This document shows positions 1 through 64,000 of a stretch of DNA of 64,000 bases, piece after piece. A program made the translations under genes and the position numbers. The notes under the pieces are model-generated. The model saw only the letters and a list, made by a program, of their open reading frames with translations. It was not told the origin of the DNA and did no database searches. Numbering within the stretch: the first letter of the stretch is position 1; the number at the start of each line of letters is the position of its first letter. The stretch is from an uncultured Pirellula sp. GTDB lineage: Bacteria > Planctomycetota > Planctomycetia > Pirellulales > Pirellulaceae. The DNA is taken from assembly GCA_903892355.1 (NCBI GenBank), contig CAITIE010000011.1, positions 1-64,000 of the forward strand. The letters are read 5' to 3'.

Positions 1-347
1 ACCTTACGGCTCTTCTGGGCCTCCACCGGCCTTGTGCCGATAGAGATGGGCAGGCTTCAATCATCGCAATGTTCGGCCTCCACCGGCCTTGTGCCGGTGG
101 AGCCATGACTGGCAGCTACCCATCGCGTCCCCCTCCCCACTCTCCGCTTGGGGCTTCGCCCCACGCGAAAGGCTCGGATTTAGTGCAGCGAAGCGTGTAG
201 CTGCCAGTTGTTGCTCCCACCGGGATAAACACGGTGGAAAGCGAATTAGGTTCTTCGTTCTTGGGGCTGGAGCTTGGGAGAATGAAAAATGGAAGATGGA
301 GAATGGAGGCAAAGAAGTGCCGTCCGTCATTCCTCGCACCTAGTCCC
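1..347. other. Intergenic region with inverted repeats, no gene
   Basis: I see no convincing gene here; the two ORFs listed are antisense to one another and low in complexity. A direct repeat of about 20 bases (cctccaccggccttgtgccg) occurs near 20-39 and 77-96. The second copy forms a 9-bp hairpin at 78-102. A separate 11-base inverted repeat (ctggcagctac / gtagctgccag) lies at 109-119 and 197-207. The segment 285-306 is a purine-rich aatgg-type run like the one at 47.2 kb. Confidence 0.6.
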
Positions 348-1451
348 TTAATTCACCCAGACCTTCCCAGTCGATGTCGCATCTTGTTCATACGATGCGA
401 TCTGTTCGAGCGTCAAGTCCTCGGCAGCGCGTTCCCAGCGCGGGTCCGTATACCACGCCACCGTTTTTGCGATGGTCGTTTCAAAGTCCCAGGTGGGGGA
501 CCATCCCAGCATGTGGAAGGCCTTGTCAGTCGCCAAGTTCAATTTGGACGCTTCATGAGGCGCATTCGGGTCAGAGCCATCGACCCATTCTCCAGGGACA
601 TGCTTTAACACCTCCTCGACGACTTGTGCGACCGTTCGGTTGCTATCAAGAGCCGGTCCGAAATTGAATCCGGAAGCCAGATCCCGTGCAGGGAATCGAG
701 CGATCGATGCGTTGTGCAAATTCGCCGCCAGCCACAGGTACCCAGAAATCGGCTCCAGGACATGTTGCCAGGGTCGCGTCGCGAGCTTGTTCCGGATCGG
801 GATGATTTCTCCCGCGTTCAAGGCTTTAAAGACATCGGGGATGATCCGATCTTTGGCCCAATCTCCACCCCCGATCACATTGCCGGCTCGCGCCGAAGCG
901 ATCCGAAATTTAGACGTGTCTGAAAGGAACGAGCGACGGTAGGCAGCAGTGACCAGTTCCGCGCAACCTTTGGAGGCGCTGTAGGGATCGTAGCCACCCA
1001 TGGCGTCTTCTTCGCGGTAGGCGTGGAGCCATTCGCGGTTCTCGTAGCATTTATCGGTGGTGACGATGACGCAGGTGCATGGGTGATCAGCGACGCGGAT
1101 GGCGTCGAGCACGTGGACGGTTCCCATGACGTTGGTGGCGAAAGTTTCCACCGGGATGTCAAACGAGAGTCGCACGAGAGGTTGGGCCGCGAGGTGGAAG
1201 ACAAAATCGGGGCGAACCCGTTCGATGGTTTCAATCAGCAGTTTGCGATTGGCAACATCCCCGCGGGTATCCGACGCTATACGGGTTCCGAGGTTGAGGA
1301 GGTCAAAGAGGCGTTCGTGGGGTTGCGGATCGAGGGCGTAGCCATGGACCTGGGCGCCGAACCGAAGAAGCCACTGCGTGAGCCAGCTTCCTTTGAATCC
1401 GGTGTGGCCGGTGACCAGCACCGAGGCGTTTTGAAAGACGGAGCCAAACAT
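348..1451 (-). CDS. rfbG: CDP-glucose 4,6-dehydratase
   Basis: This is a short-chain dehydrogenase of the extended type that converts CDP-glucose to CDP-4-keto-6-deoxyglucose in the cytoplasm, the entry step to CDP-linked deoxysugars. The N-terminal Rossmann motif TGHTGFKGSWL is the form typical of RfbG. The catalytic region reads VTTDKCYENREW followed by YDPYSASKG, giving the YxxxK pair. I chose the ATG at 1451 (MFGSVFQNASVLVTG) over the upstream start of the ORF track because the Rossmann strand begins there; that gives 367 residues, normal for the family. The gene stands alone on the minus strand. No glucose-1-phosphate cytidylyltransferase (rfbF) and no downstream CDP-sugar enzyme is visible, so the final sugar cannot be named. 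The family assignment is secure; the role in the neighbouring polysaccharide is inference. Confidence 0.9.
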   Translation of the reverse strand: MFGSVFQNASVLVTGHTGFKGSWLTQWLLRFGAQVHGYALDPQPHERLFDLLNLGTRIASDTRGDVANRKLLIETIERVRPDFVFHLAAQPLVRLSFDIPVETFATNVMGTVHVLDAIRVADHPCTCVIVTTDKCYENREWLHAYREEDAMGGYDPYSASKGCAELVTAAYRRSFLSDTSKFRIASARAGNVIGGGDWAKDRIIPDVFKALNAGEIIPIRNKLATRPWQHVLEPISGYLWLAANLHNASIARFPARDLASGFNFGPALDSNRTVAQVVEEVLKHVPGEWVDGSDPNAPHEASKLNLATDKAFHMLGWSPTWDFETTIAKTVAWYTDPRWERAAEDLTLEQIASYEQDATSTGKVWVN

Positions 1452-1797
1452 GGCGAGGTAGGGGGCGTAAGGGTTGGGTAACAAAAACGGCTAACAGCGA
1501 AGTTTAGCACAGAAATCGTGGTTGGCCGAAACACGGAGGCACAGAGATCACGGAGATTTTGAGGGGGGCGGTTCCGTCAGCGAGTCTTGATCCGCCGAGT
1601 GGGCCTTAGCCCCGGTTTATTGGGTTTACCAAGGGTCTGAACAGCCGAAAACCGCGGCTAACGCCGACCGGCTGATCGTTGGAAAGTGTTAAGTGAAACC
1701 GGTTTTGTAGTGGATCTTGCGAAAGATCCCGACATCGCGACCTCCCAACGATTCTCTAATGGGCAAATATTTTTTTTCTCAATATAGGCCAAAATGC
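1452..1797. other. Intergenic region, no gene
   Basis: No gene is supported. The stretch contains cacggaggcacagagatcac, a phrase of the tandem intergenic kind, near 1532-1551. The AT-rich segment just before 1798 may act as an upstream promoter element for the PEP-CTERM gene. Confidence 0.4.
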
Positions 1798-1826
1798 TTG
1801 ACTGTTCCGTTTAGTCCGTTTATGCT
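1798..1826 (+). promoter_or_regulatory. Putative sigma70-type promoter of the PEP-CTERM gene
   Basis: TTGACT (1798-1803) and TATGCT (1821-1826) are separated by exactly 17 bases and preceded by an A/T-rich run (aaatattttttttctcaata). The likely start point lies near 1833, leaving a leader of about 75 bases before the ATG at 1909. Confidence 0.55.
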
Positions 1827-1908
1827 GACGGGAATGCATGTATTCCGGGTGGATTTTGAGAGCCCACGTGCATCTCGGTACACGTCCGAATTTCAAGGGG
1901 ATTCATCA

Positions 1909-2640
1909 ATGAGTAAAGTGTTGATTTGTGCGGCGTCTTTGCTGTGCCTTTTTTCTGGTTTCAGCCAAGCGGCAGTTGTAAATTTCACAACCACGACTCT
2001 AACCGGAGCTTACAGTGGTAATTTTGGCAAGATTACGGGTGGTGACCCCAGTGTTTTTCAGCAAACTTTCAATTTCTCAGGACCTGCGAGTTTGTTGTCG
2101 GCAAGCGCCCCATATCAGGATCAGCTCAAGTCGACTGCAACCAATCCGAATGGAGGGGCTGCCGTAGGTTACGGAGTCGGTACAGTAAGCGCCTCAGTCG
2201 CTTTCAAGAACAATCTTGGTTTTCAAGTCGCTATTTCCTCGACGGTAGATACCAATGATTTTACCCAGGTTTGGACCTCGGGTACCTTCTCCTTTGTTGT
2301 GGATACTACCACAAACTACTCCTTCACCTCCGCCGCCGGCAATACATCGGGAAATTTGGACTCGGCACAGAATTACATCACTCTTAAGAATGGGGCATTG
2401 GTGATGGGTGCTTCCGGGTCGCTAACCGCGGGCACGACTTACACTGTAGAGTTCATGAGCTACGCCTCGATGACGCAAAGCCCTACAAGCTTCAACCAAG
2501 GAGGTAAGACAGCTTACCTCGAGTCGCAGTTGGATTTTACGGGAACTACCCCTCCAGTCGTTCCTGAGCCTGCCTCGATGGCGGTTTTTGGTATGCTTGG
2601 GTTCGCGGGTTTCGCTGCACGTCGATTTCGGAAGAAGTAG
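1909..2640 (+). CDS. PEP-CTERM sorting domain protein
   Basis: This is a secreted protein of 243 residues that ends in an exosortase recognition signal. A Sec signal peptide is visible at the N-terminus (MSKVLICAASLLCLFSGFSQA). The C-terminus has the tripartite signal VPEPASM, a hydrophobic helix and the basic tail ARRFRKK. The middle is rich in Ser, Thr, Asn and Gly and resembles no enzyme I recognise. The ATG at 1909 was preferred over the longer ORF because it starts the signal peptide and has the Shine-Dalgarno-like AAGGGG nine bases upstream. A promoter at 1798 and a hairpin terminator at 2683 make this a single-gene unit. It is a likely substrate of one of the two exosortases in the window; the function of the mature protein is unknown. 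Confidence 0.9.
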   Translation: MSKVLICAASLLCLFSGFSQAAVVNFTTTTLTGAYSGNFGKITGGDPSVFQQTFNFSGPASLLSASAPYQDQLKSTATNPNGGAAVGYGVGTVSASVAFKNNLGFQVAISSTVDTNDFTQVWTSGTFSFVVDTTTNYSFTSAAGNTSGNLDSAQNYITLKNGALVMGASGSLTAGTTYTVEFMSYASMTQSPTSFNQGGKTAYLESQLDFTGTTPPVVPEPASMAVFGMLGFAGFAARRFRKK

Positions 2641-2682
2641 TCAGACGAAGCGTTTCTGGCCTTTGTAGTAGTGACATTAACA

Positions 2683-2710
2683 GACCCTCGAATTTTTTCG
2701 AGGGTCTTTT
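2683..2710 (+). terminator. Rho-independent terminator
   Basis: A perfect 10-bp stem (GACCCTCGAA / TTCGAGGGTC) with a 4-base T loop is followed directly by TTTT. It lies 43 bases after the stop of the PEP-CTERM gene. Confidence 0.85.
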
Positions 2711-3279
2711 CGTTTTTGAAGGCTTAGCCGTTCTTTTCGATAAAACCAAATTCTTTTGGATACACACTCCACCCCTCTTCGCAACAATGTGAATAATCGG
2801 CAAAGCTTTCCTGGTTCTCACCCATTTCGGGGGACCGCAAACTTTACTGCCAAGTTTTCCGTCTTAAGATTTAGGGCGTTTTGTACGCACCATCTTCGAA
2901 GTCACGCTCCTTCGGAGCGTCCTCTTTTCAGAATCGCCCTATCGCGGTGAATCGGATCGCACTTATTCGTGCCACCGACGTGGACGAAGGTTTATTCGGG
3001 TCCGGCAAAAGGGGCTATCCGGCTGGAGGCTAAGCTGCAAGCTGTATTTTTGAGCGGCGTCGCGCTGGCGGCCGGTTTTGAAACAGGCTGGAGGCGTTAG
3101 GCTGTAGGCTAGAAGTTTAGTAGCCGCCGCAAGCGTGGAGCCAGAACCCGCGGCTAGCGGGGATTAATTTTGGTGAGTTGGGCTTTGCACCAATCTAACC
3201 CGGCCGCCGTCGTTCAATCAAAGCTTTCAATGCAAATTAGTTCACTGACGTTTTGTTGCTGGTCGCCAAACTTCCAATC
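2711..3279. other. Intergenic region, no gene
   Basis: No ORF has protein-like composition. The segment 3020-3160 contains several imperfect copies of a ggctggaggc / taggctgtaggct phrase, a low-complexity intergenic repeat. No clear promoter for the downstream aminotransferase was found. Confidence 0.4.
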
Positions 3280-4377
3280 ATGCAATTCATCGATCTGAAA
3301 ACTCAATACCAACAACTCAAGCCAGGGATCGACGCGGCGATCCAAGGAGTCCTCAGTCACGGCCAGTTCATCATGGGGCCAGAGATCAAAGAACTCGAAC
3401 GCGTTCTCGCAGAGTACGTCCAAGCAACACACTGCATCTCCGTTGCCAGTGGAACCGACAGTCTAGAGATCGCTCTTCGTGCACTCGACATTGGCCCAGG
3501 GGATGAGGTCCTCACCATTCCATTCACTTGGATCAGTTCCAGCGAGGTCGTCTTACTCGTCGGCGCCACACCCGTTTTCATTGATATTGAACCATCCACT
3601 TACAACATCGATGTCGAGCAGATCGAATCGAAAATCACGCCGCGAACCAAAGCGATCCTCGCGGTGAGCTTGTTCGGGCAAATGCCGGATTATCAACGGA
3701 TCAACGCGATCGCGGCCAAGCACAACATCGCCGTGATCGAGGATGCCGCACAGAGTTTTGGCGCTAGCCAACATGGAAAACGTAGTTGTGGTGCGACCGC
3801 GATCGCAAGTACCAGCTTTTTTCCGGCGAAACCCCTTGGCTGTTACGGCGACGGTGGCGCGCTCTTCACGTCCAACGATGCATTGGCGGAGCGATTCATG
3901 GCCATCCGTAACCATGGCGGCCTCAAGAGGCATCACCATACCTTGGTCGGGATGAACGGCCGGTTCGATACCTTGCAAGCGGCTGTCTTGTTGGCGAAGT
4001 GGCCCACCTTTGCATGGGAGGTGGAACAGCGGAACGCGATCGGTGCTCGATACTCCCGATTGTTGGCCGATGTCTGCATCGTTCCCGAGGTTGCCCCTGG
4101 GAACACACACGTCTATGCCCAGTATACGATCCGCGTCCCTAACCGAGACGCCCTTGCTACTCACCTGCAATCCCAAGGTATTCCCACGGCAGTCTACTAC
4201 CCGAAATGCCTGCATGAACAACCGGTTTTTGAACCGTTAGGTTATCGGTGGGGTGATTTTCCAGAGTCCGAAAAAGCATCGCGCGAAGTGTTGAGCTTGC
4301 CCATGCATCCGTTCCTCAGTGAATCCGACCAAGACCGAGTCGTCGCCGCCCTTCGAGACTTTTTCCGCGCGAACTAA
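3280..4377 (+). CDS. DegT/DnrJ/EryC1/StrS aminotransferase, WbpE-like
   Basis: This is a PLP-dependent sugar aminotransferase of 365 residues. By its neighbours it most likely aminates UDP-2-acetamido-2-deoxy-3-oxo-glucuronate at C3, as WbpE/WlbC do. Typical family segments are ASGTDSLEIAL (phosphate binding), EDAAQSFGA (Asp contacting the pyridine nitrogen) and SFFPAKPLGCYGDGGA, whose Lys (about residue 184) should form the Schiff base. The ATG at 3280 (MQFIDLKTQY) was chosen because family members begin there; the ORF track start is an upstream TTG. The next gene starts 5 bases after the stop, so the two are probably cotranscribed. The family is certain; the exact substrate is inferred from the adjacent WbpB/WbpD and WbpA homologues. 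Confidence 0.9.
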   Translation: MQFIDLKTQYQQLKPGIDAAIQGVLSHGQFIMGPEIKELERVLAEYVQATHCISVASGTDSLEIALRALDIGPGDEVLTIPFTWISSSEVVLLVGATPVFIDIEPSTYNIDVEQIESKITPRTKAILAVSLFGQMPDYQRINAIAAKHNIAVIEDAAQSFGASQHGKRSCGATAIASTSFFPAKPLGCYGDGGALFTSNDALAERFMAIRNHGGLKRHHHTLVGMNGRFDTLQAAVLLAKWPTFAWEVEQRNAIGARYSRLLADVCIVPEVAPGNTHVYAQYTIRVPNRDALATHLQSQGIPTAVYYPKCLHEQPVFEPLGYRWGDFPESEKASREVLSLPMHPFLSESDQDRVVAALRDFFRAN

Positions 4378-4382
4378 ACTCC

Positions 4383-6104
4383 ATGAACGAACACACCATC
4401 CGCGATGTCGCATTGATCGGTGGAGGATATTGGGGCAAGAACCTTGCTCGAAACCTCCATGCACTCGGCGTCCTGCACACCTTGTGCGACACCCACGAGC
4501 AGACACTCCGTAATTTCAGCATCGGCTACGAGGGGGTTGCGAAGACCACCTCGGTCGATGCCGTTCTCCAAGATGATTCCGTTACCAAGGTATTCATCGC
4601 CGCCCCGGCTGCACTGCACTATACGCTTGCGAAATCCGCATTGCTGCATGGCAAAGACGTCTTCGTAGAAAAGCCGTTGTGCTTGACCGTACTCGAAGCC
4701 GAAGAACTGGTCGCTTTAAGCAGTCGATTGGAGAGGATCTTGATGGTGGGGCATTTGCTCCAATACCATCCGTGTGTCCAGAAGATCAAAGAGCTAATCG
4801 CCAGCGGCGAATTAGGGCGATTGCAATACATCACTTCCAATCGGCTGAACCTTGGCAAAATCCGACGCGAAGAAAACGCGTTGTGGAGTTTTGCCCCGCA
4901 CGATTTGTCCGTCATCCTGTCCTTGGTAGGGGATCGCTTGCCCGTTTCGTTGCAATGCACCGGTGGAGGCTGGTTAACCCCTGGTGTTGCCGATACCACC
5001 TTGACCTCGATGCGATTCGATGGTGAGGTGCTGGCTCATGTTTTCGTGAGTTGGTTGAATCCGTTCAAGGAGCAGAAACTGACCGTGGTCGGATCGCATG
5101 GAATGGTGGTTTTCGATGATACGCTGGACTGGGATAAAAAGCTGGTGATGTATCGGCATCAAATCGCTTGGCAGGATGGACTCATTCCGACTGCCGGGAA
5201 AGTGATTGGCGAACCTGTTGAGGTTGTGACGTCCGAGCCATTACGCAATGAATGCGAACACTTTATTGAGTGTTGTGCGCAACGGCGACAACCGCGCACC
5301 GATGGAAAAGAGGGGTTGCAAGTGCTCAGGGTGCTGGCGATGGCCCAAACGAGTCTCGATGCTGCCGGGAGATCCGTCAGCGTACGTGATATTGCGTCTG
5401 CACCCGCGGCGGTGTACTACGCGCACCCCAGCGCGATCGTTGACGAGGGTGCGACGATCGGAAAGGGGAGCAAGATTTGGCATTTTAGTCATATCAGTTC
5501 CGGGGCAAAACTGGGCGAAGATTGCAATCTTGGCCAAAACGTTTTTGTCGCTTCTGGGGTGACTATGGGGCGAAACGTCAAGGTTCAAAACAACGTGTCG
5601 ATTTACGCGGGCACGGAAGTGCATGACGACGTGTTTCTGGGACCGTCGTGTGTTTTGACCAATGTCACCAACCCGCGGAGCCAAGTGGTCCGCAGGAACA
5701 TTTATGAGAAGACGGTTCTGCGGCGTGGTGCGACAATCGGCGCGAATGCGACGATTGTTTGTGGGGTGGATTTAGGTCGGTACAGTTTTGTGGCAGCTGG
5801 AGCTGTCGTCACGGACGATGTGCCGGATTATGGCATGGTGAAAGGGGTTCCGGCGAGGTTCTCCGGCTGGATGAGTCGGCACGGGCATGTATTGAGTTTT
5901 GATGCGACCGGGATGGCGATATGCCCGGAGTCGGGGTTGGAGTATCGGATTGAAGTCGCGGAGGGTGTTGCTTCGGTGCATTGCGTGACTATTCCGGAGG
6001 ATGCACCGTTGCCTGAGGGTTTGCGTATTGGAAGTCGTTCGTACGACACAGTGCGTGCGGAAAATCGACATCGGGATGATCGCCCATCGAAACCCCAAGC
6101 GTAA
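4383..6104 (+). CDS. Fused UDP-GlcNAcA 3-dehydrogenase / N-acetyltransferase (WbpB-WbpD-like)
   Basis: This is a two-domain protein of 573 residues. Residues 1 to about 325 are a Gfo/Idh/MocA oxidoreductase with the Rossmann motif LIGGGYWGKNLARNL and the family signature FVEKPLCLT. Residues about 335-495 are a left-handed beta-helix N-acetyltransferase with hexapeptide repeats (AIVDEGATIGKGSKIWHFSHI and onward), very like WbpD/WlbB. A tail of about 75 residues (DATGMAICPESGLEYRI) is not explained by either domain. The expected reactions are oxidation of UDP-GlcNAc uronate at C3 and, after the WbpE-like amination, acetylation of the 3-amino group. In Pseudomonas the two functions are separate genes. 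The stop codon lies inside the first unit of the downstream repeat array, so the last few residues (SKPQA) are encoded by repeat DNA. Confidence 0.88.
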   Translation: MNEHTIRDVALIGGGYWGKNLARNLHALGVLHTLCDTHEQTLRNFSIGYEGVAKTTSVDAVLQDDSVTKVFIAAPAALHYTLAKSALLHGKDVFVEKPLCLTVLEAEELVALSSRLERILMVGHLLQYHPCVQKIKELIASGELGRLQYITSNRLNLGKIRREENALWSFAPHDLSVILSLVGDRLPVSLQCTGGGWLTPGVADTTLTSMRFDGEVLAHVFVSWLNPFKEQKLTVVGSHGMVVFDDTLDWDKKLVMYRHQIAWQDGLIPTAGKVIGEPVEVVTSEPLRNECEHFIECCAQRRQPRTDGKEGLQVLRVLAMAQTSLDAAGRSVSVRDIASAPAAVYYAHPSAIVDEGATIGKGSKIWHFSHISSGAKLGEDCNLGQNVFVASGVTMGRNVKVQNNVSIYAGTEVHDDVFLGPSCVLTNVTNPRSQVVRRNIYEKTVLRRGATIGANATIVCGVDLGRYSFVAAGAVVTDDVPDYGMVKGVPARFSGWMSRHGHVLSFDATGMAICPESGLEYRIEVAEGVASVHCVTIPEDAPLPEGLRIGSRSYDTVRAENRHRDDRPSKPQA

Positions 6105-6645
6105 GCGAAATCATCGGAGCCCTCAGCGTGAGCGCCGGGTGGAGGGACGTACCGAATTGGTAGCCGCGATGTTTCGATATTGACTTGCATCGTAGGAGTA
6201 GAAAACCGGATTTCACGCGAAGACGCGAAGACGCGAAGGGGAACCTGGGTACGAAGGACGAGTTTTTTGGATGAGTAGTTCATGCAGTTGAAACCCCCAA
6301 GCGTGAGCGAAATCATCGGAGCCCTCAGCGTGAGCGCCGGGTGGTGGCACGTACCGAATTGGTAGTGGCGATGTTTCGATCGTGACTTGTATCGTAGGAA
6401 TAGAAAACCGGATTTCACGCGAAGACGCGAAGACGCGAAGGGGAACCTGGGTACGACGGAAGAGTTTTTAGGGTTAGTAGTTCATGCAGTTTAAACCCCA
6501 AGCGTGAGCGAAATCATCGGAGCCCTCAGCGTGAGCGCCGGGTGGTGGGACGTACCGAAGTGGTAGCCGCGGCGTGTCGATCATGACTAGTATCGGAAGT
6601 GTCGGGCTCCAGCGTGCGGTTGCCACTTGCTTACACGCGTGACTC
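6089..6645 (+). repeat. Tandem array of a long intergenic repeat, about 2.7 units of about 202 bp
   Basis: Three head-to-tail copies start near 6089, 6291 and 6493. Each begins aaccccaagcgtgagcgaaa, continues tcatcggagccctcagcgtg, and the first two contain a gaagacgcgaagacgcgaag segment followed by gtacgaaggacgag-like sequence. The third copy diverges after about 100 bases into a segment containing gccacttgcttacacgcgtg. The same elements occur in opposite orientation at 62.6-63.4 kb. The array fills the gap between the dehydrogenase/acetyltransferase fusion and the WbpA-like gene, and the ORFs in it are not real genes. Confidence 0.85.
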
Positions 6646-6727
6646 GGACGGCTATTAGCCCGATGTTCTGTAAATCAATGATTCGGATTGGTATTATTAT
6701 CGTTCTTCGAATGGAAATAACTTCTCC

Positions 6728-8008
6728 ATGATTGCCATCGTTGGGCTTGGATACGTCGGGTTGCCCCTTTCCCTGCAATTCTGTTCGAAGGGACAGCAGG
6801 TTTTGGGGTTGGACATCGACCCAGAGAAAGTAGAAAACCTACAGCGCGGGGAAAGCTACATCCATCACATCCCTGGTTCCACGGTCGCAGAGCATGTCCA
6901 AAGTGGACGATTCCAGGCAAGTAACACTTTTTCGCGGGTGAGCGAATGCGAGGCGGTGATCATTTGCGTTCCGACGCCACTGAACAAGAATCGCGAACCC
7001 GATATCTCCTACATTTTGTCGACGGGTAGATCGATCGCGCCACACTTGCGACCAGGAATGTTGGTCGTGCTCGAGTCGACCACATATCCGGGAACGACGG
7101 ATGAAGATCTTCGGGAAGTTCTCGAATCCGGGTCAGGTTTGGTTGCTGGAAAAGACTTTCACCTCGCCTTTTCGCCAGAGCGGGAGGATCCAGGGAATCC
7201 GAACAGCGTCGTGGAGAAAATACCGAAGGTGGTTGGAGGGTATACCCCTGAATGCTTGAAGGCAGCTACATCGCTCTACCAGAGCGCTCTCAATAGTGTT
7301 GTACCTGTATCCAGTTGTCGGGCCGCCGAGGCGACCAAACTGCTTGAAAACATCTTCCGCAGCGTCAATATTGCGCTCGTGAATGAACTCAAGATCGTTT
7401 ACGAAGCGATGGGGATTGATATTTGGGAAATCATCGCGGCGGCGAAGACGAAACCGTTTGGGTACATGGCGTTTTACCCCGGGCCTGGCCTGGGTGGGCA
7501 TTGCATACCCATTGATCCGTTTTACTTGACGTGGAAAGCGAGAGAGTACCAAAAATCGACACGCTTCATTGAACTCGCTGGCGAAGTGAATGTGTCGATG
7601 CCGGACTACGTCGTGTTGAAATTGACGGAAGCCTTGAACGCTAGACGCAAACCCGTGAATGGCAGCCGGATTCTGCTCGTCGGTTTGGCGTACAAGGCAG
7701 AGGTGGACGACGCACGCGAGTCCCCTGGTTATACGTTGATGGATAAATTGAAGGAACGCGGTGCTGAACTCGCGTACTATGACCCTTATATTCCGACGAT
7801 TCGACCCAGTCGAGAGCATGGGCATTGGGCGGGAATGGAGTGTGTTCCATGGAGCGAGGTCGAGATTCGCAAGTATGATGCTGTGTTGATCGCCACTGCC
7901 CACAAGGTGGTCAATTACACGGAATTATCGCAATGGGCCGAGTTGATCGTAGACACACGGAACGCGATGCAGGGGATCGTGGGATCTGCCGAAATCGTCA
8001 AGGCTTAG
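6728..8008 (+). CDS. UDP-N-acetylglucosamine 6-dehydrogenase-like nucleotide sugar dehydrogenase (WbpA-like)
   Basis: This is a UDP-glucose/GDP-mannose dehydrogenase family enzyme of 426 residues that performs a two-step NAD-dependent oxidation of a hexose C6 to a carboxylate. It has the N-terminal GLGYVGLPLS Rossmann motif, the central region FSPEREDPGN that is typical of the WbpA/TviB subgroup, and the catalytic Cys at about residue 259 within GLGGHCIPIDPFYL. The C-terminal domain includes LVGLAYKAEVDDARESP. Together with the WbpB/WbpD fusion and WbpE homologue just upstream it should supply UDP-GlcNAc uronate. The repeat array separates it from those genes, so it may have its own promoter. 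UDP-GlcNAc versus UDP-GalNAc specificity cannot be read from sequence alone. Confidence 0.88.
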   Translation: MIAIVGLGYVGLPLSLQFCSKGQQVLGLDIDPEKVENLQRGESYIHHIPGSTVAEHVQSGRFQASNTFSRVSECEAVIICVPTPLNKNREPDISYILSTGRSIAPHLRPGMLVVLESTTYPGTTDEDLREVLESGSGLVAGKDFHLAFSPEREDPGNPNSVVEKIPKVVGGYTPECLKAATSLYQSALNSVVPVSSCRAAEATKLLENIFRSVNIALVNELKIVYEAMGIDIWEIIAAAKTKPFGYMAFYPGPGLGGHCIPIDPFYLTWKAREYQKSTRFIELAGEVNVSMPDYVVLKLTEALNARRKPVNGSRILLVGLAYKAEVDDARESPGYTLMDKLKERGAELAYYDPYIPTIRPSREHGHWAGMECVPWSEVEIRKYDAVLIATAHKVVNYTELSQWAELIVDTRNAMQGIVGSAEIVKA

Positions 8009-8033
8009 GTAGGAAATAGGCTAGGAAACACCG

Positions 8034-8894
8034 ATGCAATTCATTGCCAAAGTTCTGAGGAAGCTGAGATTGGCCCGTTACTTCAACCAGCGGGTTTCGC
8101 TGTTTGAAAATGGAAGGGTGTTTAAGGTTCCGCTCCTGGGAGACCTCGGGTATGGCAATTTGAGTTTAACAGAACCCTGGATGACGTCGTTGTTTAAGCG
8201 ATTGTCCTCGATCTTTGAAGAAGATGGATTTGTTTTCGTCGACGTCGGCGTGAATATCGGGCAGACATTGCTCAAATTGCGTAGTGCATTTCCGGATGCT
8301 CGGTATGTTGGATTCGAGCCAAATCCAACTTGCGTGTATTATGTCAATGCACTCATTGATGCGAACGCCTTTCAAAACGTAAGCGTCTATCCCGTTGGGA
8401 TTTCGGGTAAGGCGACGGTGCTGAGTCTAAATCTCTACGGCGATCAGAACGATGATAGTGCGGCATCGCTGATCGAGAATTTTCGTCCCGATCAGCGTGT
8501 TTATCGATCGATTCATGTGCCAGTGTTCCCGGTTGACATGCTCACGATTCCAGAGCGGATCGGTTTCCTCAAGATCGACGTTGAGGGAGCAGAGTTGGAT
8601 GTGCTGCAAGGGTTTGCACCTCAATTACGGGATTTTCGCCCTGTTGTATTAACGGAGATCTTGCCGGTATACAACGACGAAAACGTTGCTCGGTTGGAGC
8701 GTCAGGAGACCATAGAGCGTTTGATGCGTGATTTAGGCTATCGATGCTACCGAGTGATGCATCCGAATGGGAATTTCGCGGAACTCGTTCCCATCGACAG
8801 CATAGGAATACACTCGAAGGTGGAATGGTCTGATTATCTTTGGGTGCCGGATGATCGAGATACGAGGATTCGCGAGTGGTTTGCCATCAAGTGA
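8034..8894 (+). CDS. FkbM family methyltransferase
   Basis: This is a class I SAM-dependent methyltransferase of 286 residues. The SAM-binding motif is VDVGVNIGQTLLKL and the acidic strand end follows at GFEPNP. The FkbM signature FLKIDVEGAELDVLQGF is clear. Family members methylate sugar hydroxyl or carboxyl groups in polysaccharides and secondary metabolites, so O-methylation of a sugar in this polymer is likely. It follows the WbpA-like gene by 25 bases with a reasonable ribosome site (taggaaac) before the ATG. Its 3' end overlaps the flippase gene by 44 bases if the flippase ATG at 8851 is used. The acceptor is unknown. Confidence 0.88.
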   Translation: MQFIAKVLRKLRLARYFNQRVSLFENGRVFKVPLLGDLGYGNLSLTEPWMTSLFKRLSSIFEEDGFVFVDVGVNIGQTLLKLRSAFPDARYVGFEPNPTCVYYVNALIDANAFQNVSVYPVGISGKATVLSLNLYGDQNDDSAASLIENFRPDQRVYRSIHVPVFPVDMLTIPERIGFLKIDVEGAELDVLQGFAPQLRDFRPVVLTEILPVYNDENVARLERQETIERLMRDLGYRCYRVMHPNGNFAELVPIDSIGIHSKVEWSDYLWVPDDRDTRIREWFAIK

Positions 8895-10218
8895 TTTTGA
8901 AGGCGAATCTAAAAATAGATTGAGTAGCTTTTTGTCGGCTATCCGGGAATCCCGATTGATTTACGAGCGGTTGGGCAATCAGCGATTTTTAAAATCGGTC
9001 CTTGCGGTGTCGTCGGGAAATTTTTTAGGGGCAGGAACGCAGATTTTCTTCGCTCCGATACTGGGGCGGATTTATACACCCTACGATTACGGGTTGTTGG
9101 GTGCCTACCTCGGTGTTGCCGCTTTGTTGGTTGGCTTAGGAAATTGGCAGTACTCTCAAGCGATAGTCGTCGAGCGGAGTGATCGCAATGCGGTCGTACT
9201 TTTTGCGGGATGCCTATTGGCCACCTCGATTACAGCTATCCTTTCTGGTGTTGTATCGATCTTAGTGATTTCGATGGCGGATCGATTTGGGATAATCGGC
9301 AACCGTTGGTGGTATGCGATGTTGCCTGTGTCTGCATTGGTCGCAGGATGGACAGGTGCATTAGCGGCGATGGCCAACCGAAAGGGACTGTACGGTCGCA
9401 TCGGTGCGATCATGTTTTTACCAGGGTTGGTCACCGCTGTTCTGTCGGTACTGCTAGGATTGTATTTTAAGGACGGAGTTGGACTTTTTGTAAGTTATCT
9501 CGTTGGGCAGTTGCTTGCGCTCTGGATGTATTGGGTTGTTGTTCGTTCGCCGTTTGGGAAAGGTGTTCGAGTTACATACCCTAGGATGATGGCAATGATG
9601 CGCAAGCATCATCGCTTTGCGTTGTTCACGACTCCAACTGGTTTTCTGACGACCGTTGCATTCAATTCACCCGTGTACGTATTGGCTGCAAGTGGCGCAA
9701 CCAATGCGATCGGTTTGTTTTCGCGAGCGAATCAGTTGTTGATGATGCCGATCCAGTTGATCGGGAATTCGATCGCGATTGTTTTTCAGCGAGAAGCAGC
9801 GATTCAGTATCAGGACCAGGGAACCTGTTGGGCGATATTTAAGAAGACTTTGGCGACACTGCTTGCGATTGGCATTGTGCCTACGGTGATATTGGCAGCG
9901 ATTGCACCGCAATTATTCACGTTGGTACTCGGTCCGAATTGGACGGATGCGGGCAACTATGCAAGGATCCTTGCACCGATGTTGCTTTTGCGAACGGTAT
10001 GTAGTCCGTTATCAACAGTGTTCTATATCGCAGGCAAGCAAAAAGAGGATTTTCTGCTTTCGATCGCGACATCGCTATTAATGTTCGCTTGCATCGCAGT
10101 GGGGTACGCGATGTTCGGGACACCCATCGCTGTTGTCGCCGGATTCTCGGTGGGGTATTCGATCGCGTACTTGGTATACATCGTGCGTTCGGCTCAGCAC
10201 TGCGTGAGGCGGACGTAA
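8851..10218 (+). CDS. Oligosaccharide flippase family protein (Wzx-like)
   Basis: This is an integral membrane protein of up to 455 residues with about twelve hydrophobic segments, fitting the polysaccharide transporter (RfbX/Wzx, MOP superfamily) pattern. The region FLKSVLAVSSGNFLGAGTQIFFAPILGRIYTPYDYG resembles the first transmembrane unit of lipopolysaccharide flippases. The role is to translocate the undecaprenyl-linked repeat unit across the inner membrane. The ATG at 8851 lies inside the preceding methyltransferase gene; a shorter start near the TTG at about 8920 (LSSFLSAIRESR) is possible, since the first 23 residues have no hydrophobic character. The next gene begins 1 base after the stop. 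Confidence 0.85.
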   Translation: MIEIRGFASGLPSSDFEGESKNRLSSFLSAIRESRLIYERLGNQRFLKSVLAVSSGNFLGAGTQIFFAPILGRIYTPYDYGLLGAYLGVAALLVGLGNWQYSQAIVVERSDRNAVVLFAGCLLATSITAILSGVVSILVISMADRFGIIGNRWWYAMLPVSALVAGWTGALAAMANRKGLYGRIGAIMFLPGLVTAVLSVLLGLYFKDGVGLFVSYLVGQLLALWMYWVVVRSPFGKGVRVTYPRMMAMMRKHHRFALFTTPTGFLTTVAFNSPVYVLAASGATNAIGLFSRANQLLMMPIQLIGNSIAIVFQREAAIQYQDQGTCWAIFKKTLATLLAIGIVPTVILAAIAPQLFTLVLGPNWTDAGNYARILAPMLLLRTVCSPLSTVFYIAGKQKEDFLLSIATSLLMFACIAVGYAMFGTPIAVVAGFSVGYSIAYLVYIVRSAQHCVRRT

Positions 10219-10219
10219 G

Positions 10220-10858
10220 ATGCCGACGCTGGAAAGTCTTTGGACACTGCCGTATCGGATATTGCGTAGGCCTCTCGAGTTGCTCCCGTGCTTTCGATTT
10301 GACCGAGAGACGCGTTTCACGCAAACGCCAGCTACGATTGAGGCATGGATTTCCCAGAACGTCTTCGGACGCAATCGCGGGCCTTATTGGCCAGTTCATC
10401 CATCGAGTTGCGTCATCGGTTGGCGAAGTATTCTGGTCGGAATCGAAACATCACCAGGCTTAATGCCCGGTTGCTATATCCAGGGGATTGGTACGATTCA
10501 GATTGGGGACTATACCCAGGTTGCGAGCAATGTTGGTATTATTAGCGCGAATCATGATCTGCATGATAGTCGGGTGCATCATGCTGAGCGTGTGGAGATT
10601 GGCTCCTATTGTTGGATTGGTATGGGCGCGGTTGTTTTGCCCGGAGTGACGTTAGGGGATTTCACCATCGTCGGTGCCAATGCTGTCGTAACCAAGAGTT
10701 TTCCGGACGGTCATTGTGTCGTCGCCGGAAACCCTGCAAAGAAGATTCGAGAGCTCGATCGCTCAAAGTGCCAGCGGTATACAAGTCCACATGAATACCA
10801 TGGGTTCATCCGAAAAGATCGGTTTCCCGAGTATCGGGCACGGTATCTTCATGTTTAG
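10220..10858 (+). CDS. Hexapeptide-repeat acyltransferase (WcaF/serine acetyltransferase-like)
   Basis: This is a left-handed beta-helix acetyltransferase of 212 residues. The repeats run from about residue 80 to 170 (IQGIGTIQIGDYTQVASNVGIISANHD, then IGSYCWIGMGAVVLPGVTLGDFTIVGANAVVTKSF). The C-terminal element VVAGNPAKKIREL is typical of sugar O- or N-acetyltransferases of the CysE/LacA/LpxA group. The His in SANHDLHD is a candidate catalytic base. It lies between the flippase and the amidotransferase genes, so it probably acetylates a sugar of the polymer. It could instead act on another amino sugar intermediate. Confidence 0.82.
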   Translation: MPTLESLWTLPYRILRRPLELLPCFRFDRETRFTQTPATIEAWISQNVFGRNRGPYWPVHPSSCVIGWRSILVGIETSPGLMPGCYIQGIGTIQIGDYTQVASNVGIISANHDLHDSRVHHAERVEIGSYCWIGMGAVVLPGVTLGDFTIVGANAVVTKSFPDGHCVVAGNPAKKIRELDRSKCQRYTSPHEYHGFIRKDRFPEYRARYLHV

Positions 10859-10942
10859 GGATCTCGCGTTTGCACGAACGCCTTTGCCTTTAGGGTTGGG
10901 ATTGGAAATCCTGATGCTTCACCATGGTGAGATCGGGCACTC

Positions 10943-11587
10943 ATGATCACAATAATCGATTACGGCACGGGGAATATTCGCGCGATCGAGAATATGCTTC
11001 GGGTATTGGGGCATGAATCGAGGATATCCGGGGTGCCTGAGGAAGTCGCCAGTGCATCAAAGATCATCTTGCCTGGCGTTGGGCACTTCGATTACGGGAT
11101 GCGGCAATTGAGGAGCAGTGGCTTGATTGATGTCCTGGATGAAGCCGCTACGTCCAGGCAGATTCCGGTGTTGGGTATTTGTTTAGGGGCTCAGTTGCTC
11201 ACGCGTCGTAGTGATGAGGGGACCGAACCAGGTCTGGGTTGGGTTTCCGCGGAGACGCGACGTTTTGATCGATCACGGTTGGCGGACTCGCTTCGGATAC
11301 CGCATATGGGTTGGGCGGACACAGGGTATCAAGCGGGACATCCTTTGTTTGATGGATTTAATGAAACGCCGCGGTTCTACTACGTACACTCGTACCACAT
11401 GGTGTGCGATGATCCCGTAAACGAGCTTTGCCACGCGGTGCATGGGTATCGCTTTGTCAGTGGAATTGCCAAGGATAATATTCTCGGCGTGCAATTTCAC
11501 CCGGAAAAGAGCCACCGGTTTGGGAAACGTATTTTGGATAATTTCGCGAAGTGGATTCCGTCACGGCGAGTTGGTGAGCAAGCATGA
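10943..11587 (+). CDS. hisH2: HisH-type glutamine amidotransferase of amidino-sugar synthesis
   Basis: This is a class I glutamine amidotransferase of 214 residues, closely patterned on imidazole glycerol phosphate synthase HisH. The catalytic triad is visible as Cys80 (VLGICLGAQLL) and His186/Glu188 (VQFHPEKSH). It generates ammonia from glutamine for its HisF-like partner, whose start codon overlaps its stop by 4 bases. The next gene is a WbpG-like N-acetyl sugar amidotransferase and no other histidine gene is nearby. A role in acetamidino-sugar formation, as known for Pseudomonas aeruginosa HisH2, is therefore much more likely than histidine biosynthesis. This functional transfer is inference from context. 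Confidence 0.88.
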   Translation: MITIIDYGTGNIRAIENMLRVLGHESRISGVPEEVASASKIILPGVGHFDYGMRQLRSSGLIDVLDEAATSRQIPVLGICLGAQLLTRRSDEGTEPGLGWVSAETRRFDRSRLADSLRIPHMGWADTGYQAGHPLFDGFNETPRFYYVHSYHMVCDDPVNELCHAVHGYRFVSGIAKDNILGVQFHPEKSHRFGKRILDNFAKWIPSRRVGEQA

Positions 11588-12384
11588 AGCGTATGCGCGT
11601 GATCCCAACGCTGTTGCTGGACCGGAACGGCGGTTTGGTTAAATCGGTACGATTTGGAAAGAGAACGTACATCGGTGATCCGATCAATGCGGTTCGTATT
11701 TTCAACGAAAAGGAAGTCGATGAGTTGATACTGTTGGATATCGATGCGACAGTCGACTCCAAGGGTCCTAACTATGCGGTTATTGAAGACATCGTAAGTG
11801 AAGCCTTCATGCCAGTAGCGTTCGGTGGTGGGATTTGTTCGGTCGAGCAGATGGCGACCATATTGCGGAGTGGTGTTGAGAAGGTTGTGTTGAATGCGGC
11901 ACCGCACGGTAATCCTTCATTGATCGGTGAGGCGGTTGCGAGATTTGGTAGTCAGAGCGTCGTTGGTGGGATCGACGTTAAGAAATCGCTTTTTGGGAAA
12001 TACAGCGTGTTTACCCATTCTGGGAAAAGGAATCTTGGCAAGTCCCCAACGGAGATTGCCATGCAATTCGAACGAAGTGGGGTTGGCGAATTGATGGTGT
12101 ATTCCATCGATCGCGACGGAACGCGAGTGGGTTATGATATCCCGTTGTTACAAGGGGTGGCGAGCGGCGTCGGAGTTCCAGTAATTGCGTGTGGTGGCGC
12201 CGGAACGCTGGATGATTTTATTGAGGCGCATGAGGTAGCAGGTTGCTCAGCGGTTGCTGCGGGTAGTATGTTCGTTTACCAGAGTTCCACTCAAGGTGTA
12301 TTGATCAATTACCCAACTCGCGATCAGTTGGATGACCACGTCTTTTCTAGATTGCAATGCAACCTGGAGTCACGAACGCTCTAG
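11584..12384 (+). CDS. hisF2: HisF-type cyclase subunit of amidino-sugar synthesis
   Basis: This is a (beta-alpha)8 barrel protein of 266 residues resembling imidazole glycerol phosphate synthase HisF. The two catalytic aspartates of HisF have counterparts at Asp13 (IPTLLLDRNGG) and Asp131 (VVGGIDVKK). The phosphate loops AFGGGIC and ACGGAGT are also present. It is translationally coupled to the HisH-like gene by an ATGA overlap and lies 14 bases before the WbpG-like gene. The trio is thought to channel ammonia to the sugar amidotransferase. Retention of both aspartates means that a true histidine-pathway role cannot be excluded by sequence alone, but the operon context argues against it. Confidence 0.88.
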   Translation: MKRMRVIPTLLLDRNGGLVKSVRFGKRTYIGDPINAVRIFNEKEVDELILLDIDATVDSKGPNYAVIEDIVSEAFMPVAFGGGICSVEQMATILRSGVEKVVLNAAPHGNPSLIGEAVARFGSQSVVGGIDVKKSLFGKYSVFTHSGKRNLGKSPTEIAMQFERSGVGELMVYSIDRDGTRVGYDIPLLQGVASGVGVPVIACGGAGTLDDFIEAHEVAGCSAVAAGSMFVYQSSTQGVLINYPTRDQLDDHVFSRLQCNLESRTL

Positions 12385-12398
12385 TTTCCGGGGGTCGT

Positions 12399-13574
12399 AT
12401 GACGCATGGTTGTTTAAACGAAGTGATCGTACCTGGCCAGCCTGGGTACCGAATTTGTGCCAAAACGATAATGGATACGTCGGATCGGCGGATTTCGTTT
12501 GATCCCGAGGGGGTATCGAATCACTACCGAGAGTATCTGGAGCAGGAACGCTACTATGTTGTTCGTGGTCCAGAGGGAGCCGAACGGCTTCAGGACATGG
12601 CTCGATACATAACCAGCCAGGGAGCGGGTAAGAAGTACGACTGCATTTTGGGCCTAAGCGGCGGTGTCGATAGCACTTATCTATGCTTGCTCGCAAAGCA
12701 GCTTGGCCTGAAACCACTGGTTGTGCATTTCGACAATGGGTGGAACTCGGAGTTGGCTGTCAACAATATCGAGAATACCGTTCGACGCCTAGGGTTTGAT
12801 CTCTACACCTACGTCTGCGACTGGATGGAGTTTCGAGAGTTGCAACGTTCGTATTTCGCAGCGAATGTCGTCGACATCGAGGTTTTGACGGATCATGCGT
12901 TCATGGCGACGCTGTATCAGCAGGCGTTAAAGCATCGGATAAAGTTTGTTTTAGGCGGGATGAACTGCGTGACTGAGGCGATACTTCCGGGCGACTGGAT
13001 TTACAACAAGAATGATTTGGTGAATCTTAAGGGGATACAGGATCGGTTTGGTTCAACACGATTTTCAAGGCTTCGTTCCTATCCGACGATGGGGCCTGAT
13101 CGGCGGCTCTACATCCAGCGAGCTCTCGGAATCGAGGTTTTGAGTCCCTTGAATTGGATTGATTATCGGTACGATCGAGTCAAAGAGCAGATCAAGGCGG
13201 AGCTGGGCTGGCGGGACTATGGCGGGAAGCATTACGAATCTGTTTTCACTCGTTTCTACCAAGGCTACATCCTGCCGAAGAAGTTCAAGTTCGATAAGCG
13301 TCGTGCGCACTACTCCACGTTGATTTGCTCGGGGCAGATGAGTCGAGAGGAAGCGCTGGCTCGTATCGAGGAACCTGGGTATCGCGAAGAGCAATGCAAG
13401 CAGGATCTTCCCTTTGTTCTTAAGAAGCTCGGATTTTCAAGGGATGAGTTTGATCAATATATCCATACACCGAGGGTCGAGCATTCCGTATACGGTGTGG
13501 AGCGAGGGTTGCATGCTCGGTATCCTTGGTTGGGTTGGATGAAGCGTTTGGTAAGGAAAGTGATCCCTAAGTAG
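12399..13574 (+). CDS. N-acetyl sugar amidotransferase (WbpG-like)
   Basis: This PP-loop ATP pyrophosphatase family protein of 391 residues carries the motif LGLSGGVDSTYLCLLA at about residues 84-99, used to activate an amide by adenylation. The N-terminal segment YRICAKTIMDTSDRRISFDPEGVSNHY matches the start of the N-acetyl sugar amidotransferase family; the second Cys pair seen in some members is replaced (SNHY). In Pseudomonas, WbpG works with HisH2 and HisF2 to convert an acetamido group into an acetamidino group. The ATG at 12399 follows ggggtc and was preferred to the ORF track TTG at 12357, which lies inside hisF2. This gene closes the nucleotide-sugar half of the cluster. Confidence 0.88.
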   Translation: MTHGCLNEVIVPGQPGYRICAKTIMDTSDRRISFDPEGVSNHYREYLEQERYYVVRGPEGAERLQDMARYITSQGAGKKYDCILGLSGGVDSTYLCLLAKQLGLKPLVVHFDNGWNSELAVNNIENTVRRLGFDLYTYVCDWMEFRELQRSYFAANVVDIEVLTDHAFMATLYQQALKHRIKFVLGGMNCVTEAILPGDWIYNKNDLVNLKGIQDRFGSTRFSRLRSYPTMGPDRRLYIQRALGIEVLSPLNWIDYRYDRVKEQIKAELGWRDYGGKHYESVFTRFYQGYILPKKFKFDKRRAHYSTLICSGQMSREEALARIEEPGYREEQCKQDLPFVLKKLGFSRDEFDQYIHTPRVEHSVYGVERGLHARYPWLGWMKRLVRKVIPK

Positions 13575-13749
13575 CCCGCATAGAGTCGTTGTCGATCTCA
13601 CTCTCTTGCACACACAACATGCGAGTGGATGTGAGAATTGTAACCTGCGGTTTGGGATGATAAGTCGCCGTCGATAACGTATCGCCAGTCTTGGGCACGC
13701 AACGCTTATCAGCCTAGAGTTCCTGTTTCCCATTTCGCGATAAAGATCT

Positions 13750-14928
13750 TTGAACGTTCAATTTCTAGAGGGCAAAGAAACGGTCCTCGTAATTTCGCCA
13801 CAGCCATGGGCGGGGTTCAAGGTTTCCAAGCATCACTATGCGATGGAGTTGGCTCGTCAGGGGAATCGAGTAGTATTCCTCGACCCTCCTGCAACGCATC
13901 GAGAGATGAGAGGTATTGAGCGTGTCACGGAAAATTTTGACGGTGGATCGCTGGAGGTTGTCCGGTACAGGACATGGTTTCCCTACAACATAAAATTCCA
14001 TTCCCGTCGTTTCTACGATGTTGGAATGCGAGTGCAAGCACAACGAATTCGGAAATTCATTGGGACACACTTCTCAGTGGTTTGGGATTTCGATGAAAGT
14101 TATCAGTTTAATAATCTCCGTTGGTTTGGTGCTGGGGCCAAGATATTCCACCCTGTCGATCAAGTAACGCCGGGTAGGCACGACACTAAGAATGCGGATG
14201 TGATTCTTTCGGTTGCAGCATCGATCGCTGAGCGATTTGAGGCGAGTATCCTGCCGAAACTGATCGTGCCGCATGGTTTATGTCGTGAGTACGAAGAGTA
14301 TGGTGCGAGAAAACTGCGTGAGGGCCAATCGGGTGCGAGCATGGAGCGAACTGGTGGACAGCGTTTAAAAGTCGGGTATGCGGGAAATCTGTTAGCGAAG
14401 GCTGTTGATCGACCGGTATTTCTGGAATTGATAGCGAACCATCCAGAGGTGGATTTTGAGTTGTTCGGTCCGTATGAGTCGAAGGAAGTTCAACCCGCGT
14501 TTATCCAAGAGTGGGTTGCTGCCTTAAAAAGGCATCCCAACGTTCACTTGCATGGCCTCGTCCACCCACAGAGGATCATTGAGTTAGCGCCGACGATCGA
14601 TATGTGGCTTGTTTGCTACGACGTCGGCTTGGATCATAACGGTGGCGCCAATAGTCATAAGATTCTCGAGTATTTGGCAACCGGGAGCCCGGTTGTTTCG
14701 AACCGTATCGGCGCGTATACCGACGTAGACCTTGTCGCAATGCCGTCGACTGCGAGTAACCGCGATCTGCTGCATGTATTCCACGAGGTAGTGGGCAATA
14801 AATCTCATTGGAGTTCGGTTGCGACGAAAAGGCGAATTGAGTTTGCGCTCAAGCACACCTACCGAAGCCACTTGCGGACAATCGAATCTTTTGTAAACAC
14901 CAGTATCGATGGTCGGCATCCCAGATAA
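13750..14928 (+). CDS. Glycosyltransferase, GT-B fold
   Basis: This is a cytoplasmic or peripheral glycosyltransferase of 392 residues. The N-terminal half has the loop PQPWAGFKVSKHHYAMELARQGNRVVFLDPP. The C-terminal half has a nucleotide-sugar binding half-domain with KVGYAGNL, HLHGLVHPQRI and the GT4-like acceptor-side motif NSHKILEYLATGSPVVS. The start codon is TTG at 13750; no ATG or GTG fits further upstream, and the Rossmann strand begins only about ten residues in. It follows the WbpG-like gene by 175 bases without a recognisable terminator and overlaps the next gene by 20 bases. Donor and acceptor cannot be predicted. Confidence 0.82.
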   Translation: MNVQFLEGKETVLVISPQPWAGFKVSKHHYAMELARQGNRVVFLDPPATHREMRGIERVTENFDGGSLEVVRYRTWFPYNIKFHSRRFYDVGMRVQAQRIRKFIGTHFSVVWDFDESYQFNNLRWFGAGAKIFHPVDQVTPGRHDTKNADVILSVAASIAERFEASILPKLIVPHGLCREYEEYGARKLREGQSGASMERTGGQRLKVGYAGNLLAKAVDRPVFLELIANHPEVDFELFGPYESKEVQPAFIQEWVAALKRHPNVHLHGLVHPQRIIELAPTIDMWLVCYDVGLDHNGGANSHKILEYLATGSPVVSNRIGAYTDVDLVAMPSTASNRDLLHVFHEVVGNKSHWSSVATKRRIEFALKHTYRSHLRTIESFVNTSIDGRHPR

Positions 14929-16105
14929 TTCATACAAAGCTCGTCCGTCGGAGAAGGAGGCGGTAGCTTTTGTGCAGTACACATCGCCTGCGGTTTACCC
15001 GCCGATCATGAATGCGGCCCAAACGTTTCATACTCGCGGCTATGTTGTGTATTTATGGGGTATCCAAGCGTTTGGCGATGCTCAGGGTATGAAGATGCCT
15101 ACGAAAGAGGGTTTGTATCTGTGGCTGATGAGAGGGTGTCGTCCTGGGGTTTGGCAAAAAGTACACTATTTAAGATTTGTGCTCAATTGCGTGGTGTATT
15201 CGTTGTGGTACCGTCCCAAGGTTGTTTACTGCTCGGATCTTTGGTCGTATCCCATCGGTTGGATTCTGTATCGGCTTTTTGGATTTAAAGTGATTGCTCA
15301 CGAGCATGACACACCGGCTGCAAGCGGACGAGCAGCAACCGGGATTTGTATTGCAGCACGCTGTCGACTCTTTCCTCGCGTACCCGTAGTCTTTCCCCAA
15401 GTGCAGCGAGCGGAAAAGGTTTCGCGTGATATCGGGGTTGGCAAACGCTATATCGTTTGGAATTGTCCACGAAGGGACGAGATCTGTGGACGCGGCAGCA
15501 ATCCTGCGAAATCAGAGATCACGCTCTGGTACCATGGCTCCGTGGTTCCGAGTCAGTTTCCAAAGACGATCGTGGATGCAATCGTATTATTGCCGAGGAA
15601 TTACCGCTTGAAATTCGCGGGATATGAAACCATTGGGAACCTGGGATACATCGGCGATTTCTTGGATTATGCCAAGGCGCAGGGGGTTGCTCAGCGGGTA
15701 GAGTACCTTGGGACGATTCCAACTCGGACTGAGTTGTTTGAACGGGCTTCCGAGTGCGATATCGGCCTCGCGCTTTTTGATCGCGAGTTTCGCGAACCGA
15801 TGGTTGGGGCGTCGAATAAGCCCTTTGATTATCTAGCCTGCGGTTTGGGTGTTTTGGCAAATGGAACCGAGGAGTGGCGATCCTTTTTCCAGGAAGTACC
15901 CAGCGTGATCCATTGCGATCCATCCGATGCGAAAAGTATGGCAGGGGTTTTAGTAGAGATTCAATCGGATCCAAATCGGCTTGCCCTAGCAAGAGAACTC
16001 GGTACGAAGAGAATGCTCAGCGATTGGAATTACGAGAGTCAATTTGAAAAGGTGCTTACTGAGATTGAAACACCGCCAAAGTCTCAGAGGCTGCATTTAC
16101 GATAG
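14909..16105 (+). CDS. Glycosyltransferase family 4-like protein
   Basis: This is a GT-B fold protein of 398 residues. The N-terminal domain contains QYTSPAVYPPIMNAAQTFHTRGYVVYLWG and, near residue 100, VVYCSDLWSYPIGWILYRLFGFKVIAHEHD, a layout common in GT4 enzymes where an acceptor lipid may contact the hydrophobic patch. The C-terminal domain has LWYHGSVVPSQFPKTIVDAIVLLP and VGASNKPFDYLACGLGVLAN, the nucleotide-binding region. It overlaps the preceding glycosyltransferase by 20 bases, so the two are probably translated together. Specificity is unknown. Confidence 0.78.
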   Translation: MVGIPDNSYKARPSEKEAVAFVQYTSPAVYPPIMNAAQTFHTRGYVVYLWGIQAFGDAQGMKMPTKEGLYLWLMRGCRPGVWQKVHYLRFVLNCVVYSLWYRPKVVYCSDLWSYPIGWILYRLFGFKVIAHEHDTPAASGRAATGICIAARCRLFPRVPVVFPQVQRAEKVSRDIGVGKRYIVWNCPRRDEICGRGSNPAKSEITLWYHGSVVPSQFPKTIVDAIVLLPRNYRLKFAGYETIGNLGYIGDFLDYAKAQGVAQRVEYLGTIPTRTELFERASECDIGLALFDREFREPMVGASNKPFDYLACGLGVLANGTEEWRSFFQEVPSVIHCDPSDAKSMAGVLVEIQSDPNRLALARELGTKRMLSDWNYESQFEKVLTEIETPPKSQRLHLR

Positions 16106-16144
16106 TGATGCGAAGGATTCGCACGATTCTTGTCCAGTAGACAG

Positions 16145-17362
16145 ATGCTCTCGATTCTCACCAGTCATCCAATCCAGTACCAAGTTCCATTGTGGCGTGC
16201 GATTCAACAGCGGGGAATTGCAAACAAGGTTTGGTTTCTTACCGATCACGGGCTGCGTAACTCACTCGATCGTGAGTTTGGGGTTCAATTCGCGTGGGAC
16301 GTTGATTTGCTTGGTGGGTATGAGCACGAATTTCTGTCACTGCACCAACCGGTGGATATGTCGAGGTTTCGCGGGGTTCGGCTCAAGGAAGACTTGGGTC
16401 TGAGGTTGAAATCGGTAAAGGCAACCCATCTTTGGGTGGAAGGATGGCGGTACCAGGCTTTCTGGCAAGCGACCCAATATGCAACGAAAGCTGGCGTGCG
16501 AATCGTCATGAGAGGCGAGACGAATGCGCTCGGGCGGCGGGGAGTTGCCAAAAGAATGGCGAGGAAGTTGTTTCTGCGGCCGTTATTGGCAAAGGTAGAT
16601 TCCTTTCTTTGCATTGGTACGCAGAATCGGCGATTCTATGAGCAGCATGGGGTTTCCTCGAATCGAATGTTGATGGCACCGTATTGTGTGGACAACGATT
16701 ATTTTGTTTCGGTGGCTGAGCGCCTACGACCAGAACGAGCGCGACTTCGGGCGAAGTGGGGGATTGCGGACGACGCAGTGGTGGTGCTGTTTTGCGGCAA
16801 GTTCATTGAGAAAAAGCATCCGATGCATTTGGTCGACGCGGCAAGGCTATTGATGCCTGAGTGTCCGAAACTTCACTTGCTGTTTGTGGGTGGTGGAGAC
16901 CAAGGTGGCCAGTTGCGTGAGAGTCTTTCCGTGGTTTACGATCAGGAACTCGGTGGTGGGCACGACGCATCCGTGAAGGAGGGAATGCCACGAGCGACGT
17001 TCGCGGGGTTCCTCAATCAGAGTCAAGTTCCCGAAGCGTATGCGGTGGCCGACATGCTGGTATTGCCGAGCGATCATGGTGAGACGTGGGGGTTGGTGGT
17101 GAACGAGGCCATGGCGAGTGGCATTCCTGCGGTGGTTAGCGATCAAGTAGGGTGCGCCGTCGATTTACCTCAAGTGCTCGACCCGAAGTTGGTGTATCGA
17201 TTTGGGGACATTGAGGGATTGAAGCGTGCCATCCAGCACTGCGATAAGTCTCGATTCTCGAGAGAAGCAGTTCGAGTCGTCGCGGGTCGTTGCCATTTGA
17301 TGCACACTGTGTGTGCGATTGAGGCAGTGCTCTATGGCCAGAGCGGTACGCTTCGGGATTAG
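16145..17362 (+). CDS. Glycosyltransferase family 4
   Basis: This is a typical GT4 enzyme of 405 residues. The N-terminus is MLSILTSHPIQYQVPLWRAI. The C-terminal domain shows AVVVLFCGKFIEKKHPMHLVDAARLL, then VFAGFLNQSQVPEAYAVADMLVLPSDHGETWGLVVNEAMASGIPAVVSD. The last segment contains the E(x7)E-type pair (Glu in ETWGLVVNEA) that binds the nucleotide ribose and phosphates. The ATG at 16145 was preferred to the TTG at 16130. The following gene starts close to its end. It transfers one sugar of the repeat unit; which one is not predictable. Confidence 0.88.
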   Translation: MLSILTSHPIQYQVPLWRAIQQRGIANKVWFLTDHGLRNSLDREFGVQFAWDVDLLGGYEHEFLSLHQPVDMSRFRGVRLKEDLGLRLKSVKATHLWVEGWRYQAFWQATQYATKAGVRIVMRGETNALGRRGVAKRMARKLFLRPLLAKVDSFLCIGTQNRRFYEQHGVSSNRMLMAPYCVDNDYFVSVAERLRPERARLRAKWGIADDAVVVLFCGKFIEKKHPMHLVDAARLLMPECPKLHLLFVGGGDQGGQLRESLSVVYDQELGGGHDASVKEGMPRATFAGFLNQSQVPEAYAVADMLVLPSDHGETWGLVVNEAMASGIPAVVSDQVGCAVDLPQVLDPKLVYRFGDIEGLKRAIQHCDKSRFSREAVRVVAGRCHLMHTVCAIEAVLYGQSGTLRD

Positions 17363-17378
17363 GAGTGGTGGGGAACCG

Positions 17379-18440
17379 GTGACGAGTATCAATCTACATC
17401 CCACGAATCATCCTGACCGACTCGATCGCATTGTGATTGTCGGGAATGGTGGAGATTGCCATGTTGGGGCTCATTTCATGGAGGCGGCAGATCTTTTGGG
17501 GTGGACGTCCGAATTGGTGGACATTGAGCAGATTCCCTGTTCAAAGTGGCAGCTTCGAATTTATTGGAGGCTGTTAGGTCGTCGGGACCCGCGAGCGAGA
17601 GCGCTAGGGAAGCGTCTGTTGAGCACGTGTGATCGTGTTAAGCCAGATTGGGTGGTTGTGACTGGCCGAATCCCGCTCGATGGACCAACGATTCGCCGGG
17701 TAAAACAGCGAGGTATCCGGATTGCGAACTTCATGACCGATGATCCATGGAATCCAAAGTACCGCTGTCGATGGTTGCTGGACGCGTTGGCGGAATACGA
17801 TACAGTGTTTTCACCCAGAAAAGCGAATCTAGAGGATTTTCAACAAATATCGCCGAGTTTAGCGTCGTACCTTCCGTTCGCTTACAGTTCGAGTAAACAT
17901 GAGACGAAGGGTACCGGGGACGATATCCGCGAAGATCTCGGCGATGTGTTGTTTGTCGGTGGGGCCGATTCGGATCGGGTCGCTTATGCTCGGGCATTTC
18001 GACAGTCAGGAATGCGGGTAGTGCTTTTTGGGGGGCATTGGGACCGCTATCCGGATTTGATCGAATCATGGCAGGGCTTGGCGGATTTGAATACGATACG
18101 AGATGCTTGTTCTCGCTGTAAAATCACATTGGTTCTTCCACGGCACGCCAATCGAGATGGTCATGCGATGAGGTCCTATGAGTCAGCGGCATCGCGAGGG
18201 TGTATTCTGGCTGAAGACACCGACGATCATCGGGCTATGTATGGTATTGGGATTGGAGGAGAAATGCTATTTCGCGGATTGGCTGATATGGTGCAGAAAG
18301 CACGCCAGCTGGTAAACGATGACGGGGCTAGACGGTCCCGGAGACACGCAGTTTTTTCTCGAATCGTGGAGGAGGGGCGTAACACCTATTGCGATCGCTT
18401 GAAAACCATGGGAGCGAGCCTTTCTCGTTTGGATAGCTGA
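17379..18440 (+). CDS. CgeB-like glycosyltransferase family protein
   Basis: This protein of 353 residues begins with DRIVIVGNGGDCHVGAHFMEAADLLGW and contains FMTDDPWNPKYRCRWLLDALAEYDTVFSPRKANLEDF. Together with a C-terminal RSYESAASRGCILAEDTDDH segment, these match the spore maturation CgeB-like glycosyltransferase pattern. I propose the GTG at 17379 as start, since it follows ggagtggtgggg and lies just after the stop of the previous gene. The ORF track start at 17313 would overlap that gene by 50 bases. The stop is 1 base before the next ATG. The exact sugar is unknown. Confidence 0.72.
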   Translation: MTSINLHPTNHPDRLDRIVIVGNGGDCHVGAHFMEAADLLGWTSELVDIEQIPCSKWQLRIYWRLLGRRDPRARALGKRLLSTCDRVKPDWVVVTGRIPLDGPTIRRVKQRGIRIANFMTDDPWNPKYRCRWLLDALAEYDTVFSPRKANLEDFQQISPSLASYLPFAYSSSKHETKGTGDDIREDLGDVLFVGGADSDRVAYARAFRQSGMRVVLFGGHWDRYPDLIESWQGLADLNTIRDACSRCKITLVLPRHANRDGHAMRSYESAASRGCILAEDTDDHRAMYGIGIGGEMLFRGLADMVQKARQLVNDDGARRSRRHAVFSRIVEEGRNTYCDRLKTMGASLSRLDS

Positions 18441-18441
18441 G

Positions 18442-19971
18442 ATGCCGTTTCCATCAGTAACCTCAACAGCTGCCCCGAACTCACCGACAGTTCATCCGAA
18501 CCGAGGGGCAGGGGGAATTGTTCCCGCGGTATTCCCGCACCTTTACTGGGGTGTGTTAGCGGCAATCCTGGGATATTGCTACTTGAAGGCGGAAGAAACG
18601 GATGGGATCGTTCTTGTATTAGCGACGACGCTTGTGGTCCTATCGGCGATTCCATTATTCATATATTTGCGATTTCCCGAAAAGCACTCGGTGATCCCGG
18701 TATTCGCCTTTAACTCGCTGTATTACGGCCTCGCCTTCGGAATCGTTTCGTTCTTTTCCTTCGAACGAAAGTTTGAGCCCTTCCGCGAGGTTGGGAAACT
18801 CCAGTTTGCCCTAGGTGTTGTTATCCTGGGAGTGATCTCCCAGATGATTGGATACAAGCTAATCTCAATTCGCCTTCGCCAAAAAAGGCATATCGTTCGC
18901 AAGTCGATGGAGTTGACGCAAGAGGAACTAAGGGTCATCGGATGGGTTTTTACCGCAGGCGCCTTAGTCGCGATGGCTTTTGTTGATATTCTTCGAATTC
19001 CAACCTTCGGACAGTTGATACGACTGTTCTCTTTGGCTGGACCGTCCATTCTTTTTTACATGTTTCTTAAGAGGAAGCTGAGTCCGCTTGAGGCTTTTCT
19101 TTTTTTCGCGACAACTCTCTATTTGGTGTGGCAAGGATTCTTGACCGGGTCCTTTGCCGAGGGATTGCGATTCGGACTTATCTTAAGCCTTGTTGCATTG
19201 GTTTCGAAGCGGTTCTATATCTTTGTCTTATTGGTGGTTGTTTTTGGATCGCTCCTTTTTTTGATTAATCCCATCAAGATGCAGTACCGAAATCGAACAT
19301 GGTTTTCGAACGACGGTGGGCAGTTAACCTCCTTAGAAAAATCGGAGATTCTTATCGATTGCATCGTTCGGCACTGGGGTAGTAATCGAGAAGACGTTTC
19401 GTTTGTGACAGGTAATAAGGGGACCATCGATCGGCTAAATCAAATGGGGCTATTATTGGCCGTGGTCTCTAAGACGCCCTCGAGCGTTCCTTACTGGTAT
19501 GGTGAAACCATCTACGACATCATACCTAGTATGGTGCCACGCATTCTATGGCCAGGAAAGCCTATCAAGCGGTTTGGGAATGACTTTGGGCAACGGTACG
19601 GACTGCTGCACCATAGAGACAAAGCGACATCATTGAATCTACCGTGGGTTGTAGAGCTCTATGCAAATTTCGGATCCGTTGGAATTTTGGTCGGAATGTT
19701 CGTTATTGGATTGGCGTTTGGTTACATTGAGAATGTTTTGCTCAATAGAGATGTCGAAACGGGTACTGAAGTACTTTTGATTGGATTGTTTGCCCCATTG
19801 AGTTTTCCGGAATCGAATATCTCGCTTCTTTGGGGGGGGATTATTTTGGGATGGATTGCGATCCTTTCGACTGCCAAAATCTTTAAAGTCTTGGATCTCT
19901 TCCAGAGACGGAGGTTTGAGAGAAGGCTTGTAAGATTGAAGCAATTAGATCGTTCCCGACAGAAAATATGA
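18442..19971 (+). CDS. O-antigen/oligosaccharide repeat unit polymerase-like membrane protein (Wzy-like)
   Basis: This is a multi-pass membrane protein of 509 residues with about ten to twelve hydrophobic helices. It has a large hydrophilic loop (about residues 275-395) containing NQMGLLLAVVSKTPSSVPYWYGETIYDIIPSMVPRILWPGKP. That loop pattern is seen in oligosaccharide repeat polymerases of the EpsG/Wzy type, which join repeat units in the periplasm. Position in the cluster, with flippase upstream and Wzc-like kinase downstream, supports this role. Wzy proteins diverge strongly, so the call depends on topology and context more than on motifs. It overlaps the next gene by 4 bases (ATGA). Confidence 0.72.
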   Translation: MPFPSVTSTAAPNSPTVHPNRGAGGIVPAVFPHLYWGVLAAILGYCYLKAEETDGIVLVLATTLVVLSAIPLFIYLRFPEKHSVIPVFAFNSLYYGLAFGIVSFFSFERKFEPFREVGKLQFALGVVILGVISQMIGYKLISIRLRQKRHIVRKSMELTQEELRVIGWVFTAGALVAMAFVDILRIPTFGQLIRLFSLAGPSILFYMFLKRKLSPLEAFLFFATTLYLVWQGFLTGSFAEGLRFGLILSLVALVSKRFYIFVLLVVVFGSLLFLINPIKMQYRNRTWFSNDGGQLTSLEKSEILIDCIVRHWGSNREDVSFVTGNKGTIDRLNQMGLLLAVVSKTPSSVPYWYGETIYDIIPSMVPRILWPGKPIKRFGNDFGQRYGLLHHRDKATSLNLPWVVELYANFGSVGILVGMFVIGLAFGYIENVLLNRDVETGTEVLLIGLFAPLSFPESNISLLWGGIILGWIAILSTAKIFKVLDLFQRRRFERRLVRLKQLDRSRQKI

Positions 19972-20990
19972 CTTGTTTGCAGCATTATCAGCGCAAGCGT
20001 AGGCCGCATGCGAACTACAGTTTGGAGTTCATCTTCCAGGATGTTCGCGAGCGGCTCAGATCAAAACAACCCATCGACCTAATCGTTGCGCCCTACTTGA
20101 GCAAGGGAGTTTTCCGTCGTATTGGGATTGTCCTACACGCTTGGTGGTGTCAGCGTGGGATCATGCATGTGACCGGTGACATTAATTTCGCGGCGATACT
20201 CCTCAGGCCACGCTCCAGTGTATTAACGATACTCGACTGTGGTTTTGCAACGCGACGTGGGGCCATTACACGTACCCTGCTAAAGTTTTTCTGGCTCGAT
20301 TTGCCCGTTTCCCGAATGCGGTACATCACCACCATTTCCGAGTTCTCTAAGCAAGAAATAATACGACTGACCGGTTGTGCAGAAGAGAGAATCACCGTGA
20401 TTCCTGTGGCAATCTCGGACCAATTCGTTCCCGCGCCGAGGCGGTTACGAGAGGATGAACTCCCTCGAGTTTTGGTGGTTGGAACCGCTCGCAATAAAAA
20501 TATCCAGCGGATCGCTGAAGCGCTAAAAGGGATTCGTTGTCGGCTTCGCATTATCGGTGAACCCTCGACGGACGATCTCGCCGCGTTGAAAGTCAACGGT
20601 ATCGACTTTGAGAACGCAGTGGATTTGAGTTCGGCTCAGATTGTCGACGCGTATCGGCAGTGCGATCTATTGCTGTTCCCCTCCACGTACGAGGGGTTTG
20701 GAATGCCGATCCTCGAGGCGCAAGCGACTGGACGTCCCGTGGTAACAAGCAATGTTGCATCCATGCCTGATGTTGCTGGTGATGCTGCTTGTTTGGTCGA
20801 CCCATTTTCAACGGATGCGATACGGGATGGAGTCCTCAGGGTGATTGATGACGCCGATTATCGCGAGGAACTAGTTCGGCGGGGGTTCGAGAACGTGAAG
20901 AGATTTCACCCCGATGTGATCGCCGACGTATACTATTCGCTTTACCGTAAAATCGAAGATAGCCTGGTAGGCCGGAGTGGGCGAGGTTGA
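19968..20990 (+). CDS. Glycosyltransferase family 4
   Basis: This is a GT4 enzyme of 340 residues. The central ITTISEFSKQEIIRLTGCAEERITVIPVAISDQFVPAP and the C-terminal LLLFPSTYEGFGMPILEAQATGRPVVTSNVASMPDVAGDAACLVDPFS are classical for retaining mannosyl/rhamnosyl-type GT4 enzymes, with the EGFG...E pair binding the nucleotide sugar. The start ATG overlaps the polymerase stop by 4 bases and its own stop overlaps the next start by 4 bases, so it is embedded in a coupled operon. The sugar transferred is unknown. Confidence 0.9.
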   Translation: MTCLQHYQRKRRPHANYSLEFIFQDVRERLRSKQPIDLIVAPYLSKGVFRRIGIVLHAWWCQRGIMHVTGDINFAAILLRPRSSVLTILDCGFATRRGAITRTLLKFFWLDLPVSRMRYITTISEFSKQEIIRLTGCAEERITVIPVAISDQFVPAPRRLREDELPRVLVVGTARNKNIQRIAEALKGIRCRLRIIGEPSTDDLAALKVNGIDFENAVDLSSAQIVDAYRQCDLLLFPSTYEGFGMPILEAQATGRPVVTSNVASMPDVAGDAACLVDPFSTDAIRDGVLRVIDDADYREELVRRGFENVKRFHPDVIADVYYSLYRKIEDSLVGRSGRG

Positions 20991-22114
20991 GGATACTGCA
21001 TGCAGTAAGAGATTTGGATGCGCGATCCGGTGGGCCATCCCGATCTGTCACCGCTACCGCAGAGTACCTGTCACGCGAAGGAGTCGAGTGTGGTGTTCTC
21101 TACTCACGTCATAAGGGTGAGGTTTTCTACCGCGCTGGGAAAGTTGAGCGATTTGCTCGGCATGAGATTCCGGGTAAGGTGAGTGCAAGCAACCTGGATG
21201 CCGTGCTTTGCGACCGACAGATCGACGTGTTGCACATCCACGGAATTTGGACACGCTGGTTGCATCATGCGTGCGTCAATGCTTCGCGCCGATCGATACC
21301 TTATGCGATCGCACCACGCGGAATGTTAGAGCCTTGGGCAATGAAGCAGAAGTGGCTCAAGAAACGATTAGCGTGGTGGGCCTATCAACGACGTGACTTG
21401 CAATCCGCAGCGCGTATTCATGCCACCTCGGAACTCGAGAAACAGGCGATTGAGGCTTTGGGGATAAAGACAACCTGTGTTGTCATTCCAAACGGTGTGG
21501 AGATTCCAGAATCGGTTGCCGTACAACCCAAATCGCACGACTCCGGCAAGCGGCGAGTTTTGTTCCTGTCCCGGCTGCATCCCAAAAAGGGAGCGGACTT
21601 GCTGGTCGAGGCTTGGGCTCGCGTGCACCCTGTCGGATGGGAATGCGTGATTGCGGGTCCTGACGATTCCGGGTACGCCAACGAGATACAACGATTGATC
21701 GCGAAGTATCGATTGGAAGGATCGGTCACGGTGGCTCCGGAGATCGAGGATCAAGAAAAGTGGCAGGCTTATCGAGAGTCAAGTCTATTCGTATTGCCGT
21801 CGCACAGTGAAAATTTTGGATTGGTGGTCGCAGAAGCTTTCGGGGCCGGTTTGCCAGTGATCACGACGACGAAGACGCCTTGGGCAAGGGTGAACACCGA
21901 CATGAGTGGTTGGTGTGTGGAGGATACGATCGACGCAATCGCTTCGGCACTCCGTGAAGCGACGGGTTTCGATCCCCAAGTTTTAAGCGAAATGGGTGCG
22001 AGGGGACGCGCCGTGGTGGAACGCGAGTACTCGTGGGGAGCAACCGCGACCAAACTAAAGTGCATGTACCAAGCGATGGGCGATGCAAGAGCAGAGCGAA
22101 GCGGCTCTGTTTAG
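20987..22114 (+). CDS. Glycosyltransferase family 4
   Basis: This GT4 enzyme of 375 residues starts MRILHAVRDLDARSGGPSRSVTATAEYLS, a signature N-terminus with the Gly-rich acceptor loop. The segment PRGMLEPWAMKQKWLKKRLAWW is shared with many exopolysaccharide GT4 enzymes. The C-terminal domain reads RVLFLSRLHPKKGADLLVEAW and LFVLPSHSENFGLVVAEAFGAGLPVITT. The start here is TTG at 20987 inside an overlapping TTGA junction with the preceding gene; no better start lies nearby because the Rossmann strand begins immediately. It precedes the carbamoyltransferase by 56 bases. Confidence 0.9.
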   Translation: MRILHAVRDLDARSGGPSRSVTATAEYLSREGVECGVLYSRHKGEVFYRAGKVERFARHEIPGKVSASNLDAVLCDRQIDVLHIHGIWTRWLHHACVNASRRSIPYAIAPRGMLEPWAMKQKWLKKRLAWWAYQRRDLQSAARIHATSELEKQAIEALGIKTTCVVIPNGVEIPESVAVQPKSHDSGKRRVLFLSRLHPKKGADLLVEAWARVHPVGWECVIAGPDDSGYANEIQRLIAKYRLEGSVTVAPEIEDQEKWQAYRESSLFVLPSHSENFGLVVAEAFGAGLPVITTTKTPWARVNTDMSGWCVEDTIDAIASALREATGFDPQVLSEMGARGRAVVEREYSWGATATKLKCMYQAMGDARAERSGSV

Positions 22115-22170
22115 GGTGCTGACTGCGGTTTTTTTACAGGCCGATTGCTAATAGCGAAACCGATCCAATT

Positions 22171-23916
22171 ATGACAATCATCCTAGGACTGAACGCATAT
22201 CATGGGGATGCATCCGCGGCGCTGGTGCGCGATGGTGTTTTGCTGTCGGCGGTGGAGGAGGAGCGGTTCAATCGGATCAAGCATTGGGCAGGGTTCCCGA
22301 TCGAGTCGATTCGATATTGCCTAGAAAATGCTGGGATCGGGATTGGGGATGTCGACCACGTGGCGATCTCGTTCAATCCTAAAGCCAACCTCGCACGGCG
22401 GCTCGGGTATGTGTTTAGCCATTTGCCATCTGCGAGTGCCATCCTCGATCGACTCAAGAGGCAATCGCGTGTTCTGAGTTTGGAGGATCAACTCGCGAGT
22501 GGGCTGGGGGTAGCCCGTTCGGCGATTCGGGCCCAGTTTCATCGGATCGAACATCACCAAACCCACGTTGCCGCCGGGTTCTTGATCTCCCCGTTCGACG
22601 AGGCAGCGGTGCTGTCGATCGACGGCATGGGAGATTTTACCAGCACGATGACCGCTCACGCCAAAGGATGCAATTGGCAGGAGTTGAGCCGTGTCTACTA
22701 TCCTCACTCGTTGGGTTTCCTCTACACGGCCATCACCATGTACTTGGGATTCCCGTACTATGGCGATGAGTACAAGGTGATGGGGTTGGCACCGTATGGG
22801 GAACCGGAGTTTGTTGAGTTCTTCCGACGCATGATTCGGCCGGTCGGGGATACCTTTGAATTGAATCTCGATTACTTCACGCACCATCGTCATGGGATCA
22901 AAATGAAGTGGAATGACGGGGCGCCGATCATTGAACCGTTTTCCAGCGATCGGTTGGTCAAGGAACTAGGCCCAGCGCGGGGCAAAGGAGAGGAGTTGAC
23001 CTCGCGGCATGACAACATCGCAAAATCACTCCAGGTGGTCACCGAGGAAATCATAATTCACTTGCTCGAGCGGTTGCATGAAAGGACCAAGAGCGAGAAT
23101 GTCTGTATGACTGGAGGTTGCGCCATGAACTCGGTGGCCAATGGCAAAATCACCAGTCGGACACCGTTTAAGAACGTCTATGTCCCTGCGGGTGCTGCGG
23201 ACAATGGTACCGCGTTCGGTGCCGCCTTCTACGTTTGGAATCAGCGATTAGGGAAGCCAAGAGCGTTTGTGCAGGATCACGCGTATTTGGGCTATGAAGC
23301 GAGCGACGCCGAGTGCTTGTCAGCGATCCAGGCGTCGGGTTTGCCTTACGAGGAATTGGGAGAGGAAGCGTTAGTCGATCGAACCACCGATTTGATCTTG
23401 GATGGAAAGGTGGTCGGCTGGTTCCAGGGCCGCATGGAGTTCGGAGCCAGGGCACTTGGGAATCGTTCGTTGATTGCGGACCCTCGGCGAACCGACATGC
23501 GGGATATCATCAACTTGCGGATTAAGTTCCGCGAGAAATTCCGGCCGTTTGCACCGAGCATCTTGGAGGAGCATGTTGGTGAGTGGTTTGATATTTGTGA
23601 GCACGCGCCGTACATGGAGAAGGTGCTTCCCATCCGTCCCGAGAAGCGAGCGTTGATTCCTGCGGTCACGCATGTGGATGGAAGTGGTCGATTGCAATCG
23701 GTGTCGGCGAAAACGAATCCTTTGTACCATCGGCTCATCTCGCGGTTTTACGAGAAAACGGGGGTACCTATTCTGCTCAACACGTCGCTTAATGAGAACG
23801 AGCCGATCGTTCGGATCCCTTCTGAAGCGATATCTTGTTTTCTTCGCACGGATATGGACGTACTGGTGTTAGGGAATCGAATTGTTTCACGAGGAGGTAG
23901 GAAAAAGGGATCATGA
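22171..23916 (+). CDS. NodU/CmcH-family carbamoyltransferase
   Basis: This enzyme of 581 residues transfers a carbamoyl group from carbamoyl phosphate to a hydroxyl via a carbamoyl-adenylate. The N-terminal domain shows ILGLNAYHGDASAALVRDGVLLSAVEEERFNRIKHWAGFP, the HHQTHVAAGF metal/substrate motif and LSIDGMGDFTS. The C-terminal YrdC-like part has FQGRMEFGARALGNRSLIADPR and FRPFAPSI. NodU decorates Nod factors, so carbamoylation of a sugar in this polysaccharide is the natural reading. It overlaps the next gene by 4 bases. Family assignment is secure and the acceptor is unknown. Confidence 0.93.
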   Translation: MTIILGLNAYHGDASAALVRDGVLLSAVEEERFNRIKHWAGFPIESIRYCLENAGIGIGDVDHVAISFNPKANLARRLGYVFSHLPSASAILDRLKRQSRVLSLEDQLASGLGVARSAIRAQFHRIEHHQTHVAAGFLISPFDEAAVLSIDGMGDFTSTMTAHAKGCNWQELSRVYYPHSLGFLYTAITMYLGFPYYGDEYKVMGLAPYGEPEFVEFFRRMIRPVGDTFELNLDYFTHHRHGIKMKWNDGAPIIEPFSSDRLVKELGPARGKGEELTSRHDNIAKSLQVVTEEIIIHLLERLHERTKSENVCMTGGCAMNSVANGKITSRTPFKNVYVPAGAADNGTAFGAAFYVWNQRLGKPRAFVQDHAYLGYEASDAECLSAIQASGLPYEELGEEALVDRTTDLILDGKVVGWFQGRMEFGARALGNRSLIADPRRTDMRDIINLRIKFREKFRPFAPSILEEHVGEWFDICEHAPYMEKVLPIRPEKRALIPAVTHVDGSGRLQSVSAKTNPLYHRLISRFYEKTGVPILLNTSLNENEPIVRIPSEAISCFLRTDMDVLVLGNRIVSRGGRKKGS

Positions 23917-24668
23917 AGCGAGTCGTGAATTCAATTCTAAGAAAGTTTGGAGTGGAGGCGCATGGCATTGGCTATTTGGAGAAGCTTTCACGATCGAGTT
24001 TCAAAAATGATGCCTTCGAGGTGCAACAGAGCCTGTTTTCGGAGATAAGTAGTGGTCGCAAGGGAGAGGGAATCATCGTCGATGTGGGTGCGAATCGAGG
24101 TGGAACAGCTCTTCGCTATTTAGAGTTTAGTGACAAGGCTAAGATTCACTGCTTTGAGCCGACCCCTACCCACTTAGAGACACTACGAGAGAGGTTTCAT
24201 GGAAGCCCAAGAGTTCATGTGCATGAGTGCGGATTAGGTTCCATTCCTGGCACGATGACGATGCATATCAATCGCATGCAAGATACGAACTCATTGCTTG
24301 AGTCGACGCTCATAGGAGCTACATCTGACAAGAGTTGTGAAACCGTTGGTGAAATCGAGATTGAGATACGAACGCTTAATGATGAATGTCGTCGACTCGG
24401 ACTGGGAGCGATTGATCTGTTAAAGTTGGATGTGCAGGGGTTTGAACTCGAAGTTTTGCGCGGGGCTAGTGGCTTGTTGAATGATCGGAAGATCCAAGTG
24501 ATTTATACGGAAACATATTTCAAGCCACAGTATCACAAGCAACCGCTCTTTTGGGATGTTGGGGCCTATCTTGCTGACTTCGGTTTTTCGCTCGTCGATT
24601 TTTATGATTTGTATTACAACGACAAGCAGGTCCTGTGGGGGGACGCGATCTTCCGTTTAACGGAATAG
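23913..24668 (+). CDS. FkbM family methyltransferase
   Basis: This is a second FkbM methyltransferase of 251 residues, only distantly similar to the one at 8034. The SAM motif is IIVDVGANRGGTALRYLEF, followed by HCFEPTPTHLETLRERF and the signature LLKLDVQGFELEVLRGASGLL. It is translationally coupled to the carbamoyltransferase (ATGA overlap), which suggests that carbamoylation and methylation may modify the same residue, as in some nodulation and antibiotic sugars; this pairing is inference. Its 3' end lies 29 bases before the start of the fucosyltransferase-like gene. Confidence 0.88.
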   Translation: MKRVVNSILRKFGVEAHGIGYLEKLSRSSFKNDAFEVQQSLFSEISSGRKGEGIIVDVGANRGGTALRYLEFSDKAKIHCFEPTPTHLETLRERFHGSPRVHVHECGLGSIPGTMTMHINRMQDTNSLLESTLIGATSDKSCETVGEIEIEIRTLNDECRRLGLGAIDLLKLDVQGFELEVLRGASGLLNDRKIQVIYTETYFKPQYHKQPLFWDVGAYLADFGFSLVDFYDLYYNDKQVLWGDAIFRLTE

Positions 24669-24697
24669 TGCTTCCGGGGCGTTCGCTGGATTTCTCA

Positions 24698-25612
24698 ATG
24701 AATCACTCCAAAATACCAGATCGCTATGTTTGGGCTGACCTTCCGAGAGGAGGACTCGGCAATAAGCTTTTCGTTTGGGGCAACGCATATGTTGTTGCCG
24801 AGCGTAATCAAGTTCCACTGGTTGTTACCGGATGGAATAACCCCTTTGGTTTTCGTACCTTTTTAAAGGGAGGGGGGATTCGACGGTATGGTGCACTGTT
24901 TAGAAACTCTGGGGTTAAAAGGTCTCGGCTTCGAGAGTGGGAGAAATCAATCCAAGAGACTTTGGAAGAGCCCGCGCTTGAGACGCACCTGAAGATTGGT
25001 AGCAGGGCTCTGTTTTCTAAATTACCACCATGGCAAGACTGGTTCCAACCGTTGATTCCGTATCGGTCGATGGTGGTGCAAGGGTTTCATGCGATATTGA
25101 GCGAACGCGTTAAGGCAGAGACGAGTGGTTTGATTGGATCGCCCATTGCCATTCATGTTCGGCTTGGTGATTTCCGAAGGGTTGGCGTACACGAAGATTT
25201 CGCGAAGGTTGGGAACGCTAGAACGCCGATGGGTTATTTTTGTCGACTCGTCGAACGCATTCGTGACACGATAGGTTGGGATGCACCTGTCCGTATTTAT
25301 TCGGATGGTAGGAATAGTGAGTTGCAAGATCTACTTCGTATGCGTAACGTAACCAGAGCGAGAGATCGCAATCCCGTTCTTGATATGGTTGAAATGTCTC
25401 TTAGCAAGGTACTTATTCTGAGTGCGGGTAGTAGTTTCTCGCAGTGGGCGGCGTTTCTAGGTACCCAACCAGTGATAGCCCATTTTGAGCATTTTCATCA
25501 TCGAATTCGCGAACCATCGACAACCGTTTTTGAGGGGATTGCGAATCCGTACGAAGGAGAGTGGGATCCACTTTTGATTCGCAACTTAGTAGAAGAACTT
25601 CAGCGTGCATAA
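24698..25612 (+). CDS. GT11-like (alpha-1,2-fucosyltransferase family) glycosyltransferase
   Basis: This protein of 304 residues starts with the pattern YVWADLPRGGLGNKLFVWGNAYVVAERNQVPL, equivalent to the GGLGNQLF entry of GT11 enzymes. It has the donor-binding motif AIHVRLGDFRRVG in the place of the HxRRxD motif. The C-terminal ILSAGSSFSQWAAFLG also fits, where GT11 enzymes have SxSSFSWWAA. The genes for GDP-L-fucose lie 17 kb downstream. The ATG at 24698 was selected because the longer ORF overlaps the methyltransferase. The second Arg of the canonical HxRRGD is Leu here, so the exact activity should be treated as probable. Confidence 0.75.
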   Translation: MNHSKIPDRYVWADLPRGGLGNKLFVWGNAYVVAERNQVPLVVTGWNNPFGFRTFLKGGGIRRYGALFRNSGVKRSRLREWEKSIQETLEEPALETHLKIGSRALFSKLPPWQDWFQPLIPYRSMVVQGFHAILSERVKAETSGLIGSPIAIHVRLGDFRRVGVHEDFAKVGNARTPMGYFCRLVERIRDTIGWDAPVRIYSDGRNSELQDLLRMRNVTRARDRNPVLDMVEMSLSKVLILSAGSSFSQWAAFLGTQPVIAHFEHFHHRIREPSTTVFEGIANPYEGEWDPLLIRNLVEELQRA

Positions 25613-25647
25613 GCACAAAGTCGCTGGTTCGCATTGGACACTGGGTC

Positions 25648-27282
25648 ATGAGAGGGGTTAACTACGCGACGAGATGGGATTTTTATCTGCTTGGGATCCC
25701 AAGCATCGCATTGTCGCCATTGTTGTATTCGCAGGGGACGTTTTTGTGGGGGAAGCAGCACCTGCAATTTTTTCCCCTCGCGATTGCGGCGGTTTGTTAT
25801 TTTGTCGCGACGGAATGGGATCCGGCGGTAGCAGTCGAACCACGAAAGCAGGCCTATGCCAAGATCCTTTCTTGGATGGTGATGGCGTTAGTTGTGGTAA
25901 GTTCGCTGCTATATAGTTCGTGGCTGGCGCATGCCACGATGGTGCTAGCCCTCTTTACCTGGGCCTTGGGGCGTGTCGGCAACTTGTCGCTGTTAAGATT
26001 GATCGGCATTTGTGGTTTGGTCGCCATCACGATTCCGTTCCCCTTTGGTGGCGATCAAGCGTTGATCGAATGGCTGCAAAAGGCGTCGTCGCTCGCTTGT
26101 AGTCGCATGATGGATGTTTTAGGGATCGTCCACGTTCGAAGCGGCAATATCATGGAGATCACCGCAAAACCATTGTTTGTGGAAGAGGCCTGCAGCGGAG
26201 TTGATAGCCAGTATGCATTGATGGCCGTAGCGGGTGTGTTGCTCCTCATTGGACGAGCGAGTTTGTGGGTTTCCATTGCGACGATCGTGACCGTTCCGAT
26301 TTGGGCCATCTTAGGAAATATCCTCCGGATTTTCGCCATCGTTCTCGGGCTCGAGTATTGGAACCTCGACCTTTCCGAGGGGACCAAGCACACGTTGCTC
26401 GGGTTAGTTTGTTTTTCGATGGCGGCTTGGGCACATTGGAGTTCCGTCCAGTTTCTCAATTTCCTTGAGACGTTTCGGAGTTCCGATCGAACCGAAGAGA
26501 CGACAGCAACCACACACGAGCAGTCGCCCGAAACATCGATCGCGTTGTATCCAGGTGTACTCCCATTTGCCGCATGCTGTGGTTTGCTTCTATTTGCGCC
26601 GTTCGGATGGTTCTTGATTGTTGGAAACCGAGTGCAAAGTGTTATTCCCTCGATGGGGCGGGAGTTCGTAGAGACGTTTCCAGGGAGAGATGCAGCGTTT
26701 GCCAGGGGGCGAGGAACTGTCGTTGGATTCGAAACACAAAGCCGGTCACGCGATGATTTGCAGGGGCAGTTTTCACGTAGTTGGAGGCTTGCGACGGCAC
26801 GAGGGCTTGAGATCATCTCGCTCGACATGCCATTCCGTGGTTGGCATCCCTTGTGGGGCTGCTACGAGCTTGGGGGGTGGAATATTACGTCGAAGGATTT
26901 GGTATCGAGCCCTGGAGGCAACGCTGGATCAGAATGGCCGATCTACGAGGCGATACTTGCAAATGATTTTGGTGAGCACGCGGTTTTGCACTTCGTCCTA
27001 TTCGATCGCAGCGGGACTCCTTACATCCATGAAAACACGCGAATGTTTCTAGCTGAAAGAGATCGAAAGTATCGGACCCTATTTCAGGAAGTGATGGCGT
27101 TGTCGAATCAACTCCAAGGGGATCGATTGCCTATCACCTACCAATTGCAGATGCTTTCCAAGTCGGACGAGCCGTTCAGTCAGTCTGAGGTGCTCGCCCT
27201 GCGGGATCAATTTTTGAAAATGCGAGATCGGGCGATGAGCGAGTTAACTCCTGCCCTGCAATCATTGCCAAATGGCTTCTGA
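25648..27282 (+). CDS. Exosortase with C-terminal EpsI-like domain
   Basis: This is an integral membrane cysteine protease/transpeptidase of about 544 residues that is predicted to process PEP-CTERM proteins. Eight or so membrane helices fill residues 12-275. The three expected active-site residues are present: Cys182 (FVEEACSGVDSQ), Arg227 (ILGNILRIF) and His248 (LSEGTKHTLLG). After about residue 320 there is another hydrophobic helix (GVLPFAACCGLLLFAPFGWFLIV). It is followed by a periplasmic region with PFRGWHPLWGCYELGGWNI, similar to EpsI domains fused to exosortases. The ATG at 25648 is preferred because the longer ORF runs into the preceding gene. The helical repeat gene downstream overlaps by 11 bases. 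Confidence 0.9.
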   Translation: MRGVNYATRWDFYLLGIPSIALSPLLYSQGTFLWGKQHLQFFPLAIAAVCYFVATEWDPAVAVEPRKQAYAKILSWMVMALVVVSSLLYSSWLAHATMVLALFTWALGRVGNLSLLRLIGICGLVAITIPFPFGGDQALIEWLQKASSLACSRMMDVLGIVHVRSGNIMEITAKPLFVEEACSGVDSQYALMAVAGVLLLIGRASLWVSIATIVTVPIWAILGNILRIFAIVLGLEYWNLDLSEGTKHTLLGLVCFSMAAWAHWSSVQFLNFLETFRSSDRTEETTATTHEQSPETSIALYPGVLPFAACCGLLLFAPFGWFLIVGNRVQSVIPSMGREFVETFPGRDAAFARGRGTVVGFETQSRSRDDLQGQFSRSWRLATARGLEIISLDMPFRGWHPLWGCYELGGWNITSKDLVSSPGGNAGSEWPIYEAILANDFGEHAVLHFVLFDRSGTPYIHENTRMFLAERDRKYRTLFQEVMALSNQLQGDRLPITYQLQMLSKSDEPFSQSEVLALRDQFLKMRDRAMSELTPALQSLPNGF

Positions 27283-28864
27283 GTCAGCATCCGGATTGAT
27301 GAATACAAGATCGCAGTATTGGGAATGGAGCAAACCGTCGCTCGTGCTGGCGATCGTGACTGCGCTGTTCGCTTTGGCGAGCGTCTACACGCAGCGTCGC
27401 ATTCAGGGGTACTATCGAGGCATTGTCTCGTCGACCTTGGAGAACGTAGCGGACAGGACCCCAGTAAGTATCGCTGAAATCCAGCGTGCCGAGCTTGCGA
27501 ACAAGCGGTTGGGGCAGCAGGCATCCGACCCATCCGAGTTGCAATTCTCGGCCGCGAAATTGGCCAACGATGCATCGATGATGCATGCATCACGGGCGAT
27601 AGCGTTTCGAGAGGAGGGAGAATTGCAACGGTTCGTCGAAGAAATGGAGCGAAGCCGAATGGCTACGCGTCGAACGGTGGATTCGATGCGTCGGCTGGGG
27701 AAAATGAATGGAACCATGGCCGCAGGCGCAAGGCTATGGTTGCTGGGAGAGAGTGTTCCAAGCGGCCCGCTCATGGAAGTGGATTGGCATTCCTACTGGA
27801 TTGAGACCAGATCGCAGGCGCTCCAAGCGATTGCGGATTCGGAGACGGATGAGGCGTTGGCGTTGAATGCTATTCGACTGAGTGCATTGAGCACACTGTC
27901 GACCGCTATGGATTTAACCGCCGGTGAAGGGGGGAAGGATCGCGCCCATCGCCGTGGTGAGGTGGAGAACGCATTGAACGAGGTGGCGACGGTAGCGGAT
28001 TTGGATCCTCGATGTTTCATGATACGGATCGAGGGGATGGAATGCTTGGAGCCTGGGCAAGGCGTTCTGATCGCACGGTCCCGGTTTAAGGATTTGTTGG
28101 CGGGTGAAGGCGAAATCCACGGGTTGGATGGCAGGCAACGCGAGATGGAAAGGATTGATTCGGTATTTGTGTCCCTCCTTGTATTGGATAGTACGGACGA
28201 AGCATTTGCGTATGCGATGAATCAATTGGCGGCAAGGACGCTTGTGGATCCCGAAGCACTCCGCGCCGTGCTCACTCAATCCGTGATGAGAGCCATCGGT
28301 CGCGCCTATTGGTTTCCGAGTGGGGAGGCGACTACGAATTCGAAGCGGATTGCGGGGCTCATCAAAGGGTTGTTTGTGCTGGGGATCAAGTATCCACAGG
28401 CCTTAGAGCTCGTAGATCGAATCGTATTTTTACCTGGTTCGGATGCCGTTGCAGGCGAATTGGGTGAAGCCCTTTCGCGGGAGAGTGGTGCGGGGATAGC
28501 CACTGGCATCGATTGGTTGCGAGACCGGTTTGTTTTACGTGAAAACGTGGGTGGGGATACGAACCGTGCATCCTTGGTTGGAGTCGACGATGAATTGGCG
28601 GTGCCCATGCTCGGATTCATCGGATACATGATCCGCGAGAAGCAAGGTGGATCTGATGTTGCTATCCGCGTGATCGATGAGATGGCACGAAATTGGCCAT
28701 GGATTGGGGAATTGAGGGTTGCGCAGGCCATGCTGGCGACGGAGTTAGGACGCGATGACCAAGCCATTGCGATTTTGGCGGAATTGAATGAAAAGATTCC
28801 GGACAATGCACAAATACAGAACATGCTCGTGCAGGCCTACGAGCGGGCGTTGAAAAAAAGATGA
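27272..28864 (+). CDS. Membrane-anchored helical repeat protein of unknown function, next to exosortase
   Basis: I do not recognise a named family. The protein has 530 residues, a single membrane helix near the N-terminus (SLVLAIVTALFALASVY, about residues 27-43) and then an almost entirely alpha-helical extracytoplasmic part. The C-terminus (AQAMLATELGRDDQAIAILAELNEKIPDNAQIQNMLVQAYERAL) is clearly TPR-like. It overlaps the exosortase by 11 bases and the GT2 gene by 4 bases, so it belongs to this operon. A TPR protein is also found after the second exosortase at 36.9 kb, which suggests a linked role, perhaps as a scaffold for polymer or PEP-CTERM export. An alternative start is the ATG at 27299. 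Confidence 0.8.
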   Translation: MASESASGLMNTRSQYWEWSKPSLVLAIVTALFALASVYTQRRIQGYYRGIVSSTLENVADRTPVSIAEIQRAELANKRLGQQASDPSELQFSAAKLANDASMMHASRAIAFREEGELQRFVEEMERSRMATRRTVDSMRRLGKMNGTMAAGARLWLLGESVPSGPLMEVDWHSYWIETRSQALQAIADSETDEALALNAIRLSALSTLSTAMDLTAGEGGKDRAHRRGEVENALNEVATVADLDPRCFMIRIEGMECLEPGQGVLIARSRFKDLLAGEGEIHGLDGRQREMERIDSVFVSLLVLDSTDEAFAYAMNQLAARTLVDPEALRAVLTQSVMRAIGRAYWFPSGEATTNSKRIAGLIKGLFVLGIKYPQALELVDRIVFLPGSDAVAGELGEALSRESGAGIATGIDWLRDRFVLRENVGGDTNRASLVGVDDELAVPMLGFIGYMIREKQGGSDVAIRVIDEMARNWPWIGELRVAQAMLATELGRDDQAIAILAELNEKIPDNAQIQNMLVQAYERALKKR

Positions 28865-29628
28865 CACGTGTTTCCATCATCACCGCAGTGTACAACCGCG
28901 TTTCAACGATTGAATGCGCGTTGCAATCCATTCGGTCTCAGAAAAATGCTGAGATTGAATTGATCGTCGTGGATGGGATGTCCAACGACGGTACCGCGGA
29001 GGTTTTGGAACGGAATCGATCGCGGATCGATACGTTGATCCAAGAACCGGACGATGGTATTTATGATGCGCTGAACAAGGGATTGGAGGCAGCGAGCGGA
29101 GATGTTGTGGGGTTTCTCCACGCAGACGATTTTTTCGCAAGCGATAGCGTGATCCAAAGTGTCGTCGGCCAGTTTGACGGATCGGAATGCGACGGAGTCT
29201 ACGGGGATCTGTTGTATGTTTCCGCGGAAGATCCGAGAAAAGTGATTCGGTACTGGCGAGCGGGGCACTTTAGCCAGGGGACGCTTCGGTGGGGATGGAT
29301 GCCACCTCACCCCACGGTCTATCTGAGACGAGATGCTTATCGGATGCTTGGCGGTTTCCGAACCGATCTACAGATTGCGGCGGACTATGAGATTCTGGTG
29401 AGGATGTTTGCGAAGCATCGGCTCAAGATGCGGTACCTCGAGGAGATCCTTGTGAAGATGCGGGTAGGTGGGAAGAGCAACGCATCGCTCCGGAATCGGA
29501 TGCTCGCGAATCGGGAAGACCGAAGGGCTTGGGCGATCAATGGCATGCGACCGCCAACGGGGTTACGGTTTACGAAACCGTTGCGCAAGTTGTCGCAGTA
29601 CTGGCGGCGTCCGAGTCGTGGAGGGTAG
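28861..29628 (+). CDS. Glycosyltransferase family 2
   Basis: This is an inverting GT-A enzyme of 255 residues. The N-terminus VSIITAVYNRVSTIECALQSIRSQ and ELIVVDGMSNDGTAEVL bind the nucleotide. GFLHADDFF contains the DxD-like metal motif. HPTVYLRRDAYRMLGGFRTDLQIAADYEILVRMF is the acceptor region typical of WcaE-like colanic acid glycosyltransferases. It is coupled to the upstream helical repeat gene by a 4-base overlap and is the last gene before a 370-base gap. Sugar specificity is unknown. Confidence 0.9.
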   Translation: MTRVSIITAVYNRVSTIECALQSIRSQKNAEIELIVVDGMSNDGTAEVLERNRSRIDTLIQEPDDGIYDALNKGLEAASGDVVGFLHADDFFASDSVIQSVVGQFDGSECDGVYGDLLYVSAEDPRKVIRYWRAGHFSQGTLRWGWMPPHPTVYLRRDAYRMLGGFRTDLQIAADYEILVRMFAKHRLKMRYLEEILVKMRVGGKSNASLRNRMLANREDRRAWAINGMRPPTGLRFTKPLRKLSQYWRRPSRGG

Positions 29629-29996
29629 GAGTCGCATTTGGCTCGCGACTGTGCCCAAAAATGGTTTGTGGCTCGGGCGTTTGCGCCGGCCTATTCGCGA
29701 AGCGATGTTTGGTGAAACCATTATTTCACGAACACTTCATGAGAACGGGGCGTGGACCTGCCGGTTTTCACTCCGACAATTTGACGTAGTGGATTATAGT
29801 GTCTGGTACTCGCTCGTGACAAACTGAATGAGATTTGGCCTCTGCCGTGCTGGCTGTGTTGAAGCCGGCACGATTGCTTGGACCCGCAATCAAGAAATAC
29901 GATTCGACCGTCGAGAAAATCGCCCGTGCTTGATAGTTTGACTCTAATTACCGTTCGTGCACTGCGTGCGCGATCCTATGACGCTGGGAGAAAACC
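29629..29996. other. Intergenic region, no supported gene
   Basis: The two ORFs of 119 and 86 codons start inside the GT2 gene in other frames and have no recognisable features. No hairpin terminator with a T run and no strong promoter is obvious, although tttgactctaattacc near 29936 might contribute a -35 element. Confidence 0.4.
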
Positions 29997-31820
29997 ATGT
30001 GCGGCATAGGGGGGATCATCGACCGTTCGACGGCAGGTGCGGCAACGGTGCGTTCGCGCTGTGAGCGGATGGCGACTGCGATGGTGCATCGTGGCCCGGA
30101 CGATTTCGGATCGTACTACGATGTCGACCAAGGTGTGGGTTTGGTGCACCGCCGATTGTCGATTATCGATTTGTCGGAGGCTGGCCATCAGCCGATGGCG
30201 ACAGCGGATGGTCGCTACACCATTGTGTTCAATGGCGAAATCTACAATTACGGGAAACTGCGAGAGGATTTGCAAGGCCAGGGGGAGGTTTTTGTCGGGC
30301 ACTCCGATACCGAGGTATTGCTTCGATGGTATCAGCGAGAAGGAATTGCGTGCCTCGATCGCATTGAAGGGATGTATGCATTTGCGGTTTGGGATCATGT
30401 TTCCAAGTCTCTTACGATCGCGCGAGGTCCATTCGGAATCAAGCCGCTGTATTATTGGGAACAAGGGGACAGTTTCGCGTTTGCGTCTGAGGTTCGGGCG
30501 TTGTTGGAAGCGGATTTAGGACCTCGCGAATTATCGGCGGCGGGTGCGCTCGGTTATTTCATGCATGGGTCACTCCAAGAGCCCGACACACTGATTCAGG
30601 GGGTGAGGATGTTGCCCGCGGGATCGTGGCTGGAATGGAAGGGTGGCGAAGTAAGGGTTCGAAACGACTGGGCGCCAAAGTTTCCGTCGGAGCGAATCTT
30701 TGATCGGGAGCGGGCGGTTCGAATAACGAGCGAGGCGCTCGAGGAGAGTGTCGAGCGCCATTTCGTGAGCGATGTTCCGGTCGGGATCTTTCTGAGTGGA
30801 GGATTGGATTCGACGGCGTTATTGGCGTTGGCAAAACGTTTGGGAAAGCGTGAAATTCATACGTTTTGCATCTCTTTTGATGAGTCCGACTACAACGAAG
30901 GGGATGTTGCTGCCCGGACAGCAGCGCATTTTGGTGCGGTTCATCATGAGTGGCGATTGAAATCGGGTGAAGCAAAGGCATTGTTGGCGGAGTTTAAAGA
31001 TTCCATCGACCAACCGAGTGTGGACGGCTTCAATACGTTTTGCGTCTCACGATTTGCCAGCCGCTGCGGTTTGAAAGTGGTTCTCTCTGGATTAGGGGGG
31101 GACGAGGTCTTCGGCAGTTATCCATCGTTCAGCCTAGTTCCACGGATGCAATCGTGGCATCGTCGGTTAGGGATGCCTTTGGTTCGCGGCTTGTTCGGTT
31201 CTGCATGTCGGTTCGCGCCTGCGTATACCTCCTTGGCACGTTTCGGTAGGTTTCTTGAAACCGATGGAAGTGGTCTCGAAGCCTATCAAGCCGTTCGGTC
31301 GATCTACTCTGAAGAGGACGCCGCTGAATTGGTGAAGCGATACGGTGGGGAAGTGTCGAGCGATGAATCGAGCGGGGCATTGGAATTTGACGGAATCAGC
31401 GAGCTAGGATGCGCTGACCAAGTTTCCTATTTCGAGCTCACCCGTTACATGTTGAATCAGTTGCTGCGAGATTCCGATGTGATGAGCATGGCGCATGGAT
31501 TGGAACTGCGCGTGCCCTTCGTGGACCGGCAGCTCTTTCATACCCTTGCCACGATCGCACCAGAAATTCGGATCAGTCCGAATAAGGATCTGCTGGTCGA
31601 AGCGGTTCCGGAGATTCCTGATTGGGTAAGGAATCAGCCAAAGCGCGGTTTTTCTTTTCCCTTTGCCCAGTGGATTGGCGAGTCTTGGAAAAGTGATTTT
31701 GAGGAGATCCGGCGCGGTTTGCCCGACGGTTCCACGAAGTGGTATCACGTTTGGGCGGTTTTTGTATTCGAGGAATTTTTGGCACGGAATAACGTTAGCG
31801 TCCCGTCGACCCGCGTTTAG
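29997..31820 (+). CDS. asnB: Asparagine synthase (glutamine-hydrolysing)-like amidotransferase
   Basis: This is a two-domain enzyme of 607 residues. The N-terminal nucleophile hydrolase domain starts MCGIGGIID with Cys2 as catalytic nucleophile, followed by HRGPDDFGSYYD and HRRLSIIDLSEAGHQPM. The synthetase domain has the PP-loop VGIFLSGGLDSTALLALA and the conserved SGLGGDEVFGSY. AsnB homologues of this size are regular members of exosortase-associated exopolysaccharide clusters, where they probably amidate a carboxyl group of a uronic acid rather than make asparagine. The uronic acid predicted from the WbpA-E set would be a possible target. True asparagine synthesis cannot be excluded. Confidence 0.9.
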   Translation: MCGIGGIIDRSTAGAATVRSRCERMATAMVHRGPDDFGSYYDVDQGVGLVHRRLSIIDLSEAGHQPMATADGRYTIVFNGEIYNYGKLREDLQGQGEVFVGHSDTEVLLRWYQREGIACLDRIEGMYAFAVWDHVSKSLTIARGPFGIKPLYYWEQGDSFAFASEVRALLEADLGPRELSAAGALGYFMHGSLQEPDTLIQGVRMLPAGSWLEWKGGEVRVRNDWAPKFPSERIFDRERAVRITSEALEESVERHFVSDVPVGIFLSGGLDSTALLALAKRLGKREIHTFCISFDESDYNEGDVAARTAAHFGAVHHEWRLKSGEAKALLAEFKDSIDQPSVDGFNTFCVSRFASRCGLKVVLSGLGGDEVFGSYPSFSLVPRMQSWHRRLGMPLVRGLFGSACRFAPAYTSLARFGRFLETDGSGLEAYQAVRSIYSEEDAAELVKRYGGEVSSDESSGALEFDGISELGCADQVSYFELTRYMLNQLLRDSDVMSMAHGLELRVPFVDRQLFHTLATIAPEIRISPNKDLLVEAVPEIPDWVRNQPKRGFSFPFAQWIGESWKSDFEEIRRGLPDGSTKWYHVWAVFVFEEFLARNNVSVPSTRV

Positions 31821-32076
31821 GGCTGGTCCGATAGGGGGCTTGATTGCCCCGGCGAATGACGATTGCGCGACGTACGCAGACTTTGGATTCCTCCATCGAA
31901 AACAATTGTCTGGTCACGGGCGAATGCGAGATTTCGCCATCGGCGGATCTTCGTCGTTTCTTAATCGACGCATCAGAATCGGGCGTCGAATCGTTAAATG
32001 CTGCAAAATCGAGGGCTTTGACCCTTGACGATGCGAGTTGTCACCTGAGAACATAAAGGTAACTTCAAAGAGAATA

Positions 32077-34512
32077 ATGAATATAAGTACCATGGATAAA
32101 CCAAATCCTCAGGCAGGCTTCGACGACTTGGGCGGGGGCTACAAAGCCATGAGTCCCCAGGGGGGCTACGACGATAACGCGTTGCCTTCGCTCGACGTCT
32201 ACGGGGCCTTATGGCGTCGGAAGTCGGTGGTTGTTCTATTGGCCATTGTTGGTGCTGGAATTGCAGCATTGCTTTATTCCCAGGCGACACCGACGTATGC
32301 GTCCGTACTCAGATTGATGCTGTTTATGCAGGCACCGCCGAGTGTGATCAATGGGGAAGTGATTCCCCAGCAAGTCGCTTTGGAGAAGCAGAGATATCTA
32401 CTAACGAGCCAACCGGTGCTCACGTCTGCGATTCAGAATGGGCAATTGGACAAGCTTCCAACGTTTGCCGGCTCGGACGGCCCGCTTGGTCAACTGCGTG
32501 GGATGCTCAAGGTTGCACCCGTCGGAAAAGATTTATCCTCGGACTCGTTGGAGGTACGTTGCGAGGGTGGCAACAAAGAAGACTTGCCCGGGATCCTAAA
32601 CCAAGTCGTCAATTCCTACGTCTCGACCATCGGGAAAGATTCTGAAGCGTCAGGGCAGGAATCGGTGGAACTGATTGAACGCCTGCAGCAATCGCTGGTG
32701 GAGGATCAGCAGGAAGCTCAGTCTCGGTACTACACGATTCTCAAAGAGTTGAACTTGTCTGCCGAGAACGATAAAGGGCGTTGGGTCAATCCCTACGTTG
32801 CAGAGATCGATAAACTGCGATTGCAAAGGGACGAATCTATCCAGGAGTTCCGCAGGTCGGATCAGCTGCTCGAAGAGGTTCGTATCGCGGTCGATCCGGA
32901 CAACAAGCGAGAGGAGTTGCTCAAACTGGCCATCGTCGAGGCGAAGAAGTACTTCAATGTGAACGGTAAGGATGCTTCGGATTTGGATCCTTTGACGATT
33001 GAGGATCGGCAGCGCTTGGTTCGTTACGAACAGAGGCTGGAAGCAGTTACGACCGAGGTGGTGACGTTGGAGGCCGAAAAAGAAGAAACTGCCAAGCGAT
33101 ACGGTGCGAGGCACCCACGCGTTGAAGACGCAGAGACTCGGTACAAGTCGGCACTGGCCACCAAGAATCGGCTCAGCGAGGAATATGAGTCGATGAAATC
33201 GACGCTCGGCGATAATGAAGAGTTGTCCCGAAAGAGTGAGGCATTGCTTCAAGATGTGCGGTCTCGCGATCAAGAGACACTGCAGCTGTATACCGCCGCA
33301 TTGCTCAATCAACGAGAGCGAGCCAAATACACCTTGGACAAGCTCTCGGAGGATATCACCGACCTAAGCGAGAAATCGAATCAAATTGCAGGAGATATCA
33401 CCGAACTCAACATGCTCCGCGATCAGATCGACGAGCGTCGTGAAAGCGTCACACAAATCCTTGAGAAGCTATCCGCAATGCGCGTTGTGTCAGGGAATTA
33501 CTCAACGACCAAGGTGAAGATCATCGACGAGGCGTCCTCGCCTGAGCAAGTGTATCCGAAGCTGTGGAAATTTCTCGCTGTTGGGCTGTTCGTTGGAGGG
33601 TTGCTCGGTGCATGTTTGGCGGTCTTGATCGACCATTCTGATTTGGCATTCCGTACACCGATCGATATTCAGGAGAGTCTTAACGTCCCGGTGATTTGCA
33701 AGGTGCCTCGCATTCGCAAGGGGCGTGTCAGCAAGGATTTTGCGGGGTCACCGATGTTGATCACCGCATACAACTCGACCTCTTCGGTTTCGGAAACTTT
33801 CCGCGCTGCAAGGACTTCGTTGCTGTTTTCTGCGGCGCAGTCGGGTAGCAAGGTATTCATGTTCACGAGCCCATCGCCTGGGGACGGCAAATCGACCACC
33901 ATCGCAAACTTGGCGATATCCCTTGCCCAAACCAACAAGCGTGTCTGCCTCGTCGACGCGGATTACCGCCGGCCTCGAGTGCAACAGAATTTCGGAGTGC
34001 AGTTCGAACCAGGTGGCATGCAGTACCTGCTGGGCGAATCGACTCTGGACGAAGCGCTCCGGCCGTGCGAGTTCCAAAACAACCTCACGTTGCTAACCAC
34101 CGGTGGTCGCCCGAAGAATCCCGGCGAGTTGGTAGCCTCCAACGGTTTTGCCGACATGATTACCGAACTGAGATCGCGGTTCGACATTGTGCTTATCGAC
34201 TCGCCTCCCGTGATTCCCGTCGCTGACGCAACCAGTCTCTCCGCGGTCGTTGATGGAATCGTCCTCGTGCTTCGTATTCGACGTGGTGTGATCCTTTCAG
34301 CCAGGAAAGCGAAAGAACGCCTCGACATGGTGCAAGCAAACCTAATGGGGGTAATCGTCAACGGGATGGACGAGAACATTTACTACAACGAATACGGCAC
34401 CTACTACCGAGGCGCGTATTACAGCGGCTACAACTATGGCCGCTACTACGATCGCCAGTACTCGGATTACTCGGACCGGCCGCGGACTGAGAAGCCAGCG
34501 AAACGGGTTTAG
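32077..34512 (+). CDS. Polysaccharide biosynthesis tyrosine autokinase (Wzc-like)
   Basis: This is a membrane protein of 811 residues that combines a Wzz-type chain-length domain with a BY-kinase. The first helix is VVVLLAIVGAGIAALLYSQ (near residue 50), followed by a long periplasmic coiled-coil region. The second helix FLAVGLFVGGLLGACLAVLI lies near residue 500. The cytoplasmic kinase has Walker A GDGKST at residues 602-607 and Walker A' CLVDADYRRP. The C-terminal cluster holds about 13 tyrosines in some 35 residues, more than the usual five to seven. Cyclic autophosphorylation of this cluster controls polymer length and export. The ATG at 32077 follows aaagaga; the ATG at 32092 is an alternative. 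Confidence 0.93.
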   Translation: MNISTMDKPNPQAGFDDLGGGYKAMSPQGGYDDNALPSLDVYGALWRRKSVVVLLAIVGAGIAALLYSQATPTYASVLRLMLFMQAPPSVINGEVIPQQVALEKQRYLLTSQPVLTSAIQNGQLDKLPTFAGSDGPLGQLRGMLKVAPVGKDLSSDSLEVRCEGGNKEDLPGILNQVVNSYVSTIGKDSEASGQESVELIERLQQSLVEDQQEAQSRYYTILKELNLSAENDKGRWVNPYVAEIDKLRLQRDESIQEFRRSDQLLEEVRIAVDPDNKREELLKLAIVEAKKYFNVNGKDASDLDPLTIEDRQRLVRYEQRLEAVTTEVVTLEAEKEETAKRYGARHPRVEDAETRYKSALATKNRLSEEYESMKSTLGDNEELSRKSEALLQDVRSRDQETLQLYTAALLNQRERAKYTLDKLSEDITDLSEKSNQIAGDITELNMLRDQIDERRESVTQILEKLSAMRVVSGNYSTTKVKIIDEASSPEQVYPKLWKFLAVGLFVGGLLGACLAVLIDHSDLAFRTPIDIQESLNVPVICKVPRIRKGRVSKDFAGSPMLITAYNSTSSVSETFRAARTSLLFSAAQSGSKVFMFTSPSPGDGKSTTIANLAISLAQTNKRVCLVDADYRRPRVQQNFGVQFEPGGMQYLLGESTLDEALRPCEFQNNLTLLTTGGRPKNPGELVASNGFADMITELRSRFDIVLIDSPPVIPVADATSLSAVVDGIVLVLRIRRGVILSARKAKERLDMVQANLMGVIVNGMDENIYYNEYGTYYRGAYYSGYNYGRYYDRQYSDYSDRPRTEKPAKRV

Positions 34513-34605
34513 GCTGTCTGTTCGCTGGTAAATCGCTTTGGTTCTTTCGGAAAAAGAATGCCTGAAACCAGTTACTCAAGATCCGTCCTCCGCCAAAGGC
34601 GGTTT

Positions 34606-34638
<33 letters not shown>

Positions 34639-34767
34639 AAATCGAAATCGTAATCTTAATCGGATGCTATAGCGTACTTTCGGGTTCGGAGATGGTTTTG
34701 AATTTTATCGCTATTGGATTTTGATGATCAGCGAATAGTAGGAGTAGGAGCACGAGCAGGAGCAGGA

Positions 34768-34790
34768 GCACGAGCACGAGCACGAGCACG
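34768..34790. repeat. Hexanucleotide tandem repeat (AGCACG)n, right arm of an inverted pair
   Basis: About four units of AGCACG form the exact reverse complement of the array at 34607. Degenerate units extend to the left (gagcaggagcaggagca) and ggagat-like units to the right. Confidence 0.88.
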
Positions 34791-34879
34791 AGATGGAGAT
34801 GGAGCAGGGGAGTGGGGTTATCAATCCTGAGAGGATGGCTTTTGCATGCTCCACCCCCTGATGAACCGACTTGAAAGAG

Positions 34880-34902
34880 CGCGACCTTAAGGTCGCGTTT
34901 TT
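34880..34902 (+). terminator. Rho-independent terminator
   Basis: The 7-bp stem CGCGACC / GGTCGCG with a TTAA loop is followed by five T residues. It lies 368 bases after the kinase stop and could end the main polysaccharide transcript. Confidence 0.75.
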
Positions 34903-35209
34903 CGTTGGTAGGTTGGCAATTTCACAGTTGAGGTTCGCGCTTTAGTCGGGAGTTGCGGAGACTCGGCGAATCGAGTATTCCGGCCCCGCCATGCTTTCGG
35001 GGGAAGGGTTGTATCGATCGTAGGGGCATGGGGGGCCGAGCGGCGGAAGGTACTTTGTGAATTTTGCGTGTGGGCTGCATGTTGGCGGGTTCGACCAAGG
35101 GGCGGGCGAGTACTCTAATGGAGTGCGCAATCACCTCCATCCAGGTTGGGATCGCGCTTGCTGTGCGAGCTTCATGAATTGAAGATTTCCTGAGACCTAT
35201 TGTGTGATC

Positions 35210-36868
35210 ATGGCTGGATTTTTGTTGTTGGTGTTTTCCGGGATTTTCGCCCACGGGTGGCTTCTGCTGCAGTTCTTTAGAGAGCGATGGGGATCGAATG
35301 ATGGTCTGTTCGTACCCGTTGCGATTCTCGTGGCCGCGGTATTGATTTGGCTTCGTCGGAAGGATTTTTTCGCTCGCAAAATCGATGATGTCGAGGATAG
35401 CGTCCGGTACCAGAGGGTTCGAGGAACGGTGGGAGTCGCCGGTGTCGTGGGACTACTCTGCGCTGGACTCGCGCTGCTGAGCAATGTGCTTGGTTCTACC
35501 CATTTGGGTTGGACCTCGTTCCTCATGTTCGCAGGGCTTCTTGCCTATCTGTTGTATGGCAAGTACGGCTATGCGGGAGTTGTTCCTGTTTTGGTGTTGT
35601 TGTATTTCATCAAGCCGATCCCCGATGCATTCGATCCGTGGGTGCAATTAGGGTTTCAGTGGGCGTCGAGCAGGATGGCCGGAGTGATCCTCGATTTCCT
35701 CGGCGTCTTCTACTACTACGAAGGAGTGGTACTGGGACTGGTCAGTCAGGACGGACTTGCTGTCGCAGCGTGCAACGGTGTGCGGTCGCTGGTTCCGGCG
35801 GTTTTCGTCGCTATCGCCTGGGGCATTGGTTGTCGGTATCACTGGTTCCGAACCTTTGTGAACGTATGCCAGACGCTTTGTTGGGTGGTGCTGTTCAATG
35901 CAATTCGTATTGCAGTGCTGCTGTGGAACCAAGATCGCGGTGGGGATTGGATAGAGAGTTGGTTCGCAACCAGTGTCATCGAGGTTGCTTCGCTGGCACT
36001 CATCCTATTCTTTGCGTGGAGCAGTGACCAATTATTTGCGAGCATCATCGAGCCATCGACCAATGCACTCCCTGACGGGGTGATCGATCCGGGGCTCAAG
36101 GACGTCGACTCCAAGCCTGTGGTTGCGTTATCGGGATGGGTCGCGATTGTTGGAGTGGTATTCTTGTTGGTCGGATTCGTAGCGATCCGTTGTAGTGCGA
36201 TGTACCCGTGGCATGGAGATCTACTTAGGGAACGGCTATCGTCGATCCAGTTGCCAGGCGAGATCGAAGGGTGGGAAGTTGTCGAGAGCTCATCCTCGGT
36301 CCCTCCTGCAAAGCCATTTGTGTTTTTTCCTGAGTTTGGTTCGACGACTCGAGATTGGGTTTTGGAACGCGAAGGGCGTAGGATGCAATTGCAGATCGCC
36401 GGTCCGAGTCAAACGTATCCTGGGTTGGGATGGTTTTGGAAATGGACTGGCTGGGACATGGGGCCAGTAAGCTACCACGAGGCGGATTCGTCGACGAAAA
36501 CATCGCGGAAATACGCACTGTTAGAATTAACCCGGTTACCCGGTGAAGCCGGAGCGGTGGTGGGTGGCGGACTTGGACCTGGCGGGGCGAATATTCCGCA
36601 GGGAAGCATTTTTGGCGTGAGCGACAACATCGGTGAGTTCCTGGGGAACGCAGTCAAGTACGGTGTCGGGGCGAGTTCGCTCGATGCGGTTGCCACGCAG
36701 ACACAGGGAGTGCCTGTGGGAGCGATTTCCCTCTACCGCAAGTCGGCCCGAAAGCTTGATCCCGAGCAGATCGAGGAGTTGAAGAAGGTGTTTGAGTGGA
36801 TTTTGGATCGCGTCCACTCGAATCCAACGGACGGGATGCCCAAGCCAACATCATCATCAAACGGTTGA
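35210..36868 (+). CDS. Exosortase family protein, atypical active site
   Basis: This is a second exosortase of about 552 residues with multiple membrane helices in residues 1-275. The catalytic Cys188 lies in LAVAACNGVRSLVPAV and the Arg233 in FNAIRIAVLL. The expected third residue, a His or Arg about 20-40 residues further on, is not visible in GDWIESWFATSVIEVASLALILFFAW. The Glu usual before the Cys (EAC) is Ala. The C-terminal part after a helix at about residue 300 is periplasmic and resembles EpsI in size and in IQLPGEIEGWEVVESS, with a WFWKWTGWDMGPVSY segment. A membrane-anchored TPR gene follows after 46 bases. It may serve a different PEP-CTERM subset, be altered in activity, or be inactive. 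GTG at 35204 is an alternative start. Confidence 0.8.
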   Translation: MAGFLLLVFSGIFAHGWLLLQFFRERWGSNDGLFVPVAILVAAVLIWLRRKDFFARKIDDVEDSVRYQRVRGTVGVAGVVGLLCAGLALLSNVLGSTHLGWTSFLMFAGLLAYLLYGKYGYAGVVPVLVLLYFIKPIPDAFDPWVQLGFQWASSRMAGVILDFLGVFYYYEGVVLGLVSQDGLAVAACNGVRSLVPAVFVAIAWGIGCRYHWFRTFVNVCQTLCWVVLFNAIRIAVLLWNQDRGGDWIESWFATSVIEVASLALILFFAWSSDQLFASIIEPSTNALPDGVIDPGLKDVDSKPVVALSGWVAIVGVVFLLVGFVAIRCSAMYPWHGDLLRERLSSIQLPGEIEGWEVVESSSSVPPAKPFVFFPEFGSTTRDWVLEREGRRMQLQIAGPSQTYPGLGWFWKWTGWDMGPVSYHEADSSTKTSRKYALLELTRLPGEAGAVVGGGLGPGGANIPQGSIFGVSDNIGEFLGNAVKYGVGASSLDAVATQTQGVPVGAISLYRKSARKLDPEQIEELKKVFEWILDRVHSNPTDGMPKPTSSSNG

Positions 36869-36914
36869 TGAATACCATGTTCGTGAACCCGATCTAACGC
36901 TTGATCCGAAAACC

Positions 36915-38525
36915 ATGTTTCATTTTCTTCGCGAGCTTCCGATACTAATCTTACGAGCTATCTCCGATGGCATCGAATGGTTGCTCGTCGCCATGTGGAA
37001 GCCATTCCAGCGAGAGAGTGACGATGAGGTGCTCCCGTGGCACAAAACTGCCGTGCTATTGCCCTTGTTGATTCCATACTGGTTGTTTCGATTGGCCTTG
37101 GGCGCGTTGTCCTTTCCGATCCGGGCCTTCTTCCTGCCGTCAGAGCGGCGAAAGCATTATCTTCGCGGGATTCCGGCGATGCTCTTGGGAACTGGGGTAA
37201 CGATAGGTTTGGTTGGCTACTTTTTCGTGCACGATCGCGTGATCGGTCGGTATATCAACCGCGCCCGGGGGGAGTTGGTTCGGAATGATATTGAAAAGAG
37301 TATCGAGTATGGTCGCCGACTGGTCTCGGAGCGTTCTGCATTAAACACCGAGGGTAAGTTTCTCTACTCTGTTTCTTTAGCGCAGCAGGGATCTGATGAA
37401 GGTTCGAATGCGGTGTTGGAGGAGATCGCACCCGACAATGTACCTGGATTTATGCCGGCGCATCAAATGCGGGCGATGGAGTTTGGACGATTGCTCACAT
37501 CGGGTGCGGAACCGCGCGAGGAGTTGCTGCAAAAGATGCTGTGGCATTTGGAGCAGAGTGGCGAAGCACGGGACGAGCGGATGCATGGACTTTGGGCGAC
37601 GTACTATGAGTTGAGCGGAGAAACGTCCAAGGCGATTTCGAGGCTTGAGAAGGCTGGGAAGACGAACCCGGCGTTCTTCGTGAAGCTTTCCGAAATCTAT
37701 CGTGAAGATGGCGATGAAGCTATGGAAAAGCGAGCCCTCGGCGACGCTGCTCAAGGGTACTCCGATCGATTGCGGGAGAACCCTCTGTCAAAGAATATCC
37801 GAGTTCAGTTAGCGCTGACGTTGGCGAGGCTTAAGCGTTGGGGGGATGCGGAATCGGTGTTGGTGAATGGAGTGCAGCTGCACCGCGATAAAGAAACCTT
37901 AGAAAAACTCGCCGACTTTTATCTGATGCGTTTGAAGGAGGAAACCGATTCGGATGCCATTGGGGCCGAACAAATCGATTTGCTGTTGCGGGCGTTGCGA
38001 GTCGACGTCAATCATTTCCGCACGTATGCGTTTCTTGCGAAGTTGTTCGACGCCTCGCGCAGCGAAGAGGAATTGAGAGACCTGAAGGAATTGCTAGAGG
38101 AACGAGTGGTAGATGGTGGGAATGCTGCTCTTGCGCATTTCGGTTTGGGGTGTTGGTTTTTAATGCAGCGGTCCAATGATCAAGGGCAATGGCATTTGAA
38201 GCAAGCGATGGCACTCGATCCGATTTTTGTGCTCGCCTGCAATAATCTGGCGTTTGCGTACACCCTTTCGGAACCGAAGCGGCTCGATGAGTCGCTTGCG
38301 CTCGTGAAGGCGGCGGTCGACGTTGCACCGGAATCGAACGGTACACTGGAAATGCTGGGGACGGTACAGCTGGAGCGTGGTGAGTTGGATAGCGCCGTGG
38401 AGACGTTGTTGCGGGTCGTGACTGAAAAGGGAGATAATAAGGGGGTACATGCCAAACTCGCCCGAGCGTATCGCGAACTTGGTGAGCTCGAGAACGCTGA
38501 AAAGCATGAAGCGTTGAGCAAGTGA
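36915..38525 (+). CDS. Membrane-anchored TPR protein, exosortase-linked
   Basis: This protein of 536 residues has two hydrophobic segments near the N-terminus (TAVLLPLLIPYWLFRLALGAL and GIPAMLLGTGVTIGLVGYFFV). They are followed by about 400 residues of helical repeats with clear TPR units at the C-terminus (AHFGLGCWFLMQRSNDQGQWHLKQAMALDPIFVLACNNLAFAYTL). It is a paralogue of the next gene: both share a VxExIAPDN...AHQxRA segment and a WHLxQSG segment in the same order. The ATG at 36915 was chosen because the ORF track start would overlap the exosortase. The function is unknown; the position suggests a partner of the exosortase or of the polymer machinery. Confidence 0.82.
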   Translation: MFHFLRELPILILRAISDGIEWLLVAMWKPFQRESDDEVLPWHKTAVLLPLLIPYWLFRLALGALSFPIRAFFLPSERRKHYLRGIPAMLLGTGVTIGLVGYFFVHDRVIGRYINRARGELVRNDIEKSIEYGRRLVSERSALNTEGKFLYSVSLAQQGSDEGSNAVLEEIAPDNVPGFMPAHQMRAMEFGRLLTSGAEPREELLQKMLWHLEQSGEARDERMHGLWATYYELSGETSKAISRLEKAGKTNPAFFVKLSEIYREDGDEAMEKRALGDAAQGYSDRLRENPLSKNIRVQLALTLARLKRWGDAESVLVNGVQLHRDKETLEKLADFYLMRLKEETDSDAIGAEQIDLLLRALRVDVNHFRTYAFLAKLFDASRSEEELRDLKELLEERVVDGGNAALAHFGLGCWFLMQRSNDQGQWHLKQAMALDPIFVLACNNLAFAYTLSEPKRLDESLALVKAAVDVAPESNGTLEMLGTVQLERGELDSAVETLLRVVTEKGDNKGVHAKLARAYRELGELENAEKHEALSK

Positions 38526-38574
38526 TGGATACCCAGCGAACGATAAAGTCAACGGAGCCAATGCGGAAGCAGTG

Positions 38575-40458
38575 ATGTCACGGGAAGCGATTCGAGAGTT
38601 CTTAGAGCGGATGTGGAAGGGGATCTGCGAGCCATTTGTATGGTTTGCGGAGTACCTGGAGGCATTCAAGCACCGGTCTCTGCCCACCGACACTGTGGAT
38701 TCCGATCGGTCGACTCTTACGGGCAGTGTCGATGGGGAGGTGGAAGGTGAGCGACCTCGAAACGTGCGGGAGTACGTTCGACATTGGATCCAAATAGCCA
38801 GGAATGCTTGGCGTCGATTCATGGACCCGTTAGGTTCGGAGCATCTGGCGAGTGAGGATGGGCTCGAAACGTCGGTCACGATGAAAGATCGTTTGACCGA
38901 ATACAAATCGCAGTTGAAGCATCAGTTTGGGATCGAAGGGAACGAGATCGACCAACCAGAAGGCTCGGAGAAGGCCGACCCAACGCAACCTCGGGGGCTC
39001 GTTGGGATACTTTGGAGGCGTGTTTCGAGTTTTTGGAATTGGTTGACGTGGAGCAATCTTCAAGCATTCGTGCAATTGCATCGCCGCGAGAGTTTACTGG
39101 CGATTCCTGTCGTGCTGCTGCCCGGATTTCTGGCTTTGGTGGCCTTGACGCAATATTGGACTCGGACTGGTACCACAACGCGTTATGCGAAGGAGATGGC
39201 CGAGGCGGTAAAGGATGAAGAGTGGGGGCGTACAGCGAATCTGGGGAAGCGGTTACTGCAAGCGGCGGGACCGAGAGCCGTCGAGTGGACGTATGCGTTT
39301 GGTCAGGGACTCGCGGGAATCTCCATGCCGGTTGAAGCGGATTTGGTGTTCGAAGCCATCGCGCCCGACAACGACATCGGTTATCCGCGAGCGCATCAAA
39401 AGCGAGCCAAATGGTGGGCAGAGCGGTTCCGCGTTAGCCAGAACTCCGAGTATTTAACGCGCCTGCAGTGGCATCTGGTGCAGTCAGGTCAGCATCGCGA
39501 CGAAAAGTTGTACTTGATTGCGGCGGAGTACAACACGCTCATGGGTCGCTACGTGGATGCGTTGGTGCAAACCGAGCGGGCCGCTCAGTTGAACCCGATC
39601 CATTATTTTGATCTGGCCGATCTTTATCGGACGTTGGGAAATCGCGACGGAGGGATTCGAGCGATCCAGTTGGGCAAGTCCGAGTTTGCCAAGCGATTGG
39701 CGGCAGACCCTTTGAATGAAAGAGATCGGGTTTCGCTGGCAAAGGCATTGGCCAAGCAATCGCAGTACGATGAGGCCGAGCGATTGCTCCGCACGGGGAT
39801 CGATTTGCAAGATACTCAGGGGTTGCACCGCGCGCTCGGTGAGATCTATGGCATTTGGTTCGATCAGCAACAAGGCAAGCCGAACACCAAAATGGAATCG
39901 CAGTTAGGCCTTTTGGAGAAGGGACTCCGCGAGGATGGTGGATCTGCATCGCTCTATGACCGATTGCTGGGGATGTACGGGGCTGCGAATGAGGCGCAAA
40001 AGGAAACGGTGCGTCGCGTTGTGGAGCCTCTTTGCGAGAGTGGGCCTAATCCAGCGATGGCAATTTTCGCCATGAGCAGCATGCGGATCATGGACAATGA
40101 TTTTGTCGAGGCGGAGAGGTTGTTGCATCGTGCGTTGGCGTTGAAGCCAGACCTTGCCGCCGCGAAGAACAACCTTGCCTATCTGCTGCTGACGCAGTAT
40201 CCCGAACGGAATACAGAGGCGCTAAGGTTGGCATTGGAAGCGGTGGGAACGGCGCCTAGCGAAGCAAGTTTTCGGGAGACTCTGGGTTCCGCTCAATTAC
40301 GAAACGGTGATTTTGTGGGTGCTATCGTTGAATTGGAGAAGGCGTTACCGGCGGCCAGAAATAAGAAGTTGGTTCACGCGAAATTGGCCGAGGCCTATGA
40401 AAGCCTTGGGAAAAAAGAAATAGCAGAAGGACACCGTAAAGAAGCGGATGGACGATAG
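38575..40458 (+). CDS. Membrane-anchored TPR protein, paralogue of the preceding gene
   Basis: This protein of 627 residues begins with a charged cytoplasmic part of about 165 residues and then a membrane helix (LLAIPVVLLPGFLALVALTQYW). The remainder is a helical repeat domain with TPR units such as FVEAERLLHRALALKPDLAAAKNNLAYLLLTQYPERNTEALRLA. The repeats align in order with those of the preceding gene (FEAIAPDNDIGYPRAHQKRA and WHLVQSGQHRDEKLY), showing a tandem duplication that has diverged. The ATG at 38575 follows a GTG at 38572. It ends the exosortase/TPR set and is followed after 190 bases by a PEP-CTERM gene. Confidence 0.82.
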   Translation: MSREAIREFLERMWKGICEPFVWFAEYLEAFKHRSLPTDTVDSDRSTLTGSVDGEVEGERPRNVREYVRHWIQIARNAWRRFMDPLGSEHLASEDGLETSVTMKDRLTEYKSQLKHQFGIEGNEIDQPEGSEKADPTQPRGLVGILWRRVSSFWNWLTWSNLQAFVQLHRRESLLAIPVVLLPGFLALVALTQYWTRTGTTTRYAKEMAEAVKDEEWGRTANLGKRLLQAAGPRAVEWTYAFGQGLAGISMPVEADLVFEAIAPDNDIGYPRAHQKRAKWWAERFRVSQNSEYLTRLQWHLVQSGQHRDEKLYLIAAEYNTLMGRYVDALVQTERAAQLNPIHYFDLADLYRTLGNRDGGIRAIQLGKSEFAKRLAADPLNERDRVSLAKALAKQSQYDEAERLLRTGIDLQDTQGLHRALGEIYGIWFDQQQGKPNTKMESQLGLLEKGLREDGGSASLYDRLLGMYGAANEAQKETVRRVVEPLCESGPNPAMAIFAMSSMRIMDNDFVEAERLLHRALALKPDLAAAKNNLAYLLLTQYPERNTEALRLALEAVGTAPSEASFRETLGSAQLRNGDFVGAIVELEKALPAARNKKLVHAKLAEAYESLGKKEIAEGHRKEADGR

Positions 40459-40620
40459 ATTACAGGTTCTGTTATGTGTTCTGTGGGAAATGTATAGCTT
40501 AAGTTAAGGCTCGGTTAAGAAGGAACATTCTTTATTTTGCGGTGTTTGGGAGGTTTGCGCTGGATGGCGGACCGTTTTTCCGTTCACTCAACACATCCGG
40601 CGTTTAGTTCGACCTGAAGA

Positions 40621-40653
40621 ATGTTTACTACCATCCGGTTTGTTTCATCATGA
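40621..40653 (+). CDS. Possible ten-residue leader peptide upstream of PEP-CTERM gene
   Basis: The frame ATG TTT ACT ... TCA TGA encodes MFTTIRFVSS and stops in an ATGA overlap with the PEP-CTERM start at 40650. A gaaga run precedes the ATG, while the main gene has no Shine-Dalgarno-like sequence. It is too short for coding statistics, so this is a suggestion only. Confidence 0.3.
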   Translation: MFTTIRFVSS

Positions 40654-41471
40654 GATTGTTTGTTGCGAGTTGTCTTTCTTTGTTAGCGTTGTGTGCCTTG
40701 CAATCAAAAGGCGAGGCCGAGATTGTGCTTACAACGTCGACTTACACTCAGAACTTCGATTCATTGGGTATCAACGCGACTGCCAACGCTTTTAGCTCTA
40801 CAGTGGGAACCATTTCACCGATTCCAAATTTAACCAGTTGGGATGGAGCGAAGGTCGGAGGTAACGGTACAACGAGCGTCGCCATGTCGATTAGCGACGG
40901 AAACTCCACTTCTGGAGGGATGTACAGTTTTGGTGCTGCAAGCGGTGCGGATCGTGCTTTGGGCGTGATTGCATCAGGAACAAACATCATGGGGTTTGGG
41001 TTCCAATTGCGGAATAACACTGGCACAACGATCACTGGGTTGGATATATCGTTCACACAGGAGAATTGGCGGTCTTCCACAACGTCTCAGAACACGGTTA
41101 CTGCGGGTTGGGCATTAGGCTCAGGGTCCATTACCTCTGCCAATTACATCACTGCGGTTGGGTTTAATGCAGTCTCGGGTTTGAACTTAGTTGGTCCTGC
41201 AGCGGTTGCTACAAATGGGGCTTTGAATGGAAACGATGTAGCAAATCAGGTAGCAAGGTCGGCTTCGATTACTGGGCTCACGCTCGCACAAGGGGACAGT
41301 ATCTTTTTCCGTTGGGTTGACGCAAACGATACGGGCAATGATGCGGGACTTGCCATTGACAATTTTTCATTGACCGCATTTTCATCATCAGCTGTTCCAG
41401 AACCTGCGACCCTTTCACTCCTGGGGGTCGCGATCGGACTCGGTGCCGTTGCTCGCTATCGTCGCAAATAG
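40650..41471 (+). CDS. PEP-CTERM sorting domain protein
   Basis: This is a secreted protein of 273 residues. It has an N-terminal signal peptide (MRLFVASCLSLLALCALQSKGEA) and a C-terminal exosortase signal (VPEPATLSLLGVAIGLGAVARYRRK). The mature part has Ser/Thr/Asn/Gly-rich beta composition with motifs common in PEP-CTERM proteins (YTQNFDSLG, FFRWVDANDTGNDAGLAIDNFSLTA). No ribosome site precedes the ATG. A ten-codon reading frame at 40621 ends with TGA overlapping the start as ATGA, so initiation may depend on translational coupling. A strong hairpin terminator follows. It sits directly after the second exosortase/TPR set. Confidence 0.92.
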   Translation: MRLFVASCLSLLALCALQSKGEAEIVLTTSTYTQNFDSLGINATANAFSSTVGTISPIPNLTSWDGAKVGGNGTTSVAMSISDGNSTSGGMYSFGAASGADRALGVIASGTNIMGFGFQLRNNTGTTITGLDISFTQENWRSSTTSQNTVTAGWALGSGSITSANYITAVGFNAVSGLNLVGPAAVATNGALNGNDVANQVARSASITGLTLAQGDSIFFRWVDANDTGNDAGLAIDNFSLTAFSSSAVPEPATLSLLGVAIGLGAVARYRRK

Positions 41472-41507
41472 ACAACGCTGAGACTTCCGTCGTTTGTTGA
41501 TCAAACG

Positions 41508-41542
41508 AAAAAGGCCACCCGCGAAAACGGGTGGCCTTTTTC
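41508..41542 (+). terminator. Rho-independent terminator
   Basis: The 11-bp stem AAGGCCACCCG / CGGGTGGCCTT with a CGAAAA loop is flanked by A residues upstream and T residues downstream. It lies 37 bases after the PEP-CTERM stop and could also work in the opposite direction for the minus-strand genes. Confidence 0.9.
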
Positions 41543-41689
41543 ATTTCAGGGAAGCAAGAATATTGTTTTAGCGAAAGCGTATCGTCGTTGGTTTGACGGT
41601 TTCGTTTTCATGGTCAGTGAAGCAACGCTCCTGTTCATCATCGATCCAATTGCTTGAAGAGTGATGCTCGGGGCTGTAGCGAAGGGCTA

Positions 41690-42589
41690 TTCGTGTGGGT
41701 TCGATGCTCGCTCGAGCGGGGAATGAAACGCAGTTGGACCTTTTTGCAGGCAAGGAGGAACAGCAGCGAGTGCTAGTGCGAATGTAAACGATTCGACGAT
41801 CGGGCGTTGGAAAAAGGTATTGATCGCGAAAATGCTGATGACCAGAACCAATGTCAGTTGCATGAGCATTTCGCAGAACCGACGCAGTCCTGTTTCGAAA
41901 TTCGTTTCCGGAGCCTACGACTGAAGATGTTCGCCAATTTTCCCCAGTTCTGTCTCGGAGCCTGTCTTTGCGACCAGGACGCGTGCTGTTCCGCTGATGA
42001 CGTGTGTTCCTTCGTAGACGCAGACGTTCGGCTGGGGGACTTCTGGCGATTGTTCTCCGGTCGTTATAAAGGCCTCCTTTTCAGCGGGGTAGCTTTCGCC
42101 GGTCAGTTCCGATTCGTCGATGAACAAGTCCCTGGCTTCGAGGAGAAGTCCATCTCCGGGGATGGCGTCGCCGGCATTGAGCAAGATTACATCGCCAGCA
42201 ACGACTCGGTCGGAGGGTAGTTCGACTGCGTTGCCATTTCGCAGGACGGTACTGTGGGTTTGACTCACCTCGAGGAGGGCTGCCAATGCATGGGCCGCGC
42301 GGCGTTCTTGCCAGAATCCCATCAGCGTGCTCATCGCGATCACCCCGAATACGATCAGGGCATCAAGTCGATCTCCGAGGGACGCCGAGATCGACATCGC
42401 CACCAATAGCAGAAGCACAAGCGGGCTTCGAAATTGTCTTAAGAAGAGTCGGAGGTCGCTGTCTCGAGCGTGGAGCGAAGCCCCCTTGCGGGATTGGGCG
42501 AGCCTCCGGGATGCTTCGGCTCCCGAAAGTCCCTCCGGTGATGATTGCAACCGGTCAAAAGCGGCCTCTGGAGTTGCAGCCAATAGCAT
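41690..42589 (-). pseudogene. Remnant of a P-type cation ATPase (MgtA/PMCA-like)
   Basis: The 224-codon ORF at 41915-42589 encodes the N-terminal third of a P-type ATPase. It has the cation ATPase N-terminal segment (GLSGAEASRRLAQ), two membrane helices (PLVLLLLVAMSISASLGDRLDALIVFGVIAMSTLMGFW), and an actuator domain with GDAIPGDGLLLE and DESELTGES. It stops at a TAG, yet the same frame continues beyond it with QLTLVLVISIFAINTFFQRPIVESFTFALALA, the next transmembrane pair expected of an MgtA-like protein. Homology then ceases. The phosphorylation (DKTGT), nucleotide-binding and C-terminal membrane parts are missing. A premature stop plus 3' deletion makes this a decayed gene. Confidence 0.82.
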
Positions 42590-42628
42590 AGGGCTTGGGG
42601 AGGTGGCTTTAGGTTTTCCGCTGTTATA

Positions 42629-43633
42629 TCACCGCGATGGCTTGCTCTCATTTCCTGTGGCCTTGAGCATCGCGAGATCGTGGTCAACCATGATTCCTGC
42701 GAGTTCGGCGAGGCTCGTTTGCGGTACCCATCCTAGCTTATCTTTGGCATGCGTGGCATCGCCGAGCAGGTTTTCTGGGTCGGCTGGTCGAGCGAACCTG
42801 GGATCGAGTCGATAGTATTGACGCCAATCGAGTCCGACATGTTCGAATGCGAGTTGCATGAAGTCGCGGACCGTATGGGAGCGTCCGGTTGCTAGCACAT
42901 AATCGTCAGGCTCTTCTTGTTGGAGCATGCGCCACATGGCATCCACAAACTCTGCGGCATAACCCCAATCGCGAGCGGAATCGATGGAGCCCATTAGCAA
43001 CTCCCGTTGCAGGCCCATCTTGATCCTCGCGGCGGCCAAGCTGATTTTCCGTGTTACGAAATTTTCGGCTCGCCGGGGACTCTCGTGGTTGAAGCAGATC
43101 GCATTGCAGAAATAGAGTCCGTGCGATTGCCGATAGATCTTGACCATCTGCGTCGCAAACGCCTTGGCCGCACCGTAGGGAGAATTTGGATTCATCGGCG
43201 TATGTTCATTCTGTGGAATGACGGCTGGCGTCCCAAATATCTCGCGGCTACTGGCGTGCACGAAGCGGGGTGGAGACGGCTGGTCACGAAGGATTTCGAG
43301 GATGCGCAGCGTTCCGATAGCGGTCAATTCGCAGGTGCTTTCGGGGATTTCAAAGCTGATCCCGACGTGAGATTGCCCGGCGAGATGATAGAACTCGGTC
43401 GGTTGTACCCGCGTGATAATTCGACGGAGGGACGTGACATCCGATAAATCGGAGTAGTGCAGAAACAGGCGTTTGCGATAGACCGACTCATCGCGGTATT
43501 GCTGGTCGATGCGAGGTCGTTCAAGTGTGCTGCTGCGTCGAACGATGCCATGGACCTCGTACCCCTTGCTCAGCAGCAGCTCGGATAGATACGATCCATC
43601 TTGGCCGGTAATACCGGTGATCAATGCACGCAT
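42629..43633 (-). CDS. gmd: GDP-mannose 4,6-dehydratase, divergent copy
   Basis: This is an extended SDR enzyme of 334 residues that converts GDP-D-mannose to GDP-4-keto-6-deoxymannose. It has [30 protein letters not shown], the NADP-binding RRS, the catalytic region HASSREIFG and SPYGAAKAFA (YxxxK), and NHESPRRAENFVTRKI. Several family positions differ from the adjacent gmd (SREIFG in place of SSEMYG, SHVGISFEIP in place of [10 protein letters not shown]), so the two are old paralogues. The ATG at 43633 is used instead of a TTG two codons earlier. It is the third gene of a minus-strand set fcl-gmd-gmd. Confidence 0.85.
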   Translation of the reverse strand: MRALITGITGQDGSYLSELLLSKGYEVHGIVRRSSTLERPRIDQQYRDESVYRKRLFLHYSDLSDVTSLRRIITRVQPTEFYHLAGQSHVGISFEIPESTCELTAIGTLRILEILRDQPSPPRFVHASSREIFGTPAVIPQNEHTPMNPNSPYGAAKAFATQMVKIYRQSHGLYFCNAICFNHESPRRAENFVTRKISLAAARIKMGLQRELLMGSIDSARDWGYAAEFVDAMWRMLQQEEPDDYVLATGRSHTVRDFMQLAFEHVGLDWRQYYRLDPRFARPADPENLLGDATHAKDKLGWVPQTSLAELAGIMVDHDLAMLKATGNESKPSR

Positions 43634-43728
43634 GTGCAAACCCTGAAATTAATTGATGTATCCATGGTGGATGGAGCGAGTCGCCCTTAGACCTTAATTC
43701 TTTCGAAGGGATGAATACGGTCGAGCGA

Positions 43729-44742
43729 TCAGACGCTAAACGAGTTGCTGTGAAGTTCTCTCTGAGCCAGTTCCAGGTCGTGTTCGACCATGATTCGAGC
43801 CAGTTCGCGAGCGTCTGTTGCGGGTGACCAGCCAAGTTTTGATTTCGCTTTGCTGGGATCGCCGAGGAGCAAATCGACTTCGGCTGGGCGGAAGTACCTC
43901 GGATCGATTTCCACAAACTTGTCCCATTCCAGGTCGAGTTCGCCGAATACCATGTCTAGGAATTCGCGGATCGAATACGTCTCGCCGGTGGCGACGACGA
44001 AGTCATCGGGTTCGCTGTGTTGCAGCATCAGCCACATCGCTTCGACGTAGTCCTTCGCGTATCCCCAATCCCGTTTCGAGTCGAGATTTCCGAGGTAGAG
44101 TTTCTTTTGCAATCCGAGCTTGATCCGAGTCGCGGCCCGTGTAATTTTTCGGGTGACGAAGGTTTCGCCGCGTCGAGGGGATTCGTGGTTGAAGAGAATG
44201 CCGTTGCTAGCAAACAGCCCGTAGCTGCGTCGGTAGTTGACGGTTTGGAAGAATGCGTAGACCTTCGCGCACGCGTATGGGCTTTGCGGGTTGAACGGGG
44301 TGGTTTCGCTTTGGGGCGTTTCTAAGACAGCGCCATACATCTCGGACGAGCTCGCTTGGTAAACCCGTGTCTGTTTGCGCTTGTTGAGGATGCGGGCTGC
44401 TTCGAGGACATTGAGGGCGCCGACACCGTCAGTCATCAACGTGTACACCGGCTGATCGAACGAAACCCGAACGTGGCTCTGCGCTCCTAGGTTGTAGATT
44501 TCGTCCGGTTCGAGTTCCAGCACCAGGTTGGTGAGTGCTTGACCGTCGGTCAAATCGCCGTAGTGGAGAAGCAATCGCGGGTTTTCGTGGATATCTTTGT
44601 AGAGGTGGTCGATCCGGCCGGTGGTGAAGCTGCTGCTGCGACGCACAAGTCCGTGAACGGTGTAGCCTTTATTGAGTAAGAGCTCTGCCAAGTAGGAGCC
44701 GTCTTGGCCGGTGATGCCGGTGATGAGTGCAGATTTGGTCAT
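43729..44742 (-). CDS. gmd: GDP-mannose 4,6-dehydratase
   Basis: This enzyme of 337 residues matches canonical Gmd closely throughout. The Rossmann motif is [32 protein letters not shown], followed by [18 protein letters not shown], the catalytic ASSSEMYG and [10 protein letters not shown], and the [19 protein letters not shown] nucleotide-binding loop. It makes GDP-4-keto-6-deoxy-D-mannose, which the neighbouring Fcl turns into GDP-L-fucose. The gene starts 133 bases after fcl ends and is probably cotranscribed with it. Confidence 0.93.
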
Positions 44743-44875
44743 TGTTTCTTCGGGTTGGTGCCGTCTCTTGAAAAGGTTGGGTTTGGTGCCAATGCTCGGT
44801 GGGATGGATTGTGGGCGGTTGTTTTGGGAGTGCTAGGTCGCTCGATGGCTGCTGTTAGCGTACTTAATCGATGAT

Positions 44876-45832
44876 TTACTGACTACGGAGATTGCCGTTA
44901 GAGAGCCCGGTTAAAAAGTCTTCATAGGCGAGTTTCAGGCCCTCTCCTAGTTCGATGGTTGGGGTCCAACCGGTTGCTTGCATGAGCGATGTGTCGGTCA
45001 GCTTTCGCGGGGTCCCATCGGGTTTGGAGGGATCCGTCAAAATCTGCCCTTGGTAACCGATGGTTCGAGCCACGAGGTTCGCAAGTTCCAGGATGGAGAT
45101 GTCCGTGCTGGACCCGACATTCACCCAGTCCGGAGGATTATGGATCGAGATCAGATGTAGCAACGCATCCGCAAGGTCGTCGACATACAGGAATTCGCGA
45201 CGTGGTTTACCGGTGCCCCAGATGGAGATTGTTTCTGCACCGTTGATCTTGGCTTCGTGGAATCGGCGAATTAAACCTGGGATCACGTGGCTGTGGTTGG
45301 GGTGGTAGTTATCCCCTGTGCCATACAAATTGGTGGGCATCGCGGAATGGAATAACACACCATACTGTTTGCGATAGTACTGGCAGAGTTTCAGTCCCAC
45401 GATCTTGGCGAGCGCGTAGGCCTCGTTGGTTTCCTCAAGAGGCGATGTCAGCAAGTACTCTTCGCGGATCGGTTGTGGAGCCATGCGAGGGTAGATGCAG
45501 GTTGAGCCTAGGTAGAGAAATCGTTTGACCCCGAGTTCGTATGCGGCGGTGATGGTCGCTATCGCCATCTGAACGTTTTCTGAGAGGAACTCGACCGGGT
45601 AGGTCGCGTTTGCAATGATACCTCCGACGCGGGAGGCCGCGAAAACGATGGCGTCTGGGCGGTTCGCCTCGAGGAAGGCGCGAACGTCGCTCTCCCTCGT
45701 CAGATCCAATTGTTCCCTTGGAGCTGTGATAACCTGGATGTGAGGGTGCTTGCGGGCCAACAAGCGGCAGAACGCGGAGCCGACCATTCCCCGATGGCCG
45801 GTCACAAAGATCTTTTGGTAGGGGAGTTCCAT
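44876..45832 (-). CDS. fcl: GDP-L-fucose synthase
   Basis: This is a bifunctional epimerase/reductase of 318 residues that completes GDP-L-fucose. It shows KIFVTGHRGMVGSAFCRLL, VFAASRVGGIIAN, the catalytic LGSTCIYPRMAPQPIREEYLL, and YALAKIVGLKLCQYYRKQYG (YxxxK). It also has the family signature AMPTNLYGTGDNYHPNHSHVIPGLIRRFHEA. I chose the ATG at 45832 (MELPYQKIFVTG); the ORF track start adds seven residues. It is the first gene of the minus-strand fucose set and supplies the likely donor for the GT11-like enzyme at 24.7 kb. Confidence 0.94.
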   Translation of the reverse strand: MELPYQKIFVTGHRGMVGSAFCRLLARKHPHIQVITAPREQLDLTRESDVRAFLEANRPDAIVFAASRVGGIIANATYPVEFLSENVQMAIATITAAYELGVKRFLYLGSTCIYPRMAPQPIREEYLLTSPLEETNEAYALAKIVGLKLCQYYRKQYGVLFHSAMPTNLYGTGDNYHPNHSHVIPGLIRRFHEAKINGAETISIWGTGKPRREFLYVDDLADALLHLISIHNPPDWVNVGSSTDISILELANLVARTIGYQGQILTDPSKPDGTPRKLTDTSLMQATGWTPTIELGEGLKLAYEDFLTGLSNGNLRSQ

Positions 45833-46155
45833 GATTGAGCCTGTGTTTGTCACCGCGAAACACTCGAATAGCGGATCGCTCTCCGGTCCAGTTTAATTCC
45901 CCGTGGGAACGCGACAATGTTGGGGCATTCCAATGTGCAATCCGGTCGAGGAAACGCTGAGTCCGTGAAACTTCTGTCCCAATGCAGCTTGAGGATATGG
46001 TTTTTAAAGGTTGAACCAAAATCGATACCTCGGACAATACGAATTTTCGGCCTTCGGTACAATATCCGTTGTGATGGGGCCGAGAAGGTCTCGTTTTGTG
46101 CGGAAAAAACAGGGTTATTCGCAGAACTTAACGTCAAAACGAAAAGATTGAGTGC
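45833..46155. other. Divergent intergenic region, no gene
   Basis: The region lies between fcl (minus) and the DUF971 gene (plus) and should hold both promoters. The overlapping ORFs listed run into fcl or the DUF971 gene in wrong frames and look like noise. No unambiguous promoter box pair was found by eye. Confidence 0.4.
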
Positions 46156-46530
46156 ATGGAAATCTATCCGGTTGGTTTGGAGAAGACCGATTCCCGCTGT
46201 TTGCGAATCACCTGGAGCGACGGCCAAATTCTGGATATCCCGTTTGGCAAGTTGCGGGGAGCGTGTCCGTGCGCAACCTGCAAGGAGAAGAAAAAGGGGG
46301 AAGCCGCTCGGCCGAAGAGCAGTCTCAGCATTTTGTCTGCCGCCGAAGCGGTACCGCTCGATATTGCCCAGATGCGGCCCGTTGGAAATTACGCCTACAA
46401 TGTCGCTTTTTCGGATGGGCACAGTTCGGGTCTGTTTACAATAGAGCTATTGCGAGGGTTGGGGGAAGCGACGGTCACTGTGGCTTCCGATTCCGCCAAC
46501 TCTGTACCCGAGATGCGTTCGAATACGTGA
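46156..46530 (+). CDS. DUF971 family protein
   Basis: This small protein of 124 residues matches the DUF971 (gamma-butyrobetaine hydroxylase N-terminal-like) fold: LRITWSDGQILDIPFGKLRGACPCATC near the start, then YAYNVAFSDGHSSGLFTIELLRGL. The two Cys in CPCATC plus other conserved residues may bind zinc or an iron-sulfur unit in relatives. The biochemical role of the family in bacteria is not settled. It is followed after 83 bases by a retropepsin-like gene on the same strand. Confidence 0.85.
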   Translation: MEIYPVGLEKTDSRCLRITWSDGQILDIPFGKLRGACPCATCKEKKKGEAARPKSSLSILSAAEAVPLDIAQMRPVGNYAYNVAFSDGHSSGLFTIELLRGLGEATVTVASDSANSVPEMRSNT

Positions 46531-46613
46531 GATGGGCCGTCGGGAACGACTGCGTGTTCTTCTGTGTTTCGAGTGGGCCTCGCGAGTACTCTTGGATCTA
46601 CGAGAAGCTCTTG

Positions 46614-47105
46614 ATGCGTTCACGAACAGTCGGTTCTACTTCGTCAATCAATCCGCCTCGTTCCGAAATCGAGTCGGGGCTCGATTTGCTGGTTGTGGGT
46701 TGGCAAGAGCGAGTAGCGCTCCCCGAATTTTCGCTCGAAGGAGTGGCTTGCAAACTGGACTCAGGGGCTGCGATTTCTTCCTTGCATGTTCAGAGCCTGC
46801 GGTATGTGCGTCGAGCAGGTTGGGACTGGGTGCAGTTTGAGATTGGAACCGAGTTCGGCTTGCTCGATTCTCTGATGCTCTGTGAGTCTCGTCTTTCTGG
46901 AATGAAGCGGATTCAATCGTCGAGCGGACACCTGACGGTTCGGCCCGTGGTGGAGACCATGCTTTCTCTCGGTGGTTTTCACTGGGCAGTGGAGTTGACG
47001 TTAACGTGCCGCAAGCAGATGCAGTTTCCGCTGCTCGTGGGGCGCAATGCGATTGAGGGACGCTGTTTGATCGACTGCGGCCGGACATTCCTCGCGTCGA
47101 GATAG
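46614..47105 (+). CDS. Retropepsin-like/RimK-associated zinc protease family protein
   Basis: This protein of 163 residues matches the putative ATP-dependent zinc protease (RimK-linked, PF05618-like) family: VVGWQERVALPEFSLEGVACKLDSGAAISSLHV with the DSGA active-site-like motif, then MQFPLLVGRNAIEGRCLIDCGRTFL at the C-terminus. The ATG at 46614 (or TTG at 46611) starts the reading frame; the 317-codon ORF in the track overlaps DUF971 and is too long. Whether it is an active aspartic protease is unknown. No RimK or ATP-grasp gene is next to it. Confidence 0.75.
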   Translation: MRSRTVGSTSSINPPRSEIESGLDLLVVGWQERVALPEFSLEGVACKLDSGAAISSLHVQSLRYVRRAGWDWVQFEIGTEFGLLDSLMLCESRLSGMKRIQSSSGHLTVRPVVETMLSLGGFHWAVELTLTCRKQMQFPLLVGRNAIEGRCLIDCGRTFLASR

Positions 47106-47211
47106 ACGCTAACCGATGGCTTTCGTCTCTCCCCCTCCGCGTCCCCGCGCCTCCGCGTGAACCAAAAGCCGTTACCCAATTCCTGAATATTACTGTCGGC
47201 TGAGGAGGAAT

Positions 47212-47306
47212 GGGCAGTGGGCAGTGGGGAATGGGGAATGGGGAATGAGGAATGGAGAATGGAGAATGGAGAATGGGGAATGGAAAATGGAAAATGGAAA
47301 ATAGGG
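47212..47306. repeat. Purine-rich tandem repeat, gaatgg-type unit
   Basis: A run of imperfect 7-base units (ggggaat, ggagaat, ggaaaat) covers about 95 bases just downstream of the queG stop. The reverse frame yields Phe/Pro-rich ORFs that are not genes. A shorter run of the same kind occurs at 285-306. Confidence 0.85.
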
Positions 47307-47309
47307 CGG

Positions 47310-48434
47310 TCATGCTCGCTGTAGCTGTTTCAGTGTCCAATCGGCCAGTTCGTTGAGAACCGGGTCGGGGTGGTCCAGGAATGGCAAGATCGCTTGGGCT
47401 GCATCTTGATTCCGCGTGTTGGCGGCGACGATCATCGCGTTTCGCTGCATGCCTGCCAAGCGTGTGCGCCAGAACGGCGTGTGTCGGAATTGTTTGCGAA
47501 AATCCTCGTCCGAAAGGGTCAGCCAAAAGATCGGATCTGTTTTTTGGGACCAATTCGACGGTCGTAACGGTTCCGCGACGTGTGCGTCACGTTTTCGATT
47601 CCACGGGCAAACGGTTTGGCATGCATCGCATCCGAATAACCAGTCCTGGATACCCTGCCGCTTTTCTAGCGGGATAGGGCCGCGATGCTCGATGGTCCAG
47701 TAGCTGATACAGCGAGTTGCATCTAAGACACGAGGTTTCACGAACGCCTCGGTCGGGCACGCATCTAGGCATGCGGTGCATGAGCCGCAATGGTCGCTAT
47801 TGCCCTCGGTGAATCCTTTACGTCCTGTTTCCTCGGAACCTTCTGTTTCCTCGGAACCTAAATCGGCTTGGGCAAGAACGGCTGCCAGGAAAAAGTAGCT
47901 ACCAAGTTTCCGGTTGAGGAGCAGCGTGTTTTTCCCGATCCATCCGAGGTTGGCTCGAGCGGCAAAGTACCGTTCTAGCAGCGGAGCGGTATCGACGACG
48001 CCCCGTGTGACTGTGCCCGGAAACATCGTTTGGATGGACTTGACCAGGATTCGAAGGCGATCGTGGATCCAGTCGTGGTAATCGATGGAACCAGAAGCAT
48101 AAGACGCGATGGTGCCGGCGGAGCGATTATTAGGTGCCGATTCTCCGACGCTCGTGTTGCCGGTAGTTTTGCGAGGAGTGGTTCTCGGATGCGAAGCATA
48201 GGGGAGCGCCAGCATCATGAGCGACTTGCAACCAGGCAACACGCCTTCGGGATGTCGGTAGGCATCCAAGCGAGATGCGATGTAGTCCATCGATCCCGCG
48301 TAGCCATTTTCAACCCAGGATTGAAGGTGGTCGAACTCTGTCGTCCCTTTGGCTGGGACAAATCCAATCACCTCGAATCCTAACTCGGCGGCTTGATCGC
48401 GAAGCTGTTGCCGAGCTAATTGCTGCAGGATCAT
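47310..48434 (-). CDS. queG: Epoxyqueuosine reductase
   Basis: This is the cobalamin- and iron-sulfur-dependent enzyme that performs the last step of queuosine synthesis in tRNA. The 374-residue protein has the QueG N-terminal region (ELGFEVIGFVPA), RGVVDTAPLLERYFAARANLGWIGKNT, and two 4Fe-4S motifs (DHCGSCTACLDACPTEAF and CDACQTVCPWNRK). The C-terminal HEAT-like helices end at LADWTLKQLQRA. A short Glu/Gly-rich insertion (ETEGSEETGRKGFTEG) precedes the first cluster. The start at 48434 (MILQQLARQQLRDQAA) was chosen over the longer ORF since the added residues have no family counterpart. Confidence 0.92.
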   Translation of the reverse strand: MILQQLARQQLRDQAAELGFEVIGFVPAKGTTEFDHLQSWVENGYAGSMDYIASRLDAYRHPEGVLPGCKSLMMLALPYASHPRTTPRKTTGNTSVGESAPNNRSAGTIASYASGSIDYHDWIHDRLRILVKSIQTMFPGTVTRGVVDTAPLLERYFAARANLGWIGKNTLLLNRKLGSYFFLAAVLAQADLGSEETEGSEETGRKGFTEGNSDHCGSCTACLDACPTEAFVKPRVLDATRCISYWTIEHRGPIPLEKRQGIQDWLFGCDACQTVCPWNRKRDAHVAEPLRPSNWSQKTDPIFWLTLSDEDFRKQFRHTPFWRTRLAGMQRNAMIVAANTRNQDAAQAILPFLDHPDPVLNELADWTLKQLQRA

Positions 48435-48544
48435 TCGTAGGATCAGAGAGTAGTGTAAGGGGTTCAGGTGTCGAGACGAAGCGATGCTAGTTGATCTCGG
48501 CGTGTGTGTTTCGCTCAATCATCTCAATCAGTACGTGCGATGCT

Positions 48545-49102
48545 TCAACGCTGTACGCCGATCGCGAGCACCACCGAAGGTGCGGTTTCGTTGTGAGTTG
48601 GGTCCCGATGGTGATCTGCGAGCGCGGCGTTGGACGATGCTTCACCAAGGTTATGGGAATCGGCTCCGGGCAACGGGAGTGCTTTCGCGGGGCAATCGGC
48701 TAACGAAAGGCGAAGCTTCTCCTCAAGTTGTACTTTATCCGAGCGTTCCGGGTCTACCTGAGTCCAGCTTTCACGAAAGAGCTTGCTACTAAGGCGACGT
48801 AGGAGTTTTTGGTTATCGTCGTACCACTCGACACGCACGGTCGAGGTTTGGGGATCTCTCAAGGGCCGGCGCGAGAGGGATTCGCGATCTTCGATCAAGC
48901 ACCACGCGCGAACGCGAAATTTTCCGGTTTCCGGCGAAACGTGATAAAAGATGACTTGGTCGTAGACATGTCGGCCTACGGGATCGAAAAAGTGGTTCAA
49001 TTCAATCATATCCACTTGTTCTTCGATGATCCGGTGCCCCTTTGGGACACTGGCGCCGCAAAGCAATACGATCCACAAGACGATGTTCGATACGGTCGCC
49101 AT
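48545..49102 (-). CDS. Conserved planctomycete-type hypothetical protein
   Basis: This protein of 185 residues has an N-terminal hydrophobic stretch (NIVLWIVLLCGASV) and then ELNHFFDPVGRHVYDQVIFYHVSPETGKFRVRAWCLI and RESWTQVDPERSDKVQLEEKLRLSL. I recall this pattern from conserved but uncharacterised planctomycete proteins; no function is assigned. The ATG at 49102 (MATVSNIV) is preferred over the longer ORF because it starts the signal-like segment. The Cys of the LLCGAS segment could be a lipobox, but this is not strong. It may be exported. Confidence 0.7.
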   Translation of the reverse strand: MATVSNIVLWIVLLCGASVPKGHRIIEEQVDMIELNHFFDPVGRHVYDQVIFYHVSPETGKFRVRAWCLIEDRESLSRRPLRDPQTSTVRVEWYDDNQKLLRRLSSKLFRESWTQVDPERSDKVQLEEKLRLSLADCPAKALPLPGADSHNLGEASSNAALADHHRDPTHNETAPSVVLAIGVQR

Positions 49103-49714
49103 GATCACAACCTCCGCAAGAAATCCAAGTCGAGCGAAATCCAAATCAATGGTTCGACGCCGAAGGAAAGGCGGGTCGTGGGGCTCGGGATGGGCCGAGA
49201 GCTACATCGAGGAATGCGCTGTTCTGAGAGAGGTTGCGAGAGCAACAGCGATTGTATCGTGGAGTGGATTCCTCGAGTTTCGGTCGGTCGTTATCTCATA
49301 AGCTCCATTTCCTGCAAAAGGCCAAAGGCCCGAGTCAGAAAGGTCTGAGGCTGAAAACGCACTCGGAGCCTCTCATCACCATTCCTAGCCAGAATCGATG
49401 GTTCACGAAACTGCAACCACAACCGTTTTCGGGGGACTTGGAACGCTGTGAGGATGGACGTTCTTGGTCTCGGTCGTGATTGCGAGACAGGCTTGCTAAC
49501 AAGTATCGGTCTCTGGTTCAAGATTAGTTCAGGGTATTTCGCAGTCAATAGAAATAAGTGGTTTTAATTGTCGGTGATGCCGTCAGGGTGGAGGTTGCAC
49601 GGGGCTGGACAATTAACCGGCAGGGGATTTTCTCCGAAGGCTCTCTTACCTATCGTTTGATGGGTCTGATGGTTTGGGCGGGGATACGTACGCACATCGT
49701 TTAAGGTGGATTTT
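49103..49714. other. Intergenic region, no gene
   Basis: This is a divergent region between the hypothetical gene (minus) and the cyclase-like gene (plus). ORFs of about 80-90 codons on both strands lack any recognisable feature. No terminator or tRNA was seen. Confidence 0.4.
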
Positions 49715-50923
49715 ATGGCGATTCGAACTGGCGTGGGAGCAACAGGTTGCAGTCTTAAGTGGTCCGGTCGTTCTTTGGTTCGGAGGAGTATCGTGAGCAT
49801 GCTCGCCCTCGCACCGATCACTGGAATGCACGAGCTATCCGGATGGGGGATTGCTCCAGCATTCGCGCAGGAGCCAGAGGGTGTAGCGTCCGAGAAGGTT
49901 GCCGTTAGTTCATCGGATCGCCAAGCGATGATTGATCGAGCGGTTGGATTTTTGCGAAAGAGCCAAGCCGAAGATGGCTCGTTCAGTAGCCAAGGGGGCC
50001 CGGGAGTAACAGGATTGGTGGTCGCGTCGGCGTTGTCAGTAGGAGTGACAGCATCAGACCCTGTGGTTGCGAAGGGGTTGGCCTACCTTGTCGCGACACG
50101 TCGGGAGGATGGTGGGCTCTATGCCAAGGGATCTCGGCACGCAAACTATGAGACGTGTTTGGCCATGATGGCTTTGGATCGGGCCAATGCGGATGGGAAG
50201 TACGATGAGTTGATCGCAGGAGCGCAGCGATTTGTGAAATCGGCCCAGTGGGATGAAGGGGAGGGGCTCAAGCCTGAGGACCCGGCATTTGGAGGTGCTG
50301 GATACGGTAGCAAATCGCGTCCCGACTTATCGAATACTTCTTTCTTCATCGACGCCCTTCGTTCGACGGGGGTGCCGGAGGATGATCCGGCGATTGCTCG
50401 AGCGCTCGCATTTGTGAATCGATGCCAGAACTTGGAGTCACCTGCCAACAACACGCCATTCGCTCCACTTCTCAATGACGGTGGATTTTATTACACGCCG
50501 GCGGCGGGTGGGGACTCGATGGCGGGCAAGGACGAGGCGACGGGAGGATTGCGATCGTACGCATCGATGACCTATGCGGGACTCAAGAGCATGGTCTACG
50601 CGGGGGTTTCCAAAGAGGATTATCGCGTCAAAGCGGCGCAGAAGTTTTTATCTCGTAACTACTCTGTCTCGATGAATCCGGGGATGGGAGCAGCAGGTTT
50701 GTATTATTACCTGCACACGATGGCGAAAGCCCTCGACATGATCGGAGAGCCGGTCTTTGACACCGAGCAAGGCAAGAAGGCTTGGAAGCAGGACATCCTA
50801 GTTCAATTGCAATCCACTCAAAAAGAAGACGGTTCGTGGACGAATCCTGAAGCGCGATGGATGGAAGGAGACCCGAACTTGGTAACCGGATATGCGCTGC
50901 TAACGTTGTCTTATTTGAAGTAG
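49715..50923 (+). CDS. Secreted terpenoid cyclase/prenyltransferase-like toroid protein
   Basis: This protein of 402 residues is built from alpha-alpha toroid repeats, as in squalene-hopene cyclases and prenyltransferase beta subunits. Repeats appear as AVGFLRKSQAEDGSFSSQGGPGVTGLVVASAL, YLVATRREDGGLY and LVQLQSTQKEDGSWTN...LVTGYALLTLSYL. The N-terminus carries an export signal (RRSIVSMLALAPI and a likely cleavage after AFAQ), unlike cytoplasmic cyclases. The catalytic DxDD motif of squalene-hopene cyclase is not visible, so it is probably not a cyclase; a binding role for a lipid or peptide is possible. The ATG at 49715 follows aaggtgg. Confidence 0.75.
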   Translation: MAIRTGVGATGCSLKWSGRSLVRRSIVSMLALAPITGMHELSGWGIAPAFAQEPEGVASEKVAVSSSDRQAMIDRAVGFLRKSQAEDGSFSSQGGPGVTGLVVASALSVGVTASDPVVAKGLAYLVATRREDGGLYAKGSRHANYETCLAMMALDRANADGKYDELIAGAQRFVKSAQWDEGEGLKPEDPAFGGAGYGSKSRPDLSNTSFFIDALRSTGVPEDDPAIARALAFVNRCQNLESPANNTPFAPLLNDGGFYYTPAAGGDSMAGKDEATGGLRSYASMTYAGLKSMVYAGVSKEDYRVKAAQKFLSRNYSVSMNPGMGAAGLYYYLHTMAKALDMIGEPVFDTEQGKKAWKQDILVQLQSTQKEDGSWTNPEARWMEGDPNLVTGYALLTLSYLK

Positions 50924-51086
50924 CTAGGAACAAGCTCGGTGTTTACCGCAGCGCGACCTGATACGTCACGCTGTAGGATAACGATAAAGTACCAGGTGCC
51001 TGCGACCCGCTTATTGGGGCCATGCCTACGTGACGTGTATTAAAGAATCAGCCCAAAGGGCTGTTGAACGCCCGGAAGAAATAGAG

Positions 51087-51752
51087 CTAAGCGGTTGGCT
51101 TGACGATACGTTTGCGGCGTCGAAGTTTGAGGGCGCCGAATGACGCCGCGACGAGCCCTAGGACGATCGAAGAAGGCTCGGGCACAGCGGACGCATTGAA
51201 GTAGACCAAAAAATTGGCTGCTTGAGTTCCTGTTATCTGCGAAGGAGCGGTGAAGGTGCTACTAGCATCACCAACCAGCCAGAAATCCAAGCCCCCTTGG
51301 TTCGCGAGGATATCACGCATTCCAGTACCTGTTGCATCGCTCAATGCGAATGGTGCTGTCGTTCCAGACGGAGGAGGAAGTCCGGGAAGGAAGATGGACT
51401 GAACGGACGTTCCGTTGGTGTTACTGAAACGCATCCCCGTATCGAACATCTTGCCATTCGAGAGCGCGTTCTCAAAGCTAACGTTTCCACGACCCCCGTA
51501 AAGTGCAACGCTTGTTGCTCCTCGAATGGCAACGCCAGCGTACATTGAAGTGAATTTTGCTGCTGCGTTAACGTCCGGGTTCGAACCCGCTCCTGAGAAG
51601 GTGCTTAATCGTCCGAGATAAATGGCACGGACGGTATTCGTCTCTGCTAAACCCGACTGTTGAGCGGCACCGGTACCAAAATAGTAGTCCGCGCGTGTAA
51701 CTCCGGAAAGGGATACGCAAGCAAAGATCAAGCAAGCAGTCAACCTAAGCAT
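51087..51752 (-). CDS. PEP-CTERM sorting domain protein
   Basis: This is an exported protein of 221 residues with a signal peptide (MLRLTACLIFACVSLSGVTRA) and a C-terminal sorting signal (VPEPSSIVLGLVAASFGALKLRRRKR). The mature part is rich in Gly, Ser and Thr and has no enzyme motif. The ATG at 51752 overlaps the stop of the upstream PEP-CTERM gene by 8 bases, so the two are translated as a pair. It should be a substrate of the exosortases at 25.6 or 35.2 kb. Confidence 0.9.
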   Translation of the reverse strand: MLRLTACLIFACVSLSGVTRADYYFGTGAAQQSGLAETNTVRAIYLGRLSTFSGAGSNPDVNAAAKFTSMYAGVAIRGATSVALYGGRGNVSFENALSNGKMFDTGMRFSNTNGTSVQSIFLPGLPPPSGTTAPFALSDATGTGMRDILANQGGLDFWLVGDASSTFTAPSQITGTQAANFLVYFNASAVPEPSSIVLGLVAASFGALKLRRRKRIVKPTA

Positions 51753-52437
51753 GGGTTTGTCTCCGCAGAAGGCGTCGGGTTCTTGCTCTTCGTAATGCAA
51801 GGAACCCGAAAGTCAGACCGCTCACAGCGATGGCAGAAGTCGGCTCTGGAACCGCTTCTAGTTCTAAAGTTGCCGTGAATACAATCGTCTCAAAAATGAT
51901 GTTGAAATTGGAATCAAAATACCAGTACTCGAACGAGTCCGGGTTCGCGAAATCTTGGATTGTCGGGCTTACGAGCCAAGCATCAATGCGACCTTGCGAG
52001 TCACTCGCAATGATGCTGGCAAGCGCCGTTCCCTCAGTTGGAGTCAAACTTACCCAGCCCGACTGACGTTCGTCCACGCCGAAAGATGGTGGAACTTCGG
52101 ATTCAAATTTGAGCGAGGTGCTCACTGTGGGTCCAAAAATAAGTGAGAACTCGGGGAACGATGCATTGTAGGCAGCCAAAACCAATTTCGGTGCGGCGGC
52201 GCCGAATGCATTGGACGGAAGTTCAATCCATGTACGCAATCGAGCTTGGGTGTAGGACGGGGCCGCCGGACCCATTTGAAACGTTCCGACTTTCGATGCA
52301 GCACCTGTTCCAGCGAACGTCTTGTAACCGTCTTGGTTGACGGTCGAGGAAATAACGGCAGCCCCGGAACTCGAGCCCAGCACTGCGAAAACGCAGACGC
52401 TCGCCAAAAAGAGTATGTGGAACCTGCTGGAAACCAT
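51745..52437 (-). CDS. PEP-CTERM sorting domain protein
   Basis: This exported protein of 230 residues starts with MVSSRFHILFLASVCVFAVLGSSSGA (signal peptide) and ends with VPEPTSAIAVSGLTFGFLALRRARTRRLLRRQ, a PEP-CTERM signal with an unusually long basic tail. The middle part contains YKTFAGTGAASKVGTF and FEYWYFDSNFNIIFETIVFTATLELEAV. It overlaps the following PEP-CTERM gene by 8 bases and may be its duplicated relative, although the mature regions are only weakly alike. The function is unknown. Confidence 0.88.
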   Translation of the reverse strand: MVSSRFHILFLASVCVFAVLGSSSGAAVISSTVNQDGYKTFAGTGAASKVGTFQMGPAAPSYTQARLRTWIELPSNAFGAAAPKLVLAAYNASFPEFSLIFGPTVSTSLKFESEVPPSFGVDERQSGWVSLTPTEGTALASIIASDSQGRIDAWLVSPTIQDFANPDSFEYWYFDSNFNIIFETIVFTATLELEAVPEPTSAIAVSGLTFGFLALRRARTRRLLRRQTHA

Positions 52438-52999
52438 GGCTGCCCATCTAGATGTAATGTGCGCGAAATCAGCGACATCCGATTCGCTTGCACTCCCTAT
52501 CAGTTACCCAATTTAACAACCCAGGTACCTACAGCAAGCAAAATGAGAAGCTTCGGGGCAATTAAGGTGAAGAAATTTAAAAAATTCTGTTCGGAGGATT
52601 GGACGGGGCTGCAATCGGGTGCTAACGGCTTCTGTCGCGATGGGTTTTTCCAGGATTTCGTTGGCTTTCCATCAAAACCGAGCGATTCGGAATACCAGAA
52701 TCATTGATTACCCGACTATTTGACGGCTGGCATGCTGCCTACTCTGAACCCTCGGGCCGTGACTGTTTCTTTCATTCGCCTTCCTGGATTCGCCCGTCCA
52801 GTCGCGAAATCCAGCCCTGCTAGGGCGTGGATAAAGCGGAATAACAATCGCATCGTCGATATCCGAGGGCAGCGGATTGGTGTAGGGCGGATTGGTGTAG
52901 GGCGGATTGGTATAGGGCGGATTGGTATAGGGAGGTATCGGGCCTACGGGCTAATGGGGCGGCTCGGTTTGGGCTGGTGCTATTCGTAATACTCCAGTG
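52438..52999. other. Intergenic region with 15-bp tandem repeat, no gene
   Basis: No gene is supported. Apart from the repeat at 52872, the only notable item is a duplicated tattcgtaatact phrase at 52981-52993 and 53001-53013; its second copy contains the end of the TIM-barrel gene. The listed ORFs of 153 and 89 codons have no protein-like composition. Confidence 0.45.
52872..52931. repeat. 15-bp tandem repeat, four units
   Basis: The unit gcggattggtgtagg is repeated exactly four times with one g/a change in the last two copies. It falls between the PEP-CTERM pair and the isomerase gene. Confidence 0.92.
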
Positions 53000-53899
53000 T
53001 TATTCGTAATACTGTTGAACTTTGCGATGCAGAAACTGAAGGGATTCCTCCATTTCCTCCATGCCGTTCATCCCGTCTTCGATGCTGATCCATCCGGTAT
53101 AACCGACACCCCGGAGCAGCTTGAAGATCGCGTCGTAGTCGTTGAGGCCTTTTCCGGTGACTCCGTGCATGAGAATTTTGGAGTAGCCAGCGCTTCCTTC
53201 GGCGTGTTTGAGTTCGTCGAGGGTTGCGCCTGGGACCAAGTAGCGATCGCTCGCGTGCATGCTCACGACCCGATCGATTACTTTTTCCAAGAGTTTTACA
53301 GGATCGTCGCCGGCAACCACGGCATTGCTCGGGTCATACTGAACCCCGAAATGAGGGGTGCGTGGAATGCGATCGAGCAGTTCGAGGAAGACGTCTTGTT
53401 TCTGGGCGAACTCTGCGTAGAGCCAAAAACCGTCCTTGTAATGGTTCTCGAGACCCAGGATCACGTCGTGTTTGATAGCGGTATCGATGCATTCTATGAT
53501 GGCTGACGACGCGTAGTTCAGCCCGTCATCGCGATTCACCTCGGGCCACCTTTGGCCGCTGAGAACCCTGCAAACGGTGCCAGGACCACCCAGTCGAGCA
53601 GCGACCGCGATCATCGACTTCTGGTAGTCGATGGCGCTGCGGCGTTTGGCCGGATCGGGGTGGGTAAAGTCTGGGGAACAGCAGAGCATCGGCATCACGA
53701 ATCCGGCTGCTTCGATGGCCCGGCGAACGCTGTCTAAATACACGTCCTGAGTGTTGATCAGAAAGCCTTCGTACATTTCCAGCCCGTCGGCGGACAGGCT
53801 TTTTGCCATTTCGATCCAATCGAAAACCGACATGCTTCGCTCGAAGGAGATCGTCTCCAGGTAGCACTTGGGAAAGGCGCTAATCTGAGGCTTTTTCAT
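53000..53899 (-). CDS. Sugar phosphate isomerase/epimerase (AP endonuclease 2-type TIM barrel)
   Basis: This xylose-isomerase-like TIM barrel protein has 299 residues. Metal ligands fit the family pattern: Glu in VILGLENHYKDG, Asp/Ser region in HFGVQYDPSNAVVAGDD, His in VVSMHASDRY, and Glu in GWISIEDGMNGMEEM. Members isomerise or epimerise sugars or cyclitols, and some act on ketoacids. The ATG at 53899 (MKKPQISAFPKCY) is preferred; the longer ORF adds 15 residues of no family character. No cotranscribed partner lies close by, so the substrate cannot be inferred. The end of the gene is duplicated in the intergenic region. Confidence 0.87.
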   Translation of the reverse strand: MKKPQISAFPKCYLETISFERSMSVFDWIEMAKSLSADGLEMYEGFLINTQDVYLDSVRRAIEAAGFVMPMLCCSPDFTHPDPAKRRSAIDYQKSMIAVAARLGGPGTVCRVLSGQRWPEVNRDDGLNYASSAIIECIDTAIKHDVILGLENHYKDGFWLYAEFAQKQDVFLELLDRIPRTPHFGVQYDPSNAVVAGDDPVKLLEKVIDRVVSMHASDRYLVPGATLDELKHAEGSAGYSKILMHGVTGKGLNDYDAIFKLLRGVGYTGWISIEDGMNGMEEMEESLQFLHRKVQQYYE

Positions 53900-54388
53900 G
53901 GTTTTTTCATTTCCGGTGAATGCAGAGGTCTGCTCCAAGGCCATTGGACTGAGAGGGCATGCAAATCTCTTGGTGCACTTGCAGCAGCGTTAATCGCGGG
54001 CCGGCGTTGCCGGATGCTAGTCGAATCCTCCCGGATGCGTGGCTAATTGTGCCTTACCAGGGTTGTTCCCAGCGTGGCCGCCGGGGTTTAGGGTAACCCG
54101 GTTGCAGTGGGGCAACCCAGAAGAACGGCCAAATCCGGAAATATGGGGCTTTCAGATGCTTGTACCAAGCAGCGATTAGAAAGCCTCTTAAAACGGCCGT
54201 CAATCTGCATCCTTTACTTTCGGGTGGTAAGGATTTTTACCCCAATTGCCGGATAATCCCTCCAGCCCCCCTAAAACGCTTGTATTTACAGCATCGCCGA
54301 CTATAATCACGGAACGTCTGGCCAGTTGTTGGCCATACGCATCATGATCAGCTTACACCGAGTTAAACGCACTAGAGTCACCTGAACT
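53900..54388. other. Divergent intergenic region with promoter
   Basis: No gene is visible. A good sigma70-like promoter at 54280-54307 points toward the carboxypeptidase-regulatory-like gene. The rest shows no repeats or hairpins of note. Confidence 0.45.
54280..54307 (+). promoter_or_regulatory. Putative sigma70-type promoter
   Basis: TTGTAT (54280-54285) and a perfect TATAAT (54302-54307) are spaced by 16 bases. The predicted start near 54314 leaves a 75-base leader before the ATG at 54389. Confidence 0.6.
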
Positions 54389-55537
54389 ATGCGAACACGA
54401 ATCCTCACTGCATTGATGGTCAGCCTCTCCTCGGGATTGGCTTGGGCCCAAAACGCTTTGGTAGACATTCCGTCACCAACGCGCGTCGGGTTGGAATTGG
54501 TTGCAGCACAAACAGCGCTGTCACCTCAAGGCAACGAACTCAGTCAAAATCAGTGGGTTCGTATCACGGCCTCTGGTTCGATTCGGGGTTCGGTCGTTGC
54601 CATCGCCGGCGATGAGCATGTCAAGCAACCCAAGATGACCGTAATGTTGGTCAGCGAAGGCCAAGTGGTTGCGACGGATGAAACCGATGTCGACGGCGAC
54701 TTTATGATCGAGAAAGGGAAGCCCGGCGTTTACTCGCTCGTGGTTCAAGGCCAAAGCCAGTTGGCTGTGTACTCGTTGACGGTTCTCGATGCGGAGACGG
54801 GATCGCATTTGCCAGAACGCGTCGAGGTACGCACCATTGCTCCTGCGTCGCCACGCATCGCTGAATTGATTCGTAGCAACACGATCCCAGCAAACATCGA
54901 CGGGGGTAAAATCGCTAACGATCCTCTCGGCGACAAACGTGCGTTCCAAGATTCTTGCGAAGTGGTTATCGACCAGCAGGGCGGCATCGGTGGAACTCTC
55001 TCTCGCCCAAATGCCAACGTCGATCTCAGTCAAACCCTCGTCTACCTCACTGTGGATGGCCGTGAAGTGATGCGGACCCGTGCAGCTAGCAACGGTTCCT
55101 ATCGTTTCGACGGTGTTGAACCCGGATCGTATGGGCTGGTAGCTTCCGGTCCTCAAGGTATCGCTGCCCTTGGCTTCTGTGCGATTGAAAGCAAGGACGA
55201 AAAAGCAGTCGGTGGCTTGAATAGCTCGAAGGGCTCCATGCTCGTCGGCATTCGCTCGCGACATGCCTGCCGCCGGCTGAACGTTGAGTTGGCAGATCCT
55301 AACTGCTACGCTCCTGCGGAAATCGTTGCCGCCGAAGAATGTGTCGAAGAAGTCGCTTGTGCTCCAATGATGGGTTGCGGTTGCGGCGGTGGTGGTGGCG
55401 GCGGCGGCGGTGGCGGGATCGGTGCCGGTGGAAATGGTCTGTTCGGCCTCGCTGCTCTTGGTGGTTTGATCGGTGTGGGCATTGCTGCCGCAAACAACGA
55501 TAACAACAACGAAACCGTCTCGGCGATAGCTCCGTAA
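54389..55537 (+). CDS. Secreted protein with carboxypeptidase regulatory-like domains and Gly-rich C-terminus
   Basis: This protein of 382 residues has a signal peptide (MRTRILTALMVSLSSGLAWA). Two beta-sandwich repeats like CarboxypepD_reg follow: MTVMLVSEGQVVATDETDVDGDFMIEKGKPGVYSLVVQG and TLVYLTVDGREVMRTRAASNGSYRFDGVEPGSYGLVASG. A C-terminal Cys/Gly tract (MMGCGCGGGGG...GIGAGGNG) precedes a hydrophobic helix (LFGLAALGGLIGVGIAAA) and an Asn/Asp tail. The helix may anchor it in a membrane. It carries its own promoter and terminator. The function is unknown; such domains often stabilise or display other surface parts. Confidence 0.78.
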   Translation: MRTRILTALMVSLSSGLAWAQNALVDIPSPTRVGLELVAAQTALSPQGNELSQNQWVRITASGSIRGSVVAIAGDEHVKQPKMTVMLVSEGQVVATDETDVDGDFMIEKGKPGVYSLVVQGQSQLAVYSLTVLDAETGSHLPERVEVRTIAPASPRIAELIRSNTIPANIDGGKIANDPLGDKRAFQDSCEVVIDQQGGIGGTLSRPNANVDLSQTLVYLTVDGREVMRTRAASNGSYRFDGVEPGSYGLVASGPQGIAALGFCAIESKDEKAVGGLNSSKGSMLVGIRSRHACRRLNVELADPNCYAPAEIVAAEECVEEVACAPMMGCGCGGGGGGGGGGGIGAGGNGLFGLAALGGLIGVGIAAANNDNNNETVSAIAP

Positions 55538-55565
55538 TTCGGCCTTGTGAATCCAAACATCTCCA

Positions 55566-55597
55566 AGAGGTGGCGAGCAATCGCCACCTCTTTTTAT
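55566..55597 (+). terminator. Rho-independent terminator
   Basis: An 11-bp stem (AGAGGTGGCGA / TCGCCACCTCT) with a GCAA tetraloop is followed by TTTTAT. It lies 28 bases after the preceding stop. Confidence 0.9.
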
Positions 55598-55910
55598 TTC
55601 TAAGCCTCGCTTTTCCATCGTGTTTTTGGAGATGCGAGGGTTGCTCGGTGTGCTTCCAGGCGGCGAACCCTGGGCAAACTCTTTTTCTGACGATCAATGC
55701 CGCCCGAGTGCCAGGTTGCTGCGCTTGTTGACACTGTTCACGACTTAAGAGGACTCGCGCGTATGCGTATACCTAAGATCTTGGTACCATAGTCAGGATT
55801 GAATCCGATCCCACTTTGTATCCAAGAGGTCGGATCCGAAAATTCAGCGATAGCCTCCCCGCTCTCGGTTTGCAAAGCGAGAGCTCAACGCAATCCATCA
55901 GTAAACTTCT

Positions 55911-56828
55911 ATGAAAATCCTCACCCGTGGTTTTTCGTCCTTACTTTCCGCTTCTGCAGTTTCGTTGCTGGCATGCGGATTGTTCATCTCCCTACACGCT
56001 GTCCCTCTCAACGCGCAGGACGATGCGGCGTCAAAGGCAAACGCCGCAGGACCTGGGACCCGGCCGGCGAGTGCCGTGTACCCGCTCGATGGTGTTGTTG
56101 ATTCCATGGGGTCGGTATGGGTTGTCGATCGCAATGCGCCCGGTGTTTGGAAATACGCTGACTCGAAACTGGAACTCGCTATTCCTGGAGACAAAAAGTT
56201 TCGCAAGCCTCTCAATGCGGCGCGCTGCATTGCCGTGTCTCCGACGGGTGAACTGACCGTTGGCGATCCTGCAACACGAGAAATCTATCGCAGAGACGCG
56301 AATGGGAATATGGTACCGACCGTATCCGGGTTGATCGGTATTCCGATGGATCTCGCTTACGCAAGCAACGGAACGTTGTACATCGCCGATGTCGAACGCC
56401 GTGTCGTTTGGAAGCAGTCGTCTGCGTCTGACAAACCCGAGGTTTTCGCAAATGTGAATCCGCGTGGGTTGTTTGTGGATAGCGAAGATCGTCTGTGGGT
56501 TGTTTCGCAAGACGAGAAGCAATTGCTGCGGATTGACGCTCAAGGCAAGCAGGAAGTGATTGTTGGGGAACGCCTTTTCGAATTTCCCCATCAAGTTGTG
56601 GTCGATTCCAAAGGGCAAGCGTGGGTTACCGACGGATATAAAAAGGCGTTGTGGCTCATCAAGCCGAATGAGAAGCCGCAGATCGCGGTTTCGGGTGAAC
56701 CGCTTCAAAACCCCGTAGGTCTTTTTTTACTTAACGACGAACCGGTCGTTGTGGACCCGCACTCCCAGGCGGTTTTCAAGTTCCAAGGCTCTCAACTGGA
56801 ACTGTGGTTTCGAATTGAGAAGCCATAG
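55911..56828 (+). CDS. Secreted NHL/SMP-30-like beta-propeller protein
   Basis: This is an exported protein of 305 residues. The signal peptide is MKILTRGFSSLLSASAVSLLACGLFISLHAVPLNA. The mature part shows six or so blade-like repeats, e.g. GVVDSMGSVWVVDRNAPGVWKY, DLAYASNGTLYIADVERRVVWK, GLFVDSEDRLWVVSQDEKQLLRID and QVVVDSKGQAWVTDGYKKALWLI, which match NHL or SMP-30/gluconolactonase-type propellers. No complete metal site is obvious. It is preceded by a 373-base gap that begins with a terminator, so it has its own promoter. The stop codon is part of the first unit of a 15-bp repeat. Confidence 0.8.
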   Translation: MKILTRGFSSLLSASAVSLLACGLFISLHAVPLNAQDDAASKANAAGPGTRPASAVYPLDGVVDSMGSVWVVDRNAPGVWKYADSKLELAIPGDKKFRKPLNAARCIAVSPTGELTVGDPATREIYRRDANGNMVPTVSGLIGIPMDLAYASNGTLYIADVERRVVWKQSSASDKPEVFANVNPRGLFVDSEDRLWVVSQDEKQLLRIDAQGKQEVIVGERLFEFPHQVVVDSKGQAWVTDGYKKALWLIKPNEKPQIAVSGEPLQNPVGLFLLNDEPVVVDPHSQAVFKFQGSQLELWFRIEKP

Positions 56829-56890
56829 TCGGTAAAGCAACCGTCTGTAAAGCTTCAGTCGGTAACGCTGCAGTCGGTAACGCTGCAGTC
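56826..56890 (+). repeat. 15-bp tandem repeat starting at the stop codon
   Basis: Four consecutive 15-base units, two exact (cagtcggtaacgctg) and two degenerate (tagtcggtaaagcaa and ccgtctgtaaagctt), begin exactly at the TAG stop of the propeller gene. Confidence 0.85.
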
Positions 56891-56939
56891 ATCGTCGACG
56901 TTTTTTGTTTAGTTCTCATGGAATGTGTGCGAGCGTTGA

Positions 56940-58424
56940 GTGGCCAGCAATAACGATCAGGACGATGAACTCGAGGAAGTTGATTCGATTGGCCGCTTCG
57001 CGAATGCCATTGTGGTTACGGTCGAAGGCTTGGGAACCAATCTTGTCGGTTGTTATGGCAATGCATTAACACCCACGCCATCGTTGGATCGTTTTGCATC
57101 TCAATCGCTGGTGGCCGACCAGTTCTGGATGGATGGGCTCGATCCTGTCGAGGTCTTGAAGTCGATGTGGAGTGGATTGCATTGCCGCGAACGAGCGGGA
57201 TTGCGGGGTGGAGAGAATGCCTCGAAAGAGAAGATCACTATCCCCGGGCTGTTCGTGACCGATGATCCTCGCGTCTATGAAGCGGCACTCGAGTACGTCG
57301 ACGGTGAGGTGCAGCTTGTCGAAATCGCGTATACGGTCGAAACGCGGTTTTCCTCGTTGGTTTCGGATGCGTTGAATCAATGGATTCCCAAGTTGGAAAA
57401 ATACCCGTGGTTATGGATCCATTCACGCGGGCTCCGAGGACCCTGGGATGCGCCGTATGAGTTGCGACTGGCGATGTGTGACGAAGGAGATCCGCAACCT
57501 CCCAGCGATGTCGAACCACCGGTGCGAATCGTTGATAGTAGTACCGATCCGGACGAGATATTCGGCTGGGCATGCGGAGCCGGGGGACAAGCCATCGCGA
57601 TGGACGAGGTTTGGGGTTTACTGACCGACGCGATCCAAGAGTTAGGATTCGAGGCGAGCGCGATGGTGATTTTGGCTGGGGTTCAAGGTTACCCGCTCGG
57701 TGAGCATGGAATGGTGGGGATGCCTGAGGGTGGAGGGGACCTCGAGGTATCAGCGACAAACCGACCCCATGCAGCGATGCCCCATGCAGCGATGCCCCAT
57801 GCAGCGATGCCCCATGGAGCTATGCCCCATGCAGCTATGTACGCGGAGCGTCTGCACTGTCCATTGATCATTCGCCCTGGAGATCAGCTTCCGCTCAGCA
57901 TTCGCTTTTCGCAATTTGTGCAACCTCACCATCTCGCGGGTTTGCTGGAGGATTGGATCGAAGGAAGTGCCTGGATCGATGGCGAGGCTGCCAGTGAGGT
58001 AGGTAGTGATGATCGGCCGTCCAACCTGCGGTCTTCCAACCTGTTGGGAAGTAGTGAGGTTGCGAACGATGGATGGACGCTCTCACAAATGATTCACGGG
58101 TCGGGAGTGGACCGTTTGAAATGGTTGCCGTTCCAACGCTGTGCCTTTGCATGGGGGGAGTACGAGGCGGCGCTGATGTTGCCGAGTTGGTCGGCTCGTT
58201 TTTCTGCCTTGGAACCCAATGGAGTGCTTGAGGCCGCGATCGAACTGTATGCCATGCCGGACGATCGTTGGCAGCAAAACGAAATCTCGGCCAGAGCGCC
58301 TTCAATCGTCGATGCGATGAATTCACTTCTTAATGCTTGGATGCAGACGGATGTCCATAGTAGGGACCGTCTCGCTGAATTACTATGGACCGTCGATGAA
58401 GCCTTGCTGACACCCATTCGTTGA
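56940..58424 (+). CDS. Degenerate sulfatase/alkaline phosphatase-fold protein with pentapeptide repeat
   Basis: This protein of 494 residues begins like a sulfatase: AIVVTVEGLGTNLVGCYGNALTPTPSLDRFASQSL matches the DDLG...GCYGN...TPNLDRLA start of the superfamily. The metal-binding Asp pair is replaced by VEG and the active-site CxPSR motif is absent (DQFWMDGLDPVEVLKSMWSGLH), so hydrolase activity is unlikely. Five PHAAM repeats (residues 276-300) form an insertion encoded by a 15-bp tandem repeat. Near the C-terminus AIELYAMPDDRWQQNEIS resembles the ELYDLxxDPxExxN segment of sulfatases. There is no signal peptide. The start is a GTG at 56940. It lies directly before the methyltransferase gene. 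It may be a pseudoenzyme with a regulatory or structural role. Confidence 0.72.
   Translation: MASNNDQDDELEEVDSIGRFANAIVVTVEGLGTNLVGCYGNALTPTPSLDRFASQSLVADQFWMDGLDPVEVLKSMWSGLHCRERAGLRGGENASKEKITIPGLFVTDDPRVYEAALEYVDGEVQLVEIAYTVETRFSSLVSDALNQWIPKLEKYPWLWIHSRGLRGPWDAPYELRLAMCDEGDPQPPSDVEPPVRIVDSSTDPDEIFGWACGAGGQAIAMDEVWGLLTDAIQELGFEASAMVILAGVQGYPLGEHGMVGMPEGGGDLEVSATNRPHAAMPHAAMPHAAMPHGAMPHAAMYAERLHCPLIIRPGDQLPLSIRFSQFVQPHHLAGLLEDWIEGSAWIDGEAASEVGSDDRPSNLRSSNLLGSSEVANDGWTLSQMIHGSGVDRLKWLPFQRCAFAWGEYEAALMLPSWSARFSALEPNGVLEAAIELYAMPDDRWQQNEISARAPSIVDAMNSLLNAWMQTDVHSRDRLAELLWTVDEALLTPIR
57765..57839 (+). repeat. In-frame 15-bp tandem repeat encoding (PHAAM)5
   Basis: Five units of ccccatgcagcgatg with two small changes (gga for gca once, cta for cga twice) lie inside the sulfatase-like gene and keep its frame. 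Confidence 0.95.
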
Positions 58425-58472
58425 TGCGGCGGAATTTGAAGCGGCACCACGTCTACTTTTGCAGGATCTTTC

Positions 58473-59861
58473 ATGGCTTTTAGCCCCCAATCGGACAATC
58501 CATCAACTGTGGACGATGCGTTGGCAGCGTGCAATCGATCATTGACTCCGAGTTCGAGCGGACCGATGGCGAGCGTAACGATGCAGCGCGCTACGTTGCA
58601 TCCGAACGTATTCCGCAAGCGGCTACTATCGATCGATGGAAATCCCGGTCCTGGAGATTGGGTGGCAGTTTACCGAGTTGAGCCAGAGCCGACCCGAAAT
58701 ATGGATCGGCAACAGAGCCGAGATCAGCCGGTCGGCGGTCGGCCTCCGAGGCGTGATGATCGGACGGTTCAGGAAACGCCGTCGGTGGCTCCGACGATTT
58801 TTGGCTATGGGATTTACAATCCCAAGGCCGAAGTGGCGGTGCGATTGTATTCGTGGCAATCGCAGTTGCCCGACGATGCGTTTTGGGATGGATTGATCGA
58901 TAGTGCTATCGCGTTTCGGCACGATACCTTGAAGTTGCCAGACACCACCAACGCCTACCGTGTCATCCATGGAGAAGCGGATGGTTTTCCGGGGCTCGTG
59001 GTCGATCGTTACGGAGACTGCTTGAGCGCAGAAGCGTTCAGCATGGGCATGTACCAACGCGCCAATCAGGTATTAGCGCGTATGGAGAGCAAACTAGGTA
59101 CTCGGCATCGCCGTATCCAGCCATCGCCTCAATTCCTGAGTCAAGAAGGGGCGATTGTGGATGCCGTTTCTTCGTCCGATTTGCCGGAATACGCCACCAT
59201 TTCCGAAAACAATGTCAAGTATCGGATCCATTTCGGGACAGGACACAAAACAGGTTTCTTTTGCGATCAGCGGGATAACCGAGTGATGTTGGCGCAGCAT
59301 TCCCGAGGAAAGAGCGTGCTGGACCTCTGCTGTTACACGGGAGGTTTTTCGGTTGCTGCGGCGACGGCTGGCGAAGCGACCGAAGTGACGGGTGTGGATC
59401 TCGATGAGGAAGCCCTGGCGACCGCGAAAAAGAATGCTGCGATCAATCATGCCAAGGTTCGGTTTGTGCACGCCGATGCGTTTGCTTACATGCGGGATAT
59501 GCTTCGCAATCGCAAGCAGTTTGACATCGTGGTGCTTGACCCGCCAAAACTCATTCGCTCCCGAGCCGAATTGGAGGAGGGGAGTCACAAGCACTTTGAC
59601 CTGAATCGACTCGCACTGCAGTTGGTGAAGAGAGGTGGGTTGCTGTTGACCTGTTCCTGCGCTGGCCTGCTCAGTGCGGATGCGTTCCAGCAAATTGTTC
59701 AATCGGCCGCGAGATCGGGTGGATTCGATGAGAACGGCAAGCGGATACCTGGGCGGACAGTGCAGGTGTTTGAGTCGCGAAGTGCGGCACCCGATCACCC
59801 TGTGGCGATGCATTGTCCCGAGACAGGGTATCTCAAGGCCTTCTGGGCTAGGGTGTTGTAG
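58473..59861 (+). CDS. rlmI: Class I rRNA methyltransferase (RlmI-like)
   Basis: This SAM-dependent methyltransferase of 462 residues has an N-terminal PUA-like region (ATLHPNVFRKRLLSIDGNPGPGDWVAVY) and the RlmI middle part (YRVIHGEADGFPGLVVDRYGD). The Rossmann fold reads VLDLCCYTGGFSVAAA...VTGVDLDEEALATAKKNA, and the catalytic motif IVVLDPPKLIRS is followed by TCSCAGLL. It should methylate a cytosine of 23S rRNA (m5C1962 in E. coli). A divergent Arg/Gln-rich insertion of about 45 residues (PTRNMDRQQSRDQPVGGRPPRRDDR) separates the PUA part from the middle domain. Its 3' end overlaps the convergent TPR/HExxH gene by 14 bases. The exact target in this organism is inferred. Confidence 0.88.
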   Translation: MAFSPQSDNPSTVDDALAACNRSLTPSSSGPMASVTMQRATLHPNVFRKRLLSIDGNPGPGDWVAVYRVEPEPTRNMDRQQSRDQPVGGRPPRRDDRTVQETPSVAPTIFGYGIYNPKAEVAVRLYSWQSQLPDDAFWDGLIDSAIAFRHDTLKLPDTTNAYRVIHGEADGFPGLVVDRYGDCLSAEAFSMGMYQRANQVLARMESKLGTRHRRIQPSPQFLSQEGAIVDAVSSSDLPEYATISENNVKYRIHFGTGHKTGFFCDQRDNRVMLAQHSRGKSVLDLCCYTGGFSVAAATAGEATEVTGVDLDEEALATAKKNAAINHAKVRFVHADAFAYMRDMLRNRKQFDIVVLDPPKLIRSRAELEEGSHKHFDLNRLALQLVKRGGLLLTCSCAGLLSADAFQQIVQSAARSGGFDENGKRIPGRTVQVFESRSAAPDHPVAMHCPETGYLKAFWARVL

Positions 59862-62514
59862 GTAGAGTCAAGTCAACCTCAGGTGGCTGGTTTCGGTCAT
59901 CCTGCAGTTGTAGCAGCAACTTCAAAGCCTCGCTGTACCGTGGGGCTTCTTCGAGGGCCATCAAGCAATACCGTTTGGACCGTGGAAGGTCCCCAGAACG
60001 ATAGAGCGCGTTAGCCAGTCGATAGTAGATGTTGGCTGGGTCGACAGGGTCCATGGTGGCGAGTGCCTCGAGGCCGCGGATCGCTACGTCGTTGTCGAGG
60101 GTCTTTTCCGCGGCGAGTGCTCGCGGGGTTTGCGTATCGCTTCGCATCGGCTGGATGCCTTGCATCCGATCGACCCACTTCGCGACGGATTCCCATTCAT
60201 TCCGCTTCGAATCGATCTCGATCAAACGTAGTAACCCAGATCGAGGTGCCGGCGAGAATTTCTCAAGATTACGAAGGGCCTCGTATTCCTTTTCGGCATC
60301 ATCCATGCCCCGATACGCCGCCGCGAGTTGCGAATAGACCCCCGTTTCCGAATGGTCCTCCGGCCAGAGGGATGCCAACGACTCGGCATCACGTGCAGCA
60401 GCGTTCCATGCTCTCTCCTCGATGGCTTTGTCCACGCGGCGTTTGAGTCCCCAATACGAGTTTGGATGGGAAGTCATCCATGCATCGAGATCTTGAAATT
60501 CCTCTTTGGTCGGTTTTGTGAAGTCGGCATTAGGTGCAAAGGATCTGGCCCGTTCGCGGGCGAACTCGAGAAACTCGGCGTCGAGGTAGGCGAGGGACCC
60601 AGGTTGCCTCGCGAGAGCTTCATCGGCTTTCATGCCGACCGAAAGATCCTCGAGCAATCGACGGAGCCCATCGACGCCCCACCGCTCGATCCAAAACTCA
60701 ACCGCGAGCGACGATGCGTAGTATGCGAACTGCAAATGAAGCGGCGATTTGGGTTGTTGGAATGCGGAACTCAGTTGGGAGATCGGCAAAAGATCGTCGC
60801 TGATCAACATCTCCTGATAGATAGGGTCGAGTCGTTCACCCCATGTCGAATCCCTGCATCGCTCTTCATAAACGGAGATGCCTTCGGAGAGCCATCTCGG
60901 CATTTTGTTTTTCGTTTTCTGCAGTGTCACGACGTGGCAGTATTCATGCCAAAGAACCGACTTCCAATTCGAGTCGACTTGCAACGCCGAAGGGGAGTTT
61001 GCTGTGATCAGCCGGCCGAAGCAAACGCCCAGGAACCCTTGGCCTCCCGGCATGCCAAAGGTTCGTATCGCAAATTCTTGTTGGCGAGGGAAAATCTCGA
61101 CAAAGATCGGCTCTTGCAAGGTAACGCCATACTTGGGGACCAGGACTTGTCGGGCGTTTTGGAGCAATTCCACCACATCGCGCCCATACACCTCAGCTTC
61201 GGACTTCTCCATACGAATCACAAAACCCTCTGCTTCGATGGTTGTGAATTGCGACAGTTTCGACTGAAGTTGCTTAAGGTTGAAAATCGAGACATCGTAA
61301 GGATCCGTTTGCCGAATTCCCTCGACCATTTCCCAGCCAGCGGTATCCTCGCCGCTGCGCAAAAGGTCTTGAGCGAGTTGTGTACGAGCGGGAGCATATT
61401 TGCTGTCCATCGTCAGCGCGCGGCGCTGGTACTCAACACCTTCGGCAAAGCGATAGTGCAAGGAGAGGTGTTTGCCGATGGTGTAATCTACTTCCGGATT
61501 GAGCTTCCAGGTTTCCAATCCCTTGCGGCGCGCATTTCCTTCGAGTTCAAATTCACCCCGAAGGTGTGCGATTGCAGCGCGCATCGCCCACATCTTGGGC
61601 TGCGAAGCGTTGACTTGTTCGATCTGATCGAGCAGAACCAATGCCGTCGTGTAGTCCTCGGCATTCATTCGAGATTCGGCCGCGAGCAGAATGCTGGGTA
61701 TGTATGTTGGATTCAGCTCCATGGAACGTTTTAGGTATTCCGTTGCCTTTTCCTCGTCGCTGCTCCATGCCCGAGACGCTAGAAAATAAACTTCTGGATC
61801 GCTCGGATCCAACTCCATCGCTTTCTTGAGCGATTGGGAGGCGACCTGCGCATCGTTTTTATCGAGAGCCATCCGAGCCGTGGCGATGTAAGGCTCTACA
61901 TTTTTGGGATCGGCCTTGATGGCTTGATCGAAACAGATTTTGAGGACTTGTTTCGGGTCCTCGCCCCGCATCAAGAAAAACTCACCGAGAGGTACGAGAT
62001 CGGATCTGTTACTGAACCTCCACGGTGTCCTCTGAATGATGGATTCGATCTCGTCGAGTTGGTCGTCACTCTTTTTGGCCTCGTTGGACCAGAGAAGTAC
62101 TTTGGCACCCAATAATCGTAAACGCAGGCTATCACCGAATCGCTCGAGAGACGACTCGTAAACTTGCTTGGCTTCTTCGATACGTCCAGTGATCAAATAG
62201 CCCTCGATAAGCAAACGCGGCCACGCTTCGTTCCAAACCCGCTTTTCGACCTGTGATTTTGCAAGTTCAATCAGTTCTGAGTACTTGCCTGAGCGCAGCA
62301 TGCTTCGAGCATCATCAAGTTCGTTGGCTGGGCAACGCGCTGCGACGCTGAAGAGCGTCCCGATCATCAGGAGAAGTTGCGCGATGGATCGGCCGACGGA
62401 GTACGCGAAGGTTCCCGAGGGTTGGATTCGTCTTTCAAAGGTCGGACAGACATACCGCCGTGGAGTTGGTACGAAGGAGTTGCATTCGGTGATGTTTTGA
62501 TGCTGGATTTCCAT
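59848..62514 (-). CDS. Large TPR protein with HExxH (peptidase MA-like) domain
   Basis: This protein of 888 residues is mostly TPR units (e.g. AIKADPKNVEPYIATARMALDKNDAQVASQSLKKAMELDPSDPEVYFLASRAW). A zinc-peptidase-like domain lies near residues 430-640, with the motif WHEYCHVVTL (HEYCH at residues 523-527) and the third-ligand region WLSEGISVYEERC, as in the peptidase MA family. A hydrophobic segment near residue 40 (IAQLLLMIGTLFSVAA) suggests export or membrane anchoring. I chose the ATG at 62514; the 68 residues before it in the ORF track are largely repeat-array sequence and have no sense as protein. Such fusions are common in planctomycetes but have no tested role. Substrate unknown. 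Confidence 0.85.
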   Translation of the reverse strand: MEIQHQNITECNSFVPTPRRYVCPTFERRIQPSGTFAYSVGRSIAQLLLMIGTLFSVAARCPANELDDARSMLRSGKYSELIELAKSQVEKRVWNEAWPRLLIEGYLITGRIEEAKQVYESSLERFGDSLRLRLLGAKVLLWSNEAKKSDDQLDEIESIIQRTPWRFSNRSDLVPLGEFFLMRGEDPKQVLKICFDQAIKADPKNVEPYIATARMALDKNDAQVASQSLKKAMELDPSDPEVYFLASRAWSSDEEKATEYLKRSMELNPTYIPSILLAAESRMNAEDYTTALVLLDQIEQVNASQPKMWAMRAAIAHLRGEFELEGNARRKGLETWKLNPEVDYTIGKHLSLHYRFAEGVEYQRRALTMDSKYAPARTQLAQDLLRSGEDTAGWEMVEGIRQTDPYDVSIFNLKQLQSKLSQFTTIEAEGFVIRMEKSEAEVYGRDVVELLQNARQVLVPKYGVTLQEPIFVEIFPRQQEFAIRTFGMPGGQGFLGVCFGRLITANSPSALQVDSNWKSVLWHEYCHVVTLQKTKNKMPRWLSEGISVYEERCRDSTWGERLDPIYQEMLISDDLLPISQLSSAFQQPKSPLHLQFAYYASSLAVEFWIERWGVDGLRRLLEDLSVGMKADEALARQPGSLAYLDAEFLEFARERARSFAPNADFTKPTKEEFQDLDAWMTSHPNSYWGLKRRVDKAIEERAWNAAARDAESLASLWPEDHSETGVYSQLAAAYRGMDDAEKEYEALRNLEKFSPAPRSGLLRLIEIDSKRNEWESVAKWVDRMQGIQPMRSDTQTPRALAAEKTLDNDVAIRGLEALATMDPVDPANIYYRLANALYRSGDLPRSKRYCLMALEEAPRYSEALKLLLQLQDDRNQPPEVDLTLPTTP

Positions 62515-62605
62515 CCACGCATTGTAACGCTTGGGAGTTGCGGATGCTCGCGTCGGATCGCCTGGGAGTACCGAGTTCGCAACCAATTCAGAAAATCCAA
62601 TCCCT

Positions 62606-63425
62606 GGCTCGGGGGGCGTGTCCCACCACCCGGCGCTCACGCTGAGGGTTCCTAAGGAATTCGCTCCGCGAATTGAATCCGAGCCACGCGTGTAAGCAAG
62701 TGGCGACTGGACGCTCAAATCTGCATCCCCCGATACTAGCCATGATCACTACCTCGATACCTGTCACGAGCAAAACATCGTAACCATCACTCCCCCGCGC
62801 ACCTCAACCCGGCGCTCACGCTGAGGGCTCCGACGGGATTCGCTCCGCGAATTCCATCCGAGCCACGCGTGTAAGCAAGTGGCGACTGGACGCTCAAACC
62901 CGCATCCCCCCGATGCTAGCCATGATCATCACCCCAATCTCTGTCACGATCAAAACCTCGCAACGATCACTCCCCCGTGCACCTCAACCCGGCGCTCACG
63001 CTGAGGGCTCCGATGATTTCGCTCACGCTGAGGGCTCCGATTGCATCAACTGCTAACCCTGAAAACTCTATCTTCGTACCCAGCTTCCCCTTCGCGTCTT
63101 CGCGTCTTCGCGTGGAATCCGGTTTTGTATTCACACGATACTAGTCATGATCGAATCATCGCCGCTACCCGTTCGCTACGTCCCACCACCCGGCGCTCAC
63201 GCTGAGGGCTCCGATGATTTCGCCTACGCTGCGGGTTCCGACTGCATCAACTGCTAACCCTAAAAAATTCTATCTTTGTACCCAGCTCCCCCTTCGCGTC
63301 TTCGCGTCTTCGCGTGAAATCCGGTTTTGTATTCATAGGATACTATTCAGGATCGAATCATCGCCGCTACCCATTCGCTACGTCCCACCACCCGGCCCTC
63401 ACGCTGAGGGCTCCGATGAAATCCG
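62606..63425 (-). repeat. Second array of the long intergenic repeat, about four units, inverted relative to 6.1 kb
   Basis: Four units of about 190-205 bases begin with ccggcgctcacgctgagggc near 62633, 62811, 62989 and 63190, with the last partial copy at 63391. Two units carry cgcgtcttcgcgtcttcgcg (63088 and 63296 regions) and two carry gagccacgcgtgtaagcaag. These are the reverse complements of the segments in the array at 6089-6645. The ORF of 194 codons at 63214 in this array is spurious. Confidence 0.85.
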
Positions 63426-64000
63426 CTTTGCGAGAAGGCCGGCGAATAGCCCGATGCAAGCTGGAAAAAAGCAGCCTACCGCAACGACGTACCTTCCGAG
63501 GGCTGGTTCGACCAAGACCACTAGTAACCCTTTAGCCGCCGCGAACAAGACACTAATCCAGAGAAGTATACCGAGCTCAAACGAGGCAATGCGAAAGGAG
63601 TTAGCATTAGGCAGTTGGTGTTCGATGCCGGCGCGTGGTTTGGCTTTGAACACACGTCGTATCGCCAGGATGCCCCCCCATATGGCCAACAGGAAAAGAG
63701 ATATTCGAGAACCTACATCCATGACTGCCCCTCGAACCAGTTGCTCGAGCATACTCCATCCGTTGGATCGCAACCAAAAAATATATTCCCTTGGATGAAG
63801 GAACAAGCTTGAAATAGCGAGACTCTGTAGAGCTTGGTTAGCTTGCTTCGTGTCGGTTCCGTAAATAGCTTCGGATGCGGGGGCCGCTGTTTCCCAAGCT
63901 GTTTTGTTGTAGAGTTCGACCATGCATCGGTAATCGTAGGGCGAGGGACTGAACCCGCCCCTCTCGCGGACCTCGATCAACCGTTGGGCGAGTTCCCGCG
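63399..64000 (-). CDS. C-terminal part of a membrane protein, cut by the window edge
   Basis: The reading frame is open to the right edge (ending ...RELAQRLIEVRERGG... read on the minus strand), so the TTG start at 63980 in the track is not real. The visible part has about 200 residues with at least three hydrophobic helices (ISLFLLAIWGGILAI, ELGILLWISVLFAAAKGLLVVLVE, YVVAVGCFFPACIGLFAGLLA) and a soluble region before them. Too little is seen to name a family. The last residues SSEPSA and the stop TGA are encoded by the adjacent repeat array, as with the gene at 4383. Confidence 0.7.
   Translation of the reverse strand, partial: RELAQRLIEVRERGGFSPSPYDYRCMVELYNKTAWETAAPASEAIYGTDTKQANQALQSLAISSLFLHPREYIFWLRSNGWSMLEQLVRGAVMDVGSRISLFLLAIWGGILAIRRVFKAKPRAGIEHQLPNANSFRIASFELGILLWISVLFAAAKGLLVVLVEPALGRYVVAVGCFFPACIGLFAGLLAKRISSEPSA

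Follow-up and report, generated by a model that had tools for sequence, protein, structure and literature searches.

Tandem membrane-anchored TPR proteins as candidate partner subunits of an XrtU-like exosortase in an uncultured Pirellula

Introduction

Exosortases are enzymes with a presumed role in sorting proteins to the cell surface, and they have been predicted across many Gram-negative bacteria. They act on the periplasmic side of the membrane. To our knowledge, their accessory subunits have been poorly defined.

The family is characterized by three invariant motifs, Cys-X-Gly, Asn-X-X-Arg and His-X3-Gly, which were predicted by Haft and colleagues to form a triad (PMC1569441). An accessory domain, EpsI, is found adjacent or fused to exosortases/EpsH (PMC1569441). 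There is precedent, in principle, for PEP-CTERM systems having an accessory protein with TPRs: PrsT, a TPR protein linked to these systems, was named in 2006, in a survey that placed the Prs genes close to or next to EpsH in only 3 of 13 genomes (PMC1569441). In Aquincola, prsT is needed for floc formation (PMC9850573). TPR adaptors are also known for envelope proteases. LbcA of Pseudomonas aeruginosa activates the protease CtpA and has been proposed to wrap its substrates, and in both LbcA-CtpA and the E. coli NlpI-Prc system an envelope-tethered TPR superhelix activates the protease and is thought to deliver the substrate to it (PMC8764530).

A search of the literature outside subscription papers (the 2012 archaeosortase/exosortase survey is one of the latter) returned nothing that deals with XrtU, with exosortase pseudoenzymes or with the pairing of an exosortase and a TPR protein in planctomycetes. 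The pairing described below is apparently undescribed, although it may have been mentioned earlier. No solved exosortase structure turned up in the sequence search.

Results

Organization of the locus

The window, the whole stretch of 64,000 nucleotides analyzed here, carries two exosortase genes, both located in an exopolysaccharide (EPS) locus (Table 1). The T1 polypeptide has 536 residues (a TTG at 36792 would lengthen the frame) and T2 has 628 (ATG 38575, its second codon, would serve equally well as the start). The gap between T1 and T2, 46 nt, has the same length as that between E2 and T1. The two proteins are 29% identical over 454 residues (BLASTP, E = 4e-50), far beyond chance, and the blocks IAPDN, AHQxRA and WHLxQSG occur in the same order in both, at residues 171, 182 and 210 of T1 and residues 263, 274 and 300 of T2. 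These results bear out an earlier note on this DNA, which described tandem paralogues with common ordered blocks lying between the second exosortase and a PEP-CTERM gene; both flanking genes scored above their Pfam cut-offs. A close orthologue of T2 with matching gene order was found in genome G084, where the PEP-CTERM gene holds the same position (locus L089). The window's own genome has three exosortases, the third on contig 82, four T-family genes and 12 PEP-CTERM stretches above the cut-off. Two solitary T paralogues were located on contigs 64 and 38.

Table 1. Features of the window relevant to the exosortase-TPR pairs
Feature	Position	Strand	Remarks
Exosortase 1, XrtU	25561..27282	+	NF033780 110.9 bits, cut-off 40; triad Cys/Arg/His intact
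T3, membrane-anchored helical-repeat protein	27272..28864	+	Start overlaps exosortase 1 end; likely remote relative of T1/T2
Polysaccharide chain-length determinant/tyrosine autokinase (EPS locus context)	32038..34512	+	TIGR01007 149.9 bits, cut-off 108
E2 (exosortase 2), long XrtU-like, EpsI-type C-terminal domain	35204..36868	+	PF09721 67.4 bits
T1, inner-membrane-anchored TPR protein, first of tandem	36915..38525	+	46 nt past E2 stop
T2, second tandem TPR paralogue	38572..40458	+	~170-aa N-terminal extension ahead of anchor
PEP-CTERM protein, likely substrate class, ends VPEPATLSLLGVAIGLGAVARYRRK	40650..41471	+	PF07589 23.6 bits, cut-off 20.7

The helical-repeat membrane protein that the earlier note placed after the first exosortase, T3, was found at that position. 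However, BLASTP gave no significant match between T3 and T1 or T2, which rules out a close paralogue, and TPR matches with the Pfam profiles were below threshold only. When profiles of the T3 relatives and the T family were compared, a collinear match of 428 columns that included the anchor was obtained (hhalign 97.4%, E = 1.3e-11). Since repeat proteins can inflate such scores, the kinship is called remote and likely. T3 was seen in 11 genomes, all within the genus. It is likely, judged from these comparisons, that T1, T2 and T3 are of one broad kind and that only T1 and T2 are close paralogues.

Comparison with known TPR and exosortase-associated proteins

PrsT and T1/T2 are alike in being TPR-repeat envelope proteins tied to PEP-CTERM/exosortase systems, and PrsT (TIGR02917) was the best NCBIfam match of T1 and T2. 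However, the scores were 59.1 and 61.4 bits, against a cut-off of 312.2, and covered the C-terminal TPRs only. The PrsT model, at 899 positions, is also considerably longer than either protein. PrsT has a lipoprotein signal, whereas 21 aligned T-family members have, by inspection, basic N-termini without a lipobox Cys and an anchor helix at about residues 80-105. Score, length and the absent lipobox rule out T1 and T2 as PrsT orthologues. Moreover, T1 and T2 follow directly 3' of XrtU-type exosortases, whereas PrsT is associated with PrsK, PrsR and XrtA; the exosortases of the window scored 78.0 and 35.9 bits with the XrtA model, both under the cut-off of 208.

The T1 fold and sequence matches were to general TPR proteins, LbcA among them. 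The fold matches were unspecific, with OGT, APC/C and others ranking above LbcA and TM-scores of only 0.3-0.4. CtpA is a soluble serine protease and its adaptor LbcA a lipoprotein of the outer membrane, and the likeness of T1 to this system is limited to the TPR fold. In the case of EpsI (TIGR02914), the corresponding domain makes up the C-terminal end of E2, and the T proteins would represent an additional, unrelated helical-repeat subunit.

Topology and fold of the T proteins

TPR repeats were detected in T1/T2 above the Pfam cut-offs (TPR_19, 39.8 bits; TPR_2, 40.0 bits). The AlphaFold2 model of T1 (pLDDT 87.1) is all-helical, with N-terminal helices followed by helix pairs arranged in a superhelix. 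The model and the hydropathy profile both back the membrane anchor and TPR domain that the earlier note had assigned.

The orientation in the membrane was evaluated from the distribution of charge. Counting Lys and Arg in the 15 residues flanking the best hydrophobic segment gave a weak bias (45 vs. 28). The bias was clearer when the count was anchored on the conserved Pro-Ala segment, the net charge over the 25 residues ahead of the anchor being +3.0 and that after it +0.9 (32 proteins vs. 7). The basic N-terminus indicates that the TPR part is probably periplasmic. By inspection, the exosortase-TPR fusions described below have an extra hydrophobic segment ahead of the TPR part, which is consistent with the periplasmic side.

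Linkage of the T family to exosortases

The neighborhood of the T genes was surveyed in 241 genomes of the same family. Loci around T1 matches were taken by rank, with their neighbors disregarded, and mapped with profile HMMs. The T ORF was immediately 3' of a same-strand exosortase in 46 of 93 cases, and in 46 of the 84 that had 1.5 kb of upstream sequence or were linked. Chance adjacency is about 0.1% per gene (a generous rate of 0.14% was used), which rules out chance co-location. When 20 loci chosen by their exosortase were added, 52 of 99 T ORFs were directly 3' of an exosortase. All 52 linked pairs are on one strand with the exosortase upstream, the gaps ranging from -179 to +294 nt. In 14 pairs the stop and start codons overlap by 4 nt, an arrangement typical of coupled translation.

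The possibility that the linkage is an artefact of choosing loci by their exosortase was handled by keeping the T-first count separate from an exosortase-first count. For the latter, contigs were scanned with a conserved XrtU stretch, yielding 78 loci, named planctomycetes included; the bait pattern demands ACSG, so that Cys-less exosortases cannot be found by it. Among the 50 informative planctomycete loci, a TPR gene came next in 27 and was fused in 4 (31/50), and 19 exosortases of the XrtU type had no TPR neighbor. The pair was present in none of 23 exosortases of the gammaproteobacterial group, one of them from a sphingomonad (Fisher p = 9e-8 vs. planctomycetes). The recurring arrangement proposed in the earlier note was thus found across related genomes and in other planctomycetes, among them the isolate Planctomycetes bacterium CA13 (L199), which carries a linked pair. 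T1 itself, adjacent to its exosortase on the 3' side and inherited together with it, is a linked member of the family as defined here and falls in a clade of 10 T proteins, all of them exosortase-linked. The enrichment of PEP-CTERM genes close to T genes was mild, only about 2.4-fold.

About half of the T-family members have no adjoining exosortase, and in the window's genus two T ortholog groups stand alone. Genomes with a strong T match (E < 1e-30) had an exosortase in 36 of 38 cases, compared with 148 of 203 other genomes (p = 0.003); in two genomes, 80% and 90% complete, strong T members were present and no exosortase was detected. Given this co-occurrence, cooperation of the solitary members with exosortases in trans is conceivable. 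With about half of its members solitary, the two paralogues on contigs 64 and 38 among them, the T family taken together is not confined to exosortase neighborhoods. The suggestion that these proteins are dedicated exosortase partners is supported, for the linked members, by adjacency, joint inheritance and fusion.

Joint inheritance and natural fusions

Pairwise distances among the exosortases were compared with those among their TPR partners (52 pairs). The two sets were strongly correlated (Mantel r = 0.93; maximum of 2000 permutations, 0.24), and the correlation persisted among the distant pairs (r = 0.89). Furthermore, 37 of 49 splits were common to the exosortase and TPR trees. The agreement of trees and distances indicates that the two genes are inherited together, shared organismal history explaining part of the agreement.

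In two loci (L225 and L230) the exosortase and TPR parts are a single chain of 1037-1045 residues. The split orthologues (L223, L224, L226 and L229) are about 50% identical to the fused proteins in the exosortase part and 38-45% identical in the TPR part. A second, more distant set of fusions (L147-L151), from another genus, consists of exosortases with C-terminal TPRs, and the T profile matches these TPRs only. Natural fusion is the best evidence short of biochemistry for joint action of the two parts.

Catalytic residues of E2

Exosortase 1 has the three motifs ACSG, NILR and HTLLG at residues 210, 253 and 277. E2 resembles XrtU (NF033780) and EpsH/exosortase (PF09721) in its multi-helix core and EpsI-like C-terminal domain, and it belongs to the exosortase family by its PF09721 score, well over the cut-off of 25.7 bits. 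The scores were under the cut-off for TIGR02602 (32.6 bits; cut-off 105.55) and for XrtU_C (20.6 bits, E = 3e-4; cut-off 40), a model that 35 of 43 TPR-linked exosortases match, and no Xrt subtype in NCBIfam was above its cut-off. The AlphaFold2 model of E2 (pLDDT 76.7) keeps the helical membrane core, with a C-terminal alpha/beta domain.

E2 has Cys-X-Gly (ACNG, Cys190) and Asn-X-X-Arg (NAIR, Arg235), both of which are also intact in an orthologue of 71% identity. However, the His-X3-Gly motif is missing, with Thr256 in place of His and Glu260 in place of Gly. A tree built from 66 exosortases places E2 among 10 proteins that form a clade with full support; all 10 are TPR-paired and none has the His. 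Several members of the clade have lost further residues: Arg in L102, L105 and L111, Cys in L088, and all three in L075 and L132. In all, triad residues were lost in 16 exosortases. The supported branches require a minimum of three independent lineages for these losses; those outside the E2 clade are the G063/G193-195 lineage and G040.

Selection on these genes was evaluated by dN/dS, with dS near 1 in some of the comparisons. The comparison of E2 with the orthologue in G084 gave 0.17, those of L102, L105 and L111 gave 0.19-0.26, and those of the G193-195 set gave 0.23-0.38. By comparison, two intact exosortase pairs gave 0.06-0.18 and the TPR partners 0.08-0.19 (T1, 0.08). The degenerate exosortases remain under purifying selection; these values and the intact frames rule out plain pseudogenization as the cause of triad decay. 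The copy of E2 in G103 is split across two contigs, and the dN/dS of its N-terminal part was left out of these values. The absence of the His in the exosortase adjoining T1 had been missed by the earlier note.

Discussion

The core of the interpretation, that T1 and T2 serve a long XrtU-like exosortase as partner subunits, is supported by the genomic comparisons. Operon pairing, co-inheritance, fusion to exosortases and the predicted fold were observed here; an adaptor function is suggested by analogy with the TPR adaptors of other envelope proteases. The reading that we prefer, with a probability of roughly 55%, is that T1 and T2 are membrane-anchored periplasmic TPR adaptors of an XrtU-type exosortase and that E2-T1-T2 forms a non-canonical substrate-binding, scaffold or regulatory unit. 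Each T protein would carry positive charge at its cytoplasmic N-terminus, be anchored in the membrane and extend a long TPR superhelix into the periplasm. The superhelix would bind the exosortase, and may capture or present PEP-CTERM proteins or couple them to the exopolysaccharide machinery. Alternatively, the PEP-CTERM proteins may be retained rather than handed to the exosortase. A non-canonical role is favored because E2 has lost the His, the triad decays further in its clade, and the TPR gene stays. E2-T1-T2 would then work beside the intact XrtU (25561) and the contig 82 exosortase, not as a normal sorting enzyme.

A more specific reading, which we put forward tentatively, is that E2 and its relatives are pseudo-exosortases that shed the triad independently in several lineages while the fold and the TPR partner were kept. 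Such a module might act at the inner membrane by binding and retaining, or routing, clients that are PEP-CTERM proteins or lipid-linked, without cleavage, with the TPR protein as its functional core. Exosortases that lack the triad and have the same partner make it possible to test catalysis against capture by a membrane complex in the handling of PEP-CTERM proteins, a long-open question. The operon-paired, co-inherited and fused T family is a concrete candidate for a missing exosortase subunit, and the fusions reveal which parts work jointly.

The replacement of His by Thr does not prove that E2 is inactive, and the possibility was considered that it is an active enzyme with an altered third catalytic residue, T1 and T2 being ordinary activators or substrate adaptors. 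The intact Cys190 and Arg235 motifs in E2 and its orthologue, together with the constraint seen in the dN/dS of 0.17, are in keeping with activity. Nevertheless, an active E2 appears somewhat unlikely, as the His-X3-Gly is gone in 10 of 10 clade members, neighbors in the clade have lost Arg, Cys or all three residues with the TPR gene retained, and the same decay occurred in at least two other lineages.

It is quite improbable that the T proteins serve in the assembly of exopolysaccharide or another surface polymer, as proposed for PrsT, and adjoin exosortases merely through common EPS loci. The locus in the window is indeed an EPS cluster with a chain-length kinase, PrsT is the best NCBIfam match (59 and 61 bits) and solitary T genes exist, but the same-strand adjacency with the exosortase always upstream, the 4-nt overlaps, the congruence of the trees and the fusions point specifically to the exosortase rather than to the EPS locus.

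That E2-T1-T2 is a functionless, decaying duplicate of an exosortase-TPR operon deserves very little credence, for although the triad is lost and dN/dS is roughly twice as high for E2 (0.17) as for T1 (0.08), the frames are intact, dN/dS is well below 1 for E2, T1 and T2, and eight or more genomes of the genus have kept the E2 clade with gene order preserved.

The T3 family and the exosortase loci of the genus

The family of T3 (27272-28864), the helical-repeat protein whose gene overlaps the end of the first exosortase gene, was found only in 11 genomes, all of which belong to the genus of the window. Because the family is genus-confined and several of its copies share contigs with exosortase-TPR pairs of the E2 type (E2 being the second exosortase), XrtU-T3 and E2-T1 look like a single locus within this genus. 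A solitary gene of the T family, the relatives of T1 and T2, on contig 38 of the window's own genome is flanked by genes for a DUF1570 protein and a PIG-L deacetylase, and the paralogue on contig 64 is preceded by a lipoprotein-like gene that had no Pfam match.

The exosortases of L147, L148, L149, L150 and L151, with lengths of 1162-1860 aa and large C-terminal TPR regions, are a second architecture among exosortase-TPR fusions. In L206, L207, L208 and L231 (Mariniblastus and other uncultured planctomycete MAGs), no TPR gene adjoins the XrtU-like exosortase; a conserved convergent gene of ~1314 aa does.

Features of the window and of the surveyed loci
Feature	Location	Strand	Basis
EpsI-like C-terminal domain of E2	window 36200-36868
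Very long exosortase with large C-terminal TPR region	L147:9350-12901
Solitary T-family gene	L068:7134-11159 (G000, contig 38)
Pair of tandem nucleotide-sugar dehydratase-like paralogues, with an epimerase-like gene	window 42629-45853	minus	by eye

E2 and its surroundings

The best-ranked fold matches of the E2 model were lipid-binding domains of the helix-grip type (START and Bet v1/PYL); every one of these matches was weak (best E = 0.06). If they are real, the EpsI domain could hold a lipid that serves in anchoring. The dehydratase-like and epimerase-like genes were read by eye as a GDP-sugar pathway of the exopolysaccharide (EPS) locus. Between the EPS tyrosine kinase gene and E2, two hexamer-like low-complexity repeat runs of opposite sense (gtgctc... 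and gagcac...) lie at 34610-34810; they could form a large hairpin.
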